Assembly: GCF_000373365.1 (NCBI RefSeq) | Contig: NZ_KB891219.1 | Location: forward strand, 166,123 to 230,122 | Source: Parafrankia discariae | Lineage (GTDB): Bacteria; Actinomycetota; Actinomycetes; Frankiales; Frankiaceae | Length of the DNA: 64,000 nucleotides | Reading direction: 5' to 3' | Made by a program: the position numbers and the translations under genes | The notes under the pieces: generated by a model | Told to the model about the DNA's origin: nothing | The model's input: the letters and a program-made list of their open reading frames with translations, nothing else | Databases searched by the model: none | Shown: in pieces, positions 1 to 64,000 of the stretch | Layout: each line of letters starts with the position of its first letter | How positions within the stretch are numbered: the first letter of the stretch is position 1

Positions 1-149
1 ACCCGACCCGGTGCGGTGGCCTCCCGGCCCGGCGGGCCCGCCTGCGCCGGGGCGGCCGGCACGAGAAGTGCCGCGGTGAGTACCGAGGGCAACGCCGCGA
101 TCAGCAGAATTCTCGGCCGCCAGGTCGACGTGCCCCGCACCGCGCGCAT
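1..149 (-). CDS. Secreted protein, N-terminal fragment (cut by window edge)
   Basis: Reading leftward from an ATG at 147-149, the frame stays open to the window edge and gives about 49 residues. It begins MRAVRGTSTWRPR, then has a hydrophobic core of about 20 residues (ILLIAALPSVLTAALLVPAA) and a probable signal-peptidase site after APAQA. This is a classic Sec signal peptide. A purine-rich AAAGGA lies about 8 bases before the start. Nothing of the mature protein beyond a Gly/Pro-rich opening is visible, so its function cannot be stated. The frame is too short to be recognised by length alone; the case rests on the signal peptide and ribosome site. Confidence 0.6.
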   Translation of the reverse strand, partial: MRAVRGTSTWRPRILLIAALPSVLTAALLVPAAPAQAGPPGREATAPGR

Positions 150-791
150 ATTCAGTCCTTTCGGTTCCGCCAATCCGATTCTGGCGGTTTACCGCGGGTC
201 AACGGCGGTTCGTCGGACGTCTCATTCACGACAACGTGGCACTTTGTCGTTATTCGTGACACTTCGCCCGGCTGGGGACTGCCGGACGGGGTGCCTGGTC
301 GAGGGACACCACAGATGTCCAGGTACTGGCATCGGCCGGTGCGATGGGCACGTGGCGGCGGCCCCTGTGGGGCGGCCGTGAAGCAGTCTCCGGTGCCGAG
401 TGCCGGCGGGCAACACCCCACGCCGAGCGGCGACCCCACGTCGAGCGGCGACCATGGGCTTCGAGAGTCGCTGAACGCCGACACGTAACACCGGAGAAAA
501 CAATTGATGGCCCCAGTCCCGTCGCCCGCCAAAATTGCAGGGCCGACGCCCGTCAACCAGTATGTTTCAATAGAACAGCGTTGTTGCGAGTTGCCTGAGC
601 CAGTCCAGGTACTGCTGACACACCACGGATCAGCAGGCGCACCCCCGACGGGGTCGGGTTGTCGGGGCGGGGTGCGAGTCGTGTGAGTGAGCCCGGGTGC
701 TGGTGACGCAACTTGCTTCGGGTGGGCGTGCCCCGGCCGGCGGGGAGACGCCATGGCCGGCGGGGAGACGCTGTGGCTGCCGGCTGATGCC
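150..791. other. Intergenic region without a supported gene
   Basis: About 640 bases between two leftward genes. It is noticeably less GC-biased near 160-260 and 500-600 than its surroundings. It holds a 23-bp dyad (228-250), a small hairpin GCCCC-TGT-GGGGC near 360-372, and a short direct repeat CCGGCGGGGAGACGC around 735-770. Open frames on both strands here lack a ribosome site and any recognisable domain. Confidence 0.5.
228..250. promoter_or_regulatory. Inverted repeat upstream of the secreted-protein gene
   Basis: ACGACAA (228-234) and TTGTCGT (244-250) are perfect 7-base arms around a 9-base spacer. The dyad lies 79-101 bases upstream of the leftward start at 149. Its size and place suit a dimeric regulator site. 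Its role is inferred. Confidence 0.35.
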
Positions 792-1871
792 CTAGTCGAG
801 CGGGGGCACCCGGCAGTGCCACGTGAAGTACATGTACCCCGGGTTGATCCCGAGACGGTGCTCGGCCGCCCGGTCGGCGACGACCTTCAGGTCCTCGGCG
901 ATCACCGCGTCGAGCATTCCGGGGACGTCGAACTCCCGGGACCAGTCGGGCCAGAGGTTCTCGCCGGTCAGCGCGGCCTCGAGCATCGACGCGGTGCACA
1001 GCAGATCCGCCTCGAACCCGGCCTTGCGGAGCCGCTCGGTCAGATCGAACCCGAAGCGCCAGAAGACCGGAGTCCAGTCCATGTGGAACTCCGGTTCCGT
1101 CGGCGGCGCGGTCACCCCCTGGCCGACCGGGACCTGCAGGATGAGATGCCCGCCCGGGGCGATCACCCTGCGCAGCTCCGCCAGCGCACTGTCCGTGTCC
1201 GGAACGTGCTCGAGCACGTGCGAGCAGAGCATGACGTCCAGTGAGGCGTCCGGCAGGTCGATCGCCTGCAGATCGAGCCGGATGCTGCCGCGGTGCGCGC
1301 GCATGTCCAGATCGGACGTCCGGTAGAAGAACCAGCTGGACATCGCCGAGCGGTAGTCCTCGCCGAGGCGCGGACTGCACTCGATGACCCGGAGCGCGGG
1401 ATTGAGGTCCACCGACCGGGACAGGCACCAGTGCATGAACCGGTCACGTCCGTTGGCACCGCAGGACGGGCACAGCGACATCTCCACATGGCCGGCGAGA
1501 TCGAACTCCTCGCCATGCCACCGGCAGATGTTGCAGGTCACCGGTCCCTCGTCGTTGAGCGGCACCCACGGTGGGATCTCCGGGTCCGGCACCGGGCGAC
1601 GCTCGCCGCCGAGGACCTCGGAACCGTCGAGGCCGGGGGTCCCGACCGCCGGGGCAGCCTCGTCCGTCAGTACCTCGCCGAGGTCCGCTGCCTCCGCCGG
1701 ACGCAACGCGGCCCGCCCGGCCCGGCCGGCCACCCGGTAGGCCGCGCCGGCCGCGCGCCGCACGGCCGCCCGCGGGTCCTCCGGGAGTAGACCGTTCACG
1801 CGCCTGGCCACGAAGTCCGCCGGTCCCCGGCCGCCGCCGGCCCGGTACATGCCGGCCACCCCATGCTCCAT
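792..1871 (-). CDS. SAM-dependent methyltransferase with N-terminal Cys4 module
   Basis: The protein has 359 residues, starting at ATG 1871 with AGGGGG about 9 bases upstream. Residues 1-105 are Arg/Ala-rich and variable. Residues 111-140 hold two CxxC pairs (C113/C116 and C134/C137), the pattern of a structural zinc site. The class I methyltransferase core follows at about 160-260, with an acidic-loop segment near 200 and [13 protein letters not shown] at 211-223, typical of Methyltransf_11/UbiE-like enzymes. The tail ends in a conserved-looking [11 protein letters not shown]. The substrate is unknown; the zinc module recalls methyltransferases of sugars or cell-surface glycans in polysaccharide loci, but none is adjacent. 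The frame stays open far upstream, but the upstream part is a low-complexity shadow. Confidence 0.8.
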
Positions 1872-2204
1872 GTCCGTGTGCCCCCTGTCGACGTTGCCGC
1901 TGCGTCCTCGCCCGGGCAGGTGACGGGCCCCCTCACCCCGCGAGGGGATGCCACGTCCCGCGCCGCCCGCCCCGAAATCCGCGTGCGCCCGGTCGAGACC
2001 CGGTGGCTCGATCGACGCCCGCCCACCCGTCGGCGCCTCCCTCGGCCTCCATCCGGTGTTCTCCCCGGTCGCTGCGGGTGAGGAACGCGGGGGAGACGCG
2101 GGGGTCGCGTGGACATGTGTTCCGGGCTGGCGGCAAGACACCCACATCATCGCTCTTCGGGTTGAGACCCCTCGAAACTGGTCGGCGTTCTGGCCCGAAT
2201 GTGT

Positions 2205-2223
2205 CATCCGGGTAACCGGGATG
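2205..2223. promoter_or_regulatory. 19-bp near-palindrome, possible operator
   Basis: CATCC (2205-2209) and GGATG (2219-2223) flank the central GGTAACC (2211-2217), giving an almost symmetric 19-bp site in the divergent gap. It lies 334 bases from the methyltransferase start and about 400 from the lipoprotein start. The role is inferred. Confidence 0.25.
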
Positions 2224-2424
2224 GTCGCCGTCCGCACGCCGCCTCGGGGCTGTCCGCGGGTCGTCCGCCGTTTGGCTCGCCAGCTGTGTCCAGGCCGCCT
2301 GTCGCTCCTGCCCCGCGGTATCGCCACAGGTCCGTCCGTGGTCCGCTCGGACTGACAGCCTGGCGTGCCCACGTTCGCTGTGGCAGAGTGATCGCCGCTG
2401 CACCTTTTTGTCAGATTTTGCGGC

Positions 2425-2532
2425 GGTCCGTCGGGCGGTAACGGTCTGTCGGATGACAGCGGTCTGTCGGATGACAGCGGTCTGTCAGGTAGCGGCGATC
2501 CGTCGGGCGGCGGCGGTTCATCGGCGAGCCGA
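2425..2532. repeat. Six degenerate 18-bp tandem repeats
   Basis: Units are in phase at 2425, 2443, 2461, 2479, 2497 and 2515. Units two and three are identical (GGTCTGTCGGATGACAGC); the outer ones diverge progressively. Each unit contains a TGTCGGATGACA-like partial dyad. The array ends about 90 bases before the lipoprotein start. A multiple of three bases would also allow it to lie in a reading frame, but no credible gene covers it. Confidence 0.75.
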
Positions 2533-2623
2533 GGCTGCCAGCGGGCCGGATCTCCGGCACGGCGCCACCGACGGAACAGCGGTTCACGGAAGGGCATCAG
2601 GGGGGCAAGGCAAGGAGAGATCC

Positions 2624-3823
2624 ATGCGCAGGGTCGGCGTGACCGTTTACGACGCCGGGGAACGGCGACGCACCGCGAACAGCGCGGCAACCGCGTTCGC
2701 GTTCGGGTCCGGGGTGCGGACACATCGGGCGGGTTCGGAAGCCGGCATGCCACAGGCGCCGATCATGCGGCGGACGCCGAGCATGCTCAGGCTGCTGTCG
2801 ATGGCGTTGCTGGCGGTGGTGGCGCTCGTGGGCTGCGTGACTCCCGTCCATGGCGGAGGAGGTGGCCCCGCGCCGACGGCCAGTGCGGCTCCCGGCCCCG
2901 CCGCTCCGACGGGATCGCCATCCGCCGGCCCCAGCCCGGCTCCGGGCCCGAGCTCGGCTCCGAACCCCGGCCTCACCCCGGTTCCGACTCCCAGCTCGGC
3001 CCCGGTGACCACCCTGCCGGGGGCCACGCCAAGCGTCGCCGCGCCGGTGCCCACGACCCCCGGGTCGACCGACCCGCCTGTCGGGACGGTCGCGAAGGGC
3101 GCGAGCACCTGGTATTTCGACAAGATCGCACCGTCGATGACGGACGCCGGCGTCTCGTGGTTCTACACCTGGGGGGCCGCGCCGGAGCGGATCGCGGCCC
3201 CGGCGGGAGTCGAGTTCGTTCCGATGATCTGGGGGCCGGGCTCGGTCACCCCGCAGACCCTCGCGACGGTGAAGGCCAACGGCCACACGCTGCTCGGTTT
3301 CAACGAGCCTGACCTCCGCGGCCAGGCGGACATGCCGGTCCAGACCGCGCTCGATCTGTGGCCGCAGCTGCAGGCCACCGGAATGCGCCTGGGCAGCCCG
3401 GCGCCCGCTGCCGGCGCCGCGGACCCGAACAGTTGGTTCGGCCAGTTCATGGTCGGTGCGGCCCAACGGGGCTACAAGGTCGACTTCATCGCGCTGCACT
3501 GGTACGGCGGCGACTTCGACCCCACCCGGGCGACCAGTCAGCTCCGCTCCTACATCCAGGACGTGTACGACCGATACCACCTGCCGATCTGGCTGACCGA
3601 GTACAGCCTGATGAACTTCTCGACCTCCCCCGCGACGGTCCCGAGCCCCGAGGGCCAGGCGGCGTTCGTCACCGCCTCCACCGCGATGCTCGAGAGCCTC
3701 CCGTTCGTCGAGCGGTACGCGTGGTTCGCGTTTCCCGCCAATCCCGACAGCCGGACCGGCCTGTATGACGAGTCAGGCCGGCCGACCCCGGCTGGTGTCG
3801 CCTATCGAGCGGCCGGCCGCTGA
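2624..3823 (+). CDS. GH128-type secreted glycoside hydrolase (lipoprotein)
   Basis: The protein has 399 residues; AAGGAGAGA (2612-2620) fixes the ATG at 2624. Residues 54-70 form the signal core ending in a lipobox (VALVG then Cys71), so it is probably membrane-anchored outside the cell. A Pro/Ser/Ala/Thr-rich linker spans about 80-155. Residues 160-398 match the Glyco_hydro_cc (Asl1-like, GH128) fold. GFNEPD places a likely acid/base at Glu228, and WLTEYS places the second carboxylate at Glu326. GH128 members are endo-beta-1,3-glucanases, so glucan of fungal or plant origin is a likely substrate. The 46-residue stretch before the signal core is unusually long; an internal start near Met49 is possible. 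Confidence 0.82.
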
Positions 3824-3840
3824 TCTCCGGTTGGCCGGCC
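3811..3840. terminator. Convergent hairpin after the GH128 gene
   Basis: GGCCGGCC at 3811-3818 and again at 3833-3840 (a self-complementary octamer) can pair across a 14-base loop. It spans the end of the rightward glycosidase gene and lies 19 bases beyond the stop of the leftward pirin gene. There is no T-run, as is usual for actinomycete terminators. Confidence 0.4.
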
Positions 3841-3858
3841 GGCCGATGACACGCGGCG

Positions 3859-4632
3859 TCAGACGGACAGGCTGGCGTGCATCTCCCACACCATGACCTC
3901 GGCGGGCTCGTCGGCCGTGATCCGCTGACCGCCCACCGCGGTGAACCTGACAGCGTCGCCCTCGTGCAGCTGCCCCGCGCCTTCGAGCGTCACCTCTCCT
4001 CTCGCGACGAACAGGTGCAGGTAAGGCGCGTCGGGCAGCTCGACGCTCTGCCCGACGCCGAGCCTGGCGACGTGCAGCGCCGCGTGCCGGTTCTTGATCC
4101 GGATGGCGGCGGCGCCGTCGTGCCGTTCCATCCCGGACGCGACCGTGACAAGGCCACCCCGGAGCAACTCGTCGTCGATCTCGAGCTGTTCGTAGCCGGG
4201 GGCGATCCCGTTCTCGTCCGGCACAACCCACATCTGAACGAAGTGGACGGGTTCGTCGTGCGGCTCGCCGCCACCGCGCAGCCGCCACGAGTCGTTCTTC
4301 TCGGAGTGCAGGATGCCTCGGCCGGCGCTCATCCGCTGGGCCAGCCCGGGGTAGATCACACCCGAGTTGCCGGTCGAGTCCTGGTGGACGAGAGAGCCTC
4401 GCAGGACCCAGGTGACGATCTCCATGTCACGGTGCGGGTGGGTCTCGAAGCCCGTGCCTGCGCGCACGGTGTCGTCGTTGTTGACCAGAAGCAGTCCGTG
4501 ATGGGTGTTGGACGGATCGTAGTGGTGGCCGAATGAGAAGGAGTGCTTGGAGTCAAGCCAGTCGATCTTTGTCTTGGGGCGCTCGTCCGCGCGGCGGATG
4601 TCGACCTTCGACCGCTGTGCCATGTCGGCCAT
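3859..4632 (-). CDS. Pirin family protein (quercetin 2,3-dioxygenase-like)
   Basis: The protein has 257 residues from ATG 4632, preceded by AAGGGG. It is a bicupin of the pirin/YhhW family, cytoplasmic. The metal ligands of the N-terminal cupin are present: the two His of THPHRDMEIV, then His and Glu of GILHSE. The second, degenerate cupin occupies roughly the last 90 residues. Bacterial pirins bind Fe(II); some cleave quercetin and others bind metabolic enzymes, so the true role here is open. It is transcribed divergently from a MarR gene 36 bases away, a common pairing in which the MarR protein controls the pirin gene. A GTG/ATG further upstream would run into the MarR start and is less likely. 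Confidence 0.88.
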   Translation of the reverse strand: MADMAQRSKVDIRRADERPKTKIDWLDSKHSFSFGHHYDPSNTHHGLLLVNNDDTVRAGTGFETHPHRDMEIVTWVLRGSLVHQDSTGNSGVIYPGLAQRMSAGRGILHSEKNDSWRLRGGGEPHDEPVHFVQMWVVPDENGIAPGYEQLEIDDELLRGGLVTVASGMERHDGAAAIRIKNRHAALHVARLGVGQSVELPDAPYLHLFVARGEVTLEGAGQLHEGDAVRFTAVGGQRITADEPAEVMVWEMHASLSV

Positions 4633-4652
4633 GGTGGCCCCTTCCCGTCTCC

Positions 4653-4683
4653 ATGACGCATCATTAAGGTGCATGACGTGTCA
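4653..4683. promoter_or_regulatory. Paired operator-like repeats between pirin and MarR genes
   Basis: ATGACGCATCA (4653-4663) and ATGACGTGTCA (4673-4683) are direct repeats of a half-palindromic TGACGnnTCA box, offset by 20 bases, close to two helical turns. They sit in the 36-base divergent gap and overlap the start of the MarR gene. They are good candidates for autoregulation by the MarR protein. Confidence 0.45.
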
Positions 4684-5250
4684 ATCAGATCCCGGGGTGA
4701 CGCATTCCCGACCCCGCTGCCCGAGGTCCCGCCGCCTGTCGCACCCTCGCCAACGGGTGCCGCGTCCTCGCCCGTGAGCGCCGCGCCCTGGCTGAATCAG
4801 CGGGAGCAGCGTGCCTGGCGGCATTACCTGCTCATGACCAGCCAGCTCACCGTGCGTATGAACCGTCAGCTCGCCGCCGAGGCGGGGATCTCGCTTGCCG
4901 ACTACGACGTTCTTGTCCGGCTCACCGACACCCCCGAGGGGCGGCTGCGGGTGACCAAGCTGGCCAGGGAGCTGTCGTGGGAGCAGAGCAGGCTGTCCCA
5001 CCACGTCGCCCGGATGCAGCGACGTGGCCTCGTGGCCCGGGAGGAGTGCGCCGACGACGGCCGTGGCGCCCTCGTCGTGCTTACGGAGCGTGGCCGAGCC
5101 ATGATCGAACACGCGGCTCCCGCTCATGTCGCCTTCGTCCGTGAGCGTGTGTTCGACGTGCTCACGGAAGCCCAGGTCGACGCCCTCGACGCGATCGCCA
5201 CCTCAGTACTGACGCGACTCGCCGCGGATGACCACCCCTCCGCCACCTGA
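4669..5250 (+). CDS. MarR family transcriptional regulator
   Basis: The frame gives up to 193 residues from GTG 4669. A shorter start at the GTG near 4774 (reading SAAPWLNQREQ) would remove a Pro/Ser-rich leader of about 35 residues and fits typical MarR length better; neither has a strong ribosome site. The winged-helix core lies at about 65-150: LADYDVLVRLT, then the recognition helix SRLSHHVARMQRRGLVARE, and the wing DDGRGALVVLT. Such proteins act as dimers that leave DNA when bound to aromatic ligands or when oxidised. Divergent from the pirin gene, which it probably controls together with its own promoter. Confidence 0.85.
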   Translation: MHDVSIRSRGDAFPTPLPEVPPPVAPSPTGAASSPVSAAPWLNQREQRAWRHYLLMTSQLTVRMNRQLAAEAGISLADYDVLVRLTDTPEGRLRVTKLARELSWEQSRLSHHVARMQRRGLVAREECADDGRGALVVLTERGRAMIEHAAPAHVAFVRERVFDVLTEAQVDALDAIATSVLTRLAADDHPSAT

Positions 5251-5350
5251 CCCTCCGCCACCACCGGACTGACCAGCTACACAGGGCCCCGGGCGTCCAG
5301 GCCGGCTCCCGCCGCCGTGCGAAGTGTGGCGACCGAGTGAGTCTGGGCTG

Positions 5351-6628
5351 TCACTCGACCGCCACGGTTCCGCGGCTGCGGGCCGGCCTCGGCTGCTGGC
5401 CGGGTGATTCGGGGCGGAGGCCGACACCGACCGCATGCGCGAGTGCGTGCTGGGCGGCCGGCAGCCGGGCGATGAGCCGGACCGGCAGGGGCGGCGTGAC
5501 GGGCCTGCCGCCGGCCTCCAACGTCGGGCGCAGCAGTCCTCGTTGCACCGCCCGCTGCGCGAGCTGGGTGAGGACGGTCGGTGGTGTACGGCGCCGCTGC
5601 ACCGCGGCCAGGTACCTGGCCGATGGCGCCGTTGCGGTGCCCTGGCCGGTGCGAAGGGGTGCACGCAGGATGCGTGCCGCCGCGACCGCGTCCTGGATCG
5701 CCAGATTGATGCCGACCCCGCCGACAGGCGACATCGCGTGGGCAGCGTCCCCGACGAGAAGTGCGCCGGGAGCGTGCCAGCGCCGCACCCGGTTGATCTG
5801 CACCGTGAGCAGACGGACGTCCTCCCAGCTCCTGATCCCGTCGACTCGGTCGGCGAGCTCAGGAGCAAGCGTCGCGACGTTCTGGCGAAGGCGGTCGAGC
5901 CCCTGCGCGCGGACGGCCTCGAACCCGTTTTTGCGGATCAGGTAGGCGGCCTGCCAGTAGCTGCCCCGGTCGATGCGGATCAGCATCCGTCCTGGGCCGA
6001 CCAGGCCGCCGAGGCCATCCCCGTCACTCGCCCGGCGGGGGAGCCGGAACCACAGCACGTCCATCGGGGCGCCGAAACGCCGCAGCGGCAGGCCGAGCGA
6101 CGCGCGGACGACGGATCCGCGGCCGTCGGCGCCGACCGTGAGTCGCGCCCGTACGATCCGGCGGCCCTGGGCGGTCCGGGCCTCGACGCCCACCACCCGA
6201 TCGCCATCCCGGACAAGGCCGGTCACCTCATGCTCACGCAGCAGCGTGAAGGCTGGAAGGTCGGCGCCGGCCCGCGCGAGCATCTCCAGCAGATCCCACT
6301 GCGGGACGAAGTACACGTAGGGATGCCGCACCCGCAGCCGGGAGAAGTCGGCGATCTGGTAGGTCCCGTCGGCGAAGGTGAAACTCAGCTCGGTGACCCG
6401 GCGTCCGGGCAGGTCGCGCACGCGTTCGCCAAGGCCGATCGAGTCCAGCAGATCGAGCGTGGACGGGTGCACGGTGTCACCGCGGAAGTCGCGCAGGAAA
6501 TCGGCGTGCTTCTCCAACACGCAGGTCCTGAGTCCATCCCGGGCGAGCAACAGACCGAGCATCATCCCGGCCGGGCCTGCGCCCACCACACACACGTCGA
6601 ACACGGGGTCCGCGGCGTCAGGCGTCAT
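5351..6628 (-). CDS. FAD-dependent monooxygenase (PHBH/UbiH type)
   Basis: The protein has 425 residues. It carries all three class A flavoprotein monooxygenase signatures: GAGPAG in the Rossmann loop near residue 16, GADGRGS at 166-172, and GDAAHAMSP at 293-301. The reaction would be NAD(P)H-dependent hydroxylation of an aromatic or polyketide-like substrate; the closest general type is the family that includes 2-polyprenyl-6-methoxyphenol hydroxylase. The C-terminal 25 residues are basic and irregular. It follows the FtsH paralogue by 48 bases on the same strand and may be cotranscribed, though no functional link is known. No partner oxidoreductase is needed for this class. Confidence 0.88.
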   Translation of the reverse strand: MTPDAADPVFDVCVVGAGPAGMMLGLLLARDGLRTCVLEKHADFLRDFRGDTVHPSTLDLLDSIGLGERVRDLPGRRVTELSFTFADGTYQIADFSRLRVRHPYVYFVPQWDLLEMLARAGADLPAFTLLREHEVTGLVRDGDRVVGVEARTAQGRRIVRARLTVGADGRGSVVRASLGLPLRRFGAPMDVLWFRLPRRASDGDGLGGLVGPGRMLIRIDRGSYWQAAYLIRKNGFEAVRAQGLDRLRQNVATLAPELADRVDGIRSWEDVRLLTVQINRVRRWHAPGALLVGDAAHAMSPVGGVGINLAIQDAVAAARILRAPLRTGQGTATAPSARYLAAVQRRRTPPTVLTQLAQRAVQRGLLRPTLEAGGRPVTPPLPVRLIARLPAAQHALAHAVGVGLRPESPGQQPRPARSRGTVAVE

Positions 6629-6676
6629 ACGGGTGCAGTACCCACCGCCGCGGGACCCGAGCGCGGGCCAGGAAGA

Positions 6677-8656
<1,980 letters not shown>

Positions 8657-8804
8657 GGTCTGCTCCTGGCGTCCGCGGATCGGTCCGGGTACCGGCTGCT
8701 GAGAGCCGGCGAATTGACGCCCATTCGCCCTTTCTACCAGCGTTTTCTGTCGCGATGTATCGGGCCGTGGCGGCCGTCCCGTGGCGGGGACGCGCCGTGC
8801 CGGC

Positions 8805-9704
8805 TCAGGCCGGGACGGTGCCGCACGCCGCCATCGAGGCGCCTCGGTATCCGTTCAGGAAGGCCTCGCGTCGCTGGTCCGCCGAGCCGTGGGTCCACGA
8901 CTCCGGGTCGACGCGGCCACCCGCGGAGGCCTGGATCCGGTCGTCGCCCACGGCTTCGGCCGCCCGGAGCGCCTCGCCGAGTTCGGTTTCGTTGATCGTG
9001 ACGTTGCCGGCGGAGTTCGCCAGCGTGCTCCACACCCCGGCGTAACAGTCGGCCTGCAGCTCGAGCTGCACCGACAGCGCGTTGCGTCGGGACGGGTCGG
9101 CGTCCTGCGCCTCGCGCAGCCGCTGCTCGGTCCCGGTGATCGTCTGGATGTGATGCCCGACCTCGTGCGCGACGATGTAGGCCTGCGCGTAACGGCCCTG
9201 TGCCCCGAACTCCCGCTGGAGCTGTTCGAGGAACCCGAGATCGATGAACACCCGTCGGTCGGGCGGGCAGTAGAAGGGCCCGACCTCCGCGGACGCCGTT
9301 CCGCATCCGGTCGAGACCGCGTCGGAGAAGTAGACCAGCCGCGGGTCGGGGTACTGCTGGCCGGCCTGGGCGAACTGCGCTGTCCAGACCTCGTTCACCT
9401 CGTTGAAGACCTTGAGGACGAAGCAGTCGTCGTACTGGTCCAGCGCGCCGTCGGTGTTGCAGCGGGTGGCGATGTCGCCGCCCGCCGTGCCCTGTCCGGT
9501 GCCCGGCTGCGCACCCCCCGATCCGTCGATGCCGGTTCCGTTCGCGCCCGACCCGTCGCCGCCGCCGAGCACGGCCACCACCAGGTAGATGAGCAGGCCG
9601 ACCAGTCCGGCGCCCCCGCCGCCGATGACGGCGCCGCGGCCCAGGCCGCCGCCGCGCCTGTCCTCGAGCTGGGACGTGTCGACCGACGAATCGTCGAACC
9701 GCAT
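8805..9704 (-). CDS. YpfJ-type neutral zinc metallopeptidase
   Basis: The protein has 299 residues; GAGAGG precedes ATG 9704, and the open frame further upstream is not needed. The opening RFDDS and a Gly-rich stretch are the usual start of the Zn_peptidase_2 (PF04228, YpfJ) family. One TM segment lies at about 27-47, followed by a Gly-rich linker, four Cys, and the zinc motif HEVGHH at 180-185. The Glu of LELQADCYAGVW is the likely third ligand. Orientation places the protease domain outside the membrane. Family function is poorly known. It stands 148 bases before the FtsH gene, so two membrane proteases are neighbours here. Confidence 0.9.
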   Translation of the reverse strand: MRFDDSSVDTSQLEDRRGGGLGRGAVIGGGGAGLVGLLIYLVVAVLGGGDGSGANGTGIDGSGGAQPGTGQGTAGGDIATRCNTDGALDQYDDCFVLKVFNEVNEVWTAQFAQAGQQYPDPRLVYFSDAVSTGCGTASAEVGPFYCPPDRRVFIDLGFLEQLQREFGAQGRYAQAYIVAHEVGHHIQTITGTEQRLREAQDADPSRRNALSVQLELQADCYAGVWSTLANSAGNVTINETELGEALRAAEAVGDDRIQASAGGRVDPESWTHGSADQRREAFLNGYRGASMAACGTVPA

Positions 9705-9751
9705 GGCCTGCCTCTCGACGCGCCTCGTGGATACCGTCCGGGAGCAGACGT

Positions 9752-9764
9752 CATATGGGATATG
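9752..9764. promoter_or_regulatory. Short palindrome upstream of the metallopeptidase gene
   Basis: CATAT-GGG-ATATG is a perfect 5-base dyad in a locally AT-rich patch, 48-60 bases upstream of the start at 9704. It may be an operator or overlap a -10/-35 region. Inference only. Confidence 0.3.
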
Positions 9765-9806
9765 TCCACGATGTGGCAAGGGCGAACATCGGGACGGCCT
9801 ACGGGT

Positions 9807-10070
9807 TCAGCGCTCGAGGCGGGCCCGTACCTCCGGCCGGCGCAGCGGTGGCAGGGCCGCGGGCGGCTGGCGGCGTGCGGGCAGCTCCCCGAGCAGACGG
9901 TGGACGCTCGCGGACACCTCGGCCACCGCCGCCTCGAAGGCCTCGGCTGCGGCGGGCGGCGGCTGGCGAACGCCGCTCACCTTCCGGACGAACTGCCGAG
10001 CGGCCGCCTCGATCTCCTCGTCGGTCGCCGGGGGCTCGAGTCCGCGCAGTTCAGTGATACTGCGACACAT
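9807..10070 (-). CDS. DUF2277 domain-containing protein
   Basis: The protein has 87 residues from ATG 10070. It begins MCRSITELRGLEPPATDEEI and continues with AARQFVRKVSGVRQP, which is the DUF2277 pattern (Cys2, EPPAT, FVRKVSG). Family length is about 85-90, so this is complete. Its function is unknown; the invariant Cys2 and the basic helix are the main landmarks. It lies between the PhzF-like and YpfJ-like genes on the same strand, with gaps of 137 and 102 bases. Confidence 0.85.
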   Translation of the reverse strand: MCRSITELRGLEPPATDEEIEAAARQFVRKVSGVRQPPPAAAEAFEAAVAEVSASVHRLLGELPARRQPPAALPPLRRPEVRARLER

Positions 10071-10207
10071 GACTCCACGGTAGGTCCCGTCCGGTGCCGT
10101 CCCGGCGACGTGTCCCGGGCTCGCGTGCCCGGGGCACGCGGGTCCGGAACAGGCGTGACCGCGGCCTGTGCGCGGGTGTCTCCGGTGCAGGGCGGGGGTG
10201 GTGCCTG

Positions 10208-11041
10208 TCAGGGGAGGTCCACTGTCCCCGAGATACAGGTGACGGTGTCGCCACCGACCCACACCGACCCGTCCGGATCGCGGGAGAGGCGGACCCGGCC
10301 CTCCCGCCCGAGCCGCGTCCCCTGGCTGACGACGTACGCGCCGTCCGTTTCGCCGAGGTCGAACAGCCAGGTGGCGAGGGAGGCGTTGAGGCTGCCGGTA
10401 ACCGGATCCTCGACGGTGGGGATCTGGGGGATGAAGGCACGGACCTCGAACGCGGCCGGCCCGCCGGGCGGGTGCGGCCCGACCACCCCGACGGCCAGGT
10501 CGACGGCGCCCGGACGGATCGCGAGCACGGCCGCGGCGGAGCCGAGCAGCACACCGACCCAGCCCGGGCCGTTGTCCACCCACTGCGCGGCGAGGATGTC
10601 CCCCGGATCGACGCGGAGCACCTCGGCGAGGTGCCGCACGAGCTCGGCCCCGGCGGGCTCGTAGCGCAGCAGCGGCGGTCCCGAGAAGGCCAGTCCCGAG
10701 GTGCCGTCACGGCGGATGGCGATCAGCCCCGCGTCGCACTCCTGCACGATCCGGTTGAGGTCGCGCGGTGGGTGGCCGGAGGTGAGCCAGGCGTGGCACG
10801 TCCCCAGGGTGGGATGACCCGCGAACGGCAGCTCCGCTGTCGGCGTGAAGATGCGCACCCGGTAGTCGGCCCCGGGTGTCGTCGGAGCCTGGACGAACGT
10901 CGTCTCGGAAAGGTTCGTCCAGGCGGCGAAACGGCGCATCGCCGCGGTCGTCAGCCCTTCGGCGTCGAGGACGACCGCGACGGGATTACCCAGGCAACGC
11001 ACGGACGTGAAGACATCCACCTGTTGAAAGGCTCGTTGCAT
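10208..11041 (-). CDS. PhzF family isomerase/epimerase
   Basis: The protein has 277 residues. It shows the PhzF signatures: FQQVDVFT start, GNPVAVV, NLSETTF with catalytic Glu46, PFAGHPTLG at 72-80, and in the second half VEDPVTGSLNA. PhzF proteins form two hot-dog-like half-domains; the best-known member isomerises trans-2,3-dihydro-3-hydroxyanthranilate in phenazine synthesis, but most relatives have unknown substrates. No phenazine genes are nearby. The start lies 6 bases after the prephenate dehydratase stop, so the two are almost certainly cotranscribed, and a link to aromatic metabolism is plausible. Confidence 0.88.
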   Translation of the reverse strand: MQRAFQQVDVFTSVRCLGNPVAVVLDAEGLTTAAMRRFAAWTNLSETTFVQAPTTPGADYRVRIFTPTAELPFAGHPTLGTCHAWLTSGHPPRDLNRIVQECDAGLIAIRRDGTSGLAFSGPPLLRYEPAGAELVRHLAEVLRVDPGDILAAQWVDNGPGWVGVLLGSAAAVLAIRPGAVDLAVGVVGPHPPGGPAAFEVRAFIPQIPTVEDPVTGSLNASLATWLFDLGETDGAYVVSQGTRLGREGRVRLSRDPDGSVWVGGDTVTCISGTVDLP

Positions 11042-11047
11042 GACCGG

Positions 11048-11911
11048 TTACGAGCTCAGCCGCAGGGGGTCGAAGCGTTCGCGATACCGACTGGCACGGT
11101 AGACCCCGAGAATGCGGTAGTCGGCGAAGAACCCGAGTTCGGCGAAGGCGCGTTCCACCGCGGGATCCTCCGGGCTGCCCTCGATGTCGGCGAGGAACTG
11201 CGTCGCCACGAACTCACCGCTGATCATGCAGCTTTCGAGCTTCGTCATGTTGATGCCGTTCGTGGCGAAACCGCCGAGCGCCTTGTACAGGGCGGCGGGC
11301 ATGTTGCGCACCTTGAACACGAAGGTGGTCACGATCGGCCCGACACCGGCCGCGGCCCGCAGGCGCTCGTTCGACAGGATGAGGAACCGGGTCGTGTTGT
11401 GATCCTCGTCCTCGAGGTCGGGCCGGAGCACCCGCAGGCCGTACTCCTCGGCTGCCAGCCGCGAGGCGACGGCCGCCTTCGTCACATCACCCCACTCGGC
11501 GACCTCGCGGGCGCTGCCCGCGGTGTCCGCGGCCGGTACGGCGGTGAGGCCGAGCCCGCGGATCGCGTTGCGGCACTGGGCCAGGGCCTGCGGATGGCTG
11601 TGCACGGTCTTCAGATCATCCATGGTCGCCCGCGGGAGCCCGAGGAGCTGATGACGTATGGGCAGGAAGAACTCGCCGATAATGTGTACGGACGAGTTCG
11701 GCAGCAGATGGTGGATGTCGGCGACCCGGCCCGCGGTCGAGTTCTCCACCGGGATCATCGCCAGGCCGACCGCGCCGTCCTCCAGCGCGGTGAAGCACTC
11801 CTCGAAGGTCTGGAAGGGCACCGCCTCGAAGTCGGGGTAGACGTCGCGGCAGGCGATGTGGGAGTTGGCCCCCGGCTCGCCCTGATATGCGATCTTCTGG
11901 CTCCCGGTCAT
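11048..11911 (-). CDS. pheA: Prephenate dehydratase
   Basis: The protein has 287 residues, a monofunctional prephenate dehydratase as in most actinomycetes. It decarboxylates and dehydrates prephenate to phenylpyruvate in phenylalanine synthesis. The catalytic domain (1-180) includes IPVENSTAGRV, VHSHPQAL and the essential TTRF motif (173-176). The C-terminal ACT domain (about 193-275) begins TTFVFKVRN; its ligand-binding ESRP motif appears as LESCM, a changed residue set that may alter phenylalanine feedback. The PhzF-like gene follows after 6 bases. Confidence 0.95.
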   Translation of the reverse strand: MTGSQKIAYQGEPGANSHIACRDVYPDFEAVPFQTFEECFTALEDGAVGLAMIPVENSTAGRVADIHHLLPNSSVHIIGEFFLPIRHQLLGLPRATMDDLKTVHSHPQALAQCRNAIRGLGLTAVPAADTAGSAREVAEWGDVTKAAVASRLAAEEYGLRVLRPDLEDEDHNTTRFLILSNERLRAAAGVGPIVTTFVFKVRNMPAALYKALGGFATNGINMTKLESCMISGEFVATQFLADIEGSPEDPAVERAFAELGFFADYRILGVYRASRYRERFDPLRLSS

Positions 11912-12103
11912 CGCGGGTTCCTGCCTCCGGTCTGTGGTTCCGCTGCAAAGCCGTCGCGCGGGCGGTCCCGCCGGACCCGCCGTGGCTGGCCGGCCGGCTC
12001 ACGGCCTGGAAGTCCGACCGCCGCATCCGACGGTACCGGCCCGCCACCCCGCCGCCCGCCGCCGCCGGGTCTTCTGGTGCCGGTCCGGGTGTCCGGGCGG
12101 GGA

Positions 12104-15100
12104 TCAGGCGGAGTGCGCCTGGGCGAACGCGTCGAGGATCTCCCGGGGGATGCGGCCGCGGTCGCCGACCTCGAATCCGTTCTGGCGGGCCCAGACACGG
12201 ATCCTCCCGGCGTCCCGGCCGGCGGCCCCGTTCCCGCCCCCGCTCGCGGCCGTCGTGGTGGGGGTCGGGGCGCCGCCGGGCTCACCGGCGGCCCCGGGGT
12301 CGGGTGGGACCACCTGCGTGGCCAGTGTCCGGATCTGCTCCGCGTCCCTGGTGGACGTGAGCACGTTCGCCCCCGGCAGGTAGCTGATCGTGATCGGCTC
12401 GTCGTCGTCGTCGTCAGGCGTGGCGTCGTTGTCGTCGACCAGCCCGGGGCTGTCGGCGGGCGGCCGCGCACACACCGCTCGGGCCAGGTCGGTGAGATGC
12501 GCGTGATGCGTCAGCAGAATGATCTGCCAGCGTCCGGCGATCTCGGCCAGCACCCGGAGCGCCGCCTCGGCCCGCGTGTCGTCGAACGTCATCAGGACGT
12601 CGTCGAGCACGACCGGCAGCGTCGGCTCGCCGCGGCCGATCCGCTCCCGCTGGAGCTGGTCGATCGCGGCCAGGCGCAGGGCCAGGAACACCTGGTCGGC
12701 CGTGCCCTCCGAGAGCTCGCCCGGGCCGAGCTCGTCCTCGTCGGCGCGGATGACCCGCAGCGTCCGGGCACCGTCGCCGCGATCGATGGCCCGCAGGGCG
12801 ACGTAGCGGCCCTCGGTGAGCCGTTCGAGCAGGCGTCCCGCGTCCGCGAGCAGCGGGGACGCGTGACGACGCTCATAGGACTCCAGCTCGCGACCGAGCG
12901 TCTCGTACTGAATGCGCGCGATGACGTAGCGCTCCGCTGTCTCCGCCACGAGCGCCAGCGACTCCTGGGCACGGGCGTGCAGCTCGCCGGTCGCCGCGCC
13001 GCTCTCAAGATCGCGCAGATGTCGCTCGACCGTCCCGACGGCCGTCCAGGCCGCTGTCTGAGCGGCCGTGCGGCGCTCGTGCTCGTCGCGGGCGGCGGCG
13101 AGGTCGGCGGCGAGGTCCTCGTCGGTGCTCGCGGCCAACGCGTCGACAGCGGTCTCGAGGTCGTCGTCGGGCGCCGCGGCACGCAGCAGGCCCTCGGTGG
13201 CGGTCATCGCCGCCGTGATCCCGGCGAGGTCCCGGCCACGGTCCGCGGCGCCGGACAGCTCCTCCCCGGGTGCGAGGACGACCTGCGCGCGCAGGTCGTC
13301 CAGGCGGCCAGTGGCGCTGTCCCGAAGCAGCGTCGCGGCGGTGACCCGGGTGTTCAGCGTGGCGACCGCCTGGTCGATCTCCGTGCGACGGGTACGGCTC
13401 TCGATGCTCGCCCGGTGCCGTGCGCTGAGCTGATCGAGCAGATCGGCCAGCTCGCCGGCCTCGTGGGCCTCGTCGGGCGGGCCGGCCTCGTCGGGCGGGC
13501 CGGAGTGCTCGCCACGCGAGCGGCACAGGAGGCCGTGTCGGGCCGCGAGCTCGTGGACCTCCGTGGCGAACGCGCGATGGCGGCCGGCGGCGCGCTCGGC
13601 GTCCCGCGCCGCCCGGTCGGCCTGCTCGTGCAGGGCCGCGGCCCGGGCGAGCACGCCACGCCGTTCGGTCCAGCCCCGCGGGTCGGTGACCGACGCCAGC
13701 CCGGCCGCCCGGACGAGGACGTCCCAGTCGGCCTCGGCGCCGAGCAGCTCCTCCCGCCGCTTGTCCCGTTCGCGTTCGGCCTCCTCGACGGCCCGCCCGA
13801 AGTGGGTGGCGTCGGCCCGGCGGACCTGGGCGAGGTCGTCGTCCGCGAGGACGGTCTGGGCGCAGGTGAGGAGGCTGTCGAGGTCGGCGTCCACCCGGGC
13901 GAGGCCGATCTCGGCGAGTGCCTGGGCGAGCGCGGTCCGCTGGGCGCCGGCCTGCTCACCCAGCCGGGCGATGCGGATCTCGGCGGCGAGCAGCTCCGCG
14001 TGCGCCCGGTGCGCCTCGTCAACGGCCCGCTGGACGTCGTCGGCGTCCGCCCGCGAGGGTACGGCCAGACCCGGCTCGCGCCACTGGCCCTCCCACGCCG
14101 CGCGGGCTCGGTCGGCTTCCTCCGTGGCGGTCGCGGTGGCCGCGAGCGCCACGGAGGCCCGTTCCCGCGCGAGGTCGGCGTCCCGGTGCAGCTGGGCTCG
14201 CCGGGCGGCCAGGTCGGCATGGCGGATGAGCTGATCCGCGACCTCGTCGGCGCGGGCGATTCCGGCGGCGATGACCGGCAGCAGCTCGCGAGCCCGCTGT
14301 GGGGTGAGCCCACCGCCGGCCGGGGCCAGGACCGGGGCCGGGGTCGCCGGCGGCTGGCTGCCGGCCGCGTCGACCAGCAGGTTCCAGAGCTCCTCGCGGG
14401 TCGCGCGGGCCCGGTCCAACGTGGCCTGGTCCGGGAGGTCACGGCCGTCGGCGTCAGCGACCCGGCTCTGCGCGAGCTCGAGGTCCCGGGTGGCGTCGAC
14501 GAGTTCCTCCTCGCGCCGGGCGAGTGCCACCTCCGCGGTGTCGAGCCGGTCGCGCGCCAGCCGGATCTCGTCGCGCCCGGGCATCGCGGGTGGGGGTCCG
14601 TCCGGGTCGCGGGCACCGGCCCGGCGCATCGCCTCCCGGCGGTCGCGGACCGCGCGGGCCACCTCGTCGACGGCTGCCCTGGTCAGCGCGGTCGCCGACC
14701 CGTCGCCGGCTATCGCGGTGAGCACCGCCTTCAACTGGCTGACGGACGCCGGGTCGTGGCCCGGGGACTGGTCGGCGCCGTCGCGGCGCAGGCGGGCGGT
14801 GGCGAGCGCGTCCTCGGCGCGGCGCAGCTCGTCGGTCAACTCCCCGGCGGTCACGGCGAGCGCGTCGAGCTGGGCGGAGATGTCCCGTGGCACGTGCAGG
14901 TCGGCCAGGAGCTCGGCGGCGGTGCGTGGGTCGTCCGGGCCGGCCAGGTCGAGCAGGAGCAGACGGGCGGAGTCCGCGTGGCGTCCGGCCTCACTCTCGA
15001 GCGCGCGGGCCTCGGTACCGTCGCCGAGCCGTGCCACGCGGGACTGCTCCAGGCGGGTGATCATCTCGCCGTCGGCGAGCCCGGACTCGTCGGTCGTCAG

Positions 15101-16033
15101 CGCCTCCCGCGCGGCCCGGCGGTCGAGCAGGTCGGCGGTCAGCCGGTCGAGGTCGGCCTCGGCCGCCGCGGCCTCCCGCACGCTGGCGTCGAACAGCGCC
15201 GTCTGCTCGGCGGTGAGGGCCACGCCCGCGGCGAGCAGCGTGGCGTGGCGTTCCCGGAGCCTGATCAGTTCCCGGGCGTGCGGGGCGGCGCGCGCCCACC
15301 GCTCCAGGCGGGACCGGCGGTCGGCGGCGGCCCGGGTGGCCGCCGCGGCCGTCTGCGCGTCCCGGCGGCGCAGTGCCTGCTCCCGGCGGGCGTCCTCGAC
15401 ATGGGCCGCGCGGGTCATGGCGGACGCCGCCTGCGCGGCCAGCCGCTCGTAGTCCGCCAGCGCGGTGCGGACCTGGACGTTCTTGTTGTTGCGGTGGGCC
15501 TTGTAAAGGGAGTCCATCTCCGCGGCGAGTGTGTCGAGCAGGCCGCGGACCGCCCGCCCACTGCGCGCGGTGAAGACGAGCTCCGCCAGATCGCCGGTGC
15601 CCTCGAAGACGCTCGCGCCGCCCGCCCGCAACTCGGTGTGGGACAGCCCGAACGCCTGCCGCCAGCGCCGGCGGGCGTCGGCCCCGCCGGAACCCCACGG
15701 GGGGAGGAAGACCGCGCCGTCATCCACGGTCTGCAGACCGCTGTTGCGACGCCTCACCTCGACCCTCACCGGCGGCGTCGCCCCGGCCGAAGCGGCCCCG
15801 GCCGAAGGCGCCGCGGGCAGTTCGAGGTCGGCCGTCAGGCTCAGTGCGCCCTGGCCGAACTGGAAACTCCGCCGGGTGCCACGGAAGGTCCAGAGCAGGT
15901 CCGACAGAGCGTCGAGCATCGTCGACTTGCCGGCCTCGTTCGCGCCGACGACCAGTGTCAGCCCACGGCCGAACTCGACCCGGCGGTCCTCGAAGGCACC
16001 GTAACGGTCCAGGCCGAGCGCGCGGACCCGCAT
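12104..16033 (-). CDS. SbcC/YhaN-like SMC-type ATPase fused to an Lsr2-type DNA-binding domain
   Basis: The protein has 1309 residues. Walker A GANEAGKST lies at 30-38. Two long Ala/Arg/Glu/Asp-rich coiled-coil arms fill about 170-1090. The C-lobe has the signature LSEGTADQVFLALR, Walker B VVLDD (about 1141-1145) and the H-loop THH (about 1175-1177), as in Rad50/SbcC/YhaN. Unlike those, an acidic then Gly/Thr/Pro-rich linker (about 1188-1277) leads to a 32-residue end reading IRVWARQNGFEVGDRGRIP and onward. This matches the C-terminal domain of Lsr2, whose RGR tripeptide (here 1292-1294) enters the minor groove of AT-rich DNA. The start codon overlaps the nuclease stop by one base (TGATG). 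The likely role is DNA-end or hairpin processing; targeting to AT-rich DNA is inference. Confidence 0.9.
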   Translation of the reverse strand: MRVRALGLDRYGAFEDRRVEFGRGLTLVVGANEAGKSTMLDALSDLLWTFRGTRRSFQFGQGALSLTADLELPAAPSAGAASAGATPPVRVEVRRRNSGLQTVDDGAVFLPPWGSGGADARRRWRQAFGLSHTELRAGGASVFEGTGDLAELVFTARSGRAVRGLLDTLAAEMDSLYKAHRNNKNVQVRTALADYERLAAQAASAMTRAAHVEDARREQALRRRDAQTAAAATRAAADRRSRLERWARAAPHARELIRLRERHATLLAAGVALTAEQTALFDASVREAAAAEADLDRLTADLLDRRAAREALTTDESGLADGEMITRLEQSRVARLGDGTEARALESEAGRHADSARLLLLDLAGPDDPRTAAELLADLHVPRDISAQLDALAVTAGELTDELRRAEDALATARLRRDGADQSPGHDPASVSQLKAVLTAIAGDGSATALTRAAVDEVARAVRDRREAMRRAGARDPDGPPPAMPGRDEIRLARDRLDTAEVALARREEELVDATRDLELAQSRVADADGRDLPDQATLDRARATREELWNLLVDAAGSQPPATPAPVLAPAGGGLTPQRARELLPVIAAGIARADEVADQLIRHADLAARRAQLHRDADLARERASVALAATATATEEADRARAAWEGQWREPGLAVPSRADADDVQRAVDEAHRAHAELLAAEIRIARLGEQAGAQRTALAQALAEIGLARVDADLDSLLTCAQTVLADDDLAQVRRADATHFGRAVEEAERERDKRREELLGAEADWDVLVRAAGLASVTDPRGWTERRGVLARAAALHEQADRAARDAERAAGRHRAFATEVHELAARHGLLCRSRGEHSGPPDEAGPPDEAHEAGELADLLDQLSARHRASIESRTRRTEIDQAVATLNTRVTAATLLRDSATGRLDDLRAQVVLAPGEELSGAADRGRDLAGITAAMTATEGLLRAAAPDDDLETAVDALAASTDEDLAADLAAARDEHERRTAAQTAAWTAVGTVERHLRDLESGAATGELHARAQESLALVAETAERYVIARIQYETLGRELESYERRHASPLLADAGRLLERLTEGRYVALRAIDRGDGARTLRVIRADEDELGPGELSEGTADQVFLALRLAAIDQLQRERIGRGEPTLPVVLDDVLMTFDDTRAEAALRVLAEIAGRWQIILLTHHAHLTDLARAVCARPPADSPGLVDDNDATPDDDDDEPITISYLPGANVLTSTRDAEQIRTLATQVVPPDPGAAGEPGGAPTPTTTAASGGGNGAAGRDAGRIRVWARQNGFEVGDRGRIPREILDAFAQAHSA

Positions 16034-17340
16034 CAGGTGTCGTCCCCGGAGAGGCGTGCGAGCAGGCCGTCCCCGGCACGCCGGGCCAGGTCGGCGAGCG
16101 TGCGGGGATCGCCCAGGTCGAGCAGGTCGGCTCCGCGCAGCAGCCGCCCGACCTCACGGTCCAGCGGGCCGATCCAGCGCGCGAGGTCCCCCGGGCGGGC
16201 GCCCAGATCGTCGCAGGCCGCGCGTACGGCGGAGAGCAGCTCGGGGTCGACGGCCCCGGCCGGCCGCGGGTCGCTCACCCGATTGACGATCTTCTCCAGG
16301 CAGACCTGCAGGCCGTCGGCGACCGTACGGAGCTCCTCCCGCAACCGTTCGGCGTCGGCGAGACCCGCGGCGGCCCGCGACACGCCGGTGAGCACGGTGC
16401 GGGCGACGACCGGGCGGTCGCCCGCGGAGTCCCGCGCCGTCCGCAGCTCGGTCGTGACCCGGCCCAGGATGTCGTCGAGGGTGTCGGCACCGGTGGCGTC
16501 CACGGTGAGGACGGCCCAGCGGGCCACGTCGCAGGGGACGTGCTCGATCCGGGTGGGGCCGTCCTGGGAGACCTCGACCACGAGCGCGCCCTTCGGCCCG
16601 CTCTCCCGGGGGGTGCGGCCCTGGAGGTTGCCGCTGAACGCCGCGACCTGGTGGCCCCCGGGCCGGTCCCCCCGGGTGGCCGCGCCGCCGGAAGGCACGC
16701 CGTCGGAAAGCACGCCGTCGGGCGGCGGGCCGCCGTGCACGACGCGATGTGAGTGGACGTGGCCGAGAGCGAAGTAGTCGTAGCCCGTGCGGGCCAGGTC
16801 GTCCGCCGAGCATGGAGCGTAGTTGGCATGGCCCTCGGCGCCGTCGGCGGCGGTGTGCAGCAGGCCGACGTTCACCAGCCCGGCCACGGCGTCCGGATAG
16901 CGCTGGACGAGATTGTCGTGGACGGCGGCGGTCGCGTAGCTCTGCCCGTGCACGGCCAGCCCGAGGTCGTCGGCGACGTGCGTGCCCGGCTGGTCGGAGG
17001 CGAACACCCGGACGTTGGGCGGCAGCGTCAACGACCGGGTGATCTCGCTCTCCGCGTCGTGGTTGCCGGAGATCATGTAGACGGGGATGCCGGCGTCGCG
17101 CAGGCGGCCCATCTGCTCGACGAAGAAACGGCCGGTCGCGTAGTCCCGCCAGGTTCCGTCGTAGACGTCCCCGGCGAGCAGGAGCGCGTCGGCGGCCCGG
17201 TCGACGCTGAGATCGACGAGGTTCGCCAGAGCCCGCCGGGTCGCCTGCCGCAGCAGGTGGGCCAGGTCGCCGTCACCCAGCCGGGTCAGCCCTCGCAGCG
17301 GGCTGTCGAGATGGATGTCCGCGGCGTGGACGAGGCGCAT
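16033..17340 (-). CDS. SbcD/Mre11/YhaO-type DNA repair exonuclease
   Basis: The protein has 435 residues from ATG 17340 with GGGGAAG just upstream. It is a calcineurin-like phosphoesterase with the full metal-ligand set: DIHLD (8-12), GDVYD (57-61), GNHD (92-95), HT near 162 and GHVHSH (193-198). The last 200 residues form the capping and ATPase-binding part. Mre11-type enzymes use two manganese ions to cut DNA ends and hairpins and need a Rad50-like partner. That partner is the next gene, joined by a one-base stop/start overlap, so the pair should be made in fixed ratio. The open frame extends upstream of ATG 17340 without domain content. Confidence 0.92.
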   Translation of the reverse strand: MRLVHAADIHLDSPLRGLTRLGDGDLAHLLRQATRRALANLVDLSVDRAADALLLAGDVYDGTWRDYATGRFFVEQMGRLRDAGIPVYMISGNHDAESEITRSLTLPPNVRVFASDQPGTHVADDLGLAVHGQSYATAAVHDNLVQRYPDAVAGLVNVGLLHTAADGAEGHANYAPCSADDLARTGYDYFALGHVHSHRVVHGGPPPDGVLSDGVPSGGAATRGDRPGGHQVAAFSGNLQGRTPRESGPKGALVVEVSQDGPTRIEHVPCDVARWAVLTVDATGADTLDDILGRVTTELRTARDSAGDRPVVARTVLTGVSRAAAGLADAERLREELRTVADGLQVCLEKIVNRVSDPRPAGAVDPELLSAVRAACDDLGARPGDLARWIGPLDREVGRLLRGADLLDLGDPRTLADLARRAGDGLLARLSGDDT

Positions 17341-17609
17341 CTTCCCCCAGGCATCGGGCCGCCACAGGCCGGGGAGGGCGTGTGGTTCCGGGCGGTCGGC
17401 GCGTCCCGCGGGCGGTCGCCGGGAGACGCGGACGGCCCGTCGGAACAAGGGGGCGGGCCGAACGACCAGAACCTAGTACCGCAATCGGACATCTCGAACT
17501 GTCCACGCCGGAGGATCCGATGACCTCGCCAAGTTTCTGGTGTGTTGTCCCTGTTTTTTCGGAGTGTTGTCCTGGTGGGGTGTGGGTCGGAGCCGTGGGT
17601 TCGGGCGGT

Positions 17610-17819
17610 TCAGCGCCCGGACTTGGAGTGGGAGCCGGAGCGCGATCCGCCCCCGGAGCGGCGGGCCCGCGAGCGGGTGCCGACGTCCACCTGCCGGGCC
17701 GGGCCGGCGCCGGCGGCGACGTTCTCCAGGTCGGCGCTGATGCTGCTGTTGATGAGCCCGACCGTCCGGTCGCGGTCGCCGTCGTCGAGACCTTCGAGCA
17801 GGCTGTTTATCAGGGTCAC
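17610..17819 (-). CDS. Small hypothetical protein with strong ribosome site
   Basis: The protein has 69 residues from GTG 17819, preceded at good distance by GGAGGAAC, one of the best ribosome sites in the window. The first half (TLINSLLEGLDDGDRDRTVG) looks helical and acidic; the second half is Ala/Gly-rich and then a Ser/Arg/Gly tail with net positive charge. I do not recognise it. It lies between the nuclease gene and the SDR on the same strand, with about 270 bases of gene-poor sequence on its left. The ribosome site and the amphipathic N-terminus favour a real gene. Confidence 0.5.
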   Translation of the reverse strand: MTLINSLLEGLDDGDRDRTVGLINSSISADLENVAAGAGPARQVDVGTRSRARRSGGGSRSGSHSKSGR

Positions 17820-17895
17820 GGTGTTCCTCCACGCTGCGGGTCGACCTCGGGGTTCACTCGTCTGCTGCCCGGGTCGAGCGTGTTAAAGCGTGCGA

Positions 17896-17915
17896 TCGCC
17901 GCTTTTTCCCGGCGA
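17896..17915 (-). terminator. Hairpin beyond the SDR gene
   Basis: TCGCCG (17896-17901) and CGGCGA (17910-17915) pair across an 8-base loop, 23 bases past the SDR stop in its direction of transcription. It may end the SDR transcript before the small gene at 17819. Confidence 0.3.
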
Positions 17916-17937
17916 CGGGGATTCCTGGTGCCGGCAA

Positions 17938-18726
17938 TCAGGGCGCCGGCGAGAGGCCGCCGTCGAGGTTGATGCCGACGCCGGTCAGGTAGCCGGAGCG
18001 GGGGGAGAGCAGGAAGGCCGCGAGGTCGGCGAAGTCCTGAGCCCGGCCCACCCGTCCGAGGGGGATGCCGGCGCCCCGGCCCAGCTCGGCGTACAGCTCG
18101 TCCACGCCGATGCCGCGCTCGGCGGCCTGGCGGTCCCACTGGCCGCTCTCCAGCAGGCCGATCAGCACCGCGTTCACCCGGATTCCGTCCGGGCCGAGTT
18201 CCTTGGACAGCGCCTTGGTCAGGGCCAGCCCGGCCGCGCGGGAGACCGAGGTGGGGGTCGTCCCGGCGCCGGGGGTCTTCGCGGCGATGGCCAGCGTGTT
18301 GATCACGGACCCGCCCCCCGCCGCGCGCAGGTGCGGCAGCGCCAACCGGGTCAGCCGGACGGTGCTGTGCACCTTGAGCTGCAGGTCGGCGTCCCAGACC
18401 TCGTCGGTGTGCGAGGCGAACGGCCCGGCGGCGCTGCGCCCGGCGTTGTTCACCAGGCCGTCGATCCGCCCCCAGCGGCCGACGGCCTGCTCGACGAACC
18501 GCTCCAGATCGGCCGGGCGGGTGACGTCCGCGGGCACGGGCAGCAGCTCGGCACCGGCCGCGGCGGACGATGCCACCTCGGCGGCGAGGCGGTTGAGGCG
18601 GTCCGCGTCGCGGGCGCAGAACGCGACACGCGCCCCCTCGACGGCGAGAGCGCGCACCAGCGCGGCACCGAGACCGTCCGAGCCGCCGGTGATCAGGACG
18701 ACCTTGCCCGCCAGTTCGAGATCCAC
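17938..18726 (-). CDS. SDR family protein with non-canonical active site
   Basis: The protein has 262 residues from GTG 18726, preceded by GGAGGAG. It has the Rossmann loop TGGSDGLG (13-20), NNAG (93-96), and the C-terminal LTGVGINLDGG expected of classical short-chain dehydrogenases. The catalytic triad is not there. In the usual YxxxK position the sequence is TPTSVSRAAGLALT, which puts Thr159 for Tyr and Arg163 for Lys, and INTLAIAAK replaces the strand that carries the catalytic Ser. The cofactor may still bind. It may be a non-catalytic or differently acting member. It follows a FadR-type regulator by 136 bases on the same strand and may be its target. Confidence 0.85.
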   Translation of the reverse strand: MDLELAGKVVLITGGSDGLGAALVRALAVEGARVAFCARDADRLNRLAAEVASSAAAGAELLPVPADVTRPADLERFVEQAVGRWGRIDGLVNNAGRSAAGPFASHTDEVWDADLQLKVHSTVRLTRLALPHLRAAGGGSVINTLAIAAKTPGAGTTPTSVSRAAGLALTKALSKELGPDGIRVNAVLIGLLESGQWDRQAAERGIGVDELYAELGRGAGIPLGRVGRAQDFADLAAFLLSPRSGYLTGVGINLDGGLSPAP

Positions 18727-18862
18727 GCCGTCTCCTCCGTCGCCCGCGGCCCGTCCAGCCTGGCGCGCGCCTGATCCGCCACTGCCCGCAACCCTATGCG
18801 GCCCCGCGACCGACGTTCCGCGGGCTCCGCGGGCCTCGACGGGGCGTTCCTCGATTTCGTAC

Positions 18863-19630
18863 TCAGCGGGCCTCGGTGATCGGGGTCTCCCCAGCCGGAA
18901 CGGCCGGAGCATCGAAAGTCGTGGCCTCCACCGCGCCGGGAACAAGAACGCGCAGCTCGGCTATGTGGGCTCGCATCAGAACGCCGGCCTGTTCCGCGTC
19001 GCCGTGTTCGATGGCCGCGTAGATCTCATGATGCTGCCGGGCGGAGTTTTCCCAGAACGCGGCGTTGACGCCCGAGCGCTGGAAGCGGGTCCGCAGAACA
19101 CTGAAGACCGGTGTCGCCACCAGATTCAGCAGGGGATTGCCGCAGGCGGCCAGGATTGCGGCATGGAATCCGTTGTCGCCCTCGTACCGTTCGACCGGAT
19201 CGTCGATCCGCTCGGCGGTCGTCGTCGCCTTCCGGATCGTCTCGAGCTGGGCGGGTGTCCGCCGGACGGCGGCCAGCCGGGCGGCCGGGACCTCGAACAG
19301 GTCGCAGGCCTCGAGCAGCTGTTCCACGCTGACCAGGTCGGCGCCCGAGAGCAGACCGAGGCCGGTCTCAAGGAAATCGCCCATCAGACCGGTGTCCGGC
19401 GCCGCGACGAAGGTGCCGCCGTGGACCCCCCGCCGCGTCTCGACCAGGTGCTGGGACGACAGCAGCCGCAGCGCCTCGCGGACCGTGCTCCGGCTGACGC
19501 CGAACATCGTCGACAGCTCGGCCTCGACGGGCAGGCGCTGACCGGCGGTCAGATCACCGCGCACGATCAGTTCCTGTAGCTGCACCGCAACCTGGACGTA
19601 GGCGGGGCGCACCCGCTCCACGCTGAGCAT
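18863..19630 (-). CDS. FadR-subfamily GntR transcriptional regulator
   Basis: The protein has 255 residues from ATG 19630; a TTG at 19675 is the only longer option. The winged helix lies at about 10-75 with LPVEAELSTMFGVSRSTVRE and the wing RRGVHGGTFV. The C-terminal FCD domain is all-helical and shows the metal or ligand ligands: Asp/His in GDNGFHAAILAACGNPLL, His in ARQHHEIYAAI, and His in MRAHI. FCD regulators respond to small organic acids or acyl groups. The neighbouring SDR on the same strand is the simplest target. A candidate promoter lies about 95 bases upstream. Confidence 0.9.
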   Translation of the reverse strand: MLSVERVRPAYVQVAVQLQELIVRGDLTAGQRLPVEAELSTMFGVSRSTVREALRLLSSQHLVETRRGVHGGTFVAAPDTGLMGDFLETGLGLLSGADLVSVEQLLEACDLFEVPAARLAAVRRTPAQLETIRKATTTAERIDDPVERYEGDNGFHAAILAACGNPLLNLVATPVFSVLRTRFQRSGVNAAFWENSARQHHEIYAAIEHGDAEQAGVLMRAHIAELRVLVPGAVEATTFDAPAVPAGETPITEAR

Positions 19631-19722
19631 CCCAGTCCACCCGTCTCGCGGCCGCCACAGCGGATGTCGAAGCAACGACCGTCTCGAGGAACAGCCGCGA
19701 GAAGTCGCCAGTCAGCGAGGTC

Positions 19723-19753
19723 ACTATACATCGGACGATTTAGGTGGTGTAGT
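19723..19753 (-). promoter_or_regulatory. Candidate promoter and dyad for the FadR-type gene
   Basis: On the minus strand TATAGT (complement of 19723-19728) resembles a -10 box, about 95 bases before the ATG. The flanks ACTATA (19723-19728) and TGTAGT (19748-19753) form an imperfect dyad that could be an autoregulatory site. No clear -35 box was found. Confidence 0.3.
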
Positions 19754-19922
19754 CGGAAGAGGAGTCTGTCGGGGCCCGTCCGATCAGAGGTTGTCTTGTG
19801 TGACATCTGCCGGGGAGTGCGCCGAGAAAGCGGCGTCGTATCTGCCATGAAGGCGACCGCTTCTTTCGGGAGGGTGCCCGGCGCGAACCCGGGTGCCTGA
19901 ATCGCTCCCAGCTCGTCGTTTG

Positions 19923-19988
19923 GTATCCCGCTCGTCCTGTCGGGATGAGATCTGGCCGTGATCGGCTCCAAAAGGGCGAGCGGGATAC
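19923..19988. repeat. Long inverted repeat with 16-base arms
   Basis: GTATCCCGCTCGTCCT (19923-19938) pairs with AGGGCGAGCGGGATAC (19973-19988) with one mismatch, around a 34-base spacer. Imperfect pairing extends about six bases further out. The element stands in the 415-base gap (19631-20045) between two leftward genes. It could be a structured RNA, the DUF4180 terminator, or a remnant of a small mobile element. Confidence 0.6.
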
Positions 19989-20045
19989 GAAATGGTGAGC
20001 AAAACCCTGGGTGGGCGCGTCGCCGACGAACGTCGATCAGGTTGA

Positions 20046-20603
20046 TCAGGAGGTTCTTCTGTCGGGCGGGGCGAGCCGGGAACGGACGGCGTCCAGGTCG
20101 GGGAGGAACCAGGCGTGCGTCCTCCGGTTGGACTCGCGCACCAGGTCCCGTAGCGCGCCGCTGCCCGCGGTGTACGCCGAGATGTCACCCACGACAGCCA
20201 GCCCGATCCGGTAGTTGACGAACTTCTGCAGGACCTGCCCGGCGAGGCCGCCGCGTAGGTCGAAGAAATCCGGAGCGAGCCGCGTGACCGGGACCACCGC
20301 CCAGGTGGCTCCGAGATGGAGCGCTGTTCCGATGACGTCCAGCGCGTCCTGTTCGGAACGCACCACCGGGCCGCCCGGGGAGCAGACGAGGACGGGTGTG
20401 TCGCCCAGGTGCTCGATCCCGTCGGGCTCAGGCTCGCCCGGGGCGATCTCCGCGGGACCGGTCCCGGCCCCGGCGGGCGGCACCGCCCCGAGGGTGATCT
20501 CCTCGGGCGCGACCGCGGCGGTGGTCGGCCGGGCGCCCGTGGGCATGATGCCGTTCTCCTTCATCGACTTCTCCATCTCCGGACCGATCTCCGTCGTCGC
20601 CAC
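20046..20603 (-). CDS. DUF4180 domain-containing protein
   Basis: The protein has 185 residues from GTG 20603, preceded by GGGAGG. Residues 1-65 are a Pro/Ala/Gly/Glu-rich leader. Residues about 68-180 match DUF4180: PVLVCSPGGPVVRSEQDALD, VVPVTRLAPDFFDLRGGLAG, and FVNYRIGLAVVGDIS followed by RDLVRESNRRTHAWF. The family is found in diverse bacteria and its role is unknown; the fold is alpha/beta and cytoplasmic. The long leader is unusual for the family. A divergent small frame starts 60 bases away. Confidence 0.82.
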   Translation of the reverse strand: MATTEIGPEMEKSMKENGIMPTGARPTTAAVAPEEITLGAVPPAGAGTGPAEIAPGEPEPDGIEHLGDTPVLVCSPGGPVVRSEQDALDVIGTALHLGATWAVVPVTRLAPDFFDLRGGLAGQVLQKFVNYRIGLAVVGDISAYTAGSGALRDLVRESNRRTHAWFLPDLDAVRSRLAPPDRRTS

Positions 20604-20663
20604 CCCTATACCTCCCTATCATGCATCATCAGTTCTCCCCTTTGGGAAGTTTAGGGACTGACA

Positions 20664-20861
20664 GTGAGCGTTCCGCGGCTGGATGGCCCCGGAATTGATC
20701 AGGAGGGGCCGTCGGTGGTGGTCCCCGTCCCGGGAACGCGCGGCGAGCCGGCGGCTGACGCCCGGCGCGGCGAGGAGCGCCGGAACGGCGGTGGCACGCT
20801 CACCGCGCAGCTCGGCACCGTGACCGTCACCGTGCCGCCGCAGGTGGTCGTCGGCACCTGA
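20664..20861 (+). CDS. Possible small protein, unrecognised
   Basis: A 65-residue frame begins at GTG 20664, with AGGGA 6 bases upstream, and ends in a beta-prone TVTVTVPPQVVVGT. It is divergent from the DUF4180 gene across 60 bases that include the AT-richer stretch TATCATGCATCATCAG. The middle is Arg/Gly/Glu-rich. I recognise no family. Coding character is weak, so this is tentative. Confidence 0.3.
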   Translation: MSVPRLDGPGIDQEGPSVVVPVPGTRGEPAADARRGEERRNGGGTLTAQLGTVTVTVPPQVVVGT

Positions 20862-20880
20862 CTCCTGCACCGTGACGCAT

Positions 20881-20911
20881 TCCGTCGCCTGACGGACTCC
20901 GTCGCCTGACG
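20881..20911. repeat. Two tandem 17-bp units forming small hairpins
   Basis: TCCGTCGCCTGACG occurs at 20881 and 20898. Each copy holds a CCGTC/GACGG stem in its first part or with the next bases. The site lies between the ends of a rightward small frame and the leftward GNAT fusion gene and may act as a transcription end. Confidence 0.35.
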
Positions 20912-20941
20912 CGAGGCCCCATACTCGGATACCGCGCGGTG

Positions 20942-23680
20942 CTAGCGGAAGTACTCGACGCCGGAGCCCGTCATCCGCCGGGGCAGTGACTCGGGATCGG
21001 TTCCCGGTGGGAGCAGGCGGACGCCGGCATGCAGCAGGACCACGCCGGGCCGGCCGACGAGCACCGGGTCCAGGAGCACCTCGGCGACCGCCGGAACCTC
21101 CTCGGCGAGGCGGGCCAGCCGGTGCAGCACGTCCTCCAGGGCGGCCGTGTCCGCCGCCGGGGTGCCGGCGCCGCCGACGAGCAGTACCGCGCCGCGGATG
21201 CCCCGCACCATCTCGGCGGCGTCCCGGTCGGTGATCGGCAGCGCCCGGGCCAGCGGGTCGACCAGCAGGTCCGCGACGGCCCCGCCGAGGCGCAGCGACA
21301 GCAGCGGCCCGATCGCCGGGTCCTGGGTCATCCGGACCACGGTCGACACCCCGGCCGGTGCCATCGGCTGGACGACCATGTCGCCCGGTCCGACCGCGGC
21401 CCGGATCGTGCGCCAGGCCTCCGCGAGCGCGCCGGGTTCCGCGATGCCCAGCTGGACGGCACCGACGTCCAGTCGCCCGCGGAAGCGCTCGTCGGCGATC
21501 TTCAGCGCGACGGGCCAGCCGAGCCGCCCGGCCGCGTCCAGGGCCTGGGCGGCGGTCGTCACCGGCTCGCTGGGCCAGACCGCCAGCCCCACCCCGCCCA
21601 GGATGTCGCCGACCAGTTCCTGGGACAGCCAGGTCCCGTCCGTCGGGCCGGCGTCCGCCGCGCGGCGCGCGCGGTCCAGGTCGAGCCGGTCGAGCGCGGG
21701 GACGGCGCCCTGCTCACGGCTGCGCCAGGCCGCGTGGCCCGCCGCCCGGGCGAGGGCGAGCGCCGCCGACTCGGGGGAGGCGAACGACGGTACGGAGCCG
21801 GGCGCGGGTGTCACGGTGCCCTCGGCGTCGCCTGGGGCGGCCAGCGCGGACGGCATCCCGTCGTGCCCGAGGTAGGAGGCCACCACGGGCATCCGGCCGG
21901 AGCCCGCGACGGCTCGCACGGCCCGCGCGAGCTCCTCGACGGCCGGGTGCGGGGTGATCAGCGCCAGCACGGCGTCGACGTCCGCGCTGGCGGCGACCGC
22001 GCGCAGCGCGCGCTCGAACCGTTCCGGCGTGGCCATCGCGCCCAGGTCCACCGGGTTGGCCGGCTCCGGGCGGCCGAGCGGGTCGCTCAACGCCTCCGCC
22101 GTGGCGGCGGAGAAGGGCGGTACCTCCAGGCCGGCCGTTCGGCAGGCGTCCGTCGCCAGGGCGGCGAGCGCGCTGGACGTCCCCACGACGCCGACCCGCC
22201 GCCCGGCGGGCAGTGGCTGCGACGCCAGCAGCCCGGCCAGGTCGAACAGTTGGCTCAACGTGTCCACCCGGATGACTCCGGCGCTGGTGAACAGGGCGTC
22301 CAGGGCCGGGTCGGCGGCGCTGCGCCCGCTCTTCAGCGCGATCACCGGCTTGCGCCGGCCCACCCGCCGGGCGATCCGGGCGAACTTGCGCGGGTTGCCG
22401 AACCCCTGCAGGTGCAGCATGATCACATCGGTGCGCGGGTCCGACTGCCAGTACTGGAGCACGTCGTTGGCCGAGACGTCCGAGCGGTCCCCGGTGGAGA
22501 CGAACGTGGACAGGCCGATCGCGCGCCGGGACGCCTCGGTGAGGAAGGTCCCGGCCAGCGCCCCCGACTGGGCGAAGGCGCCGACCCGTCCCACCGGCGG
22601 GTCGCCGGCCGCGAAGGTGGCGTGCAGGCGGACCGCCGGATCGGTGTTGATCACACCCATCGCGTTCGGGCCGATCAGCCGCATTCCGGACTCGCGGGCC
22701 AGCCGGGTGACCTCGGCGAGCCGGGCCCGTCCCTCGGGACCGGCCTCGGCGAACCCGGCCGAGACGACGATCAGGCCACGGACGTCCTTCTCCGCGCAGG
22801 CCCGTACCGCGTCGGCCACGGCCGGTGCCGGGACGGCGATCACGGCGAGGTCGACCGCGTCGGGGATCTCGCGGACGTCCGGATAGGCGTAGACCGAGGC
22901 GATCTGCCGCGCCGTCGGGTTGACCGGGTAGACCGGGCCGTGGAAGTCGCTGGCCAGCAGCCGACGGAACACCTCGTGGCCGGCGCTGCCGGGCTGGCGG
23001 CTCGCGCCGAGGACCGCGACCGTGCGCGGTGTGAGCAGCCGCGCGATGCTCCGCGCCTCCGCGCGCTGCTCCAACGCCCGGGAGATGCCCCGGGTGCGCG
23101 GAGTCTGCGCCGTCGGGAACACCACCCGCACGCCACCGGCGCCGTCCGGCCGGGGGCCGCGCGAGCGGGTCTCGGCGCCGGCGAAACCCGCGGCGTGGAA
23201 GACCCGCAGCGCCCGGTCGTCGCCCGCGCGCAGATCGGCGACGAGGTGGCGCACCCCGCGCTCGCGGGCCGCGGCGATCAGATGCTCGAGCACCAGCAAC
23301 CCGAGCCCGCGCCCGCGCAGCGCCGCCTCGACGACGAGCGCGACCACCGCGTCGTCGGAGCCGGTGATCCGTTCGTAGTCCGCCGCTCCGACCAGACGTC
23401 CGCGCAGCACGGCCGCGACGGCGAGCCGCCCGCCCTCCCGGGCGTCACCGGCGTCACCGGCGGAGGTCGGTTCACCGGCTGTGGTGAGGTGCCTGGCCAG
23501 CTCGTCCGGGGAACGCTCCGCCCACCGCGCGGGCAGGCGCGCGACGTCCGTGGCGGACAGGCCGGCCCGCAGTTCGGCCAGCCCCGGGCCGTCGGTGTCC
23601 AGCACGGGGCGCAGCTGGACGGGAGCGCCGTCGGCAAGAACGCCGTCCGCCGCCCAGTGCGCCGGGAAGCGAGATGTCAC
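20942..23680 (-). CDS. GNAT acetyltransferase fused to NDP-forming acyl-CoA synthetase domains (PatA-like)
   Basis: The protein has 912 residues from GTG 23680. The N-terminal GNAT domain (about 20-190) has the acetyl-CoA loop RGRGLG at 122-127 and FHAAGF near 161. The NDP-forming acyl-CoA synthetase part follows: CoA-binding (VAVLGAS at about 221), the succinyl-CoA-ligase-like domains with RLIGPNAMGV and FAQSGALAGT, and an ATP-grasp segment in the last 220 residues. This is the inverted arrangement known from Streptomyces lividans PatA, compared with Salmonella Pat where GNAT is C-terminal. Such proteins acetylate a lysine of acyl-CoA synthetases to switch them off, with the synthetase part acting as sensor. 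The start has no separate ribosome site and may be leaderless. Confidence 0.88.
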   Translation of the reverse strand: MTSRFPAHWAADGVLADGAPVQLRPVLDTDGPGLAELRAGLSATDVARLPARWAERSPDELARHLTTAGEPTSAGDAGDAREGGRLAVAAVLRGRLVGAADYERITGSDDAVVALVVEAALRGRGLGLLVLEHLIAAARERGVRHLVADLRAGDDRALRVFHAAGFAGAETRSRGPRPDGAGGVRVVFPTAQTPRTRGISRALEQRAEARSIARLLTPRTVAVLGASRQPGSAGHEVFRRLLASDFHGPVYPVNPTARQIASVYAYPDVREIPDAVDLAVIAVPAPAVADAVRACAEKDVRGLIVVSAGFAEAGPEGRARLAEVTRLARESGMRLIGPNAMGVINTDPAVRLHATFAAGDPPVGRVGAFAQSGALAGTFLTEASRRAIGLSTFVSTGDRSDVSANDVLQYWQSDPRTDVIMLHLQGFGNPRKFARIARRVGRRKPVIALKSGRSAADPALDALFTSAGVIRVDTLSQLFDLAGLLASQPLPAGRRVGVVGTSSALAALATDACRTAGLEVPPFSAATAEALSDPLGRPEPANPVDLGAMATPERFERALRAVAASADVDAVLALITPHPAVEELARAVRAVAGSGRMPVVASYLGHDGMPSALAAPGDAEGTVTPAPGSVPSFASPESAALALARAAGHAAWRSREQGAVPALDRLDLDRARRAADAGPTDGTWLSQELVGDILGGVGLAVWPSEPVTTAAQALDAAGRLGWPVALKIADERFRGRLDVGAVQLGIAEPGALAEAWRTIRAAVGPGDMVVQPMAPAGVSTVVRMTQDPAIGPLLSLRLGGAVADLLVDPLARALPITDRDAAEMVRGIRGAVLLVGGAGTPAADTAALEDVLHRLARLAEEVPAVAEVLLDPVLVGRPGVVLLHAGVRLLPPGTDPESLPRRMTGSGVEYFR

Positions 23681-23904
23681 CCTGCCGACGCTATGCCGCG
23701 CCGGACCACGCCGCCCCTGCCCTTCACGGTCTTCCGTGTTCCGTTCCCGGTCCTCCGCCGCCCGGAGCCGACACCGCCCGCCACCGGATTGCACAATGGC
23801 TCGGACCGGCCGGCGGCCGGCGATGCCACGGGAATGCCGACAAGCCGGCAGGACCGAACCGGCGGCGACGAGCTGGCAGGGCCGAATCGACGAGGGAGCG
23901 TCAC

Positions 23905-26478
23905 ATGGCTGAACGGCGGGCGGCGGCCCTGCGGGAACCGCGCGGGTCGGCCGACAGCTACCTCGACTTCCTCCAGGGCCTGGACGAGGCGGCCCTCACC
24001 GCTGTCCTCCGGGCGCGCCCGGACGTCCTCGAGGATCCGCCGCGCGGCGTCGGTGAGCTCGTGCGCCGGCTCGGGGACGCGGCCTCGATGCTCATCGCCC
24101 TCAACGATCTGGACCGCGACGGGCTCCTGCTCTGCGACGCCGTCATGACGCTGGGCCCGCCCGTCCCGCTGGACCGGTTGGTGGCGCTGCTCGGCGGGTC
24201 CGGGGACGGCATCCGCGCGGCGCTGCGCCCGATCAGCCGGCGGGCGCTGCTCTGGGAGAACGACGGGGTCGTCCACGCCTTCGAGCCGTTCCGGCGGCTG
24301 TGGGACGACGAGATCGCCGTCTGGCGCCCGGCCGCGGAGCTCATCACGGCCGCCTCCGTCGCCGACCTGCGCCGCGCCGCCCGCGGGCTCGTCCCCGGGG
24401 CCCGGATCACCTCGTCCACGACCCGGGAGCGGGCCGCCCGCGTCGTCGGGCAGCTGATGGCCGACCCGGGCGGTGTCGCCACCGCGGTGCGGCGGCTGCC
24501 TCCCGCGGCCCGCGACCTGCTGGCCGCGCTGGTCCGTGACCCGATCGGCCTGGTGACCGGCGACAGGCCCGAGGACCTCGACGACCCCGACAGCCTCGAT
24601 GGCGAAGTGGACGAAGTGCCGGAGGAGGCCGCGGTCGGGGTGCTCGTCGAGTCCGGGCTGTTCCTGCCCGTCGGCGGTGAGCTCGAGGTGCCCCGGGAGG
24701 TCGTGGCCGTTCTCTGGGCGGCCGACCCGCAGGTCCGGCTGACCGGACCGCCGAGCCTGCGCCCGGCGGATACGGACCGCGCGGACGAGGCGTTCGCCGC
24801 CGGGATCCAGGCCGCCGCCGGGCACGCCCTGCGCTCGGTCTCGGCGCTGCTCGCCGAGGCGGAACGGACCCCCCTCGTGGCGCTGAAGAAGGGCGGCATC
24901 GGCACCCGGGAACGTGCCCGGCTGGCGCGGACCCTCTCGCTCCCGGAGGACGAGCTCCCGCTCTGGATCGACGTCGCCCACGCCGCCGGCCTACTGGCCC
25001 ACGAGGACGGCGGCTACGCGCCGACCGGTGAGTACCCCGGCTGGCGCGGGTCGGACGTCGGACGTCGCTGGGCGGTGCTCGCGCTGGCCTGGTTCCTCCT
25101 CGACCAGTCGCCGACACACCGCGAGATCGACAGTGGCCGGGACCAGCCGCCGCCGCTCCCGCTCGCCTCCGGCGCGGGCCGGGTGCGCCGGACGCTGCTG
25201 ACCACGGCCGGCCCCGGGCGGTCGCTGGCCGCCACGGGCCGGCACCTCGAGTGGTTCCTGCCGTTGCACGGCTATGACCGGCCCCAGCTGGCGAACAAGC
25301 GTCGAGCCGCCGTCCGGGAGGCCGAACTGCTCGGCGTCGCCGCCGGGGACACCGTCTCCGACCTCGGTGTCGCCCTCTGCGAGGTCACCGCGGCGGCGCC
25401 GGTCGACCCGACCGGGCAGATGCGGGCCCACCAGTTCGGCTTCCCGACGCCGACCCTGACCGGGTTCGTCACCGGAACCCTCGGGCCGCTGGTGGACGAG
25501 CTGGCCGGCCGGTGCGGTCCCGCCCTGCCACGCGACGCGTCCACGATGATCCTGCAGTCCGACCTGACCGCGACCGTCGCCGGCCAGCCCAACCACGCGA
25601 TCGCCCGCCTGCTCGCCGACGCCGCCGTCTCGGAGTCGCGCGGCACGGCCGGAACCTGGCGTTTCACCCCGGCGAGTGTCCGCGGCGCGCTGGACGTCGG
25701 CTGGAGCGAGCGGGAACTGCTCGACGAACTGCGCGCCGGCGCCGCGTACGGGGTACCCCAGGGGCTCGAGTACCTCGTCGCGGACGTCGCCCGCCGTCAC
25801 GGGCACATCCGCGCGCGGGCGGTACGGGCCACGGTGGTCGCGGACGAGGCGACGATCAGCGAGATCCTGGCGACCCGCGCGCTGCGGTCGCTGGGTCTGC
25901 GGCGGCTGGCGCCGACCGTCGCCGCGTGCGGTACGGACGCGCGGGAGGTGGCCGAACGCCTGCGCGCCGCGGGCATGGCCCCGGTGGTCGAGGACGAGCA
26001 CGGCACCGTCGTCCTCCACCGGCGGCCGGGCGGTCCGGCGACGGCTTTGGCGGGCGGCGCCGCTGGGAACGGCGGCGGCGTTGGGAACGGGGCTGGTAAC
26101 CGGGCTGGGGTTGGGAACCGGGGCGGCGCGGGGGACCGGGGCGGGGACGGCGGGTGGGTGGCTCCGGTGGACGTGGCGCGGCGCATCCTCGCGAACCGGT
26201 CCGGCGCCGGCGACGCCTCCCGTGCCGACCCACGCGTCGTGCGCCAGCTCGGCCGGCTGAACCCGCGGCTCACCCTCGCCGAACGGCAGCTCCTCGCCGC
26301 CGCGCTCGACCACGGCGAGATCGTGACGATCATCTACCGGGACCGGTTCGAACGGCGGACCAGCCGTCCGATCGCACCGGTGGAGCTGCTCGGCGGCCGG
26401 CTCGACTCCTGGTGCCACCTCCGCGAGGCGCAGCGTGAGTTCAACGTCGCCCGTATCGAGGGGGTGGCACCCGGCTGA
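23905..26478 (+). CDS. Helicase-associated (Helicase_C_3) protein with WYL-like C-terminus
   Basis: The protein has 857 residues from ATG 23905; GAGGGAG lies 6 bases upstream. The actinobacterial family opens with SYLDFLQGLDEAALTAVLRARPDV, has repeated winged-helix-like parts, and carries the Helicase_C_3 (PF13625) segment near 540-680 (MILQSDLTATVAGQP, EYLVADVARRHGHI). It lacks the helicase motor itself; in actinomycetes the gene usually sits near an XPB-like helicase, which is not seen here. The C-terminus (about 795-857) reads like a WYL ligand domain: GEIVTIIYRDR, RPIAPVELL, CHLREAQREFNVARI. Between them is a Gly/Asn-rich tandem stretch (about 715-750) that looks recently expanded. Role: probably DNA repair or regulation. 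Confidence 0.82.
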   Translation: MAERRAAALREPRGSADSYLDFLQGLDEAALTAVLRARPDVLEDPPRGVGELVRRLGDAASMLIALNDLDRDGLLLCDAVMTLGPPVPLDRLVALLGGSGDGIRAALRPISRRALLWENDGVVHAFEPFRRLWDDEIAVWRPAAELITAASVADLRRAARGLVPGARITSSTTRERAARVVGQLMADPGGVATAVRRLPPAARDLLAALVRDPIGLVTGDRPEDLDDPDSLDGEVDEVPEEAAVGVLVESGLFLPVGGELEVPREVVAVLWAADPQVRLTGPPSLRPADTDRADEAFAAGIQAAAGHALRSVSALLAEAERTPLVALKKGGIGTRERARLARTLSLPEDELPLWIDVAHAAGLLAHEDGGYAPTGEYPGWRGSDVGRRWAVLALAWFLLDQSPTHREIDSGRDQPPPLPLASGAGRVRRTLLTTAGPGRSLAATGRHLEWFLPLHGYDRPQLANKRRAAVREAELLGVAAGDTVSDLGVALCEVTAAAPVDPTGQMRAHQFGFPTPTLTGFVTGTLGPLVDELAGRCGPALPRDASTMILQSDLTATVAGQPNHAIARLLADAAVSESRGTAGTWRFTPASVRGALDVGWSERELLDELRAGAAYGVPQGLEYLVADVARRHGHIRARAVRATVVADEATISEILATRALRSLGLRRLAPTVAACGTDAREVAERLRAAGMAPVVEDEHGTVVLHRRPGGPATALAGGAAGNGGGVGNGAGNRAGVGNRGGAGDRGGDGGWVAPVDVARRILANRSGAGDASRADPRVVRQLGRLNPRLTLAERQLLAAALDHGEIVTIIYRDRFERRTSRPIAPVELLGGRLDSWCHLREAQREFNVARIEGVAPG

Positions 26479-26483
26479 GCGGG

Positions 26484-28220
26484 TCAGGGCCGGTGGCGCA
26501 GGCTGCCCGCCGGGCGGCCACCGGCCTCGTCCTCGGACCGGTACTCGAGCGCGCCGTCGGGTGCGAGGCGCAGCCTGGTCGTGCCGCCGCTCGTGCACAC
26601 CGGCAGGCCCAGCAGGGTGGGGTTGTCGCCCGAGCCGCCGATGTCGCGCAGAACGACCTCGGGCCCGGAGCCCGCCGCGCCGCTGATCCCCACGAGCTGC
26701 TGGTCGCCGACGCACCGGATCGGCGCGCCGCCTCCCAACGCCCCCAGCCCGACCAGCGTGACCTCGGCGTGGCCCACGGTCTGGCCGCTCTCACCGGGCC
26801 GCAACGTGATCACGACGTCCTGCGCGACCCCCAGCCGCGAGGTGATCGGCCCCTCCCAGGTCCCGGCGTACCCGGCCGGCAGGGCCCCGGGCACCGTGGG
26901 ACCGGACCCGCCCGAAGGCGTTGGCGGTCCGCCGGCGGACGGATCCGCGGTCGAATGGTCGAGCAGGTCGGTCAGGGAGCCGAGCCCGGCGGTCGTCCCG
27001 GGACTCACCTCGGCGCCCGTGCCGGCGCCCGTGTCGCTGTCCGAGCCGCGTAGGGCGACCGTCATGACAGCCGTCACGATCACGGCGAGGCACACGACAC
27101 CCAGGGCGGCGACGGTCACGAGTGCGCGCCGCCCACCGCCCGGCCTGGCGACGGGTCCGACCGGGGCACCCGACGGTGCGGGCGGTGCGCCTGGTGGTGT
27201 GGCCCGCGATGCGCCCGACGGTGTGGCCCGTGTCGGTGTGGTCGGCATGGCCGGCGCCGGCGGCCAGGGCTGTGCCCGGTTGTGATCTTCGGGCGTGGGG
27301 TGGTCGTTGGTCGAGGTGATGACGGGGGCGTCCAGGTCGAGGAGCGCGACGGCCTGCCGGCTCAGCCCGGTGACCAGATCCTGCGGCAGCCATCCGGTGG
27401 TGATCAGCCCCGCGGCGCCGCCGCCCGGCGCGAGCTCCGCGAGCACGCCGAGCGGCCCCGGGCGCTCAGCCGGCGCCTTGCGCAGGCAGGCGTCCACGAC
27501 GGCACGCAACTCGGCCGGGACCGCGTCGAGCCGCGGCTCGCCCGTCAGGATGCCGTACATCACCGCGGGCATCCCGCTGCCCGAGAACGGGCCCGACCCC
27601 GTCGCGGCGAAGACGAGCACCGAACCGAGGGCGAAGACGTCGCTGGCCGGCCCGACGTCCCGCCCGCCGATCTGCTCGGGTGACATGAAGGCCGGCGAGC
27701 CGATCGCGGACCCCGAGTGGGTGAGCACGGTGGCGTCGAACGCGCGGGAGATCCCGAAGTCGATGACCCGTGGCCCGTCGAGGCCGAGCAGCACGTTCGA
27801 GGGCTTGAGATCGCGGTGCACCAGGCCGGCGGCGTGCACGGCACTCAGGGCCTCGGCGAGGCCGGCACCCAGTGCTCGCACGGTCGACACCGGCAGTGGG
27901 CCGCGTCGGCGCACCGCCTCCAGCAGGGACGGCCCCGGGACGTAACCGGTGACCAGATAGGGCTGCTCGGCATCCGGGTCGGCGTCGATCACCGGCGCGG
28001 TCCAGGAGCCGCCGACCCGGCGGGCCGCCTCGACCTCGCGGCGGAAGCGGGTCCGGAACGTCGGGTCGCCGGCGAACTCCGGCCGGATCACCTTGACGGC
28101 GACAGTGCGCCCGCCCGGGCTCCGGGCCAGGTACACCCGGCCCATCCCGCCGGCACCGAGCAGGCCGAGCAGCCGGTATCCGCCGGTGGTCCGGGGATCA
28201 TCCGCGCGGAGGGGTTCCAT
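26484..28220 (-). CDS. Membrane-anchored Ser/Thr protein kinase
   Basis: The protein has 578 residues from ATG 28220, with GGAGGAG 9-10 bases before it. The PknB-type kinase domain fills about 13-275: glycine loop LGAGGMGRV (21-29), Lys43, HRDLKPSN (135-142), DFG (154-156). All catalytic residues are present. A Pro/Ala/Thr-rich juxtamembrane stretch (about 305-362) leads to one TM helix (about 366-390) and an extracellular domain of about 185 residues. That domain has two Cys (in IRCVG and LPVCTS) likely to form a disulfide and no PASTA repeats; it looks like a small beta sandwich of unknown ligand. The 3' end faces the helicase-associated gene with 5 bases between stops. Confidence 0.92.
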   Translation of the reverse strand: MEPLRADDPRTTGGYRLLGLLGAGGMGRVYLARSPGGRTVAVKVIRPEFAGDPTFRTRFRREVEAARRVGGSWTAPVIDADPDAEQPYLVTGYVPGPSLLEAVRRRGPLPVSTVRALGAGLAEALSAVHAAGLVHRDLKPSNVLLGLDGPRVIDFGISRAFDATVLTHSGSAIGSPAFMSPEQIGGRDVGPASDVFALGSVLVFAATGSGPFSGSGMPAVMYGILTGEPRLDAVPAELRAVVDACLRKAPAERPGPLGVLAELAPGGGAAGLITTGWLPQDLVTGLSRQAVALLDLDAPVITSTNDHPTPEDHNRAQPWPPAPAMPTTPTRATPSGASRATPPGAPPAPSGAPVGPVARPGGGRRALVTVAALGVVCLAVIVTAVMTVALRGSDSDTGAGTGAEVSPGTTAGLGSLTDLLDHSTADPSAGGPPTPSGGSGPTVPGALPAGYAGTWEGPITSRLGVAQDVVITLRPGESGQTVGHAEVTLVGLGALGGGAPIRCVGDQQLVGISGAAGSGPEVVLRDIGGSGDNPTLLGLPVCTSGGTTRLRLAPDGALEYRSEDEAGGRPAGSLRHRP

Positions 28221-28549
28221 CCGGGACGACTCCTCCCGCCCGCCGCGTGACTGCCGGCCGGGGCGGCGGCCGTCCTGCGCGGCCGGCCCCGTCCCGCCGC
28301 CGTGCGACTCGGGCGACCTGGAACGATCGTTTGGGCAAGTCCCATCATGTAGCCCTCGGCCGCGGCGACGACCGGCGCCTCGGGCCATGGTGGGCTCCGG
28401 TTCCGGGAGTGTCACAGGTCATCCGGCGGCGGCGGCGGTCCGAACCCGCCGAAGTCGTAGACAAGGGGGTGCGGCGGACGTCCACGGGACGCCGGCCGGG
28501 CCGCCGTCCACGGGTCGGCACCTCGAGTCGGAAGGCACAGGCAGACAGC
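28221..28549. other. Divergent intergenic region between kinase and MarR genes
   Basis: About 330 bases holding the promoters of both flanking genes. The only clear element is a 10-bp palindrome at 28322-28331. No gene is supported here. Confidence 0.4.
28322..28331. promoter_or_regulatory. 10-bp palindrome AACGATCGTT
   Basis: A perfect self-complementary decamer in an AT-richer patch, about 100 bases upstream of the kinase start and 220 from the MarR start. A MarR-type dimer could bind it; inference from position only. Confidence 0.3.
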
Positions 28550-29188
28550 TTGAACGCGCACGCAGGTCACGGGTCGGATGGCGCGGGGCGCCGGGAGGCG
28601 GACCGCGACCCCGGCGGCGGACGGACGGAGCCGCCCGCCCCGCCCGGGGAGGCTGCCCCGCCCGGGGAGGCGACGTCCGGCGAGCCGGTGTTCGGCGAGG
28701 CGGCGACGCCGGCCGCCGAGCCGCGTTGGCTCGACGCCGACGAACGGGCCGCCTGGCGGGGTCTGATCGGTGTCATGACCCGGCTGCCCGCCGCCCTCGA
28801 CACGCAGCTCCGCCGGGACGCCGGGCTGAGCCACTTCGAGTACTCGGTGCTCGTCGGGCTGTCGGAGGCGCCGAACCGGACGCTCGCGATGGCCCGGCTC
28901 GCCCAGTTCACCTGCGGCTCGCTGTCCAGGCTCTCGCACGCGGTCAAGCGCCTCGAGGACAAGGGCTGGGTGCGCCGCGCCCCGTGCGCGGCCGACGGGA
29001 GAGTCACGAACGCCACGCTGACCGACACCGGTTTCGCGAAGCTGGCCGCCTCCGCTCCCGGCCACGTCGAGACCGTGCGCGACCTGGTCGTGGAGGCGCT
29101 CGCGCGGGACCAGCTCGACCAGCTCGCCGCCATCTGCGGCCAGATCCTCGACCGCCTCGACACCGTGCCGCCGCCCCGGTCGCGCTGA
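28550..29188 (+). CDS. MarR family transcriptional regulator
   Basis: The best start is TTG 28550, giving 212 residues with an acidic Pro/Gly-rich leader of about 60; GGAAGG lies 14 bases before it, so the start is uncertain. The core is clear: LSHFEYSVLVGLSEAPN, the DNA-recognition part GSLSRLSHAVKRLEDKGWVRR, and the wing CAADGRVTNATLTDTG. The C-terminal dimerisation helices end at RLDTVPPP. It stands alone between a divergent kinase gene and a convergent DUF2269 gene. The ligand is unknown. Confidence 0.83.
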   Translation: MNAHAGHGSDGAGRREADRDPGGGRTEPPAPPGEAAPPGEATSGEPVFGEAATPAAEPRWLDADERAAWRGLIGVMTRLPAALDTQLRRDAGLSHFEYSVLVGLSEAPNRTLAMARLAQFTCGSLSRLSHAVKRLEDKGWVRRAPCAADGRVTNATLTDTGFAKLAASAPGHVETVRDLVVEALARDQLDQLAAICGQILDRLDTVPPPRSR

Positions 29189-29248
29189 TCCGCCTGCCTG
29201 GCCTGCCTGGCTGCCCGGCCTGCCGGCCCGGCGCGACCCGCTCGAAGG

Positions 29249-29749
29249 TCAGACGCCTGTGGTCGACCCCGGCCGGGCGATCATCAGCACGGTGACCACG
29301 GCCCACAGCAGGCTGAACATGCCGGTGGTCATCGCGAGCCGCTTCGTCCGGGCGGCGATGGCCGCCTGACGCACGGGCCCGGCACCGGCCGGCCCGGTGC
29401 CCTCGCCCGGGGCGATCTCCTCCAGAAGCTGCCGCTGCCAGGGGAGGACCGCCGTCGCCAGCAGCACCGCCGCCAGCCCCGTCAGGATGATCGAGGCGAC
29501 GAGCCACGGGTCACCGAGGACGTCCATGCTCGCGGCGGTGGCGAAGCCGAAGATCGGCACTGTGATGCCGATCGCGGCATAGACGTTGCAGATGCGGTGC
29601 AGAGTCTCGACCACTCCGGTAGCCCGGACGTCGCCGGGGTCGCGCAGCGCCGCCCGCACCGCCGGCGCGTACATGCTCGCCGCGACCGTCACCGGGCCGA
29701 TGGCGATGATCGCTACGAGTACGTGGACGCTCAGCAGGAATGTGGTCAC
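29249..29749 (-). CDS. DUF2269-type integral membrane protein
   Basis: The protein has 166 residues from GTG 29749. Four hydrophobic segments are visible: about 3-26 (FLLSVHVLVAIIAIGPVTVA), 52-75, 80-101 and 140-160. The opening VHVLVAIIAIG and the pattern of basic loops match DUF2269 (predicted membrane) proteins. Function is unknown; some relatives accompany heme or copper proteins, but no such genes are near. Divergent from the GlxA-type regulator across 271 bases. Confidence 0.75.
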   Translation of the reverse strand: MTTFLLSVHVLVAIIAIGPVTVAASMYAPAVRAALRDPGDVRATGVVETLHRICNVYAAIGITVPIFGFATAASMDVLGDPWLVASIILTGLAAVLLATAVLPWQRQLLEEIAPGEGTGPAGAGPVRQAAIAARTKRLAMTTGMFSLLWAVVTVLMIARPGSTTGV

Positions 29750-30020
29750 GGGTCCGTCCTGGGAGTGCGGGGGCAGCCGGAGGAGTCGGCAACCGCCACG
29801 CTAGGCGTCCAGTCACCATTCCCGTGAGTGGCGGGAGCGCCAGCTGTCGACGGATTCCCGCCAGGGTGGTCCGACCCCTTCTGCCCTTGACACCCACAGC
29901 TGTCGGCGATCGATACTTCCTTTTCATGGCGTAATACCCCGGTGGGCGCGGCTCAGGTCACGGGCGGTACCGGCAGGATCGCCCGTTGGCGGGAAGCGGT
30001 CGCCTGGTTATCGTCCTGCC

Positions 30021-30998
30021 ATGCACACCGTGGCGGTCCTGGCCATCGACGGCGTGGTCCCCTTCGACCTGGCGGTACCGGTCGACACCTTCGGCCGGGC
30101 CCGGCTACCCGACGGCCGGGCCGCCTACCGGGTGAGGATCTGCGCTGGCCGGAGTGTCAACGGCGCCGTCGAGGCGGACGGCGGGGCGTTCTCCCTGCGG
30201 GCCCCCTGGGGGCTGGACACGCTCGCCGAGGCCGACACGATCGTCATCCCCGGCGTCGGCGAGCACGCCGGGCCCCTGCCGGAGGAGGCCGTCGTCGCGC
30301 TGCGGGCCGCCGCCGCGCGTGGCACCCGCATCGCCTCCGTCTGCGGCGGGGCGTTCCTGCTCGCGCAGACCGGCCTGCTGGACGGTCTGCGCGCCACCAC
30401 GCACTGGATCGCCGCCGAGGAGCTCGCCCGCCGTCACCCCACGGTGCGGGTGGACCCGAACGTGCTGTTCGTCGACAACGGGCAGATCCTCACCTCGGCC
30501 GGCGCCGCGGCCGGCCTCGACCTGTGTCTGCACATGATCCGCTCCGACCACGGGGTCGCCGTGGCGGCCGACGTCGCCCGGCTGTCAGTCGTCCCGCTGG
30601 CCAGGGAAGGCGGTCAGGCCCAGTTCATCGTCCGCGACCGCCCGCCGCCGGACGGCTCCGTCCTCGAACCGCTGCTGCGGTGGATGGAGGCGAACTGCCA
30701 CCGCCCGCTGACCGTGGACGACCTCGCCGCCCAGGCGATGACGAGCCCGCGCACGCTCAACCGCCGCTTCCGTGAGCAGACGGGTACGACCCCGTCCCAG
30801 TGGCTGCACCGGGTGCGCCTGCGCCAGGCGCAGTACCTGCTCGAGACCACCGGGCACTCGGTGGAGCGGATCGCCGCCCAGGTCGGCTTCGGATCGCCCA
30901 CCGCCTTCCGGGACGGGTTCCGCCGGCTGGTCGGCACCAGCCCGCAGGCCTACCGCCGGGCCTTCCGCGACGCCGGTGCCGTCACGCCTCCCGGGTAG
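30021..30998 (+). CDS. GlxA family AraC-type transcriptional regulator
   Basis: The protein has 325 residues. The N-terminal DJ-1/PfpI-like domain (about 3-190) has VAVLAIDGVVPFDLAVP, the nucleophile-elbow region ASVCGGAFLLAQTG with a Cys, and TTHW. The C-terminal AraC domain (about 222-315) has two helix-turn-helix units: LTVDDLAAQAMTSPRTLNRRF and SVERIAAQVGFGSPTAFRDGFRR. Members control catabolism of quaternary amines, amino acids or nitriles; the effector here is unknown. The 3' end overlaps the convergent crotonase gene by 17 bases. Confidence 0.92.
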   Translation: MHTVAVLAIDGVVPFDLAVPVDTFGRARLPDGRAAYRVRICAGRSVNGAVEADGGAFSLRAPWGLDTLAEADTIVIPGVGEHAGPLPEEAVVALRAAAARGTRIASVCGGAFLLAQTGLLDGLRATTHWIAAEELARRHPTVRVDPNVLFVDNGQILTSAGAAAGLDLCLHMIRSDHGVAVAADVARLSVVPLAREGGQAQFIVRDRPPPDGSVLEPLLRWMEANCHRPLTVDDLAAQAMTSPRTLNRRFREQTGTTPSQWLHRVRLRQAQYLLETTGHSVERIAAQVGFGSPTAFRDGFRRLVGTSPQAYRRAFRDAGAVTPPG

Positions 30999-31788
30999 GG
31001 AGCGGGTCGAAGACGGCCGACCGCTTCTCCGTACGCGCGGTCAGTGCCTCCGCGAGGCCCGGGCCCTCGAAGGCGATGTCCATCCGGCGGAGCGTGTCGG
31101 TCAGCGCGTCGTCCTGGGAACGATCGAGGTCCAGGTAGACCTGCTCCTTGATCATTGCCAGGGAGAACGGCGAGCAGTTGTCGACCAGGTCCTTCGCGTA
31201 GGCGACCGCGGCCTCCAGCACGGTCCCGTCGGGGACGACCTGGTGGACGAGCCCGAGCTTCGCGGCCTCCTGCGCGCCGACGGTCCGCCCGGTGAGGAGG
31301 AGATCCAGTGCCGGCTGGAGGCCGATGGCCCGCGGCAGCAGCCAGGAGACGCCGTACTCCGCCGCCAGGCCGAGCCGGGAGAACGCGGTCGCGATCTTCG
31401 CTGACTCGGCGGCGATGCGGATGTCGCTGCCCATCATGTAGGCGAAACCGATGCCCACCGCGGCGCCGTTCACCGCGGCGATCACCGGCTTGCGCAGGCG
31501 CATCGTGAGGGCCGGCAGGTCCTCGCGGGCCGGTACGAACTTCTTGATCGCTTCGGCGCCGTCGCGCAGCACCGCGAGATCGGCTCCGGCGCAGAAGCCC
31601 GCGCCGGCACCGGTGACCACGATTGCCCGGACCTGCGGGTCGTCATCCGCCGCGCGCAGGGCGGCCGCATACGCGAGCGCCATCGTGCTGGTCACCGCGT
31701 TGCGTGCCTGCGGTCGGTTGAACGTGATGACAGAGACGCCGTCGCGGATCTCGGTCAGGATCTCCTTCTCGTCGGTCTCCGCCGTCAC
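30982..31788 (-). CDS. Enoyl-CoA hydratase/isomerase (crotonase) family protein
   Basis: The protein has 268 residues from GTG 31788 with GGAGG upstream. Crotonase core: ITFNRPQARNAV, the first oxyanion-hole segment AGFCAGADLAVL, the second AAVNGAAVGIGFAYMMGSDIRIA, and a Glu in LAAEYGVSWLLPRAIG, the position used for proton transfer in many isomerases and hydratases. It probably acts on 2-enoyl-CoA thioesters in fatty-acid or steroid-type degradation. It is monocistronic, convergent with the GlxA gene and followed on its left by no cofunctional gene. Confidence 0.9.
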   Translation of the reverse strand: MTAETDEKEILTEIRDGVSVITFNRPQARNAVTSTMALAYAAALRAADDDPQVRAIVVTGAGAGFCAGADLAVLRDGAEAIKKFVPAREDLPALTMRLRKPVIAAVNGAAVGIGFAYMMGSDIRIAAESAKIATAFSRLGLAAEYGVSWLLPRAIGLQPALDLLLTGRTVGAQEAAKLGLVHQVVPDGTVLEAAVAYAKDLVDNCSPFSLAMIKEQVYLDLDRSQDDALTDTLRRMDIAFEGPGLAEALTARTEKRSAVFDPLPTREA

Positions 31789-31953
31789 CGCGCCCGCCTC
31801 CGTCGTCGTTGGTCGTCGCCCGCGAGCCTAGGGGACCGCGGGCAGGCGATGCGCCCGCTTGTGACATGGGTTGTGCCTGGCGGCCGGGAATCCCCGGCCG
31901 CCGCTTTCCGCTTCTGATCAGCTGCGGTTCCTGACCAGCCACGGTCCACTCGG

Positions 31954-32913
31954 CTACGTTCCACCGCGGACCCGGGCGTCGCCACGTGCCTGCGACCGCG
32001 CCGACTCGGCGGTGGCGCGTCCGCTGAAGCCGCTCTCGGTCAGCGAGTCCACCTCCTGCTCCTCGCCGTGGTCATTGGAGTGGAACGCCGCGGCCAACTT
32101 GGTAAGACCGGTGACGAGCGCGGCCAGCGCGACCCACAGGACGACGAACGAGTAGGTCGGGTGGTGGTGCGCCGCCGCCCAGAAGGCGATGCCGATCGAG
32201 AATGCACCGATCGCCAGCGGCGCCCACCACGGAGCCCCACCACGCAGGTTCCCGGCCGCCGTGCCGAACGCCGGACCACCGCGGCCGACGCGTCGGTGCG
32301 CGAACGACGTCGCGATGGCGTGGATGCCCGCGACCAGCAGATACCACGCCACCATGCGGGCCACCACGGTGAGCGTGGGCGCCGGCCAGGCGAGCGCGAC
32401 GATGCCGCCGATGACGAACAGCAGCGCCAGCAGGGCGTGCGTGGGGCGCCAGTCCGCCGCGGTCGTCATCGCGGCGGCGAGCTCACTGACCGCTGCGACC
32501 AACAGCATGATCCCGAGCAGGTTGGCGATCGAATTGCCGGTGGTGAGGCCGAACATCGGTATGGCCAGCGCGAAGAGGATCCAGCCGATCCCGAGCATCA
32601 GCAGCGCGGGACCGGCTTTCGCCGCCAGCCCAGGGCCGCCGATGGCCTTTTTGCCGCCAGCGCCCGGCCGACCGCCGTGCGCGTGATCACCGCGCGGGTG
32701 ATCCGGCTGGTTCTGGTGGGTGCGCTCGGGCGCCCGGGATCGATCCGCGAAGATCGTCTGTTCGTTCGTACCGGCGTTCGGATGCTCCGTGATCTCCCTG
32801 CCCGATGGGAGATCCCCACCTGATCGGGTGGAGAAGTCGCCGGGCAGGTCCGGATCGGCGCGCCCGCCGCGTCGTTCACGCCGCGGACCGCCGGCGCCAG
32901 TAGATGCACTCAT
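31954..32913 (-). CDS. HdeD-like (DUF308) membrane protein with long charged termini
   Basis: The protein has 319 residues from ATG 32913, preceded by GGAGGGG. Residues 1-98 are hydrophilic, rich in Arg, Asp, His and Gly. Six hydrophobic helices follow between about 100 and 275, arranged in three pairs as in HdeD/DUF308 proteins (LLMLGIGWILFALAIPMFG, then LLGIMLLVAAVSELAAAM and so on). The last 40 residues are charged. E. coli HdeD is an acid-stress membrane protein; actinomycete relatives are uncharacterised. The long N-terminal tail is not typical. Confidence 0.78.
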   Translation of the reverse strand: MSASTGAGGPRRERRGGRADPDLPGDFSTRSGGDLPSGREITEHPNAGTNEQTIFADRSRAPERTHQNQPDHPRGDHAHGGRPGAGGKKAIGGPGLAAKAGPALLMLGIGWILFALAIPMFGLTTGNSIANLLGIMLLVAAVSELAAAMTTAADWRPTHALLALLFVIGGIVALAWPAPTLTVVARMVAWYLLVAGIHAIATSFAHRRVGRGGPAFGTAAGNLRGGAPWWAPLAIGAFSIGIAFWAAAHHHPTYSFVVLWVALAALVTGLTKLAAAFHSNDHGEEQEVDSLTESGFSGRATAESARSQARGDARVRGGT

Positions 32914-33034
32914 GAGGTCATCCCCTCCATCGAAGTGGTGGTTGTGCCGCCTGTCCTCCTTCGCGCGTGCTCCTCACGTGTCCTCCGGTCTTTCACGTGC
33001 CCTGAGCGCGGGCATCTCATACCGTGCGTGACGA

Positions 33035-33047
33035 GATCGGTCCGATC
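33035..33047. promoter_or_regulatory. 13-bp perfect dyad upstream of the F420 oxidoreductase gene
   Basis: GATCGG-T-CCGATC lies 105 bases upstream of the start at 33152, in the 238-base divergent gap with the HdeD-like gene. A second GATCGGT half overlaps its right side. It is a good operator candidate; which regulator binds is unknown. Confidence 0.4.
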
Positions 33048-33151
33048 GGTACACACGACGGACCTGGTGGCAGGATCGGTTGCCTGCGTCGGTCCGCTGG
33101 CACCAACCTGATGACCGGCGGCGTGCCCGGGGACTGCAACGAGGAGACGCG

Positions 33152-34159
33152 ATGAAGATCGATTTCACTCTGTCTGACGACATCGCCTCGACCTCGACCA
33201 GTGCCGCCCAGGTCGAGAAGGACGGGTACGCCGGCGCCTGGGTCGGGGAGACCCGGCACGACCCGTTCATGCAGTGCCTCCAGGCCGCGACCGCGACCAG
33301 CTCCCTGACGGTCGGGACGTCGATCGCGATCGCGTTCGCCCGCACGCCGATGACGCTGGCGAACCTGGGATACGACCTGGCGCAGTACAGCGAGGGTCGG
33401 TTCGTCCTCGGCCTCGGCTCGCAGATCAAGCCGCACATCGAGAAGCGCTTCTCGATGCCGTGGTCGCACCCCGCCGCCCGCATGCGTGAGCTCATCCTGG
33501 CGATCCGGACGGTCTGGGACTGCTGGCAGAACGGCACGAAGCTGGACTTCCGTGGCGACTTCTACACCCACACGCTCATGACCCCGTTCTTCACCCCCAA
33601 GCCGCACGCCTTCGGCCCGCCCCCGATCTACCTCGCCGCGGTGGGACCCGGCATGACCGAGGTCGCCGGCGAGGTCGCGGACGGGTTCTTCGTCCATCCC
33701 TTCAGCACCATGCGCTACGTCGAGGAGGTGACGATTCCCGCGCTGCTGCGCGGCCGGGCCAAGGCTGGCAAGGCCGACCTGGAGGGCTTCACGATCTGCG
33801 GGCCCTCCTTCGTCACCATCGGCCGGACCGCTGAGGAGATGGGACGGTCGGTGGCCGCCACCAAGAAGCAGATCGCCTTCTACGGGTCCACCCCCGCCTA
33901 CCGCGCGGTCTTCGACATGCACGGCTGGGGCGAGGCGCAGCCCGAGCTGACCGCTCTCTCCAAGCAGGGCCGCTGGGATGACATGGCCGACCTGGTGACC
34001 GACGAGATGCTGGCCGAGTTCTCCGTCGTCGGCACCCCCGAGGAGGTCGGCCGCGCGCTCAGCGAGAAGATCGGCGGCGTCTACGCCCGGACCACGCTTT
34101 ACGACTCGGGCGGCTCCGACCCGGCGCACTGGCCCGCGGTGCTCGACGCGGCACGCTGA
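33152..34159 (+). CDS. LLM class F420-dependent oxidoreductase (TIGR03617-like)
   Basis: The protein has 335 residues from ATG 33152; GAGGAG lies 5 bases upstream. The TIM-barrel luciferase-like fold shows KDGYAGAWVGETRHDPF, LTVGTSIAIAFARTPMTLA, YSEGRFVLGLGSQI and the C-terminal VVGTPEEVGRALSEK. The HDPF and IAFARTPM strings are typical of the mycobacterial TIGR03617 group, predicted to use F420 rather than FMN. The substrate is unknown. First of three rightward genes (with DUF2889 and a crotonase), gaps 94 and 72 bases, suggesting a small acyl-CoA or steroid-type catabolic operon. Confidence 0.9.
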   Translation: MKIDFTLSDDIASTSTSAAQVEKDGYAGAWVGETRHDPFMQCLQAATATSSLTVGTSIAIAFARTPMTLANLGYDLAQYSEGRFVLGLGSQIKPHIEKRFSMPWSHPAARMRELILAIRTVWDCWQNGTKLDFRGDFYTHTLMTPFFTPKPHAFGPPPIYLAAVGPGMTEVAGEVADGFFVHPFSTMRYVEEVTIPALLRGRAKAGKADLEGFTICGPSFVTIGRTAEEMGRSVAATKKQIAFYGSTPAYRAVFDMHGWGEAQPELTALSKQGRWDDMADLVTDEMLAEFSVVGTPEEVGRALSEKIGGVYARTTLYDSGGSDPAHWPAVLDAAR

Positions 34160-34253
34160 CCTGCCCGGTCCGTCCTGTCCGTCCCAATCGGGAATGGGTA
34201 GCCGTCGCCAGGTGTCGTGCTAGACGAGTCCCGAGCCGCGGAGGGTGATCAGG

Positions 34254-35306
34254 ATGGCCTCGAGCTGGGAACTTGTAGCCCCACCGCCCGCGGAGCCGCC
34301 ACTGCACCCGCGGCACGGCATCCAGGAACCGACCGTGGGCAGCCCTCCGCGCCGGCCCGGTTCGGTCCGACGGACGATCACACTCGACTCGGCGCGTCCA
34401 GACGGCCCGACCGGAAATGTGATCATGATCGGTCGCGGTCGGGACCTGGTCACCGGCCTCGACGGCGCCGCCTCCGTGATCGCCGAGGCGATGTTCCGGT
34501 TCGAGATCGCCTTTCAGGGGCGACGCGAGATCCTGCGCGTCGAGACCGTTCCAGAGGTTCCCGCGCTGGCCGGCCTCGTCGGCGTCAGTTCCACATCCGG
34601 CTTCCGCCGTCACCTCGCCGAGATCGCGCCGGAGCTGCGCACCACCCACCCGCTGTTCGCCGCGTTGCTTGACGACGCCCCGGTGACCTCGCTCGTCTCC
34701 GGCTACGCGACAACCCGCATGGGGCTTGTCCACGGCAATGGGCGAATCATGCTGGCACAGGCCGATCAGTGCGCAGGCTGGGCGCGCGACGCGACGATCA
34801 TCGGCTCGATCGAGGACGGGAACGGCCCGCCCATGGTCACCGGTCCACCGGCGCCGTCCGTACTGGTGCCAGCCGATCCGATGGCATGGCACGAACTGGC
34901 CGGGCTGCCGCCACACGGCATGAGGCGGGCCCGCCGTCTTGACCTGCTCCCGACCGGTGTCGACGAACTGCGGCTGGACGTGTTCTTCCGAGACAGCTAC
35001 CAGTCCGACGGTGGACCTGAGGCCGTCATCCACGAGTACGAGGTGAACGCGGCGCTCGACTCGGGAACACTGACCTTCACCGAGATCGAGTCGACTCCTC
35101 GCGTGCTGCCCTGGGTCGAGTGCCCGCTCGCGGCCGCGAGCGCGGCCCGACTGGCTGGCACCGCTGCCGCCGACGCCCGGCAGGTCGTGGGCACGACCTT
35201 CCGCGGGACGTCCACCTGCACCCACCTGAACGACACACTGCGATCGCTTGGAGATGTCCCCGCCCTGGTGGCCATGCTGCCAGGCCGGTCGGCGCACCAG
35301 GCGTGA
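34254..35306 (+). CDS. DUF2889 domain-containing protein
   Basis: The protein has 350 residues from ATG 34254, with GGAGG 9 bases before it (a GTG at 34245 is too close to that site). Residues about 40-345 carry the DUF2889 features: RRTITLDSARPDG, an Asp-rich LVTGLDG part, paired Cys (ADQCAGW) and the final GTSTCTHLNDTLRSLGDVPAL. Conserved Cys and His suggest a metal or cofactor site. Family members often lie among acyl-CoA and F420 enzyme genes, as here. Function is unknown. Confidence 0.82.
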   Translation: MASSWELVAPPPAEPPLHPRHGIQEPTVGSPPRRPGSVRRTITLDSARPDGPTGNVIMIGRGRDLVTGLDGAASVIAEAMFRFEIAFQGRREILRVETVPEVPALAGLVGVSSTSGFRRHLAEIAPELRTTHPLFAALLDDAPVTSLVSGYATTRMGLVHGNGRIMLAQADQCAGWARDATIIGSIEDGNGPPMVTGPPAPSVLVPADPMAWHELAGLPPHGMRRARRLDLLPTGVDELRLDVFFRDSYQSDGGPEAVIHEYEVNAALDSGTLTFTEIESTPRVLPWVECPLAAASAARLAGTAAADARQVVGTTFRGTSTCTHLNDTLRSLGDVPALVAMLPGRSAHQA

Positions 35307-35378
35307 TCTTGCGGCGGGTGTGTCGATAGGAGAAGGTGGGGAGATTCGGACGGGCCACAATTTCCTCGGGAGTCCTTC

Positions 35379-36209
35379 GTGGGTAGCCGCAGTTTCGAGA
35401 TGGACGTGGTCGACAAGGTCGCGTGGCTCGTCCTATCCAGGCCAGAAGAACTCAACACGCTTCAGTCTGATTTCTGGCAGGATCTTCCGCTGGCCGTGTC
35501 GAAAATCGACCAGGACGGAGGCGTTCGGGCGCTCGTAATATCGTCGACCGGTCGGCACTTCACCGCGGGCCTGGACCTGAATGTCTTCGGCGGCACCGAG
35601 CTTTTCCCGGACGGCGAGCCGGCCCGCGTCAACATGGCCCGCCGCTCGCTTGTTCTTCGCATGCAGGACGCTCTCACCGCGCTGGAACGGGCGCGCTTTC
35701 CCGTCCTCGCCGCCGTGCAGGGCGGTTGTGTCGGCGGCGGACTCGATCTCGTTACCGCATGCGATATGCGTTATGCCACGGTGGACGCGTTTTTTGTCGT
35801 CCAGGAGACAAAGATCGGAATCACTGCCGATCTCGGCACACTTCAACGGCTCCCCAAGATAATTCCGGAGGGAGTCGCGCGCGAGCTCGTCTACACCGGT
35901 CGCCGACTTCCCGCCGACCGTGCGCTCACCGTCGGCCTCGTGAACGAGGTCTATCCCGATCAGGAGGCGATGCTGCGCGGTGTGCGCGAGGTCGCGGAGG
36001 AAATCGCCGCCAACAGTCCGATGGCGGTCTGGGGGAGCAAGGAGATGCTGCTCTACTCCCGTGATCACTCTGTCTCCGACGCGCTGGCACACACGGCGAC
36101 CTGGCAGGCGGGGGCACTCCAGCCGGTGGACGTGACCGAATCGATTCAGGCCCGGATGGAGAAGCGCGTTCCAAGCTATCCGGATCTTCCGCCGACCTCG
36201 ACTGACTGA
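35379..36209 (+). CDS. Crotonase family protein resembling delta3,5-delta2,4-dienoyl-CoA isomerase
   Basis: The protein has 276 residues from GTG 35379, with GGGAG 7 bases upstream. The first oxyanion segment is RHFTAGLDLNVF and the second is GGCVGGGLDLVTACDMRY. The three acidic residues that define eukaryotic ECH1-type dienoyl-CoA isomerase appear in order: Asp in TVDAFF, Glu in VVQETKIG, and Asp in TADLGTLQRLPKII. The last string is nearly diagnostic for that subfamily. The reaction would be 3,5-dienoyl-CoA to 2,4-dienoyl-CoA in breakdown of unsaturated acyl chains. Third gene of a likely rightward operon with the F420 and DUF2889 genes. Confidence 0.9.
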   Translation: MGSRSFEMDVVDKVAWLVLSRPEELNTLQSDFWQDLPLAVSKIDQDGGVRALVISSTGRHFTAGLDLNVFGGTELFPDGEPARVNMARRSLVLRMQDALTALERARFPVLAAVQGGCVGGGLDLVTACDMRYATVDAFFVVQETKIGITADLGTLQRLPKIIPEGVARELVYTGRRLPADRALTVGLVNEVYPDQEAMLRGVREVAEEIAANSPMAVWGSKEMLLYSRDHSVSDALAHTATWQAGALQPVDVTESIQARMEKRVPSYPDLPPTSTD

Positions 36210-36263
36210 CTGACTGGCGCCGCCGCCCGGTATCCAGGCGTACTGCCGAAGTTCGCGGTGGAC

Positions 36264-36276
36264 CCCGGCTGCCGGG
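36264..36276. terminator. Small convergent hairpin
   Basis: CCCGG-CTG-CCGGG lies between the converging crotonase (+) and DUF427 (-) genes, the only stem in that 81-base gap. A short stem without T-run, so tentative. Confidence 0.3.
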
Positions 36277-36290
36277 AACGGCTCACCCGG

Positions 36291-37046
36291 TCAGCACTGT
36301 CCCCCGCTATCGCAGGTGGGTCCGTCCAGCCGCGGTTCGAGGTCCTCGAGGTCCTCGAGGACACGGGTCGGCGCGGGCAGGTCGTGCTCCACCGTCGCGC
36401 GGGACCCGTCAAAACTCAACAGGCCGGAGATCGGGACACTTTCGGGGAGGGGATCCTCGTAGGACCAGGCGATGTCCTCCACGACGACGTCCCCGACGAT
36501 CGCCGACCAGTAGGACGCGGCCCCCTTGTAGGGGCAGTAGGTCTTCGTCGCGCTCGGGTGGAGAAGCCCCATGTCGACCTGCTCGCGGCGAACGTAGAGC
36601 CGCGGCGCGAGCGCTGACTCGTACAGGGCGACGGTGTCCGAGGTGTCGACGAGCACCACGTCGCCGACCTCGACGCGCAGGTGCCGAGTCGAGCGGAGGC
36701 AGTCGATCCGATGGTAGGGATTGCGCGGATGGCCGAGCATCCGTTCTTCCTCCTCCCACCATTCGTCGACTGCCTCCCACGGGACCCGTAGGTGTCCCGC
36801 GACGGCGGGCTCTGGTTCGGACGCCACGGTCGCCTGGACGTCCTCGGCGGGGAACGCATAGGTCGGAGGTTGTCCCGGGGCGTGAACCAGCAGCACTCGC
36901 TCGCTGTCGACCACGGTCTGGCCGCCGGACCGGCCACGTACCCGACGTTGGAAAGGCTCAACGTAGCCGAGCGGTGTCGGGAGCGGGACGCTGAATCGGC
37001 CGGCCGGCCGCGCGGACAGGGGGCCTCGTCCTGTAGTGAGACTCAC
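36291..37046 (-). CDS. DUF427 domain-containing protein
   Basis: The protein has 251 residues from GTG 37046. The start overlaps the stop of the upstream gene by four bases (GTGA), so translation is coupled. The DUF427 signature (YESALAPRLYVRREQV, then HPSATKTYCPYKGAASYW, and VEDIAWSYEDPLPES) fills about 125-230; an N-terminal half (1-120) repeats a weaker version of the same fold. DUF427 is a small beta-tent domain often found beside acyl-CoA or nucleotide enzymes; its ligand is unknown. It is partnered with a DUF427-thioesterase fusion. Confidence 0.86.
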   Translation of the reverse strand: MSLTTGRGPLSARPAGRFSVPLPTPLGYVEPFQRRVRGRSGGQTVVDSERVLLVHAPGQPPTYAFPAEDVQATVASEPEPAVAGHLRVPWEAVDEWWEEEERMLGHPRNPYHRIDCLRSTRHLRVEVGDVVLVDTSDTVALYESALAPRLYVRREQVDMGLLHPSATKTYCPYKGAASYWSAIVGDVVVEDIAWSYEDPLPESVPISGLLSFDGSRATVEHDLPAPTRVLEDLEDLEPRLDGPTCDSGGQC

Positions 37047-38428
37047 AGCGCGGTCCTGCCGTCGACCGCGCGCCCGTCATTCCGGAAGCCACGCAACATG
37101 GCATCGACCGTGAACGACGAGATCAGGGTATCGGCCTCGTCGTAGACCCGGCATTCGGAATGGGTCATCCCATCGCCGGCGAAGGTCGACAGATGGTGGT
37201 AGCGCATCCAGTGGTCGGCCCGGACCTCGGAGTGGAAGGAGATGGCAATCGCGTTGATCCCCATCGAAAGGGTGCGATGGGCCTGGTTCTGGCCGACCCC
37301 CTCGTGCGGGCGCAGGGCGGCGGCGATGGAGATGTGCCCGGTGAACTGGGCAAGTAGCCCGGCCTGTAGGTACGGATCGTCCGGCACCGCGCGAAACCGA
37401 ACCCACGTGTCGATGACCGGAGGCCCCACTGGCGCGGCCGAGTCGTCGGTGTACGCCGCGTCGACCATGCGGATATCGCGCCCCGTCACCGACATGTCGT
37501 AGGGTTCGCTGTCGTATGGCCCTGCGCACGGCGGCGGGTCCGCGGCGTGGCGGACGACGTCCGGTGCGGTGACGTCGAGCAGCAGAGTGCCGCTGGCACG
37601 CCGCTTTCCGCGCTGGGAGACATGCACTGCCAGTGTCGTGAAGCTCCGACCGGAACTGAGTTCGTCCACCTCGAACTCGAGTGGTTCGCGAGCGTCGGCC
37701 GCCCGGTAGAACACCATGTGCGCCGAGACGACCCGCCGCCCGGGCGCGTGGCGACCGCCGGCCACCACGGCCTGCCCGAGCATCTGACTGCCCTCGACCA
37801 CGGGTCGCCGGGGATCCGCGAGGGCCACGCTGACGTATCTGCGGTCGCCGGCCTGGCGGACATTCATGATGTCGATGAGATCGGTGGCGTCGCCCCAGGT
37901 GGGGAAGCGCTTGATCGTGCTGTCGCGGGGCTGCTCGCCGGGGACCTCGTCGACGATCTCCACCCTGACCCGGTCGTGGTCGAAGGCGGCGAGGTCGGTC
38001 AGCCACTCCAGACCGGAGGTCGGCTGGGTGAAGACCCACAGCGCGTCTCGGCCGTCGACCGTCGTGGTGCTGGCGGGGTCGTGCCAGTCGACGGAGCCGG
38101 TGTCGATCTTCCCCTCAAGGGACCACAGGCGCGCGGTGCCCTTCACCGGGCACGACACCGTGCGGCCTTCGTCTCCGAAGGAGTCGAACCGGATATCGGA
38201 GCGTGGGAAGTAAAGAACTGGGACCTGCCCCGGCTCCTGCACCCGGACGGCGGCTGTCGACTCCGCCACCAGGGTGCCGCCCCACCACGCTCGGGCCTGG
38301 TAGAGGCATGGCTGCCGAGTTAAGGCCGGATCGCTTGCCGACGTCGCGTCGGCCGTTACAGGCTGCACGTCACAGGAAGCTAACACCGTGCCCCGGGTCG
38401 GGACGAGGAATGCGGAGCCGGGAGGCAT
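37043..38428 (-). CDS. DUF427-TesB fusion: acyl-CoA thioesterase with N-terminal DUF427
   Basis: The protein has 461 residues. Residues about 38-130 form a DUF427-like domain (YQARAWWGGTLVAES, VLYFPRSDIRFDSF, VSCPVKGTARLWSLE). Residues about 170-460 form a TesB-type double hot-dog acyl-CoA thioesterase: FPTWGDATDLIDIMNVR, QMLGQAVVAGGRHAPGRRVVSAHMVFYR, and in the second half LAQFTGHISIAAALRPHEG then AISFHSEVRADHW. TesB enzymes hydrolyse medium to long acyl-CoA. Start: ATG 38428 with AGTAGGG nearby; a GTG 60 bases in is an alternative. The fusion with DUF427 and the overlap with a second DUF427 gene suggest a common complex. Confidence 0.85.
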   Translation of the reverse strand: MPPGSAFLVPTRGTVLASCDVQPVTADATSASDPALTRQPCLYQARAWWGGTLVAESTAAVRVQEPGQVPVLYFPRSDIRFDSFGDEGRTVSCPVKGTARLWSLEGKIDTGSVDWHDPASTTTVDGRDALWVFTQPTSGLEWLTDLAAFDHDRVRVEIVDEVPGEQPRDSTIKRFPTWGDATDLIDIMNVRQAGDRRYVSVALADPRRPVVEGSQMLGQAVVAGGRHAPGRRVVSAHMVFYRAADAREPLEFEVDELSSGRSFTTLAVHVSQRGKRRASGTLLLDVTAPDVVRHAADPPPCAGPYDSEPYDMSVTGRDIRMVDAAYTDDSAAPVGPPVIDTWVRFRAVPDDPYLQAGLLAQFTGHISIAAALRPHEGVGQNQAHRTLSMGINAIAISFHSEVRADHWMRYHHLSTFAGDGMTHSECRVYDEADTLISSFTVDAMLRGFRNDGRAVDGRTAL

Positions 38429-38461
38429 CCGGCCCTACTGTCCTGAGTCGTCGCCGTCCGC

Positions 38462-39358
38462 TCAGGGGGTGCCCGCCCTCGAGGAGAGGCGGGTCAGCCA
38501 GTCGAGGACAAGCGAGTTGAACACCTCGGGGTGCTTCTGGTGCAACCAGTGCCCACCCGGCAGCACATGAACCTCGTCGGACGGGCCCGTGGCCAGTCCG
38601 CGTTCCCACTCGGCCTGGTCGGCACGCCGTTCCGCGTACACGGACAGCACGGGGCAGGTGCGTTTGGCCAGGTAGTCGTTGCTCTGCTCTCGGCGGCCGA
38701 ACTGGTCGACGTCCAGCCACATGCCGGCGAAGGCCGCCTGGGCCACGTCGACGGGTACACCCAGCGCGCGTCGACGGTGCCAGGTCGTCAGGCTCTCGGG
38801 GGCGTCGGGGCCCGCCAGCGCCGCGAGATACCTCAGCAGACGGTCCATCCCGCCGGGCTCGCCAAGGTTCGCCAGCGACCGCGCGGATCTCTCGACGTCG
38901 GCCTCGGGTAGACCGTAGGCGGGCTCCACCGCGACGACGGCGCGGACGAGATCGGGATGTTCCACGGCCAGCGCACTGGCCACCATCGCTCCCAGCGAGT
39001 GTCCGATGGCGATCACCCCGCCGCTGTCCGCGGTCACCCCCCGCTCGCGGAGCAGAGCCGCGACGTCGGTCGCGAGGATCCGCGGTCGTAGCCCCTTCGA
39101 ACCGGTGGATCGACCGTGGCCGCGTAGATCGACGGCGATCACCCGGTGGCGTCGGAGGAAAGCCGGGATCTGGAAGTTCCAGTCGTGCGAGTCGCAACAC
39201 CAGCCGTGGATGAGCACCAGCGGTGGGGGTGCGCTGGGTGCTTTCGTTCCGTTCAGGCTCAGTGGGCCTGGGTTCTCGCCGAGGAGCGCGCTTCCGTCCT
39301 GGGCGGGATCGTCGGTGAAGAACAGCTTGGTCTCGACCCCGAGGTCGAAGTGCGGCAT
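38462..39358 (-). CDS. Alpha/beta hydrolase
   Basis: The protein has 298 residues. Oxyanion strand LVLIHGWCCDSHDWNFQ, LRGHGRST, nucleophile elbow GHSLGA (Ser), and the catalytic His in LPGGHWLHQKHPEV are all present; an acidic residue follows VLSVYAE. The general fold fits esterases and C-C hydrolases of the MhpC/haloperoxidase type. It lies 33 bases upstream of the DUF427-TesB gene on the same strand and is likely the first gene of that three-gene operon, which would point to acyl or ester turnover. Confidence 0.9.
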   Translation of the reverse strand: MPHFDLGVETKLFFTDDPAQDGSALLGENPGPLSLNGTKAPSAPPPLVLIHGWCCDSHDWNFQIPAFLRRHRVIAVDLRGHGRSTGSKGLRPRILATDVAALLRERGVTADSGGVIAIGHSLGAMVASALAVEHPDLVRAVVAVEPAYGLPEADVERSARSLANLGEPGGMDRLLRYLAALAGPDAPESLTTWHRRRALGVPVDVAQAAFAGMWLDVDQFGRREQSNDYLAKRTCPVLSVYAERRADQAEWERGLATGPSDEVHVLPGGHWLHQKHPEVFNSLVLDWLTRLSSRAGTP

Positions 39359-39536
39359 CGGCAGCCCCCGTTCGCTAGACGACGTTCGTTGGCAGTGGAC
39401 CGGGGAGGATGCCGGGTCCGACCCGGGAGGGTATACGCATGATGCGGACGAAGCCCTGCCAGATCGACGATCCGTGCCCGTCCGACGTTCCCGCTATTCC
39501 GTGAGTCCGTGGCCGAGGGCTGGCATCCTGTTGGAC

Positions 39537-40376
39537 GTGGACGCTGCCCCGGGCGATTCGACTGTCTCGCGTCGAGCCTCCGCCCGCACGTACCTTATGT
39601 GCCCACCGGAGTACTTCGACGTCACCTATGCCATCAACCCGTGGATGCGGCCGGAGGTGCCGACGGACCTCGCTCGGGTGAAGGCCCAGTGGGAGGCACT
39701 ACGGACCGTGTACCTGGAGCTGGGCCACCAGGTCGAGCTGGTCGAGCCGGTACCCGGGCTGCCGGACATGGTCTACGCGGCCAACGGCGGCCTGGTCGTC
39801 GACGGTGTCGCGGTCGGGGCGCGTTTCCGGTACCCGCAGCGGCGGGCCGAGGCGGACCACTATCTCGACTGGTTCCGCGGCGCTGGAATGCGGGCGCACG
39901 CTCCGTCTTACGTCAACGAGGGGGAGGGGGACTTCCTGGCGGTCGGTGGCGTCGTCCTGGCCGGGACGGGTTTCCGTACCGAGAAACGCGCGCATGCCGA
40001 GGTGGCGGGCATCCTTGGCCGCAGGGTCCTGACCCTGGAACTGGTCGACCCTCGCTTCTATCATCTCGACACCGCGCTCTGCGTCCTCACCGAGGATCTT
40101 ATCGCGTATTATCCGGCTGCATTCAGCGCGTGCAGCAACGCGGTCCTTCGGGAGGTGTTTCCGGGAGCACTCACGGTTACCGAGCGAGAGGCGGTCGCGT
40201 TCGCGCTGAATGCGGTCAGTGACGGGCTGCATGTGGTGATCTCGGCCGACGCCACCGGGTTCGCGAGCATGCTGCGTGACCATGGATTCATCCCGATCGG
40301 CGTGGCCACGGATGAGATCCGGCGGGGTGGCGGCGGCGCGAAATGCTGCACGCTGGAACTGCGTCCGGCCAGCTGA
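39537..40376 (+). CDS. Dimethylargininase-like guanidino-modifying enzyme (DDAH family)
   Basis: The protein has 279 residues from GTG 39537; GTG 39501 is also possible and neither has a clear ribosome site. It has the penteins' landmarks: YLMCPPEYFDVTYAINPWM, ANGGLV (82-87), EGEGDF (128-133), catalytic His176 in RFYHLDTALCVL, and the nucleophilic Cys270 in GGGGAKCCTLEL. The family hydrolyses methylated arginine or arginine-like substrates through a covalent thiouronium intermediate. CC at 270-271 leaves the exact nucleophile slightly ambiguous, though alignment favours the first. In actinomycetes such genes often pair with an ornithine aminotransferase gene; none is present here. Confidence 0.88.
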   Translation: MDAAPGDSTVSRRASARTYLMCPPEYFDVTYAINPWMRPEVPTDLARVKAQWEALRTVYLELGHQVELVEPVPGLPDMVYAANGGLVVDGVAVGARFRYPQRRAEADHYLDWFRGAGMRAHAPSYVNEGEGDFLAVGGVVLAGTGFRTEKRAHAEVAGILGRRVLTLELVDPRFYHLDTALCVLTEDLIAYYPAAFSACSNAVLREVFPGALTVTEREAVAFALNAVSDGLHVVISADATGFASMLRDHGFIPIGVATDEIRRGGGGAKCCTLELRPAS

Positions 40377-40568
40377 GTCCGGCTGGCTGGGCCCGGAGGC
40401 GCTCACCGAGCGGAACCGTTGCGTCTTTCTGTCGAAGATCGTGCACGTTACGTGGGTGCGTGGGGCCTGCCAATCGTGGCAAGTTTCGCCTGATGCGTGG
40501 CGGAGGTATTTTCTATAGCGCCCTGTACCACTCTGGAACGAACTCATCGGGACGACGTTGGACAATAT

Positions 40569-40733
40569 ATGACTAAAATTGTCACGATGGTCGCGGCCGT
40601 GGATGGCCTGCCGACCATAGAAGAAACAGATGCGATGCTGGTCGAACTGAATCGGCTTCCGCGGGATCCGGTGGTGACCGATCTGATCGACGAGCTGCTG
40701 GATTTCCGGTCGCTCCTCGCCGCCGCCGTCTGA
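40569..40733 (+). CDS. Small acidic protein, unrecognised
   Basis: A 54-residue frame starts at ATG 40569. It contains MVAAVDGLPTIEETDAMLVE and ends DLIDELLDFRSLLAAAV; it is acidic and predicted helical. The upstream 70 bases are AT-richer (ACAATATATGACTAAAATTG), as expected at a real start, but no strong ribosome site is present. The composition changes to ordinary coding GC by codon 30. I recognise no family. Confidence 0.45.
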   Translation: MTKIVTMVAAVDGLPTIEETDAMLVELNRLPRDPVVTDLIDELLDFRSLLAAAV

Positions 40734-40751
40734 GCGACTGCTCCAGAGCGA

Positions 40752-40784
40752 CCGGAACCCGGCTGCGCCGGACGGCGTTTCCGG
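40752..40784. terminator. Nested convergent hairpin
   Basis: Outer arms CCGGAA (40752-40757) and TTCCGG (40779-40784) enclose an inner perfect stem CCGGC-TGC-GCCGG (40759-40771). It stands between the rightward small gene (ends 40733) and the leftward CsbD-like gene (ends 40827), a natural place for a bidirectional terminator. Confidence 0.5.
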
Positions 40785-40826
40785 CCCTACCGGGCAGGCG
40801 ACGTCGTCCGGTGAGGCCTCATCGGG

Positions 40827-41153
40827 TCACTGCTGCGCCCCGAACGGCTGGCCCTGCTGCTGGCCGCCCTGGTTGAACTGGCTGTACTGGCTGTACTGGT
40901 TGGAGCCGAGTCGGTCGCGCGAGGCGCCGCTCAGGGCCGAACCGGCGCCGACGAGCTCCTGGATACGGTTCTCGACGTACCGCTCGCTGTGGTTCGTCTT
41001 GTCCGCGATCCGCGCAACGAGGTCGTTGACGCTGGTCGAGGCGTCCAGGTCGGCGGTGCTCACCTGACCGAACTGGTCCAGGATGCGGTAGCGGATCTGG
41101 CGCCAGTTCTGCCGAAGCTGCTGCTCCACCTGCTGTGCCTGCTGCTGCTCCAT
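40827..41153 (-). CDS. CsbD-like stress protein with Q/N-rich tail
   Basis: The protein has 108 residues from ATG 41153, with AAAGGAG 10-11 bases before it. Residues 8-68 follow the CsbD/YjbJ pattern of paired helices: QLRQNWRQIRYRILDQFG, STADLDASTSVNDLVARIAD and SERYVENRIQELVG. CsbD proteins are small and strongly induced by general stress; their molecular role is unknown. The N-terminus is Gln-rich and the last 27 residues (QYSQYSQFNQGGQQQ and onward) are almost entirely Q, N, S, G, Y and F, a prion-like composition that is striking in a GC-rich genome. Confidence 0.7.
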   Translation of the reverse strand: MEQQQAQQVEQQLRQNWRQIRYRILDQFGQVSTADLDASTSVNDLVARIADKTNHSERYVENRIQELVGAGSALSGASRDRLGSNQYSQYSQFNQGGQQQGQPFGAQQ

Positions 41154-41533
41154 GGTTCGGAAGACTCCTTTCGGTCGGGATTTTTATTTCCCGCTAGGCG
41201 GCGCCCGTGACGCTACCGCAGGAACGTCTCCCGGCAAAGCCGAGGACTAATTATGTGGGCTGGTATCAAGGTGCGTGTGGCGTCCATATCCGCCGGTTGA
41301 ATCCAGAATTTCGAGCTGTTCGGAATAGTGGAATTTGCGGTCTGGTCGGCGGGCCATGGGACGTTCGATGGCTTTGTTCGGGCGCAGGCTGGCGCTGGCG
41401 TCGGCGTCGGCGCATCGGTCGTGGGAGCGCTGGCCACGGTGCCGCCCGAGGGGCACTGCCCGAGCGGCCTGCTCAGGTGGGGCGTCGCCGACCGGGCGGT
41501 CCGAGGACTGGACAGCGTGCGACCACGGTCATA

Positions 41534-41554
41534 TGTTCACTAATTGACTGAACA
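41534..41554. promoter_or_regulatory. 21-bp dyad upstream of the monooxygenase operon
   Basis: TGTTCA (41534-41539) and TGAACA (41549-41554) flank a 9-base AT-rich spacer that overlaps a TTGACT -35-like box. It lies 74 bases upstream of the first monooxygenase start. The form (6-9-6) suits a LysR-, TetR- or GntR-type dimer. Confidence 0.45.
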
Positions 41555-41573
41555 AAGTGGGGTTACTGACGGC

Positions 41574-41606
41574 GATCGAATGGTGATCGAATGGTGATCG
41601 AAGGGC
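41574..41606. repeat. Three tandem 11-bp repeats at the operon leader
   Basis: GATCGAATGGT occurs at 41574-41584 and 41585-41595, followed by GATCGAAGGGC at 41596-41606. The third copy has been changed towards a ribosome-site-like AAGGGC. The array ends 21 bases before the start codon, so repeat number would alter the leader length. Confidence 0.65.
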
Positions 41607-41627
41607 GACGGAAGGGCGGTGGCTCTC

Positions 41628-42794
41628 ATGCCTCCAGCAGGCTCGATCCCGCTGTCAGTGCTCGACCTGACACCCCTCACCTCGGGATCCTCGGCGGCCG
41701 ACGCGCTGCGCAACACGCTCGATCTGGCCCGGCAGGCCGAACGGTTCGGCTACGCCCGCTACTGGCTCGCCGAGCATCACCTGACCCCGGGGGTCGTCTC
41801 CGCCGCGCCCGCTGTCCTGATCGCCCTGGTGGCGGCGGCGACGGAGCGGATCAGGGTCGGCTCCGGGGCGGTCCAGACGGGGCATGACACGGCGGTGGTC
41901 GTCGCCGAACAGTTCGGCACGATCGCCCATCTTCATCCTGGGCGGGTCGACCTGGGCCTTGGCCGCTCCAGCGTGGGCCGCCTGGTCGACCGGGCCGCGA
42001 AGCCCACGCCGAACGGCGCGGCACCACCGCCGAACGGCGCCGAGCGGCAGCCGTCTCGGCCAGCGGCGCGGGTGGTCGACGGCCTGCTTCTGCCCGAGCC
42101 GCCGGCGCTCGCCTTCGACGTGGAGCGCCTCAGTCGGCAGCTGCGGCTGGTCGGTTTCCGGAACGGCCCGGAGGAGGACTACACCGCGCTGGTCCGGGAC
42201 ATCCAGGCGTTCGTCGGTGGTACCTACCGGGCACCTGACGGCACACCGCTCTCGGCGCCGGCCGCGGAGGGCGCCGATCTGGAGATCTGGGTCCTGGCGG
42301 CGACCGCGGGCGGGAGCGCGCTCACGGCCGCGGAGCTCGGCCTGCCGCTCGGGGCGAACTACCACATCGTCCCCTCCACGGTGCTCGACACGATCGCGGC
42401 GTACCGGGCGGCGTTCCGGCCCGGGGTGCTGAGTGAGCCGCGGGTGATGGTCTCCGCCGACGTGGTCGTCGGGCCGGACGACGAGACCGCCCGCCGGCTC
42501 GCCAGCGGCTACGGTCCGTGGGTGGCCAGCATTCGGGCGGGCGGCGGCGCCATCCCGTATCCGAGCCCGGCGGAGGTGGCGGAGCGCGGGCTGAGCGACG
42601 CCGAGCGGGTGCTGGTCGCCGACCGGGTCGACACCCAGTTCGTCGGTTCGCCCGAGACGGTCGTGCGGGGGCTGCGGGTCCTGCGGGATGTCACCGGCGC
42701 CGACGAGTTGCTGATCACCACGATCACCCACGATCATGCCGACCGCGTGCGCTCCTACGAGCTGCTCGCCGAGGCCTGGTCCCGGTCGAGCTGA
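41628..42794 (+). CDS. LLM class flavin-dependent monooxygenase (luciferase-like)
   Basis: The protein has 388 residues from ATG 41628; GAAGGG lies 11 bases upstream, and GTG 41619 is too close. Luciferase-like TIM barrel: [18 protein letters not shown] (His pair), [29 protein letters not shown], and at the end [15 protein letters not shown] and [16 protein letters not shown]. The AEHH motif places it in the FMN/FMNH2-using group with MsnO8/YhbW-type proteins. A Pro/Asn-rich insertion near 125-145 is unusual. First of three consecutive flavin monooxygenase genes (gaps 14 and 44 bases), which share one likely promoter. Confidence 0.9.
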
Positions 42795-42808
42795 GCGGGC
42801 TGACGACG

Positions 42809-44020
42809 ATGACCGGTCCAACCGCCCCTGGCGAGCTGCGGCTCGCCGTCGCGCTCGACGGCTGCGGCTGGCATCCCGCCGCGTGGCGGGAGCCGGATGC
42901 CCGGCCCCGCGAGCTGTTCTCCGGCCGGTACTGGACGGAGCTCGTCCAGGAGGCCGAGCGCGGCCGGCTCGACTTCGTGACGATCGAGGACACGCTGGCG
43001 CTGCAGTCGTCCCGGTACGACGGCCCGGACGGCCGGGTCGACGAGGTCCGCGGCCGGCTCGACGCGGTCCTGGTGGCGGCCCGCGCCGCGCCGCGCACGC
43101 GGGGCATCGGCGTCGTCCCGACGGTGGTCGTGACGCACACCGAGCCGTTCCACGTGGCGAAGGCCGTCGCGACTCTCGACCATGTCAGTTCCGGGCGGGC
43201 CGGGGTGCGGGTGCGCGTCCGCGCGGGGCGGGACGAGGCCGCCCACTTCGGCCGCCGCGACCTGGCATCGGCGCGGCCCGCGGACCTGTTCGACGAGGCC
43301 GCGGACTACGTCGAGGTCATGCGCCGGCTGTGGGACAGCTGGGAGGACGACGCCGAGATCCGCGACGTGGCCACGGGCCGGTTCATCGACCGGGACAAGC
43401 TGCACCACATCGACTTCGCGGGCCGGTGGTTCAGCGTGCGGGGGCCGTCGATCGTGCCGCGTCCACCACAGGGGCAGCCGCTGGTCACCGCGCTCGCGCA
43501 CGCGGCCGGTCCGTACCGTTTCGCCGCGGGCTCGGTGGACCTCGTCCATGTGACACCGCGCGACGCCGCCGACGCCGCGCGGATCCTGCGCGATCTGCGG
43601 GCCGAGCTGGCGGCGGCCGGGCGGCCCGCGGAGTCGCTGCGGGTGTTCGCCGACCTGGTGGTGTTCCTCGACGACGCCGAGGGACCGGTCGCCGAGGGCC
43701 GGGCCGCCGCGCGCAAGGGCCGCCTGGACGAGCTCGCCGGCCGTGAGTTCCGCTCGGACGCGGCCGTCTTCACCGGCACACCGGCCGGCCTCGCCGACGT
43801 CCTGCAGGAGTGGGCCGGGGTGGGCATCGACGGCTTCCAGCTGCGCCCGGCGGGGATTCCCACCGATCTGACCGCGATCACCCGCGGGCTGGTGCCGGAG
43901 CTGCGCCGCCGTGGCCTCGTGCCGCCCGGGTACGACGCGGGCACGCTGCGCGGGCTGCTCGGGTTCCCCCGGCCGGCCAACCGCTACGCCGCCGCACGGC
44001 CCGAGCCCGCCGCCACCTGA
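42809..44020 (+). CDS. NtaA/SnaA/DszA-type FMN-dependent monooxygenase
   Basis: The protein has 403 residues from ATG 42809, 14 bases after the first monooxygenase. It has the NtaA/SnaA/DszA-family order: GRYWTELVQEAERGRLDFVTIED, THTEPFHVAKAVATLDHVSSGRAG, then RRLWDSWEDDAEIRDVATGR, IDFAGRWFSVRGPSIVPRPPQG and the late GTPAGLADVLQEW. Relatives need FMNH2 from a separate reductase and act on nitrilotriacetate, EDTA, dibenzothiophene sulfone or dimethyl sulfide. The usual NVVTS-type string is altered here to GVRVRVRAG. No flavin reductase gene is visible in the cluster. The end is Ala/Pro-rich. Confidence 0.9.
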   Translation: MTGPTAPGELRLAVALDGCGWHPAAWREPDARPRELFSGRYWTELVQEAERGRLDFVTIEDTLALQSSRYDGPDGRVDEVRGRLDAVLVAARAAPRTRGIGVVPTVVVTHTEPFHVAKAVATLDHVSSGRAGVRVRVRAGRDEAAHFGRRDLASARPADLFDEAADYVEVMRRLWDSWEDDAEIRDVATGRFIDRDKLHHIDFAGRWFSVRGPSIVPRPPQGQPLVTALAHAAGPYRFAAGSVDLVHVTPRDAADAARILRDLRAELAAAGRPAESLRVFADLVVFLDDAEGPVAEGRAAARKGRLDELAGREFRSDAAVFTGTPAGLADVLQEWAGVGIDGFQLRPAGIPTDLTAITRGLVPELRRRGLVPPGYDAGTLRGLLGFPRPANRYAAARPEPAAT

Positions 44021-44064
44021 GCCCGCCACGACCTGACGCGTCCGTCCTTACCGGGGAGAACCGG

Positions 44065-45432
44065 ATGAGCAGCCCGACCAGGCAGATCCACCTCGCCGCG
44101 CACTTCCCGGGCGTGAACAACACGACCGTGTGGAGCGATCCGCGTTCGGGCAGCCACATCGAGTTCGAGTCGTTCGTCCACTTCGCCCGGACGGCGGAGC
44201 GCGCGAAGTTCGACTTCCTGTTCCTGGCGGAGGGTCTGCGGCTGCGGGAGCAGCGCGGGCGCCTCCACGACCTGGACGTCGTCGGACGTCCCGACACGTT
44301 CACCGTGCTGGCGGCGCTGGCGGCGGTGACCGACCGTCTCGGCCTGGCCGGGACGATCAACTCGACGTTCAACGAGCCGTACGAGGTGGCCCGCCAGTTC
44401 GCCAGCCTGGACCATCTCTCCGACGGGCGCGCCGCCTGGAACGTCGTCACCTCCTGGGACGCGTTCACCGGGGAGAACTTCCGCCGCGGTGGTTTCCTGG
44501 CCGAGGAGCAGCGTTACGAGCGCGCCGAGCTGTTTCTGCGGACGGCCGGCGAGCTGTTCGACTCCTGGCGGGGCGACGAGATCGTCGCGGACAAGGAGTC
44601 CGGCGTCTTCCTGGCCGAGCCCAAGGCGGGGGCGTTCGAGCATCACGACGCCCACTTCGACATCAGCGGGCAGTTCACGGTGCCGCGCAGCCCGCAGGGC
44701 CGGCCGGTGATCTTCCAGGCGGGTGACTCCGACGCGGGCCGGGAGTTCGCCGCCCGCTCCGCCGACGCGATCTTCAGCCGGCACAGCACGTTCGACGCCG
44801 GTCAGGCGTTCCACGCGGACGTCAAGCGCCGCCTGGCCCGCTACGGCCGCGCGCCCGAGGATCTCCTGGTCCTGCCGGCGGCGACGTTCGTCCTCGGTGA
44901 CACCGACGAGCAGGCGCGGGAGCGGGCCGAGGAGGTCCGCCGCCAGCAGGTCAGCGGCGCGACCGCGATCCAGTTCCTCGAACAGGTGTGGAACCGCGAC
45001 CTCGGCGACCACGATCCGGAGGGGCCGTTGCCCGAGGTCGACCCGGTGCCCGGGGAGAACACGGTCGCCCAGGGCCGGGCGAGCGTGCGGATGTACGAGG
45101 ACCGGCTGGCCACCGCCCGCCGCTGGCGCGAGATCGCCGAGGCCGGCGGGCTGAGCACCCGCGAGCTGGTCATCGAGGTCAGCGGGCGGCAGGCGTTCGT
45201 CGGCAGCCCGGCGACCGTCGCGGAGACGATCAACCGGTTCGTGCAGGCCCGCGCGGCGGACGGTTTCATCCTCGTCCCGCACATCACCCCCGCCGGCCTG
45301 GACGAGTTCGCGGACACGGTCGTCCCGCTGCTCCAGGAACGCGGCGTGTTCCGAGCCGACTACACGGGGACGACGCTGCGCGACCATCTCGGTCTCGCTC
45401 CGGTCCCGGGACAGCCGGTTCACGCGGTCTGA
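44065..45432 (+). CDS. NtaA/SnaA/DszA-type FMN-dependent monooxygenase (DszA/DmoA-like)
   Basis: The protein has 455 residues from ATG 44065; GGGGAG lies 6 bases before it. It is closest in pattern to DszA and DmoA: IHLAAHFPGVNN, FARTAERAKFDFLFLAEGLRL, INSTFNEPYEVARQFASLDHLSDGR, the family string AWNVVTSWD, then FDISGQFTVPRSPQGRPVIFQAGDS, and IEVSGRQAFVGSPATVAETI. These enzymes use FMNH2 and O2 to open C-S or C-N bonds in sulfones, sulfides or aminocarboxylates. The 3' end converges on the GlcD-type gene with a hairpin between. Its neighbours point to an organosulfur substrate. Confidence 0.92.
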   Translation: MSSPTRQIHLAAHFPGVNNTTVWSDPRSGSHIEFESFVHFARTAERAKFDFLFLAEGLRLREQRGRLHDLDVVGRPDTFTVLAALAAVTDRLGLAGTINSTFNEPYEVARQFASLDHLSDGRAAWNVVTSWDAFTGENFRRGGFLAEEQRYERAELFLRTAGELFDSWRGDEIVADKESGVFLAEPKAGAFEHHDAHFDISGQFTVPRSPQGRPVIFQAGDSDAGREFAARSADAIFSRHSTFDAGQAFHADVKRRLARYGRAPEDLLVLPAATFVLGDTDEQARERAEEVRRQQVSGATAIQFLEQVWNRDLGDHDPEGPLPEVDPVPGENTVAQGRASVRMYEDRLATARRWREIAEAGGLSTRELVIEVSGRQAFVGSPATVAETINRFVQARAADGFILVPHITPAGLDEFADTVVPLLQERGVFRADYTGTTLRDHLGLAPVPGQPVHAV

Positions 45433-45448
45433 GACTTTCCTGCCGCGA

Positions 45449-45468
45449 ACCCGGGTGGGGGCCCGGGT
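45449..45468. terminator. Bidirectional hairpin between the two facing operons
   Basis: ACCCGGG (45449-45455) and CCCGGGT (45462-45468) form a perfect 7-base stem with a 6-base loop, centred in the 51-base gap between the rightward monooxygenase operon and the leftward FAD-oxidase operon. Confidence 0.6.
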
Positions 45469-45483
45469 CCACGAGCGACCCCG

Positions 45484-46893
45484 TCACAGGCCGCGGTCCG
45501 GGGACAGGATCCCGGTCGGGTCGAACAGGCGCCGCAGACGCTGTTGGAGGGAGTGGTTCGCGGTCCCCAGCTCCGCGCCGAGCCAACGGCGCTTGAGCGC
45601 CCCGATCCCGTGCTCGCCGGTGACGGTGCCGCCCAGGTCCAGCGCGGTCTGGAAGAGGAGATCGGCGGCCTTCCAGGCGTCGGCGGGAATCTCGTCGGCG
45701 GCCCCGTCCGAGCCGGTGCCGTCTGAGCCGTCCACGACGATGATCGGGTGCAGGTTTCCGTCGGCCGCGTGGGCGATGGTGAAGATCCGGACTCCGGTGG
45801 CGGCGCTGATCTCGGTGATCCGGGCCGCCGCCCGTGCCAGCTGGGAGCGGGGCACGGCGATGTCCTCGATCAGTACCCGGCCGATCCGTTCGAGGGCGGG
45901 CAGCGCCGCCCGGCGGGCCGCGAGCAGTTCGGCCGCGGCAGCCGGGTCCGCCGCGCGGCGCACGGCGCGGGCCCGGCCGCGCAGCACCGCCTCGACGGCG
46001 TCGGCCTCGTCGTCGGCTCCGGCGCCGTCGGTCTGGACCAGCAGCAGGGCCTGACCGGCGGCGGCGAGACCGCCGCCGGTCGCCGCGTCCACGGCCCGCA
46101 CGGTCGGCCCGTCGAGCAGCTCCGCCATGGCCACCACGATCCCGGTGGCCATGATCGCGGTGACCGCGTCCACCGCGGCGCCGAAGGAGTCGAAGAACGC
46201 GGCGAGGGTGACCGTGCGCCGCGGCGCCGGCCGCAGCCGCAGGGTCGCGCCGACGACGACGCCGAGGGTGCCCTCGGAGCCGACGAACAGCCCGGTCAGG
46301 TCGTAGCCGGCGACGCCCTTCACGGTGCGCCGCCCGGTGCTGACCAGCTCGCCGTCGGCGAGGACCACGTCCAGGCCGAGCACGGACTCCCGGGTCACGC
46401 CGTACTTGGCGCACCGCAGGCCGCCGGCGTTGGTCGCGATGTTCCCGCCGATGGTGGAGATCGCCGAGCTGGCCGGGTCGGGGGAGTAGCTCAGTCCGAC
46501 CTCCCGGGCGGCCCGGTCCAGGTCGTCGGTGATCACTCCGGGCTCGACGACGGCGACGGCGTCGGGCACCGACAGCTCACGGATCCGGTTCATGCCGCTG
46601 ACGTCGAGGATCACCGCGCCGTCCGGGGCGGCCGCGCCGCCGGCCAGCCCCGTCCCGGCGCCGCGGACCGTCACCGGGGTGCCCGCCGCGAGCGCCGTGC
46701 GCAGGACGGCCCGCACGTCGTCGACGCCGTCGGCGAACGCCACGCCGAGCGGACGTCCCGGCGGGCGCCACCCGGAGCGGTCGAGCCGGTGGGCGTCGAC
46801 GACCGCGTCGTCCCGGCTCCACCGCCCGGCCGGCAGCGCCGCGGCGAACGCGGCCCCCGCGGCCGTGCCCGCCGTGCCCGCCGTGCCTGTCAT
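45484..46893 (-). CDS. GlcD-type FAD-linked oxidase (2-hydroxyacid oxidase/dehydrogenase family)
   Basis: The protein has 469 residues from ATG 46893. The PCMH-type FAD domain shows VTVRGAGTGLAGGAAAPDGAVILDVSGM, the pyrophosphate loop TIGGNIATNAGGLRCAKYGVTRE and VLADGELVSTG, VGSEGTLGVVV. The C-terminal half has the substrate-side strings FTIAHAADGNLHPII and GTVTGEHGIGALKRRWL. The family oxidises D-lactate, glycolate, D-2-hydroxyglutarate and similar acids to 2-oxoacids. The start overlaps the reductase-sulfurtransferase stop by four bases (ATGA). Last gene of a four-gene leftward operon; the substrate is probably a sulfur-bearing or related 2-hydroxyacid, by context only. Confidence 0.92.
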   Translation of the reverse strand: MTGTAGTAGTAAGAAFAAALPAGRWSRDDAVVDAHRLDRSGWRPPGRPLGVAFADGVDDVRAVLRTALAAGTPVTVRGAGTGLAGGAAAPDGAVILDVSGMNRIRELSVPDAVAVVEPGVITDDLDRAAREVGLSYSPDPASSAISTIGGNIATNAGGLRCAKYGVTRESVLGLDVVLADGELVSTGRRTVKGVAGYDLTGLFVGSEGTLGVVVGATLRLRPAPRRTVTLAAFFDSFGAAVDAVTAIMATGIVVAMAELLDGPTVRAVDAATGGGLAAAGQALLLVQTDGAGADDEADAVEAVLRGRARAVRRAADPAAAAELLAARRAALPALERIGRVLIEDIAVPRSQLARAAARITEISAATGVRIFTIAHAADGNLHPIIVVDGSDGTGSDGAADEIPADAWKAADLLFQTALDLGGTVTGEHGIGALKRRWLGAELGTANHSLQQRLRRLFDPTGILSPDRGL

Positions 46894-48812
46894 GACCCGG
46901 TGGCGGCGGGGCGCTGCGGGTCGGACGACCAGGCCGACCACGAGCCCGGGTAGAGCGCGGCCTCGATCCCGACGGTGGCCAGGGCCGCGATCTCGTGCGC
47001 GGCGGTCACCCCGGAGCCGCAGTACACGCCGACGGGCCGGTCACCGGCGGACGTCTCACCGTCGGAGGTCCCACCGGCGGACGTCCCGAGGGCGGCGAAA
47101 CGTTCCCGCAGCCGGTCCGGGCTGAGGAAGTGGCCGTGCTCGTCCAGGTTGTCACCGGTGGGCGCGCTGACCGCCCCGGGGATGTGGCCCGCCCGTGGGT
47201 CGACCGGTTCCACCTCGCCGCGGAAGCGCTCCCCGGCACGGGCGTCGAGCAGCACGCCGTCACGGGCGGTCCGGGCCGCGTCGTCCGCGTCGAGGGTCGG
47301 CAGGTGGCCGGCCTCGAGCACCACGTCCCCCGGGGTGGGGACGACGTCGCCGGTGGCGAGCGGGAACCCGGCCTCACGCCAGGCGCCGAGCGCGCCGTCG
47401 AGGATGCGGACGTCCGCGACACCCGCCCAGCGCAGCAGCCACCAGGCCCGCGCGGCGGACAGCCCGCCGTTGTCGTCGTACACGACGACGGGCCGGCCGG
47501 CCGCCACCCCCCAGCGTCGGGCCGCCCGCTGCAGATCCTCGACGGCGGGCAGCGGGTGGCGTCCCGCGGTCCCGCCCGGCGCGGCGGCCAGTTCGGTGTC
47601 CAGGTCGACGTAGACGGCGCCCGGGAGGTGACCGGCCAGGTAGTGCTCCCGCCCGTGCGGGTCGCCGAGCGCCCAGCGGACGTCGAGCAGCACCGGCGCG
47701 GGCCCCGCCGCCACCAGGTCGTGCAGCCGCTTGGCGTCGACGAGCACCTCGCCGAGCCCGTCGCGGCTGTCGCCGTCGGGAGCGCCGCCGTCGGCGGGTG
47801 CCGCGGACGCGAGCAGGGCGGTGAGGTCGTCCTCGCCCAGGCCGCCGGGGTTCGCCCCGCCCAGGGCGGCGAGCGCGATGCGCCGCTGCACCCCCGCGTT
47901 CAGCGGCGCGGACGTCCCGTGCAGGCGGGCCAGCAGCGCGATCTCACCGTTGAGGAAGTCCGACTCGACCGTGGCGCCGCGGGCCAGGCTCTGCCACGTC
48001 GAGCTGCCCTGCCGGGGATGGCCGGGGATGTCGTGCAGGACCAGGCCGGACAGGTCGAGCCCGGTGTCGCCGCTGAGCATGTCGGTCACCTCGACCCCGG
48101 CGGCGGCCAGCACCGCGCGGGCCTCGGCGACCAGCGCCGCGCCGAGCCGGTCGCGGGCCGCGCTGGGCGGGTAGACCGCGTCGAGGTTGTAGGCGAGGTT
48201 CCCGAGCAGCTTGCCGACCTTCCACCGCTCGATGTCCGGGACGACCTTCACCGCGAACCGCGCGCGCCGCAGGTCGGCGGCGATCCGCTCGGCCGCCGCG
48301 CTGTCACCCCGCGGGGCGCGTCCCAGGTAGAAGGCGCCGGCCAGCGGGGCGCCCGGCGAGGCCACCGTGCCGGGGGTCGAGTGGGACGACGGGATGATCA
48401 CGACCGCGTCGATGACGGTGTCGAACCGGCGCAGCGCGGCCCGGGCGTTCTCCACCCCGTTCTGCAGCAGCAGGACGGGCAGCCGCTCGGCGGCGGTGCC
48501 GTCCGGGCGCACCGGCCGCCACGCCCACTGGGCGACGAGCGCCTCGGTGTCCTGGGACTTGGCGGCGAGCACCAGCACGTCGCCGGGGCGCAGCTCGACC
48601 TCGTCGGGACCGCCGGCCACGGGCAGGGGCAGGCGCCGGTCCCAGTCGGGGCGGTCGGTCTCGGGCCGCAGGTAGCGCAGGCCGTCGGCGCGCAGCGCCG
48701 CCAGGTTCGCCCCCCGGGCGACGAGGACGACGTCGACCCCGGCGTCGTGCAGCTGGGCGGCGACGGTCCCCCCGACGGCGCCCGCCCCGATGATCACATA
48801 TCTGGCGGTCAT
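46890..48812 (-). CDS. Ketopantoate-reductase-type domain fused to 3-mercaptopyruvate-sulfurtransferase-type domain
   Basis: The protein has 640 residues. Residues 1-about 325 form an ApbA/PanE-like reductase: GAGAVGG (8-14), LAAKSQDT, LLLQNGVEN, WKVGKLLGNLAYNLDAVY with the catalytic Lys/Asn region, and VESDFLNGEI with the Glu. After an acidic linker, residues about 350-635 form two rhodanese domains. The first (DVRWALGDPHGREHYLAGHLPGAVYVD, VVYDDNGG) is the inactive type; the second ends with YCGSGVTAA, in which Cys598 sits in CGSGVTA, the mercaptopyruvate rather than thiosulfate signature. Both halves look catalytically complete. I know no such fusion as a characterised enzyme. It follows the SfnB-like gene by 34 bases and is coupled to the FAD oxidase by ATGA. 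Confidence 0.9.
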   Translation of the reverse strand: MTARYVIIGAGAVGGTVAAQLHDAGVDVVLVARGANLAALRADGLRYLRPETDRPDWDRRLPLPVAGGPDEVELRPGDVLVLAAKSQDTEALVAQWAWRPVRPDGTAAERLPVLLLQNGVENARAALRRFDTVIDAVVIIPSSHSTPGTVASPGAPLAGAFYLGRAPRGDSAAAERIAADLRRARFAVKVVPDIERWKVGKLLGNLAYNLDAVYPPSAARDRLGAALVAEARAVLAAAGVEVTDMLSGDTGLDLSGLVLHDIPGHPRQGSSTWQSLARGATVESDFLNGEIALLARLHGTSAPLNAGVQRRIALAALGGANPGGLGEDDLTALLASAAPADGGAPDGDSRDGLGEVLVDAKRLHDLVAAGPAPVLLDVRWALGDPHGREHYLAGHLPGAVYVDLDTELAAAPGGTAGRHPLPAVEDLQRAARRWGVAAGRPVVVYDDNGGLSAARAWWLLRWAGVADVRILDGALGAWREAGFPLATGDVVPTPGDVVLEAGHLPTLDADDAARTARDGVLLDARAGERFRGEVEPVDPRAGHIPGAVSAPTGDNLDEHGHFLSPDRLRERFAALGTSAGGTSDGETSAGDRPVGVYCGSGVTAAHEIAALATVGIEAALYPGSWSAWSSDPQRPAATGS

Positions 48813-48846
48813 GCGGTCTCCGTAAGTCGTCTGGACAGTCGAGCGC

Positions 48847-50022
48847 TCAGAGGCCGAGCGCGCGGCGGCCGGCCACCAGCAGCGCGGTGTCCTCCTGCGG
48901 CGGGTGGACCCGGGCGCACAGCACGTCCCGCAGATGGCGTTCGAGGGGATTGTGTCTGGTCAGCGCCGGGTTGCCGATCGCGGCGACGGCCGTCTGCACC
49001 GCCGTGACGGCGGCCCGCACGATCAGCGGCTTCGCGAGCACCAGGCGCTGCGGCGGGATCGACTCACCGGCGTCGATGCGGCGGGCCAGCCCGAAGGCGA
49101 TCTCCTCGGCCAGCAGGAGCTGGGCCTCGATCTCCCCGGCGACGGTCTGGATGCGTTCGGTGGTGGCGATCGGACGTCCCAGCGCGGTCGGGACGCGCTC
49201 CCGGGCGAAGCGGGCGAAGAAGTCCCGGGCGGCCCGGGCCACTCCGAGGTACAGGGCGGCCGCGCCCAGCGCGACGCCGCCGATCGCGACGTCGCCCCGG
49301 TGCTCCGACGCCGGCGTCCCCTGGAAGTTCCCGGCGGGGATCTCCACGTCGGTGTAGATCGCGTCGTGGGTGCTGCTGGCCCGCAGCCCGAGGTGGTCCC
49401 AGGTGCGCTCGACCCTGATCCCGGGAGAGTCCCCGGGGACGATCGCGTGGCCCTGCAACGGGTCGGCGTCCTCGGTCGCCGCCCACACCAGATGGTAGGC
49501 CAGCCCCTCCGAGCCCGTCGCGTAAGCCTTGTGGCCGTTGAGGACCCAGCCGGACGCCGTCCGCCGGATCGTCGTGGCCGGCAGCCCACCGCGGGCCGGC
49601 GCGCCCAGCTCGTGCTCGGCGCGGATCGCGTTGACCAGCACCGGCCGCTCGCGGGAGTCGCGGACGACCTCGCGGTAGAGCTCGTCCGGCCACCACGGGT
49701 CCCTGCTCTGCAGGACGTGCTGGAACACGGTCATCGCGGTGATGAGCGCGACGGACGGGTCGCCCTGCCCCAGCGCCGCGAAGACCCGGACGCTGTCGAC
49801 GGCGTTCAGCTCGGCACCGCCGTAGCGCGGGGCGATGCCCAGGCGCAGCAGTCCCGCGTCGTGCACCGCCTGGATGCCCGCCCAGGGGAACCCGGCCGAG
49901 CGGTCGTGTTCCTCGGCGGTGGCGGCGAGCTGGGCGGTCACCGCGGCCAGGGCGTCGCCGGAGACGTCCACCGGGGGGAGGGCCGGTGGCTCGACGGTCG
50001 GCTGCTCGACGGTCCGCGTCAT
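48847..50022 (-). CDS. SfnB/DszC-like acyl-CoA-dehydrogenase-fold flavoprotein monooxygenase
   Basis: The protein has 391 residues from ATG 50022, sharing one base with the upstream stop (TGATG). It is an acyl-CoA dehydrogenase fold: AGLLRLGIAPRYGGAELN, flavin strand ASGWVLNGHKAYATGSEGLAYHLVWA, GLRASSTHDAIYTDVEIPAG, and the C-terminal helices with GNPALTRHNPLERHLRDVLCARVHPPQEDTA. The final GNPALTRHNPLERHLRD with its His and the lack of an obvious acyl-CoA catalytic Glu match the SfnB/DszC/XiaF group, which hydroxylates or oxidises with FMNH2/FADH2 and O2. SfnB itself belongs to sulfur scavenging. Context with three further flavin monooxygenases supports that. Confidence 0.9.
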   Translation of the reverse strand: MTRTVEQPTVEPPALPPVDVSGDALAAVTAQLAATAEEHDRSAGFPWAGIQAVHDAGLLRLGIAPRYGGAELNAVDSVRVFAALGQGDPSVALITAMTVFQHVLQSRDPWWPDELYREVVRDSRERPVLVNAIRAEHELGAPARGGLPATTIRRTASGWVLNGHKAYATGSEGLAYHLVWAATEDADPLQGHAIVPGDSPGIRVERTWDHLGLRASSTHDAIYTDVEIPAGNFQGTPASEHRGDVAIGGVALGAAALYLGVARAARDFFARFARERVPTALGRPIATTERIQTVAGEIEAQLLLAEEIAFGLARRIDAGESIPPQRLVLAKPLIVRAAVTAVQTAVAAIGNPALTRHNPLERHLRDVLCARVHPPQEDTALLVAGRRALGL

Positions 50023-50882
50023 CAGGCCCAGCTCGTCCACTCGGCGATCAGGGGCAGCGTGGGGGCCGGGCTGGCGAGCCCGGCGGCCGGGCCACCGGCG
50101 GCCTGCGGGAGGGCGCGGAGCCGTTCGAGGAACAGGACGATGACGGCCGCGGCGGTGCGGTGCGTGGCGTCGTTCAGCGCGTCGTGCCGGCCGCCGGCGA
50201 TGGTCACGAACTCCGCGGACGGTGCCTTCGCGACGCTCGCCCGGGCCGCCCGCACCGGGCTGACCAGGTCGGCCGCACCGTGGACGGCGAGCACCGGCAC
50301 CCGCACCAGGCCGAGGTCGGCGGCGGCGAGCCAGCGCGCGGGCACCGGGTCCAGCAGCGCGCCGCGGCGCACCAGCGGGTCGTTGCTCAGCCGGGACTGG
50401 TGGGTGGGGCAGGCGGTGCGCTCGGCCAGCTCGTTCTCCCAGGAGTCCGCCGGGGCCGGCCCGCTGTCCCCGGTGCCGCTCTCTCCGGTGCCGCCGTCCG
50501 CCGGCTCGCCGGCGGTGGGCAGACCGGCCAGGATGACGCCGTCGACCTGGTTGCGCGCGCCGGTGCCGGTCGCGACCAGGGCCGCGACGAACGCGGCGCC
50601 GGCGTCCGAACCGGCGAGCACCCGCGGTCCGGGCAGGTCCGGGTCGTCGAGCAGCTCTACGACCCGGGCCCGGGTCGCGGCCTCGTCGCTGGTCGCGTCG
50701 GCGACCACCCGGACCTTGTACCCGTCGGCCGCGATCCGGGTGCCGAACCGCTCGTAGACGCCGGGGTGCTCGCCGCGTCCGGCGACCAGGATCACCGTGC
50801 CGCGCGGGGCGACGGGCTGCGGGTTGTCCCATCCGGTCACGGCGTGGGCCGGGGCGTCCTGGACGGCTTGGGAGGAGGTCAT
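50022..50882 (-). CDS. Alpha/beta hydrolase with Asp at the nucleophile position
   Basis: The protein has 286 residues from ATG 50882. The fold is alpha/beta hydrolase: TVILVAGRGEHPGVYERFG, VLAGSDAGAAFVAAL, VPVLAVHGAADLVSPVRA (Asp205) and IAGGRHDALND (His233). The elbow reads G91-S-D93-A-G95, which puts Asp rather than Ser at the catalytic position, as in haloalkane dehalogenases and epoxide hydrolases; a frame offset that makes Ser92 the nucleophile is less likely. A Gly/Ser/Thr-rich insertion lies at about 125-145. It is the first gene of the leftward operon, with a one-base overlap to the SfnB-like gene and divergent from the LysR gene. Confidence 0.83.
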   Translation of the reverse strand: MTSSQAVQDAPAHAVTGWDNPQPVAPRGTVILVAGRGEHPGVYERFGTRIAADGYKVRVVADATSDEAATRARVVELLDDPDLPGPRVLAGSDAGAAFVAALVATGTGARNQVDGVILAGLPTAGEPADGGTGESGTGDSGPAPADSWENELAERTACPTHQSRLSNDPLVRRGALLDPVPARWLAAADLGLVRVPVLAVHGAADLVSPVRAARASVAKAPSAEFVTIAGGRHDALNDATHRTAAAVIVLFLERLRALPQAAGGPAAGLASPAPTLPLIAEWTSWA

Positions 50883-51462
50883 CGCTGAAGTCCTGTCGTG
50901 TGGGGTCGGGTGGCCGCCGGGGACGTCGGTCAGCGGGCTCGGCCCGCTCGGCGCGGCCTCGCCTCGGCGGGCGGATCTGACGGCGCGGGGTGGACGCCCG
51001 CGGGGTGGATGCCGAGATACCGGCGGGTGCTCCGAACGGCGCGCCACCCGGCCGGTGGGGACCGGGAGGTGGGAGCCGCCCGCCGGAGACCGGGCCGGCC
51101 CACCGCCGCCCCGATCGACCTGGGCGCGGCGCCGGTGCGGCGCCGGCGTGGTGTTGTGGCGCCGGCCCGGGGTGCCGGTGCCGGGCCGGGCCGCCGGTGC
51201 CGCGGCGCGGGGCGGACGCGCGGGCGGTCAGCGAGCGCGACAGCAGGCTGAGGTGAGGGTTCCGTAGTCGACGAAACGACGGCGGGTGAGGACCCGCGGC
51301 GCGGCCGCGACGCCCATCGGGCGCCGGCCGGCGGCACCCGCTCGTCCCGGCGCGCTGCCGCCCGCATTCCCCAGCATGTGCACCAGGATCGTTGGAAAAT
51401 CGGGCAGTGTAAAGCCGCCCCGAGTGATCAAACCGATCGTAAAGCGTGATAGATCACATAGA
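50883..51462. other. Divergent control region of the LysR gene and the leftward operon
   Basis: A 580-base gap. Its left 400 bases are extremely GC-rich with short iterations of GCCGG/GGTGCC; its right 60 bases are AT-rich. A palindrome (51447-51456) and two GATCNNAC-like halves near 51425-51445 lie just before the LysR start. No frame here has a domain or ribosome site. Confidence 0.5.
51447..51456. promoter_or_regulatory. TGAT-AG-ATCA palindrome, probable LysR-type site
   Basis: A perfect TGAT/ATCA dyad begins 16 bases before the LysR start. Upstream TGATCA (51425-51430) and CGATCG (51435-51440) repeat the GATC core at about one-turn spacing. LysR regulators typically bind such AT-rich dyads in a divergent gap. 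Confidence 0.5.
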
Positions 51463-52344
51463 ATGGCTGCCGTGTCCAACATGCTGGATCTGACGGCGCT
51501 GCGCAGTCTCGTGGCCATCGCCGACTGTGGTGGGTTCCGCCGCGCGGCCGAGGCGCTGTGCATCTCCCAGTCGGCGGTGAGCCAGCACGTGCGCCGGCTG
51601 GAGAAGGTGGTGGGCCGGCCCCTGGTGGAGCTGGTCGGCCGCGGCTCCCGGTTCACCCCCGACGGCGAGCTGCTGCTCTCCGCGGGGCGGCGCATCCTCG
51701 CCACGCACGACGACGCGCTGGAACTGCTCGGCGTGGGCGCGCCCGTCCCGCAGCGCCTGATCACCGTCGGTGCGACCGAGCACGCCGCCGACCACCTGAT
51801 CCCCCGGGTGATGACCGTGCTCACCGAGCAGTTCCCGGACGTCGAGGTCAGGTTCCGCCTCGACCGCGGCGCCCGGCTCGCCCACGCCCTCGACCGCGGC
51901 ACGCTGGACGTCGCCGTCCTGATCGGGACGGGGGGCAACCCCGCCGGGCGCCCGGCGGGACTGCTCCCGCTGGCGTGGTACTCGGCCCCCGGCTGGCACG
52001 TCCCGCCGCCGGACCGCCCGCTGCCCCTGGTCGCGGTCGACGATCCGTGCACGATCCGCACCCAGGCCCTGACGACCCTCGCCCGCGCCGGCCGGGTCGC
52101 GTCGGTCGTCGGCGAGTCCGGCTACCTGGCCGGCGTCTTGCACGCGGCGCGGGCCGGCGTCGGGGTCGCCCTGCTGGCCGACGTCGGCCCACCGCCGCAG
52201 GGCCTCGAGCGGCGGGCCGACCTGCCCGCGGTCGACCCCGAACCGATGCAGGTCCGGCTGCGCCGCGGCGCCTCCCCACAGCTGGCCGGCCTCATCGCCG
52301 ACGCGGTCGCGTGCACCCTCTCCGCCGGCGCCGCCCCCGCCTGA
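51463..52344 (+). CDS. LysR family transcriptional regulator
   Basis: The protein has 293 residues from ATG 51463; an ATG six codons downstream (51481) is also possible, neither with a clear ribosome site. The winged helix-turn-helix lies at about 9-66: LDLTALRSLVAIADCGGFRRAAEALCISQSAVSQHVRRLEKVVGRPLVELVGR. The C-terminal effector domain has the two-lobed fold and ends near residue 285. It stands at the head of, and opposite to, the hydrolase-SfnB-fusion-oxidase operon and is its obvious candidate regulator. Several LysR proteins (CysB, Cbl, SfnR partners) govern sulfur supply, though the effector here is unknown. Confidence 0.92.
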   Translation: MAAVSNMLDLTALRSLVAIADCGGFRRAAEALCISQSAVSQHVRRLEKVVGRPLVELVGRGSRFTPDGELLLSAGRRILATHDDALELLGVGAPVPQRLITVGATEHAADHLIPRVMTVLTEQFPDVEVRFRLDRGARLAHALDRGTLDVAVLIGTGGNPAGRPAGLLPLAWYSAPGWHVPPPDRPLPLVAVDDPCTIRTQALTTLARAGRVASVVGESGYLAGVLHAARAGVGVALLADVGPPPQGLERRADLPAVDPEPMQVRLRRGASPQLAGLIADAVACTLSAGAAPA

Positions 52345-52369
52345 CCACGGCCGGGGTCGGGAGCGACTG

Positions 52370-52813
52370 TCAGGCGGGTGAAACCGGCTCCAGGACGAAG
52401 ACGGGGATCGCCCGGTCGGTCTTCTTCTGGTAGTCGGCGTAGTCGGGCCAGGCGGCCACGGCGCGCTCCCACCACAGCGCCTTCTCGTCACCGGTCACCT
52501 CGCGGGCGACCATGTCCTGGTTGACCGTCCCGTCCCGCAGCTCGACCCGGGGGTGGGCGAGGACGTTGTGGTACCAGACGGGGTGCTTGGGCGCGCCACC
52601 GAGCGAGGCGATGACGGCATAGCGGCCGTCGTGCTCGACCCGCATCAACGGGCTCTTGCGGATCTTGCCCGACTTCGCGCCCAGGGTGGTGAGGATGACC
52701 ACGGGCACGCCGCGCAGCTCGGTGCCCCGGGTCCCGCCGGAGCTCTCGTACTCCTCGACCTGTGTGCGGACCCACTCGGTCGGGCTCGGTTCGTATTCAC
52801 CAGTGAGAGGCAT
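52370..52813 (-). CDS. Ddn-like deazaflavin (F420)-dependent nitroreductase family protein
   Basis: The protein has 147 residues from ATG 52813. The split-barrel family signature (TIGR00026, DUF385) is clear: [59 protein letters not shown], and [36 protein letters not shown]. Family members bind F420 and reduce quinones, nitro compounds or other acceptors; the mycobacterial enzyme Ddn activates pretomanid. It is monocistronic and converges on the LysR gene with 25 bases between. Confidence 0.93.
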
Positions 52814-52943
52814 GCCGCGAGTCAACACCAGCGGGCCCGGTGCCATGCCCGAGGCGGCCGCCGCCGGTTCCGGCTCCGGACGGCACCCGGGGCGCCTAAC
52901 GTCGATCCGACCGGCGATCGAGCACAGGGGGGCGTGCCGAGGC

Positions 52944-53987
52944 ATGGGCGACAGCACAGGCGTGGGAGACGGCACGGGCGTGGGAGACGGCACGGGCACC
53001 GGCGGGAACACGCCCGCGGGTGTCGGCGCGCCGGCCGGCGGCGAGCCGGTCATGGTCTCGAAATGGGCCGACCTGGACGGCCCCGTGCACTACACGGAGT
53101 TCGGCGCGCCCGGGACCACCGTCGGGAGCCCGCCGGTGGTGTGCGTCCACGGACTCGGCGGGTCGTACACCAACTGGCTCGCGCTGGCACCGCTGCTCGC
53201 CTCGACGTCCCGGGTCCTCGCGCCCGACCTCGCCGGCCACGGCCGCACCCCGCTCGGCGGCCGCGGTGCCGACGTGGCGGCTAACCGTCTCCTGCTGGAC
53301 CGCTTCCTGGGCGAGGTGGTGGGCGAGCCGGTGATCCTCGTCGGGAACTCGATGGGTGGTCTGATCGGGATGCTGCAGGCGGTGCACCGCCCGGAGTCGG
53401 TGCGCGGGCTGGTCCTGCTGGATCCCGCGCTGCCCCTGCGCCGCGGCGACTGGCCGGAGCCGCTGGTCGTCGCGTCGTTCGCCACCGTGATCCTGCCGGG
53501 GCTCGGGGCGTGGGCGCTGGCCCGCCGCCGGGCCCGGGTCGGCCCCGCCGGCACCGTCGCCCAGACCCTGCGCCTCTGCGCGACGGATCCCGCCCGCATC
53601 CCGGCCAGCGCGGTCGAGGCGTTGGTGGACATCGGTCACGAGCGGGCGGGCATGGACGGGGTCGAGCGCGCCTACGTCGCGGCCGCCCGGTCGGTGGTGG
53701 GCCGGGTCGTCCGCGGCGGCCCGCTGCGGCGGCTGATCCGCCAGGTGGACGTCCCGACGCTGCTCGTGCACGGGTCGGACGACCGGCTCGTCCCGGTGGC
53801 GCTGGCCCGGCAGGTCGCCGGCCTGCGTCCCGACTGGCGGCTGGCGGTCGTCCCCGGCTGCGGGCACCTGCCCCAGCTCGAGGATGCGGCCGGGACGGCC
53901 GAGCTCCTGACGGGGTGGTGGGAACACACCCGGGACGCCGCGGCCGCCGCCGGCGCCAGTGGCGGCGTGCGTGGAGCGCTGGCGTGA
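52944..53987 (+). CDS. Alpha/beta hydrolase with repetitive N-terminus
   Basis: The protein has 347 residues from ATG 52944. After a Gly/Thr/Asp-rich leader built from GVGDGT repeats (about 1-25), the fold is complete: [36 protein letters not shown], nucleophile GNSMGG (Ser), [19 protein letters not shown] (Asp) and [11 protein letters not shown] (His). The end is Ala/Gly-rich. It is probably an esterase/lipase of the general type; its substrate is unknown. The leader repeat comes from an 18-base DNA unit and looks recently expanded, so an internal start near Met37 could be the older one. Confidence 0.88.
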
Positions 53988-54174
53988 GGCGGCGGTGCGT
54001 CGAGGTCGGGGCGTGAGGCCGCCGGAACCCGGGGCCGAGGATCGGATTCGACCGGCCGGCGGGTTGTCGTGTGGGTTTTCTCGCATCACCCCGGAGGTTC
54101 CGCCCGACGTTACCGGGGCCGGTGACGTGATGCCGGTCGCATCTTCCTCGGCAGTGGCTGGTAAGCAGCGTCCC

Positions 54175-54198
54175 GGAGCGGGTCCGGGGACCCGCTCC
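54175..54198. terminator. Perfect 10-bp stem hairpin
   Basis: GGAGCGGGTC (54175-54184) and GACCCGCTCC (54189-54198) pair with no mismatch around a CGGG loop. It is the strongest short stem in the gap, 188 bases after the hydrolase stop. It could end the hydrolase transcript or a separate small RNA. Confidence 0.55.
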
Positions 54199-54208
54199 GA
54201 TCATCGCC

Positions 54209-54238
54209 TTGACAGCTTGAAAACGACATGAGAACAAT
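54209..54238 (+). promoter_or_regulatory. Consensus-like promoter with no gene directly downstream
   Basis: TTGACA (54209-54214) is a perfect -35 box. With 18 bases between, AACAAT (54233-54238) is a weak -10 box. It begins 11 bases after the hairpin. The next supported rightward gene starts more than 600 bases later. Confidence 0.3.
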
Positions 54239-54390
54239 CATTGGCTCTTTCGAGCGGAACGGTGGGTGACTATCGGCCACGTGGAGGCGTGTCGGCGGCC
54301 CGGGATGAGTACCTGGGGCGCAGAGAGAGCGGAGCCCGGCCGCGGCGCCCGGTGTCCGGGTGGACGCGATGAGCTCCATGTCGTTGTCGC

Positions 54391-54651
54391 TTAATGTGAC
54401 CGTCGCGGGGGCGAAGGCTCGCGATCATTGTTCTTCTGTAGCTTCAGACAACAGAGACGCTCCTTGTCCTCGGGGATGGCCGTGTCGGAAACCATGATTG
54501 GCCTTCTGTTGGCTTTGTGAAGTCGTCTCATCGCTTCCCGCTCCATGCCAACCACGTTGCTCCGGTGTGCTTCGAGGGAACCCCTGGCCGGCCGGTCGGC
54601 TAGGGGCCCGGGGTCGTCCGGGGGCAATCCGGTGGTCGGTATGTTCGCCAT
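54391..54651 (-). CDS. Possible AT-rich small protein
   Basis: An 86-residue frame from ATG 54651 with GGATGA before it. Codon use (AGA, ATA, CTA, TTG and AAT) is unlike every other gene in the window. The N-terminus is Pro-rich and the middle is basic (EREAMRRLHKANRRP), with a double Cys near the end. I recognise no family. It may be foreign or non-coding. Confidence 0.25.
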   Translation of the reverse strand: MANIPTTGLPPDDPGPLADRPARGSLEAHRSNVVGMEREAMRRLHKANRRPIMVSDTAIPEDKERLCCLKLQKNNDREPSPPRRSH

Positions 54652-54855
54652 GTCATCCGTTCGGCCTTTGTGTTCCGGATCGGTGCTTCGCCCTGATCAA
54701 TGCCCACCTCGGGTGGTGATCGGCGGCGGCGTGGCTTGTCGCCGGAACACGAGTGACCCGGTTCGGCCGCCGGTGGGCGGTGCGGGCGTGCCTGGGCATG
54801 CGGCCACCGATCGTCGTTATGTCGCCGAATGTCGTGGAATGTGGAAGGTAGCTTT

Positions 54856-56127
54856 GTGCTGATATTTCGTACGAGGTTGCTCGCCGCGGCGCTCGTGACT
54901 GCCGCCGTGGCGGCGGCCTGTGGCTCCGGTGAGTCCTCCGGCGTGGACGCGACGGCGTCGCCCTGCGCTCCCGGAGTCACGGACGACGAGGTCAACGTCG
55001 GGATTCTCTACCCGGACACCGGGGTGCTCTCGGCCCAGTTCACCGGCTACCGGTTCGGGGTCGAGGCCCGGTTCGCCGAGGCGAACGCGACCGGCGGCGT
55101 GGGCGGCCGGCAGGTTTCCACCATCTGGCGGGACGACCGGTTCGACGCCGCCGGTAACCTGCAGGCGGCCCGTGATCTGCTCCGCGAAAATGTGTTCGCG
55201 GTTCTCGAGTACACCGCGCATTCCGAACAGTCCACGCCCTTCCTGCACGACAAGGGAATTCCGGTGGTGGGCATCGGGGACCAGGCGGCGTGGGCCGACA
55301 ACGACAACATGTTCCCGCTCGCCTATCAGGTCGACGACACCGACGCGACCAGCACTCTCGGGGATTTCGTCCGGGCCCAGGGTGGCACGCGCGCGGCGAT
55401 CATCACGACGGCGATCACCGAATCGGCGGTCATGTACGCCCAGAACGCCCGTCGCAGCCTGGAGGCGGCCGGCATCCCGATCGTCTTCGCGGACACCGAC
55501 GCGAGCTCCGCGGGGAGCTCCCCGGAAGCCGTGGCGCGGATCGTCGGCAGCGGTGCCGACACGCTGATCTCGCTGGCCTCGCCTGACCTCTACACCGGCG
55601 CGGTGACGGCGGCGGCCGCGGCGAACCGGCCGTTCAAGGTGGCCCTCTCGCCCATCACCTACGACACGCAGCTGCTCAACACGCCGACCGCGCGCGCGCT
55701 GGTCGGCACCTACTCGACGGTGGGCTTCAGCGCGATCGAGCGGAACCTGCCCGCCCACCGCGCCTACCTGGCCGCGATGACCACCTACGCGCCGGAGATC
55801 CAGCCCCCGACCCAACTGAGCTCGATCTACGGCTACATAACCGCGGACCTGTTCCTGCGCGGCCTGCAGGCGCAGCAGGGCTGCCCCACTCGCGAGTCCT
55901 ACATCAGCGGGCTGCACGGGTTGACCCACTACGACGCGGGCGGGCTGCTCAACGGGCCCGTGAACCTGGCCGCCGGCCAGCGCACGGTCGACCTGTGCAC
56001 GGACTTCGTCCGGGTCGCCGCCACCGGGAGCGCCTTCGAACCGGTCGGCGCCAAGCCCCTGTGCGGCCGGGTGATCGGCGGTGACGCCCAGGGCGCCGGC
56101 GGGTCCGCGCCGACCGGGCGACAGTAA
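54856..56127 (+). CDS. Substrate-binding lipoprotein of branched-chain amino acid ABC type (orphan)
   Basis: The protein has 423 residues from GTG 54856, with GGAAGG 7 bases upstream. The signal peptide core LLAAALVTAAVAA ends in a lipobox with Cys22. The mature part is a Peripla_BP_6 (LivK-type) fold: VNVGILYPDTGVLSAQF, EARFAEANATGGVGGRQV, VFAVLEYTAHSEQSTPFLHDKGIPVVGIGDQ, IVGSGADTLISLAS, and the Cys pairs near the end. Ligands in this class are amino acids, amides, urea or aromatic acids. No permease or ATPase gene is near, so it must share a transporter or act as a sensor. Confidence 0.9.
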   Translation: MLIFRTRLLAAALVTAAVAAACGSGESSGVDATASPCAPGVTDDEVNVGILYPDTGVLSAQFTGYRFGVEARFAEANATGGVGGRQVSTIWRDDRFDAAGNLQAARDLLRENVFAVLEYTAHSEQSTPFLHDKGIPVVGIGDQAAWADNDNMFPLAYQVDDTDATSTLGDFVRAQGGTRAAIITTAITESAVMYAQNARRSLEAAGIPIVFADTDASSAGSSPEAVARIVGSGADTLISLASPDLYTGAVTAAAAANRPFKVALSPITYDTQLLNTPTARALVGTYSTVGFSAIERNLPAHRAYLAAMTTYAPEIQPPTQLSSIYGYITADLFLRGLQAQQGCPTRESYISGLHGLTHYDAGGLLNGPVNLAAGQRTVDLCTDFVRVAATGSAFEPVGAKPLCGRVIGGDAQGAGGSAPTGRQ

Positions 56128-56178
56128 CCCCCACGGCGGCGCAGGCACCTCCCGTCGCGGTCAGCCCGTTCTCCGGTG

Positions 56179-56664
56179 TCAGCCCGTTCCGGTCAGCGCG
56201 GGCCAGGCGGCGCGCAGCGCCGGGAGCAGCGGGAGCGTGAGCGCCTGGCTCGCCGACACCCAGCGCCAGCCGGCGGTCTCCCAGTTGGCGGCCGCCGGCT
56301 CGAACGTGTCCGCCACGTTCAGGACCAGCGTGGTGTAGGACCACTCGCCGTGGTCGTCGACGTACTCGTGGGTCGGGGTGGCCTCCGGGGAGACGCCGGC
56401 GGGCAGCGGCCCGAGCTCCTCCTCGGCCTCCCGCAGCGCCCCGGCCAGGGCGGACTCCCCGGCCTGCAGCGCCCCGCCGGGCAGTGCCCAGGTGCCGCCG
56501 TGGTGCGACCGGGGATGGCGCAGGACGAGCAGGTACCGCGCGTCGGCGTCGGCGCCGCCGGCGGCGCCGTCACCGGCGGCCGCGCCGGCCCGCAGCAGTA
56601 CTCCCGCGGCGCCGAGCGCGCCCCAGTGCTCGCAGCCGCGCGAGCAGAAGACGAAGCGTTCCAT
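56179..56664 (-). CDS. Nudix hydrolase
   Basis: The protein has 161 residues. The full Nudix box GX5EX7REUXEEXGU lies at 64-86: Gly64, Glu70, Arg78-Glu79 and Glu82-Glu83. The preceding LVLRHPRSHHGGTWALPGG is typical of MutT-like proteins that act on modified nucleotides or NDP-linked compounds. The N-terminus has a Cys pair (CSRGCEHWG at 7-15) that could bind zinc, as in NADH pyrophosphatase and some Nudix relatives, but only two Cys are present. The tail (about 105-161) is hydrophobic. It is followed by the GH13 gene in the upstream direction with 50 bases between. Confidence 0.9.
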   Translation of the reverse strand: MERFVFCSRGCEHWGALGAAGVLLRAGAAAGDGAAGGADADARYLLVLRHPRSHHGGTWALPGGALQAGESALAGALREAEEELGPLPAGVSPEATPTHEYVDDHGEWSYTTLVLNVADTFEPAAANWETAGWRWVSASQALTLPLLPALRAAWPALTGTG

Positions 56665-56714
56665 GGGTCAAGCTTGCCTCCGCGACGGTGCCCGGCGTCC
56701 GCGGCTGCCGAAAA

Positions 56715-59255
56715 TCAGCGCGCGCGGCTGCGCCGGGTCAGCGCGGTCCTGAGGCCGGCGCCACGCCGGCGGCGGCGGAACACCACGGCCCCGGCGGCCG
56801 GCAGGTCGACCCGCACGCTGTCGCCCCGCGGGGACAGCGAGCGGCGTGGGCCGCCCGCCCGGCCACCGAACCGCGGCGCGTCGGTGTCCAGCACCGGCTT
56901 CCACCGCCGGCCGGCCAGCGCCGGATGCGACAGCCCGAACCCCGGCTGCGGCTCGTTGCGCAGGCTGACCACGACCAGGATCTCCTCGCCGCGGTCCCAG
57001 CGCCGGAACGCCAGCACCCGCGCGGTGTCGTCGGCGCCGATCAGCTCGACGGCGCGGGAGCGCAGCGCCGGGCTGCCCAGCCGCAGCCCGACGAGCGCCC
57101 GGTAGCAGGCGAACAGCGCGGCGCCCTCGCCCGCGCGAAGCCCGGCGAGGTCCTCCTTGGCTTCGGCGAACCCGTCGTGGGTGTAGGGCTGGCGGGCTCC
57201 CACCTCGTCGCCCATGAGGAACATCGGTGTGCCGGGCGAGAGCAGGGTCAGCGCCGCGGCACAGCGCAGCCGCGCGAACGCGAACCAGGCCGTCTCGCCG
57301 TGCAGCGGCGCGTGGTCGACGGCGACCAGGATGTTGCGGGCCGAGTGCTCGGAGTTTCCGGCCTCGTCGTGGCTCTCGGTGTAAACGACCGTGTGGTCCG
57401 CGGCGGCGGTGAACGCCTTGGCGAACAGGCTCATGGCCAGCGGGCCGGCGGGGTCACGCCCCGCGGTGTGCAGCAGCTTGGCGTACTCCGGGCCCTCGCC
57501 CTTGTCACCGACGAGATGGTGGTAGAAGTCGACGTACCAGTGGGCGTCGAAGCCGAGCCCGCCGGACTCGGCGGGGCGGGTGACCTCCGCCCAGCCGGAG
57601 TGGTCCTCGGCGATGAGGATCACCTCCGGGTCGACCAGGCGCAGCGTCTGGCACAGCTCGCGCAGGAACTTGCGGCCGGCGATGTTCGCCGCCGGCACTT
57701 CCCGCCCGTCGGCGTGCAGGCTGTTGTAGGCGTGGATGGACGTCGTCTGGTCCACCCGCAGCCCGTCGATGTGGAACTCGTCGAGCAACGCGACCGCGCT
57801 CGCGACGAACAGCGCGCGCACGTTCTCGTCGCAGTAGCGCGGTGCCCAGCCCGAGGAGACGTTGTCGAGGTAACCGCCGTCCGGGTGCGGGTGGTCGCTC
57901 GCGGTGCCCTCGTACCAGTAGTAGATGTTGCGCTCCGGCGCGGTGCTGTCGTACTGCCAGGCGGAGCGCTGCGCGTTCGGCGTGTAGTGGTTGTAGACGA
58001 CGTCCATCAGGACGGCCACGCCGCGCCGGTGGCAGGCGCGCACGAACCGGCGCAGTGCCGCCCGCCCGCCGGCGCTCTGCTTCACCGCCAGGAAGTGCGA
58101 GCTGCCGTAGCCCCAGGACCTCGTCCCGGCGAACTCGAACATGGGCAGCAGCTCGACGGCGTTCACCCCGAGGTCGGTGAGGTGGTCGACGAACGCGAGC
58201 GCGTCGGCGAACGTGCCGGCGCCGGTGTGCCCGTAACCCAGCGCGCCGACGTGCAGCTCGTAGATGACCAGGTCCTCGACCCGGCGGGGAACGGGCCGGG
58301 CCGGGTCGAACTCGTCGGCCCAGAACCGCTCGTCGTCCTGGGTGTCGACGACGACCGAGCAGCTCACCGAGCCGTCGAGGTCCTCGGCCGGGCCGTCGTG
58401 GTGGGCGCCGCAGGGATCGGCGTCGCCGGTGCCGCACTGCTGCGCCGAGTACATGTCCGAGCGCCAGGCGACGGACCCGTCGTCGCGGGTGACGCGGTAG
58501 AGGTAGCGCCGCCCGACCCAGTCGGCGAAGCCGGGCGCGGCCGCCTCCCACCAGCCGCCGCCCACCCGGCGCATCGGCAGCCGGGTGAGCAGCTCGTCCT
58601 CGCCGTGGCCGTCGTCGGCTATGTAGCCGCCGGGCCCGACGAAGGCCACCTCGACGGCGAGCGCGTGCGGCGCCCAGGCCCGGAACCGGATCCGCTCCCG
58701 CGGGTCCGAGCCGCCGGGGGTGCCTGAGCCGCCGGGGCCGCCCGAGCTGGCGGGGTCCTCCGGGTCGAAGGGCCGGACGCGCCGGGCGCCGTTGTGCCGG
58801 TGGGTGGCGAGGCGGAACTCGGTGCGCACCACCGGCCCGCTTCCCGGGCCGACCTCGAACCGCCGGACCTGCTCGGTCGCCCCGGCCTCCGGGACCTCGG
58901 CTGGGATCCCCCACACCTGCGAGCCGTCGGGACGGATCAGCCAGACCCCCCAGTCGAAGGTCCGGGAGACACCGGCGTCCACGGTGACGCTGGCCCGGTA
59001 GGCGGCGCAGCCGTCCTCGGCGGTGAACTCCGTCATCGGCGTGGACGACCAGCTGCCCGCCCGCAGCCCGTTTTCGTCCCAGCTGCCGACCAGCCGGGCT
59101 CCCGCCGCGATCCGCCGGCCGACGCCGGTGCGGTAGACGACGTCCACGCGGACGGCGCCGGTGGAGGGTGACGGGCCCACCGGCCGGTCGGCGCCCTGCT
59201 CTGTCGTCACGTCGTCCCATCGGGTAGACCTCGGCCGGCGGGCGTGGCCTGCCAT
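56715..59255 (-). CDS. GH13 alpha-glucan enzyme (branching-enzyme/trehalohydrolase-like)
   Basis: The protein has up to 846 residues from ATG 59255; GTG 59210 would shorten it by 15. N-terminal beta module at about 35-150 (starch-binding-like), then a CBM48-like E-set (about 185-300), then the TIM barrel. Catalytic parts: VVYNHY (about 419), nucleophile Asp502 in DGLRVDQTT, acid Glu550 in IAEDHSGW, and Asp630 in TESHDEAGN. The HDEAGN string and VIYELHVGALGYG resemble branching enzymes (GlgB) and maltooligosyltrehalose trehalohydrolase (TreZ). An all-beta C-terminal domain with a basic tail closes it. Cytoplasmic, no signal peptide. Which reaction applies is not decided by the sequence. Confidence 0.88.
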   Translation of the reverse strand: MAGHARRPRSTRWDDVTTEQGADRPVGPSPSTGAVRVDVVYRTGVGRRIAAGARLVGSWDENGLRAGSWSSTPMTEFTAEDGCAAYRASVTVDAGVSRTFDWGVWLIRPDGSQVWGIPAEVPEAGATEQVRRFEVGPGSGPVVRTEFRLATHRHNGARRVRPFDPEDPASSGGPGGSGTPGGSDPRERIRFRAWAPHALAVEVAFVGPGGYIADDGHGEDELLTRLPMRRVGGGWWEAAAPGFADWVGRRYLYRVTRDDGSVAWRSDMYSAQQCGTGDADPCGAHHDGPAEDLDGSVSCSVVVDTQDDERFWADEFDPARPVPRRVEDLVIYELHVGALGYGHTGAGTFADALAFVDHLTDLGVNAVELLPMFEFAGTRSWGYGSSHFLAVKQSAGGRAALRRFVRACHRRGVAVLMDVVYNHYTPNAQRSAWQYDSTAPERNIYYWYEGTASDHPHPDGGYLDNVSSGWAPRYCDENVRALFVASAVALLDEFHIDGLRVDQTTSIHAYNSLHADGREVPAANIAGRKFLRELCQTLRLVDPEVILIAEDHSGWAEVTRPAESGGLGFDAHWYVDFYHHLVGDKGEGPEYAKLLHTAGRDPAGPLAMSLFAKAFTAAADHTVVYTESHDEAGNSEHSARNILVAVDHAPLHGETAWFAFARLRCAAALTLLSPGTPMFLMGDEVGARQPYTHDGFAEAKEDLAGLRAGEGAALFACYRALVGLRLGSPALRSRAVELIGADDTARVLAFRRWDRGEEILVVVSLRNEPQPGFGLSHPALAGRRWKPVLDTDAPRFGGRAGGPRRSLSPRGDSVRVDLPAAGAVVFRRRRRGAGLRTALTRRSRAR

Positions 59256-59588
59256 GTCTGCCCAAGAATGTCACGTTTCGTACCGACAACGGCGTGGCGG
59301 GTTCGCCCGTCCGGATGACGCGGTGTCGCCCGGGGGCCGGGCGCGCGGGTGGGCCGCGATCGCGTTCGCCGGCGTGGGCCCGGACCGGGCCGGTGACCAG
59401 CGCGAAGGCCAGCCAACCGGCGCACACCACGCCCGCCGCGAGCACCGCCGTCCCGGCAATGGCCCACGCGCACGCGTCGGCGCTGTTCCCCGCGTGGATC
59501 CGCGGAGAACAGCGCCGGCGGCTGGTGCCGATCAGGTCGGCGTCACGTCACCGCACGTGACGTCGGAGTGTCATCTCCCTCACTTCCC
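59256..59588. other. Intergenic region after the kelch gene
   Basis: About 330 bases between two leftward genes. A hydrophobic minus-strand stretch (LAAGVVCAGWLAFALVTG near 59390-59445) has no proper start because a stop lies just upstream, so no gene is called. A palindromic stem at 59545-59563 is the only clear element. Confidence 0.4.
59545..59563 (-). terminator. Stem ACGTCAC/GTGACGT past the kelch gene
   Basis: ACGTCAC (59545-59551) and GTGACGT (59557-59563) form a perfect 7-base stem with a 5-base loop, 26-44 bases beyond the stop at 59589 in the direction of transcription. It may be the terminator, though the GTGACGT arms also resemble an operator for the downstream GH13 gene. Confidence 0.5.
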
Positions 59589-61148
59589 TCACTCGCCCAG
59601 GGCCGCGGCGGAGTCGAGCGGGGCGCCGGAACCGGACGTCCCACCCGCCACGTAGACGCGGCCGTCCCCACCGGTCGCCGCGCCGTGGCCGGAACGTGAG
59701 GTGAGGGCGCTGCTCGGGCCCGTGGACCAGCGGTCGTCGTCCGGGGTGAACACCTGGGTGGAACCGACGGTGTCGCCGTCGCTGTCCTGTCCGCCGACGA
59801 CGTAGACCCGGCCGTCCGGCCCGGTCGCGCCCGCGGCCCCGGAGACACCCGTGGGCAGGTCGGCGAGCTGGTCCCAGGAGCCGCCCGCCGAACCCGAGCC
59901 CGGCGTGTAGGCGTAGGCGCCGGACGACGCCTCGGAACCGGAGCCACTGCCGCCCGCGGCCAGGATCCGCCCGTCCGGCAGGCCGGCCAGCACCGGCGCG
60001 TCGGTACCGGACGGCGGTGCCTGACCCGTCGACCAGTCACCGGCGTCGGGGTCGTAGACCGCCAGGGTCGTCCCGTCGAGGACGTAGATCTTTCCGTCGG
60101 TGCCGCGGGTCGCGCTCGGCGTGCCCATCGGGCGCGGCAGCGCCGGGCCCGTCGTCCAGTCGCCGCTCGACGGCGTGTACACCTCGACGGTGTCGGACGG
60201 GGTGCCGGCGCCGCCGGTCTGGCCGCCGATCGCGTAGATCCGGCCGTCGGTGTCGGTCGCGGCGGCCAGGTGGTCACGTGCGGTCGGCAGGGCCGGGGCG
60301 TTCGACCAGGCGTCCTGCTTCGGGTCATAGATCTGGACGGTGTCGACCGGGGCACCCGCCACGGTCGCGCCGCCGTGCGTCCCGCCACCCGTCGCGCCAC
60401 CCGTCCCGCCGTTCGGCGTGGCGGTCGGCGTGCCGCCGCCGGCCGGCGAGGTCGGCGAGGCGGAGGCCGTGCGTGACGTCGTGGGCGTCGTGGGGGTGGC
60501 CGGGGTCGTCGACGGTGTTGTGGGCTCGTCCGGGGACCCGTTGGGGGACAGCGGGTCGAGGTCGTCGGGCGTGCTGGTCGGCACACCCCCGTTGTTGAAG
60601 GCCGCCGGGGTCAGCCGCACGCCCGGGCTCTGCGTCGACCCGCCGTCGCCCGGCGACCCGGTCGTGGTCGGCGTCGCCGTCGGGGTGCCCGTCGGGGTGC
60701 CCGTCCGGCTGGGCGTGGCCGAGCCGCTGGGTGTCGAGCTCGCCGGCGAGCGGGTCGGCGTCGCGGACGGCGTCGCCGGCACACCCCCACCGACCGCACC
60801 GCCCGCCGTGGCCGCCTCCCCGCCAAGGAGGTAGATCCGGCCGTCACAGTCCGTGGTGGCCGCGACATGGGTGCGCGGGGCCGGCAGGTCGGCGGCGGTC
60901 TCCCAGGTGCGCAGCGGGCCGACGATGTCGGGCAGCGCCGGGCATCCACCGTCCGCGCCCGCGGACGGCTGAAGGGAGGTGCTCGTCGGGCTCGTCGGGC
61001 TCGTCGGGCTCGCCGGGCTGGGCGTGCCGGTCGGCAGGGCTCCGGCGCCCGGCGCGAGCAGCACCGGTGTCGCCAGCGCCGCCGCCAGCGTGGTGGTCAG
61101 CACCAGCGCGCGTGAGGCACATCTGCGGGATGTCTGTGACCAACTCAT
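59589..61148 (-). CDS. Secreted kelch-repeat protein with Ser/Thr/Pro-rich insertion
   Basis: The protein has 519 residues from ATG 61148, with GGAGGGGG close upstream. Residues 13-40 form a Sec signal peptide (CASRALVLTTTLAAALATPVLL). Five to six kelch repeats make a probable beta-propeller: the marks are GRIYLLGG near 100, GRIYAIGGQ, GKIYVLDG, GRILAAGGS, GRVYVVGGQ and GRVYVAGG. Blade one is separated from the rest by a long insertion (about 110-260) rich in Thr, Ser, Pro and Gly, a natural target for O-glycosylation. It is extracellular and of unknown ligand; galactose-oxidase-like catalytic residues were not found. Confidence 0.85.
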   Translation of the reverse strand: MSWSQTSRRCASRALVLTTTLAAALATPVLLAPGAGALPTGTPSPASPTSPTSPTSTSLQPSAGADGGCPALPDIVGPLRTWETAADLPAPRTHVAATTDCDGRIYLLGGEAATAGGAVGGGVPATPSATPTRSPASSTPSGSATPSRTGTPTGTPTATPTTTGSPGDGGSTQSPGVRLTPAAFNNGGVPTSTPDDLDPLSPNGSPDEPTTPSTTPATPTTPTTSRTASASPTSPAGGGTPTATPNGGTGGATGGGTHGGATVAGAPVDTVQIYDPKQDAWSNAPALPTARDHLAAATDTDGRIYAIGGQTGGAGTPSDTVEVYTPSSGDWTTGPALPRPMGTPSATRGTDGKIYVLDGTTLAVYDPDAGDWSTGQAPPSGTDAPVLAGLPDGRILAAGGSGSGSEASSGAYAYTPGSGSAGGSWDQLADLPTGVSGAAGATGPDGRVYVVGGQDSDGDTVGSTQVFTPDDDRWSTGPSSALTSRSGHGAATGGDGRVYVAGGTSGSGAPLDSAAALGE

Positions 61149-61637
61149 GGGTTCCCCCCTCCGCGGCCCCGATCGGGACCGGACCACTGGGTGGACAGGC
61201 GTGGGCGACCGCCGCCGCGAGCGCTGGCGCGCGGTGGTCGGTGCTCGAGGTCGCGGTCAGGTGCAGGTCGATGTCAGGTGCGGGTCGATGTCAGCCGGGG
61301 TCGGGGCCAGGTGGGTCGGTGCCGGGCCGGCGACGGCGATGGGCACGCAGTGTCTTCCCGCTGCTTCGAAGAGTAGTCATCGCTGTGGGTGACATCGCCG
61401 GGTCACCCGGTCCAGGTGTCCAGGGCCGCGCCGGGTGTCGGCGACCTGACCAGGGCGGGTCCGACCGACAGCCGTAGTCTTGCTGCGCGGGACGCCGTCC
61501 GGGCGTCGCCGGACCGGTACGGCGGCGGCCCGCCGACGGCCGGCGCCGGGTGGCGCCGATGTCCGCGTCGCGGCCCGCGGGTCGGCTCCCTGGACGAGTC
61601 GGCGCGCGGCGGAGCAGCACGGAGCGAGGGCCTTGGC
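61149..61637. other. Divergent gap with short iterated repeats
   Basis: About 490 bases between the kelch gene and the rightward Ddn-like gene. Around 61255-61320 the string GGTCGATGTCAG occurs twice among GGTGCGGGTC-like variants. No frame here is supported, and promoters were not recognised. Confidence 0.4.
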
Positions 61638-62066
61638 ATGGTGAGCGACCGAAGTCTGAAGACCTTGAACGCGACACACAGGCGCCTGATGAGACTGACC
61701 CGCGGCCGGCTCGGATGGCGGGCCGGCGGCATGCCCGTCCTGGAGCTCACCACGACGGGGCGCCGCAGCGGCCGGGCCCACACCGTCATGCTGACCTCCC
61801 CGCTGCGGGACGGGGACGCCATCGTCCTGGTGGCGTCGCGGGCCGGTGACGACCGACATCCGGACTGGTACCTGAACATCTGCGCCACCGCGGACGTCGA
61901 GGTCCGGGTCAGGGGCGGGTCGTGGCGGCCGATGCGCGCGCGGGTGGCGACACCGCCGGAACGGGAGCGGCTGTGGCCCCGCGTGGTCGCGGACGGCCGC
62001 TGGTACGAGAGCTATCAGGCCAAGTCGAAGCGGGTGATTCCGCTCGTCCTGCTCGAACCGCGCTGA
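61638..62066 (+). CDS. Ddn-like deazaflavin (F420)-dependent nitroreductase family protein
   Basis: The protein has 142 residues from ATG 61638; GGAGCGAGGG lies 7 bases upstream. The pattern is that of the TIGR00026 split barrel: LKTLNATHRRLMRL, MPVLELTTTGRRSGRAHTVMLTSPL (the RSG strand is part of the F420 phosphate-binding site), VASRAGDDRHPDWYLNICATADVEV and the final ESYQAKSKRVIPLVLLEP. It is the second member of this family in the window. The stop overlaps the next SDR start by one base (TGATG), so the two are translationally coupled; a linked reduction is likely. Confidence 0.93.
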   Translation: MVSDRSLKTLNATHRRLMRLTRGRLGWRAGGMPVLELTTTGRRSGRAHTVMLTSPLRDGDAIVLVASRAGDDRHPDWYLNICATADVEVRVRGGSWRPMRARVATPPERERLWPRVVADGRWYESYQAKSKRVIPLVLLEPR

Positions 62067-63262
62067 TGCGCGCCGGCGCCCGGGACACGGGCTGGAGCCT
62101 GGTCGACCTGCCGGACCAACGGGGCCGGACCGCCGTCGTCACCGGCGCGAACAGCGGCCTCGGTTTCGAGACGGCGAAGGTGCTCGCCGAGCGCGGCGCG
62201 ACCGTCGTCCTGGCCTGCCGCGAGCCGGCCCGGGCCGCCCAGGCCGCGGCGCGCATCCGGGCCGTCGCGCCGCGGGCCGACGTCCACGTCGAGCCGCTCG
62301 ACCTGCTCTCGATGACCTCCGTGCGCGCGGCCGCCGAGCGGATCCGGGCCGCCCACCCACGGCTCGACCTGCTCGTCAACAACGCCGGAGTGATGCTGCC
62401 CGCGCCCGGGCCGGGCGGGGTGCCCGGCCCGGGCGGTGCGAGCGGTGTCGGCGTCGGCGTCGAATCGACGTTCGGGGTCAACCACCTGGGGCACTTCGCG
62501 CTGACGGGCCTCCTGCTCGACCGCATCCTGGCCACGCCGCACTCACGGATCGTCACGGTCAGCAGCCTCGCCCACCTGGTCGGCCGGCTCGACCTGGCGG
62601 AGCTGCGCCGCCTGCCGGCGCCGGCCGCCCGGCCGGAGGACGTCCCGCCGATGGTGGTGCCGCCGGTGGTGGTGCCCGACCAGCGCGTCGGGTCGCCGGC
62701 CGAGCCGGCCGCCGCGGCGGGGCCGTCCCGGCGGGCTGTTCCCATGGGCGGGGAGTGCGCGGGCACCGCCCGCGAGGACGGCCGGGAAGCGGCCCACCGG
62801 CGGCTGCCCCGGCAGCGGCTACCGTATCCGGCGTCCAAGCTGGCGAACCTGATGTTCACCTTCGAGTTGCAGCGTCGGCTCGCGGCCACCGGCGCGTCGA
62901 CGATCGCGGTGGCCGCGCATCCGGGCATCGCCCGCACCGGGCTCACCCGCAACCTCACGCCCCCGGCCCGGGTGTTCCTGGGCCGGCGCCTGGCGCCGCT
63001 GATGTCATGGCTGGTCCAGAACCCGGAGATCGGCGCGCTCGCCACCGTCCGGGCCGCCCTCGACCCGGCGGCGCGGGCCGGTGGGTACTACGGGCCGGCC
63101 GGCCTCTTCCACAGCACGGGCCCGCCCGTCGCCGTCCGATCCAGTGCCCGCTCGCGCGACGCCCACCTGCAGTACCGGCTGTGGGTGGAGTCCGAGCGGC
63201 TGACCGGGGTCACCTACGAGTTCCGCCGCAGCCTCGGACGGCCGTCGCCGTCACACGTGTGA
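62066..63262 (+). CDS. SDR oxidoreductase with a 70-residue insertion
   Basis: The protein has 398 residues, about 80-100 longer than typical relatives. Cofactor loop TGANSGLG (26-33), NNAG near 105, Ser166-Ser167 in IVTVSSLAH, and catalytic YPASK with Tyr254/Lys258 are intact. The group is that of retinol-dehydrogenase/protochlorophyllide-reductase-like SDRs. Between the Ser and Tyr segments an inserted stretch (about 182-250) is Pro/Ala/Arg/Val-rich, with a VVPPVVVPDQ run, and has no counterpart in the common fold. It is coupled to the Ddn-like gene by TGATG. The end lies inside the palindromic terminator. Confidence 0.88.
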   Translation: MRAGARDTGWSLVDLPDQRGRTAVVTGANSGLGFETAKVLAERGATVVLACREPARAAQAAARIRAVAPRADVHVEPLDLLSMTSVRAAAERIRAAHPRLDLLVNNAGVMLPAPGPGGVPGPGGASGVGVGVESTFGVNHLGHFALTGLLLDRILATPHSRIVTVSSLAHLVGRLDLAELRRLPAPAARPEDVPPMVVPPVVVPDQRVGSPAEPAAAAGPSRRAVPMGGECAGTAREDGREAAHRRLPRQRLPYPASKLANLMFTFELQRRLAATGASTIAVAAHPGIARTGLTRNLTPPARVFLGRRLAPLMSWLVQNPEIGALATVRAALDPAARAGGYYGPAGLFHSTGPPVAVRSSARSRDAHLQYRLWVESERLTGVTYEFRRSLGRPSPSHV

Positions 63263-63274
63263 CGGCGACGGCCG
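63239..63274. terminator. Perfect 36-bp palindrome between convergent genes
   Basis: Both 18-base halves are exactly complementary: the right half is GTGTGACGGCGACGGCCG (63257-63274). There is no loop. It covers the SDR stop codon (63260-63262) and ends 29 bases from the tyrS stop at 63303. It could form a very stable hairpin in either transcript, so it is likely a bidirectional terminator. Confidence 0.7.
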
Positions 63275-63302
63275 CGGGTTGGCGTGACGCGGCGGTGGCG
63301 GT

Positions 63303-64000
63303 TCAGGAACCCAGGGCGACGATCACCCGCTGGCGCCGGCCGCGCCGCAGGCGCAGCGGGCCGGCGGCGAAGTCGTCGGCCCGGGGGACGAGATCATGGG
63401 TGACCGCGCGGTCCTCGACGTAGATGCCGCCGCCGTCGATGAGCCTGCGGGCGTCCGAGAGGGACTTGGCCAGACCCGCGCGCACCGCCGTCTCGGTCCA
63501 CGTGGGCAGGCTGTCCGGGTCCAGGACGACCAGCGGCGCGCCGGCGAAGCTCTCCGCCGAGCGGGCGTCCGCGGGCAGGTCGCCCTCGCCGAAGAGCCAG
63601 GCGGTGATCTGCCGCGCGGTGGCCAGGCCCGATTCGCCGTGGACGTAGCGGGTCAGCTCCGCGGCGAGCCGCTTCTGGGCGCGCCGCTCGCCCGGCACGG
63701 CGGCGGTCGCCTCCTCCAGTTCGGTGATCTCCGCCCGGCCGAGGAAGGTCATCCGCCGTAGGAGGTTGACGACGTCGGCGTCGGTAACGTTGACGAAGTA
63801 CTGGTAGAAGGCGAACGGTGAGGTGAGCTTCTCGTCGAGCCAGACGGCGCCTTCTTCGCTCTTGCCGAACTTCTTGCCGTCCGAGCGCAGGATCAGTGGC
63901 GAGGTGAGGCCGAAGGAACGAGGGCGACCGGTCTTCCTGATCAGCTCGAGGCCGGCGGTGATGTTACCCCACTGGTCGCTGCCGCCGATTTGAAGCGTGC
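63303..64000 (-). CDS. tyrS: Tyrosyl-tRNA synthetase (3' part; start lies beyond the window)
   Basis: The last 232 residues of TyrS are present. The visible part begins inside the catalytic core: TLQIGGSDQWGNITAGLELIR (tyrosine and ATP binding strand), SPLILRSDGKKFGKSEEGAVWLDE with the KMSKS loop as KFGKS, and TSPFAFYQYFVNVTDADV. The C-terminal S4 RNA-binding domain (about 65 residues) ends the protein: LPTWTETAVRAGLAKSLSDARRLIDGGGIYVEDRAVTHD. It charges tRNA-Tyr in the cytoplasm and is essential. The reading frame is open to the right edge. Confidence 0.97.
   Translation of the reverse strand, partial: TLQIGGSDQWGNITAGLELIRKTGRPRSFGLTSPLILRSDGKKFGKSEEGAVWLDEKLTSPFAFYQYFVNVTDADVVNLLRRMTFLGRAEITELEEATAAVPGERRAQKRLAAELTRYVHGESGLATARQITAWLFGEGDLPADARSAESFAGAPLVVLDPDSLPTWTETAVRAGLAKSLSDARRLIDGGGIYVEDRAVTHDLVPRADDFAAGPLRLRRGRRQRVIVALGS

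Follow-up and report, generated by a model that had tools for sequence, protein, structure and literature searches.

The usual view of Rad50-type complexes is that they act at DNA ends irrespective of sequence. In SbcCD and Mre11–Rad50, the genes for a nuclease and a coiled-coil ATPase form a pair, and the yhaONM locus of B. subtilis likewise places a Rad50-like ATPase of the AAA_27 type, YhaN (SbcE), beside a metallophosphoesterase, YhaO; YhaN has been cited for roles in break repair and competence (Krishnamurthy 2010). The xenogeneic silencer Lsr2 carries a C-terminal DNA-binding domain that is described as a reader of the AT-rich minor groove, with an AT-hook-like RGR motif (PMC6936261). 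Fusions of this domain, RGR included, to the C terminus of a DNA-end protein are known from the Ku of cluster J mycobacteriophages (PMC8612146, PMC3706429). Ku–Lsr2 is the nearest published precedent, of the same logic, for the protein described here; instead of a phage Ku for end joining, this is a Rad50-like ATPase of the host, encoded next to a nuclease gene. We found no paper joining Lsr2 with SbcC, Rad50 or YhaN, which agrees with the initial annotation that no protein of this layout has been characterized, although the Ku fusions put the same logic in print.

The ATPase gene and its yhaO partner

We analysed a 64,000-nucleotide stretch of the genome of the soil actinobacterium Parafrankia discariae (contig NZ_KB891219.1, positions 166,123 to 230,122; the window), which has a GC content of 73%. 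Its relevant features are as follows.

12104–16033, minus strand: YhaN/SbcE-type Rad50-like ATPase with Lsr2 tail, 1309 aa
15404–16033, minus strand: N-terminal ATPase lobe, residues 1–210 (Pfam AAA_27)
15923–15946, minus strand: Walker A motif GANEAGKS, residues 30–37
12476–12868, minus strand: C-terminal ATPase lobe, residues 1056–1186 (signature LSEGT, Walker B VVLDD, THHxH)
12230–12367, minus strand: variable Gly/Ala/Pro/Thr-rich linker, residues about 1223–1268, with a short conserved R-x4-IR element (from the alignment)
12116–12223, minus strand: Lsr2 DNA-binding domain, residues 1271–1306 (Pfam PF23359, PDB sequences, predicted fold)
12152–12160, minus strand: RGR tripeptide, residues 1292–1294, invariant in 9 aligned copies
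16033–17340, minus strand: YhaO/SbcD-type metallophosphoesterase, 435 aa from a likely ATG at 17340 (DIH, GDVYD, GNHD, LLH and GHVH present)
17610–17819, minus strand: small ORF, 69 aa, basic C terminus, no Pfam match

The ATPase reading frame, for which the initial annotation named no strand, lies on the minus strand, opens with ATG and combines an AAA_27 N-lobe (E 4.4e-37) containing Walker A, a long coil and a Rad50-like C-lobe with the signature at residues 1107–1111 and Walker B at 1141–1145, the combination that defines the YhaN/SbcE type; the initial reading of a Rad50/YhaN-like ATPase is thus upheld. The CxxC zinc hook, a canonical feature of SbcC/Rad50, is absent, cysteines occurring only at residues 724, 837 and 1188. 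No NCBIfam SbcC/Rad50 model scored above its curated cut-off (best PRK03918, 22.8 bits versus 700), a weak test because the SbcC-like protein of the same genome also falls below its cut-off (249 versus 478.5 bits). We ruled out a chance minus-strand frame, as the domains and the conserved relatives belong to this strand. The plus strand is likewise open over long stretches (2227 aa) because of the high GC content.

The yhaO gene lies directly upstream, its stop codon and the yhaN start codon sharing a single base (TGATG), and the same adjacency was found in all nine copies from the order (window included) and in 8/8 members of f17, a family of relatives from outside it. Although YhaO and the ATPase share the gene pairing and the kind of motifs of SbcCD and Mre11–Rad50, YhaO scores 59 against the TIGR00619 cut-off of 77.65 and the ATPase is without the hook. 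Elsewhere in the genome, a second pair comprises a canonical SbcD (189 bits, above the TIGR00619 cut-off) and the SbcC-like ATPase. The 69-aa ORF upstream of yhaO is conserved in all five other genomes of the genus. A scan of the window for LexA-type boxes (up to 3 mismatches), with a consensus that we take to be the actinobacterial one, gave 48 sites versus a mean of 28 and a maximum of 42 in shuffled sequences, with one site inside yhaO at 17201 and none at 17217–18703; SOS control of the pair was rejected on this absence of a box upstream of yhaO.

The Lsr2 tail and its distribution

The C-terminal end matches the Lsr2 DNA-binding domain PF23359 with E 4.8e-13 (48.7 bits versus a cut-off of 26.9), and a phmmer search of the PDB returned the three Lsr2 C-domain entries at E of about 6e-7. 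The predicted tail model contains two helices (H22–36 and H48–59) with RGR between them and a pLDDT of 72–90 over the domain; its closest PDB fold is Lsr2 2kng (Foldseek probability 0.98, VIA Z 5.5), and three Lsr2 entries head the fold ranking (Foldseek E 0.05–0.17, Z 3.4–5.5). Foldseek returned nothing for the model at E 0.001 (best E 0.05), and the best superposition, Z 5.5 at an rmsd of 3.9, lies in a range that the tool terms common, so that the structural support for this 37-residue tail is weak in absolute terms and it is the sequence match that carries the case for a predicted Lsr2 domain. The structure set comprised the window protein, L050 and 17 of 27 viral loci. Both the Lsr2-type end and the RGR at 1292–1294 proposed in the initial annotation therefore stand, the latter at the same position in the translation, and the suggested comparison with Lsr2 structures placed Lsr2 on top. 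The 90-residue acidic, flexible linker claimed before the tail holds only in part: residues about 1223–1268 form a variable linker, whereas those up to about 1222 do not, because part of this region (ITISYLP type) is conserved in relatives; nor do the seven aligned relatives share the DDDDDE run. Unlike Lsr2 itself, the protein has about 1,200 ATPase residues in place of the dimerization domain; the latter (PF11774) was not matched in the ATPase in a Pfam scan at E up to 0.1.

Of the genomes of the order, 9/35 (6/27 of the more complete ones) yielded the ATPase in searches at E 1e-12 that scored the best first-look candidates, 6 to 33 per genome, and so miss more distant YhaN proteins; ten ATPase rows without a locus were left out of the reading. 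A single scan of genome contigs recovered Parafrankia soli as the sole relative. All nine copies in the order carry the tail with an invariant RGR, so the proposed search for the same fusion succeeded and the close homologues read are not tailless. Among seven relatives, identity to the window protein is 51–90% in the tail and 27–71% in the linker, and dN was lower in the tail (0.06–0.42) than in the linker (0.18–0.88), yet higher than in the ATPase C-lobe, in 6/6 comparisons each; in the closest pair, with very few changes, tail dN equals coil dN (0.06) and is near tail dS (0.07). Outside the order, 34 of 38 relatives have no tail at all, and the tail is therefore dispensable for basic function. 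The C terminus of the other four, all from f17 (4/8 members), is a segment with four cysteines that has an RGR of its own (RGRP in three, RGRRP in one). An AT-hook identity for this segment was rejected, as Pfam AT_hook was not matched at E up to 1 and the name would mark no more than a resemblance. Among the relatives read, the Lsr2 tail occurs in this order alone, its absence from the 38 outside relatives setting the protein apart from YhaN/SbcE in a comparison drawn with them rather than with the B. subtilis protein itself, and the tree fits one gain of the tail.

Five other Lsr2-domain proteins were found in the genome, and PF23359 was matched in at least 120 of 148 genomes of the class. 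The same tail also occurs on a Ku (L119), an HNH endonuclease (L130) and an RNase_T/DnaQ-type exonuclease (L100). Six further hits in long open frames, four picked by the tail model and two read directly, were rejected as fusions: with N termini assigned by eye, all are short proteins whose frame stays open upstream, and thus open-frame length alone is no proof of fusion. Four of them (L186, L189, L190 and L191) look like Lsr2; L187 and L188 have another short N terminus.

Possible roles of the tail

Beyond what was observed (the domains, the gene pairing, and a conserved tail that is confined to the order among the relatives read), we consider it reasonably probable that YhaN–YhaO is a second, divergent Mre11–Rad50-like end-processing complex alongside SbcCD, anchored on AT-rich DNA by the tail. 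It is possible, but we think it doubtful, that the tail is instead a general nucleoid tether, raising DNA affinity without useful selectivity for AT-rich or foreign DNA, the pair then being one more repair system of the ordinary sort. There is a parallel in the SAP/HEH tails carried by other repair proteins, the scanned neighbours of the pair are mainly metabolic, and C termini vary by family, from Lsr2 in the order through the four-cysteine segment in half of f17 to none; but RGR recurs in both tail types, and PMC6936261 describes the Lsr2 domain as reading the AT-rich minor groove. That the tail binds protein, like the similarly folded E3-binding domain, seems very improbable: one weak phmmer match (dihydrolipoyl acetyltransferase chain 1w4g, E 0.44) points that way, whereas the matches to Lsr2 surpass it several hundred thousand-fold and the RGR does not vary among the copies.

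A system against foreign DNA, in which the tail would deliver the nuclease YhaO to the AT-rich ends of entering phage or plasmid DNA so that these are degraded, strikes us as unlikely. The pair has a patchy distribution and does not occupy the same site in the genus as in genome G016, in which a transposase-type HTH ORF is some 5 kb from it, and the pheA neighbourhood is without it in G009, G013 and G016; within the genus, however, its synteny with metabolic genes has long been kept. Among the PADLOC matches listed (25 of 65 families), all are partial and none spans the ATPase: mad3 (E 2.7e-11, residues 6–49), PtuA (2.1e-8), LmuB (1.7e-7, residues 749–1190) and GajA. YhaO had one match (E 0.075), and eight of ten neighbours had none at 1e-5; the two remaining, FtsH (IetA and TRIP13 models) and the protein kinase at 26484–28415 (PD-T4-6), had matches of the kind expected for general AAA and kinase domains. 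A phage or plasmid origin of the ATPase was rejected: a C-lobe scan of viral contigs gave no relative among 66 pattern matches, phage records gave one weak, partial match, and none of 193 plasmid records covered 80% of the query. The plasmid matches listed (20 of the 193) stop at query residue 1172–1189, so the tail lies outside them; the annotation of plasmid relatives reads 'YhaN family protein', with a 'DNA repair exonuclease' alongside. We regard as improbable that the complex clears or remodels Lsr2-coated DNA, making breaks in silenced regions repairable, since one or two tails, though they would compete for the sites of the five other Lsr2-domain proteins, would be poor competitors of cooperative Lsr2 filaments.

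A proposed composition-guided end processing

For an end-processing complex anchored on AT-rich DNA, we infer dimerization, DNA binding by the tail, a targeting effect and nuclease activity of YhaO. The ATPase would work with the YhaO encoded just upstream, and the Lsr2 domain would serve as a flexibly tethered arm whose RGR enters the minor groove of AT-rich DNA. Because such ATPases dimerize, each complex would carry at least two arms, which could stand in for the avidity that Lsr2 gains through oligomerization. The complex would thereby load more, or stay longer, on AT-rich DNA; in a genome as rich in GC as this one, such DNA would chiefly have been acquired or come from phages, or belong to other stretches bound by Lsr2. 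On this sequence evidence, a role against foreign DNA or in Lsr2 clearance is possible. More speculatively, and rather improbably, high-GC actinobacteria and their phages might use an AT-reading tail as an address tag for the DNA-end machines of either side in a contest, with phage Ku circularizing the genome and the host Rad50-like ATPase–nuclease, through an Lsr2 or unrelated RGR tail, seizing the same ends.

As its relatives keep the tail, the organism may use it to guide an enzyme of break processing to DNA that is AT-rich and often foreign. With this conserved arm for reading sequence, end processing guided by base composition becomes testable, and a change of one tripeptide, RGR, could part targeting from catalysis. 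Together with Ku–Lsr2, the other fusions seen here suggest that the Lsr2 reading head may be a portable address tag on DNA-end enzymes.

An Lsr2-type tail on a YhaN-like ATPase

The Rad50-like ATPase gene (yhaN) and the metallophosphoesterase gene directly upstream of it (yhaO) overlap by one base, at the ATPase start (TGATG).

12104-16033, minus strand: yhaN, ATPase gene of 1309 residues (open reading frame)
16033-17340 (from the likely ATG), minus strand: yhaO, metallophosphoesterase with intact motifs (Pfam, motif reading)

In the ATPase, Pfam placed AAA_27 at residues 1-210 (E = 4.4e-37) and Lsr2_DNA-bd, above its cut-off, at residues 1271-1306 (E = 4.8e-13). Searched against PDB sequences, this C-terminal tail matched three Lsr2 C-domain entries with E values of about 6e-7, and the sole further match was weak (E = 0.44). 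Matches of the C-terminal ATPase lobe (C-lobe, residues 1056-1186) to Rad50 were weak (E = 0.007), and a motif search of the 1309 residues found no CxxC hook. The same genome also encodes an SbcD that scores above its family cut-off and, downstream of it, an SbcC-like ATPase (TIGR00618 E = 8.4e-74, below that model's cut-off); because the TIGR00618 match extends to residue 1108 of 1113, this second ATPase has no such tail.

From a 19-row alignment (the window, Parafrankia soli and 17 viral loci), AlphaFold2 modelled the tail with its RGR tripeptide, the AT-hook-like minor-groove motif of Lsr2, in a loop flanked by two helices (pLDDT per ten residues 53, 48, 72, 90, 83 and 85, mean 71.9; pTM 0.48). 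The initial annotation had read this end as Lsr2-like, and the structure comparison agreed: three Lsr2 entries were the top three PDB matches of the model (for 2kng, E = 0.05 and probability 0.98, with Z = 5.5 and an rmsd of 3.9 over 49 residues), and the 3 of 24 aligned chains that reached Z = 2 were all Lsr2 entries. Because the alignment tool flags Z values of the size obtained for this fold as common, the Lsr2 identity of the tail is carried by the sequence match.

Distribution and history of the C-termini

Within Frankiales, the ATPase was present in 9 of 35 genomes (E 1e-12), comprising all six Parafrankia and 3 of the remaining 29, and in 6 of the 27 more complete genomes. The fusion proposed from a single sequence recurs in these relatives, with the tail and its RGR on all nine copies; in one genome (G001) a frame break splits the gene, whose second piece bears the tail. 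Such ATPases were found in 16 of 393 genomes of the class, nine of these being the Frankiales copies, and in 8 of 120 genomes of f17, a family outside the order. In a draw from the phylum, a C-lobe-plus-tail profile matched 40 of 396 genomes, that of the window among them, and two (G152 and G759) matched via the Lsr2 part alone.

Outside Frankiales, the C-termini of 38 ATPases were read, with 10 further phylum-draw rows that lacked a locus left out, and 34 of the 38 end 4-23 residues past the ATPase lobe. The other four (L060, L063, L068 and L069, all f17) continue for 55-70 further residues past the lobe with the pattern C-x2-C ... GRGR(P/R)P ... C-x2-C, which was confined to these four among 8,390 open frames from 185 loci, a small and non-random set. 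This segment (GRGRPP or GRGRRP) is possibly a zinc ribbon with an AT-hook-like core.

A 47-row C-lobe tree accounts for the nine Lsr2-tailed rows by one change (support 94/95, just below the level that the tool stars; seen in 94% of bootstrap replicates). The fork that joins them to f17 and to the single rows L064 and L072 is unresolved, and the four-cysteine tail requires four changes. A single gain of the Lsr2 tail fits this tree without being proved by it. Identity to the window across seven relatives is 27-71% in the variable linker before the tail (residues about 1223-1268) and 51-90% in the tail. For the 6 of 8 other copies with computed dN, the tail value was below that of the linker in all six comparisons, below that of the coil in five (equal in the closest pair) and above that of the C-lobe in all six. 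Across the nine aligned sequences no substitution occurs in RGR, in the first-helix W-A-R or at several flanking positions.

Lsr2 tails also occur on other proteins: a Ku beta-barrel protein (L119:2197-3093, IMGVR_UViG_3300040985_002057), an HNH endonuclease (L130:2052-3023) and a DUF2637 protein (L116:2356-3135), all on viral contigs, and, in another class, an RNase_T/DnaQ-type exonuclease with a weak, sub-cut-off BRCT match (L100:196-1776). Ku-Lsr2 has been described in cluster J mycobacteriophages, with its RGR noted (PMC8612146; PMC3706429); there the Lsr2 domain stands at the protein end, as it does on the YhaN-like ATPase. Among the papers searched, none mentions Lsr2 together with SbcC, Rad50 or YhaN.

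Genomic setting and possible roles

All six Parafrankia genomes share the order SDR, small ORF, yhaO, yhaN, pheA, phzF; Pfam gave no match for the small ORF.

17610-17819, minus strand: 69-residue ORF with a basic C-terminus, conserved in the genus 5′ of yhaO (ORF comparison)
26484-28415, minus strand: protein kinase, strong matches to PADLOC PD-T4-6 models (best E = 9.7e-62)

Outside the genus, the pheA region was compared in four of eight genomes searched. In three (G009, G013 and G016), pheA and a homologue of the window's acyl-CoA-synthetase-like gene (20942-23794) are no more than about 140 bases apart, and therefore the segment bearing the yhaO-yhaN pair is missing there; in the fourth (G010), no such gene was found near pheA within the 18 kb examined. 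G016 carries the pair at another site, and about 5 kb downstream of it is an HTH ORF of the transposase type. These arrangements fit transfer inside the family, or losses.

The pair may provide defence against foreign DNA, as its patchy occurrence and its shifting sites between genomes would suggest, but its neighbours are mainly metabolic (Pfam from 3.9 to 28.4 kb: pirin, FAD enzyme, FtsH, zinc peptidase, PhzF, PheA, SDR, GntR, synthetase and protein kinase) and the PADLOC matches are partial. Of ten neighbours, just two drew PADLOC matches: FtsH, to the models IetA and TRIP13, and the kinase, to PD-T4-6 among others. Because FtsH lies above its own NCBIfam cut-off and such kinase models are general, no defence island was scored. 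The kinase, 9 kb from the pair, may be a defence component or is possibly just a general Ser/Thr kinase.

In Bacillus subtilis, YhaN is also named SbcE and is reported to take part in break repair and competence. On the simplest reading of the sequence, the Lsr2 tail would be an AT-reading arm mounted on an end-processing ATPase-nuclease. With a GC content of 73% in the window, AT-rich stretches should for the most part be regulatory or acquired DNA. A complex that reads such DNA, as predicted here, may act in repair, degrade foreign DNA or give access to DNA coated by Lsr2.
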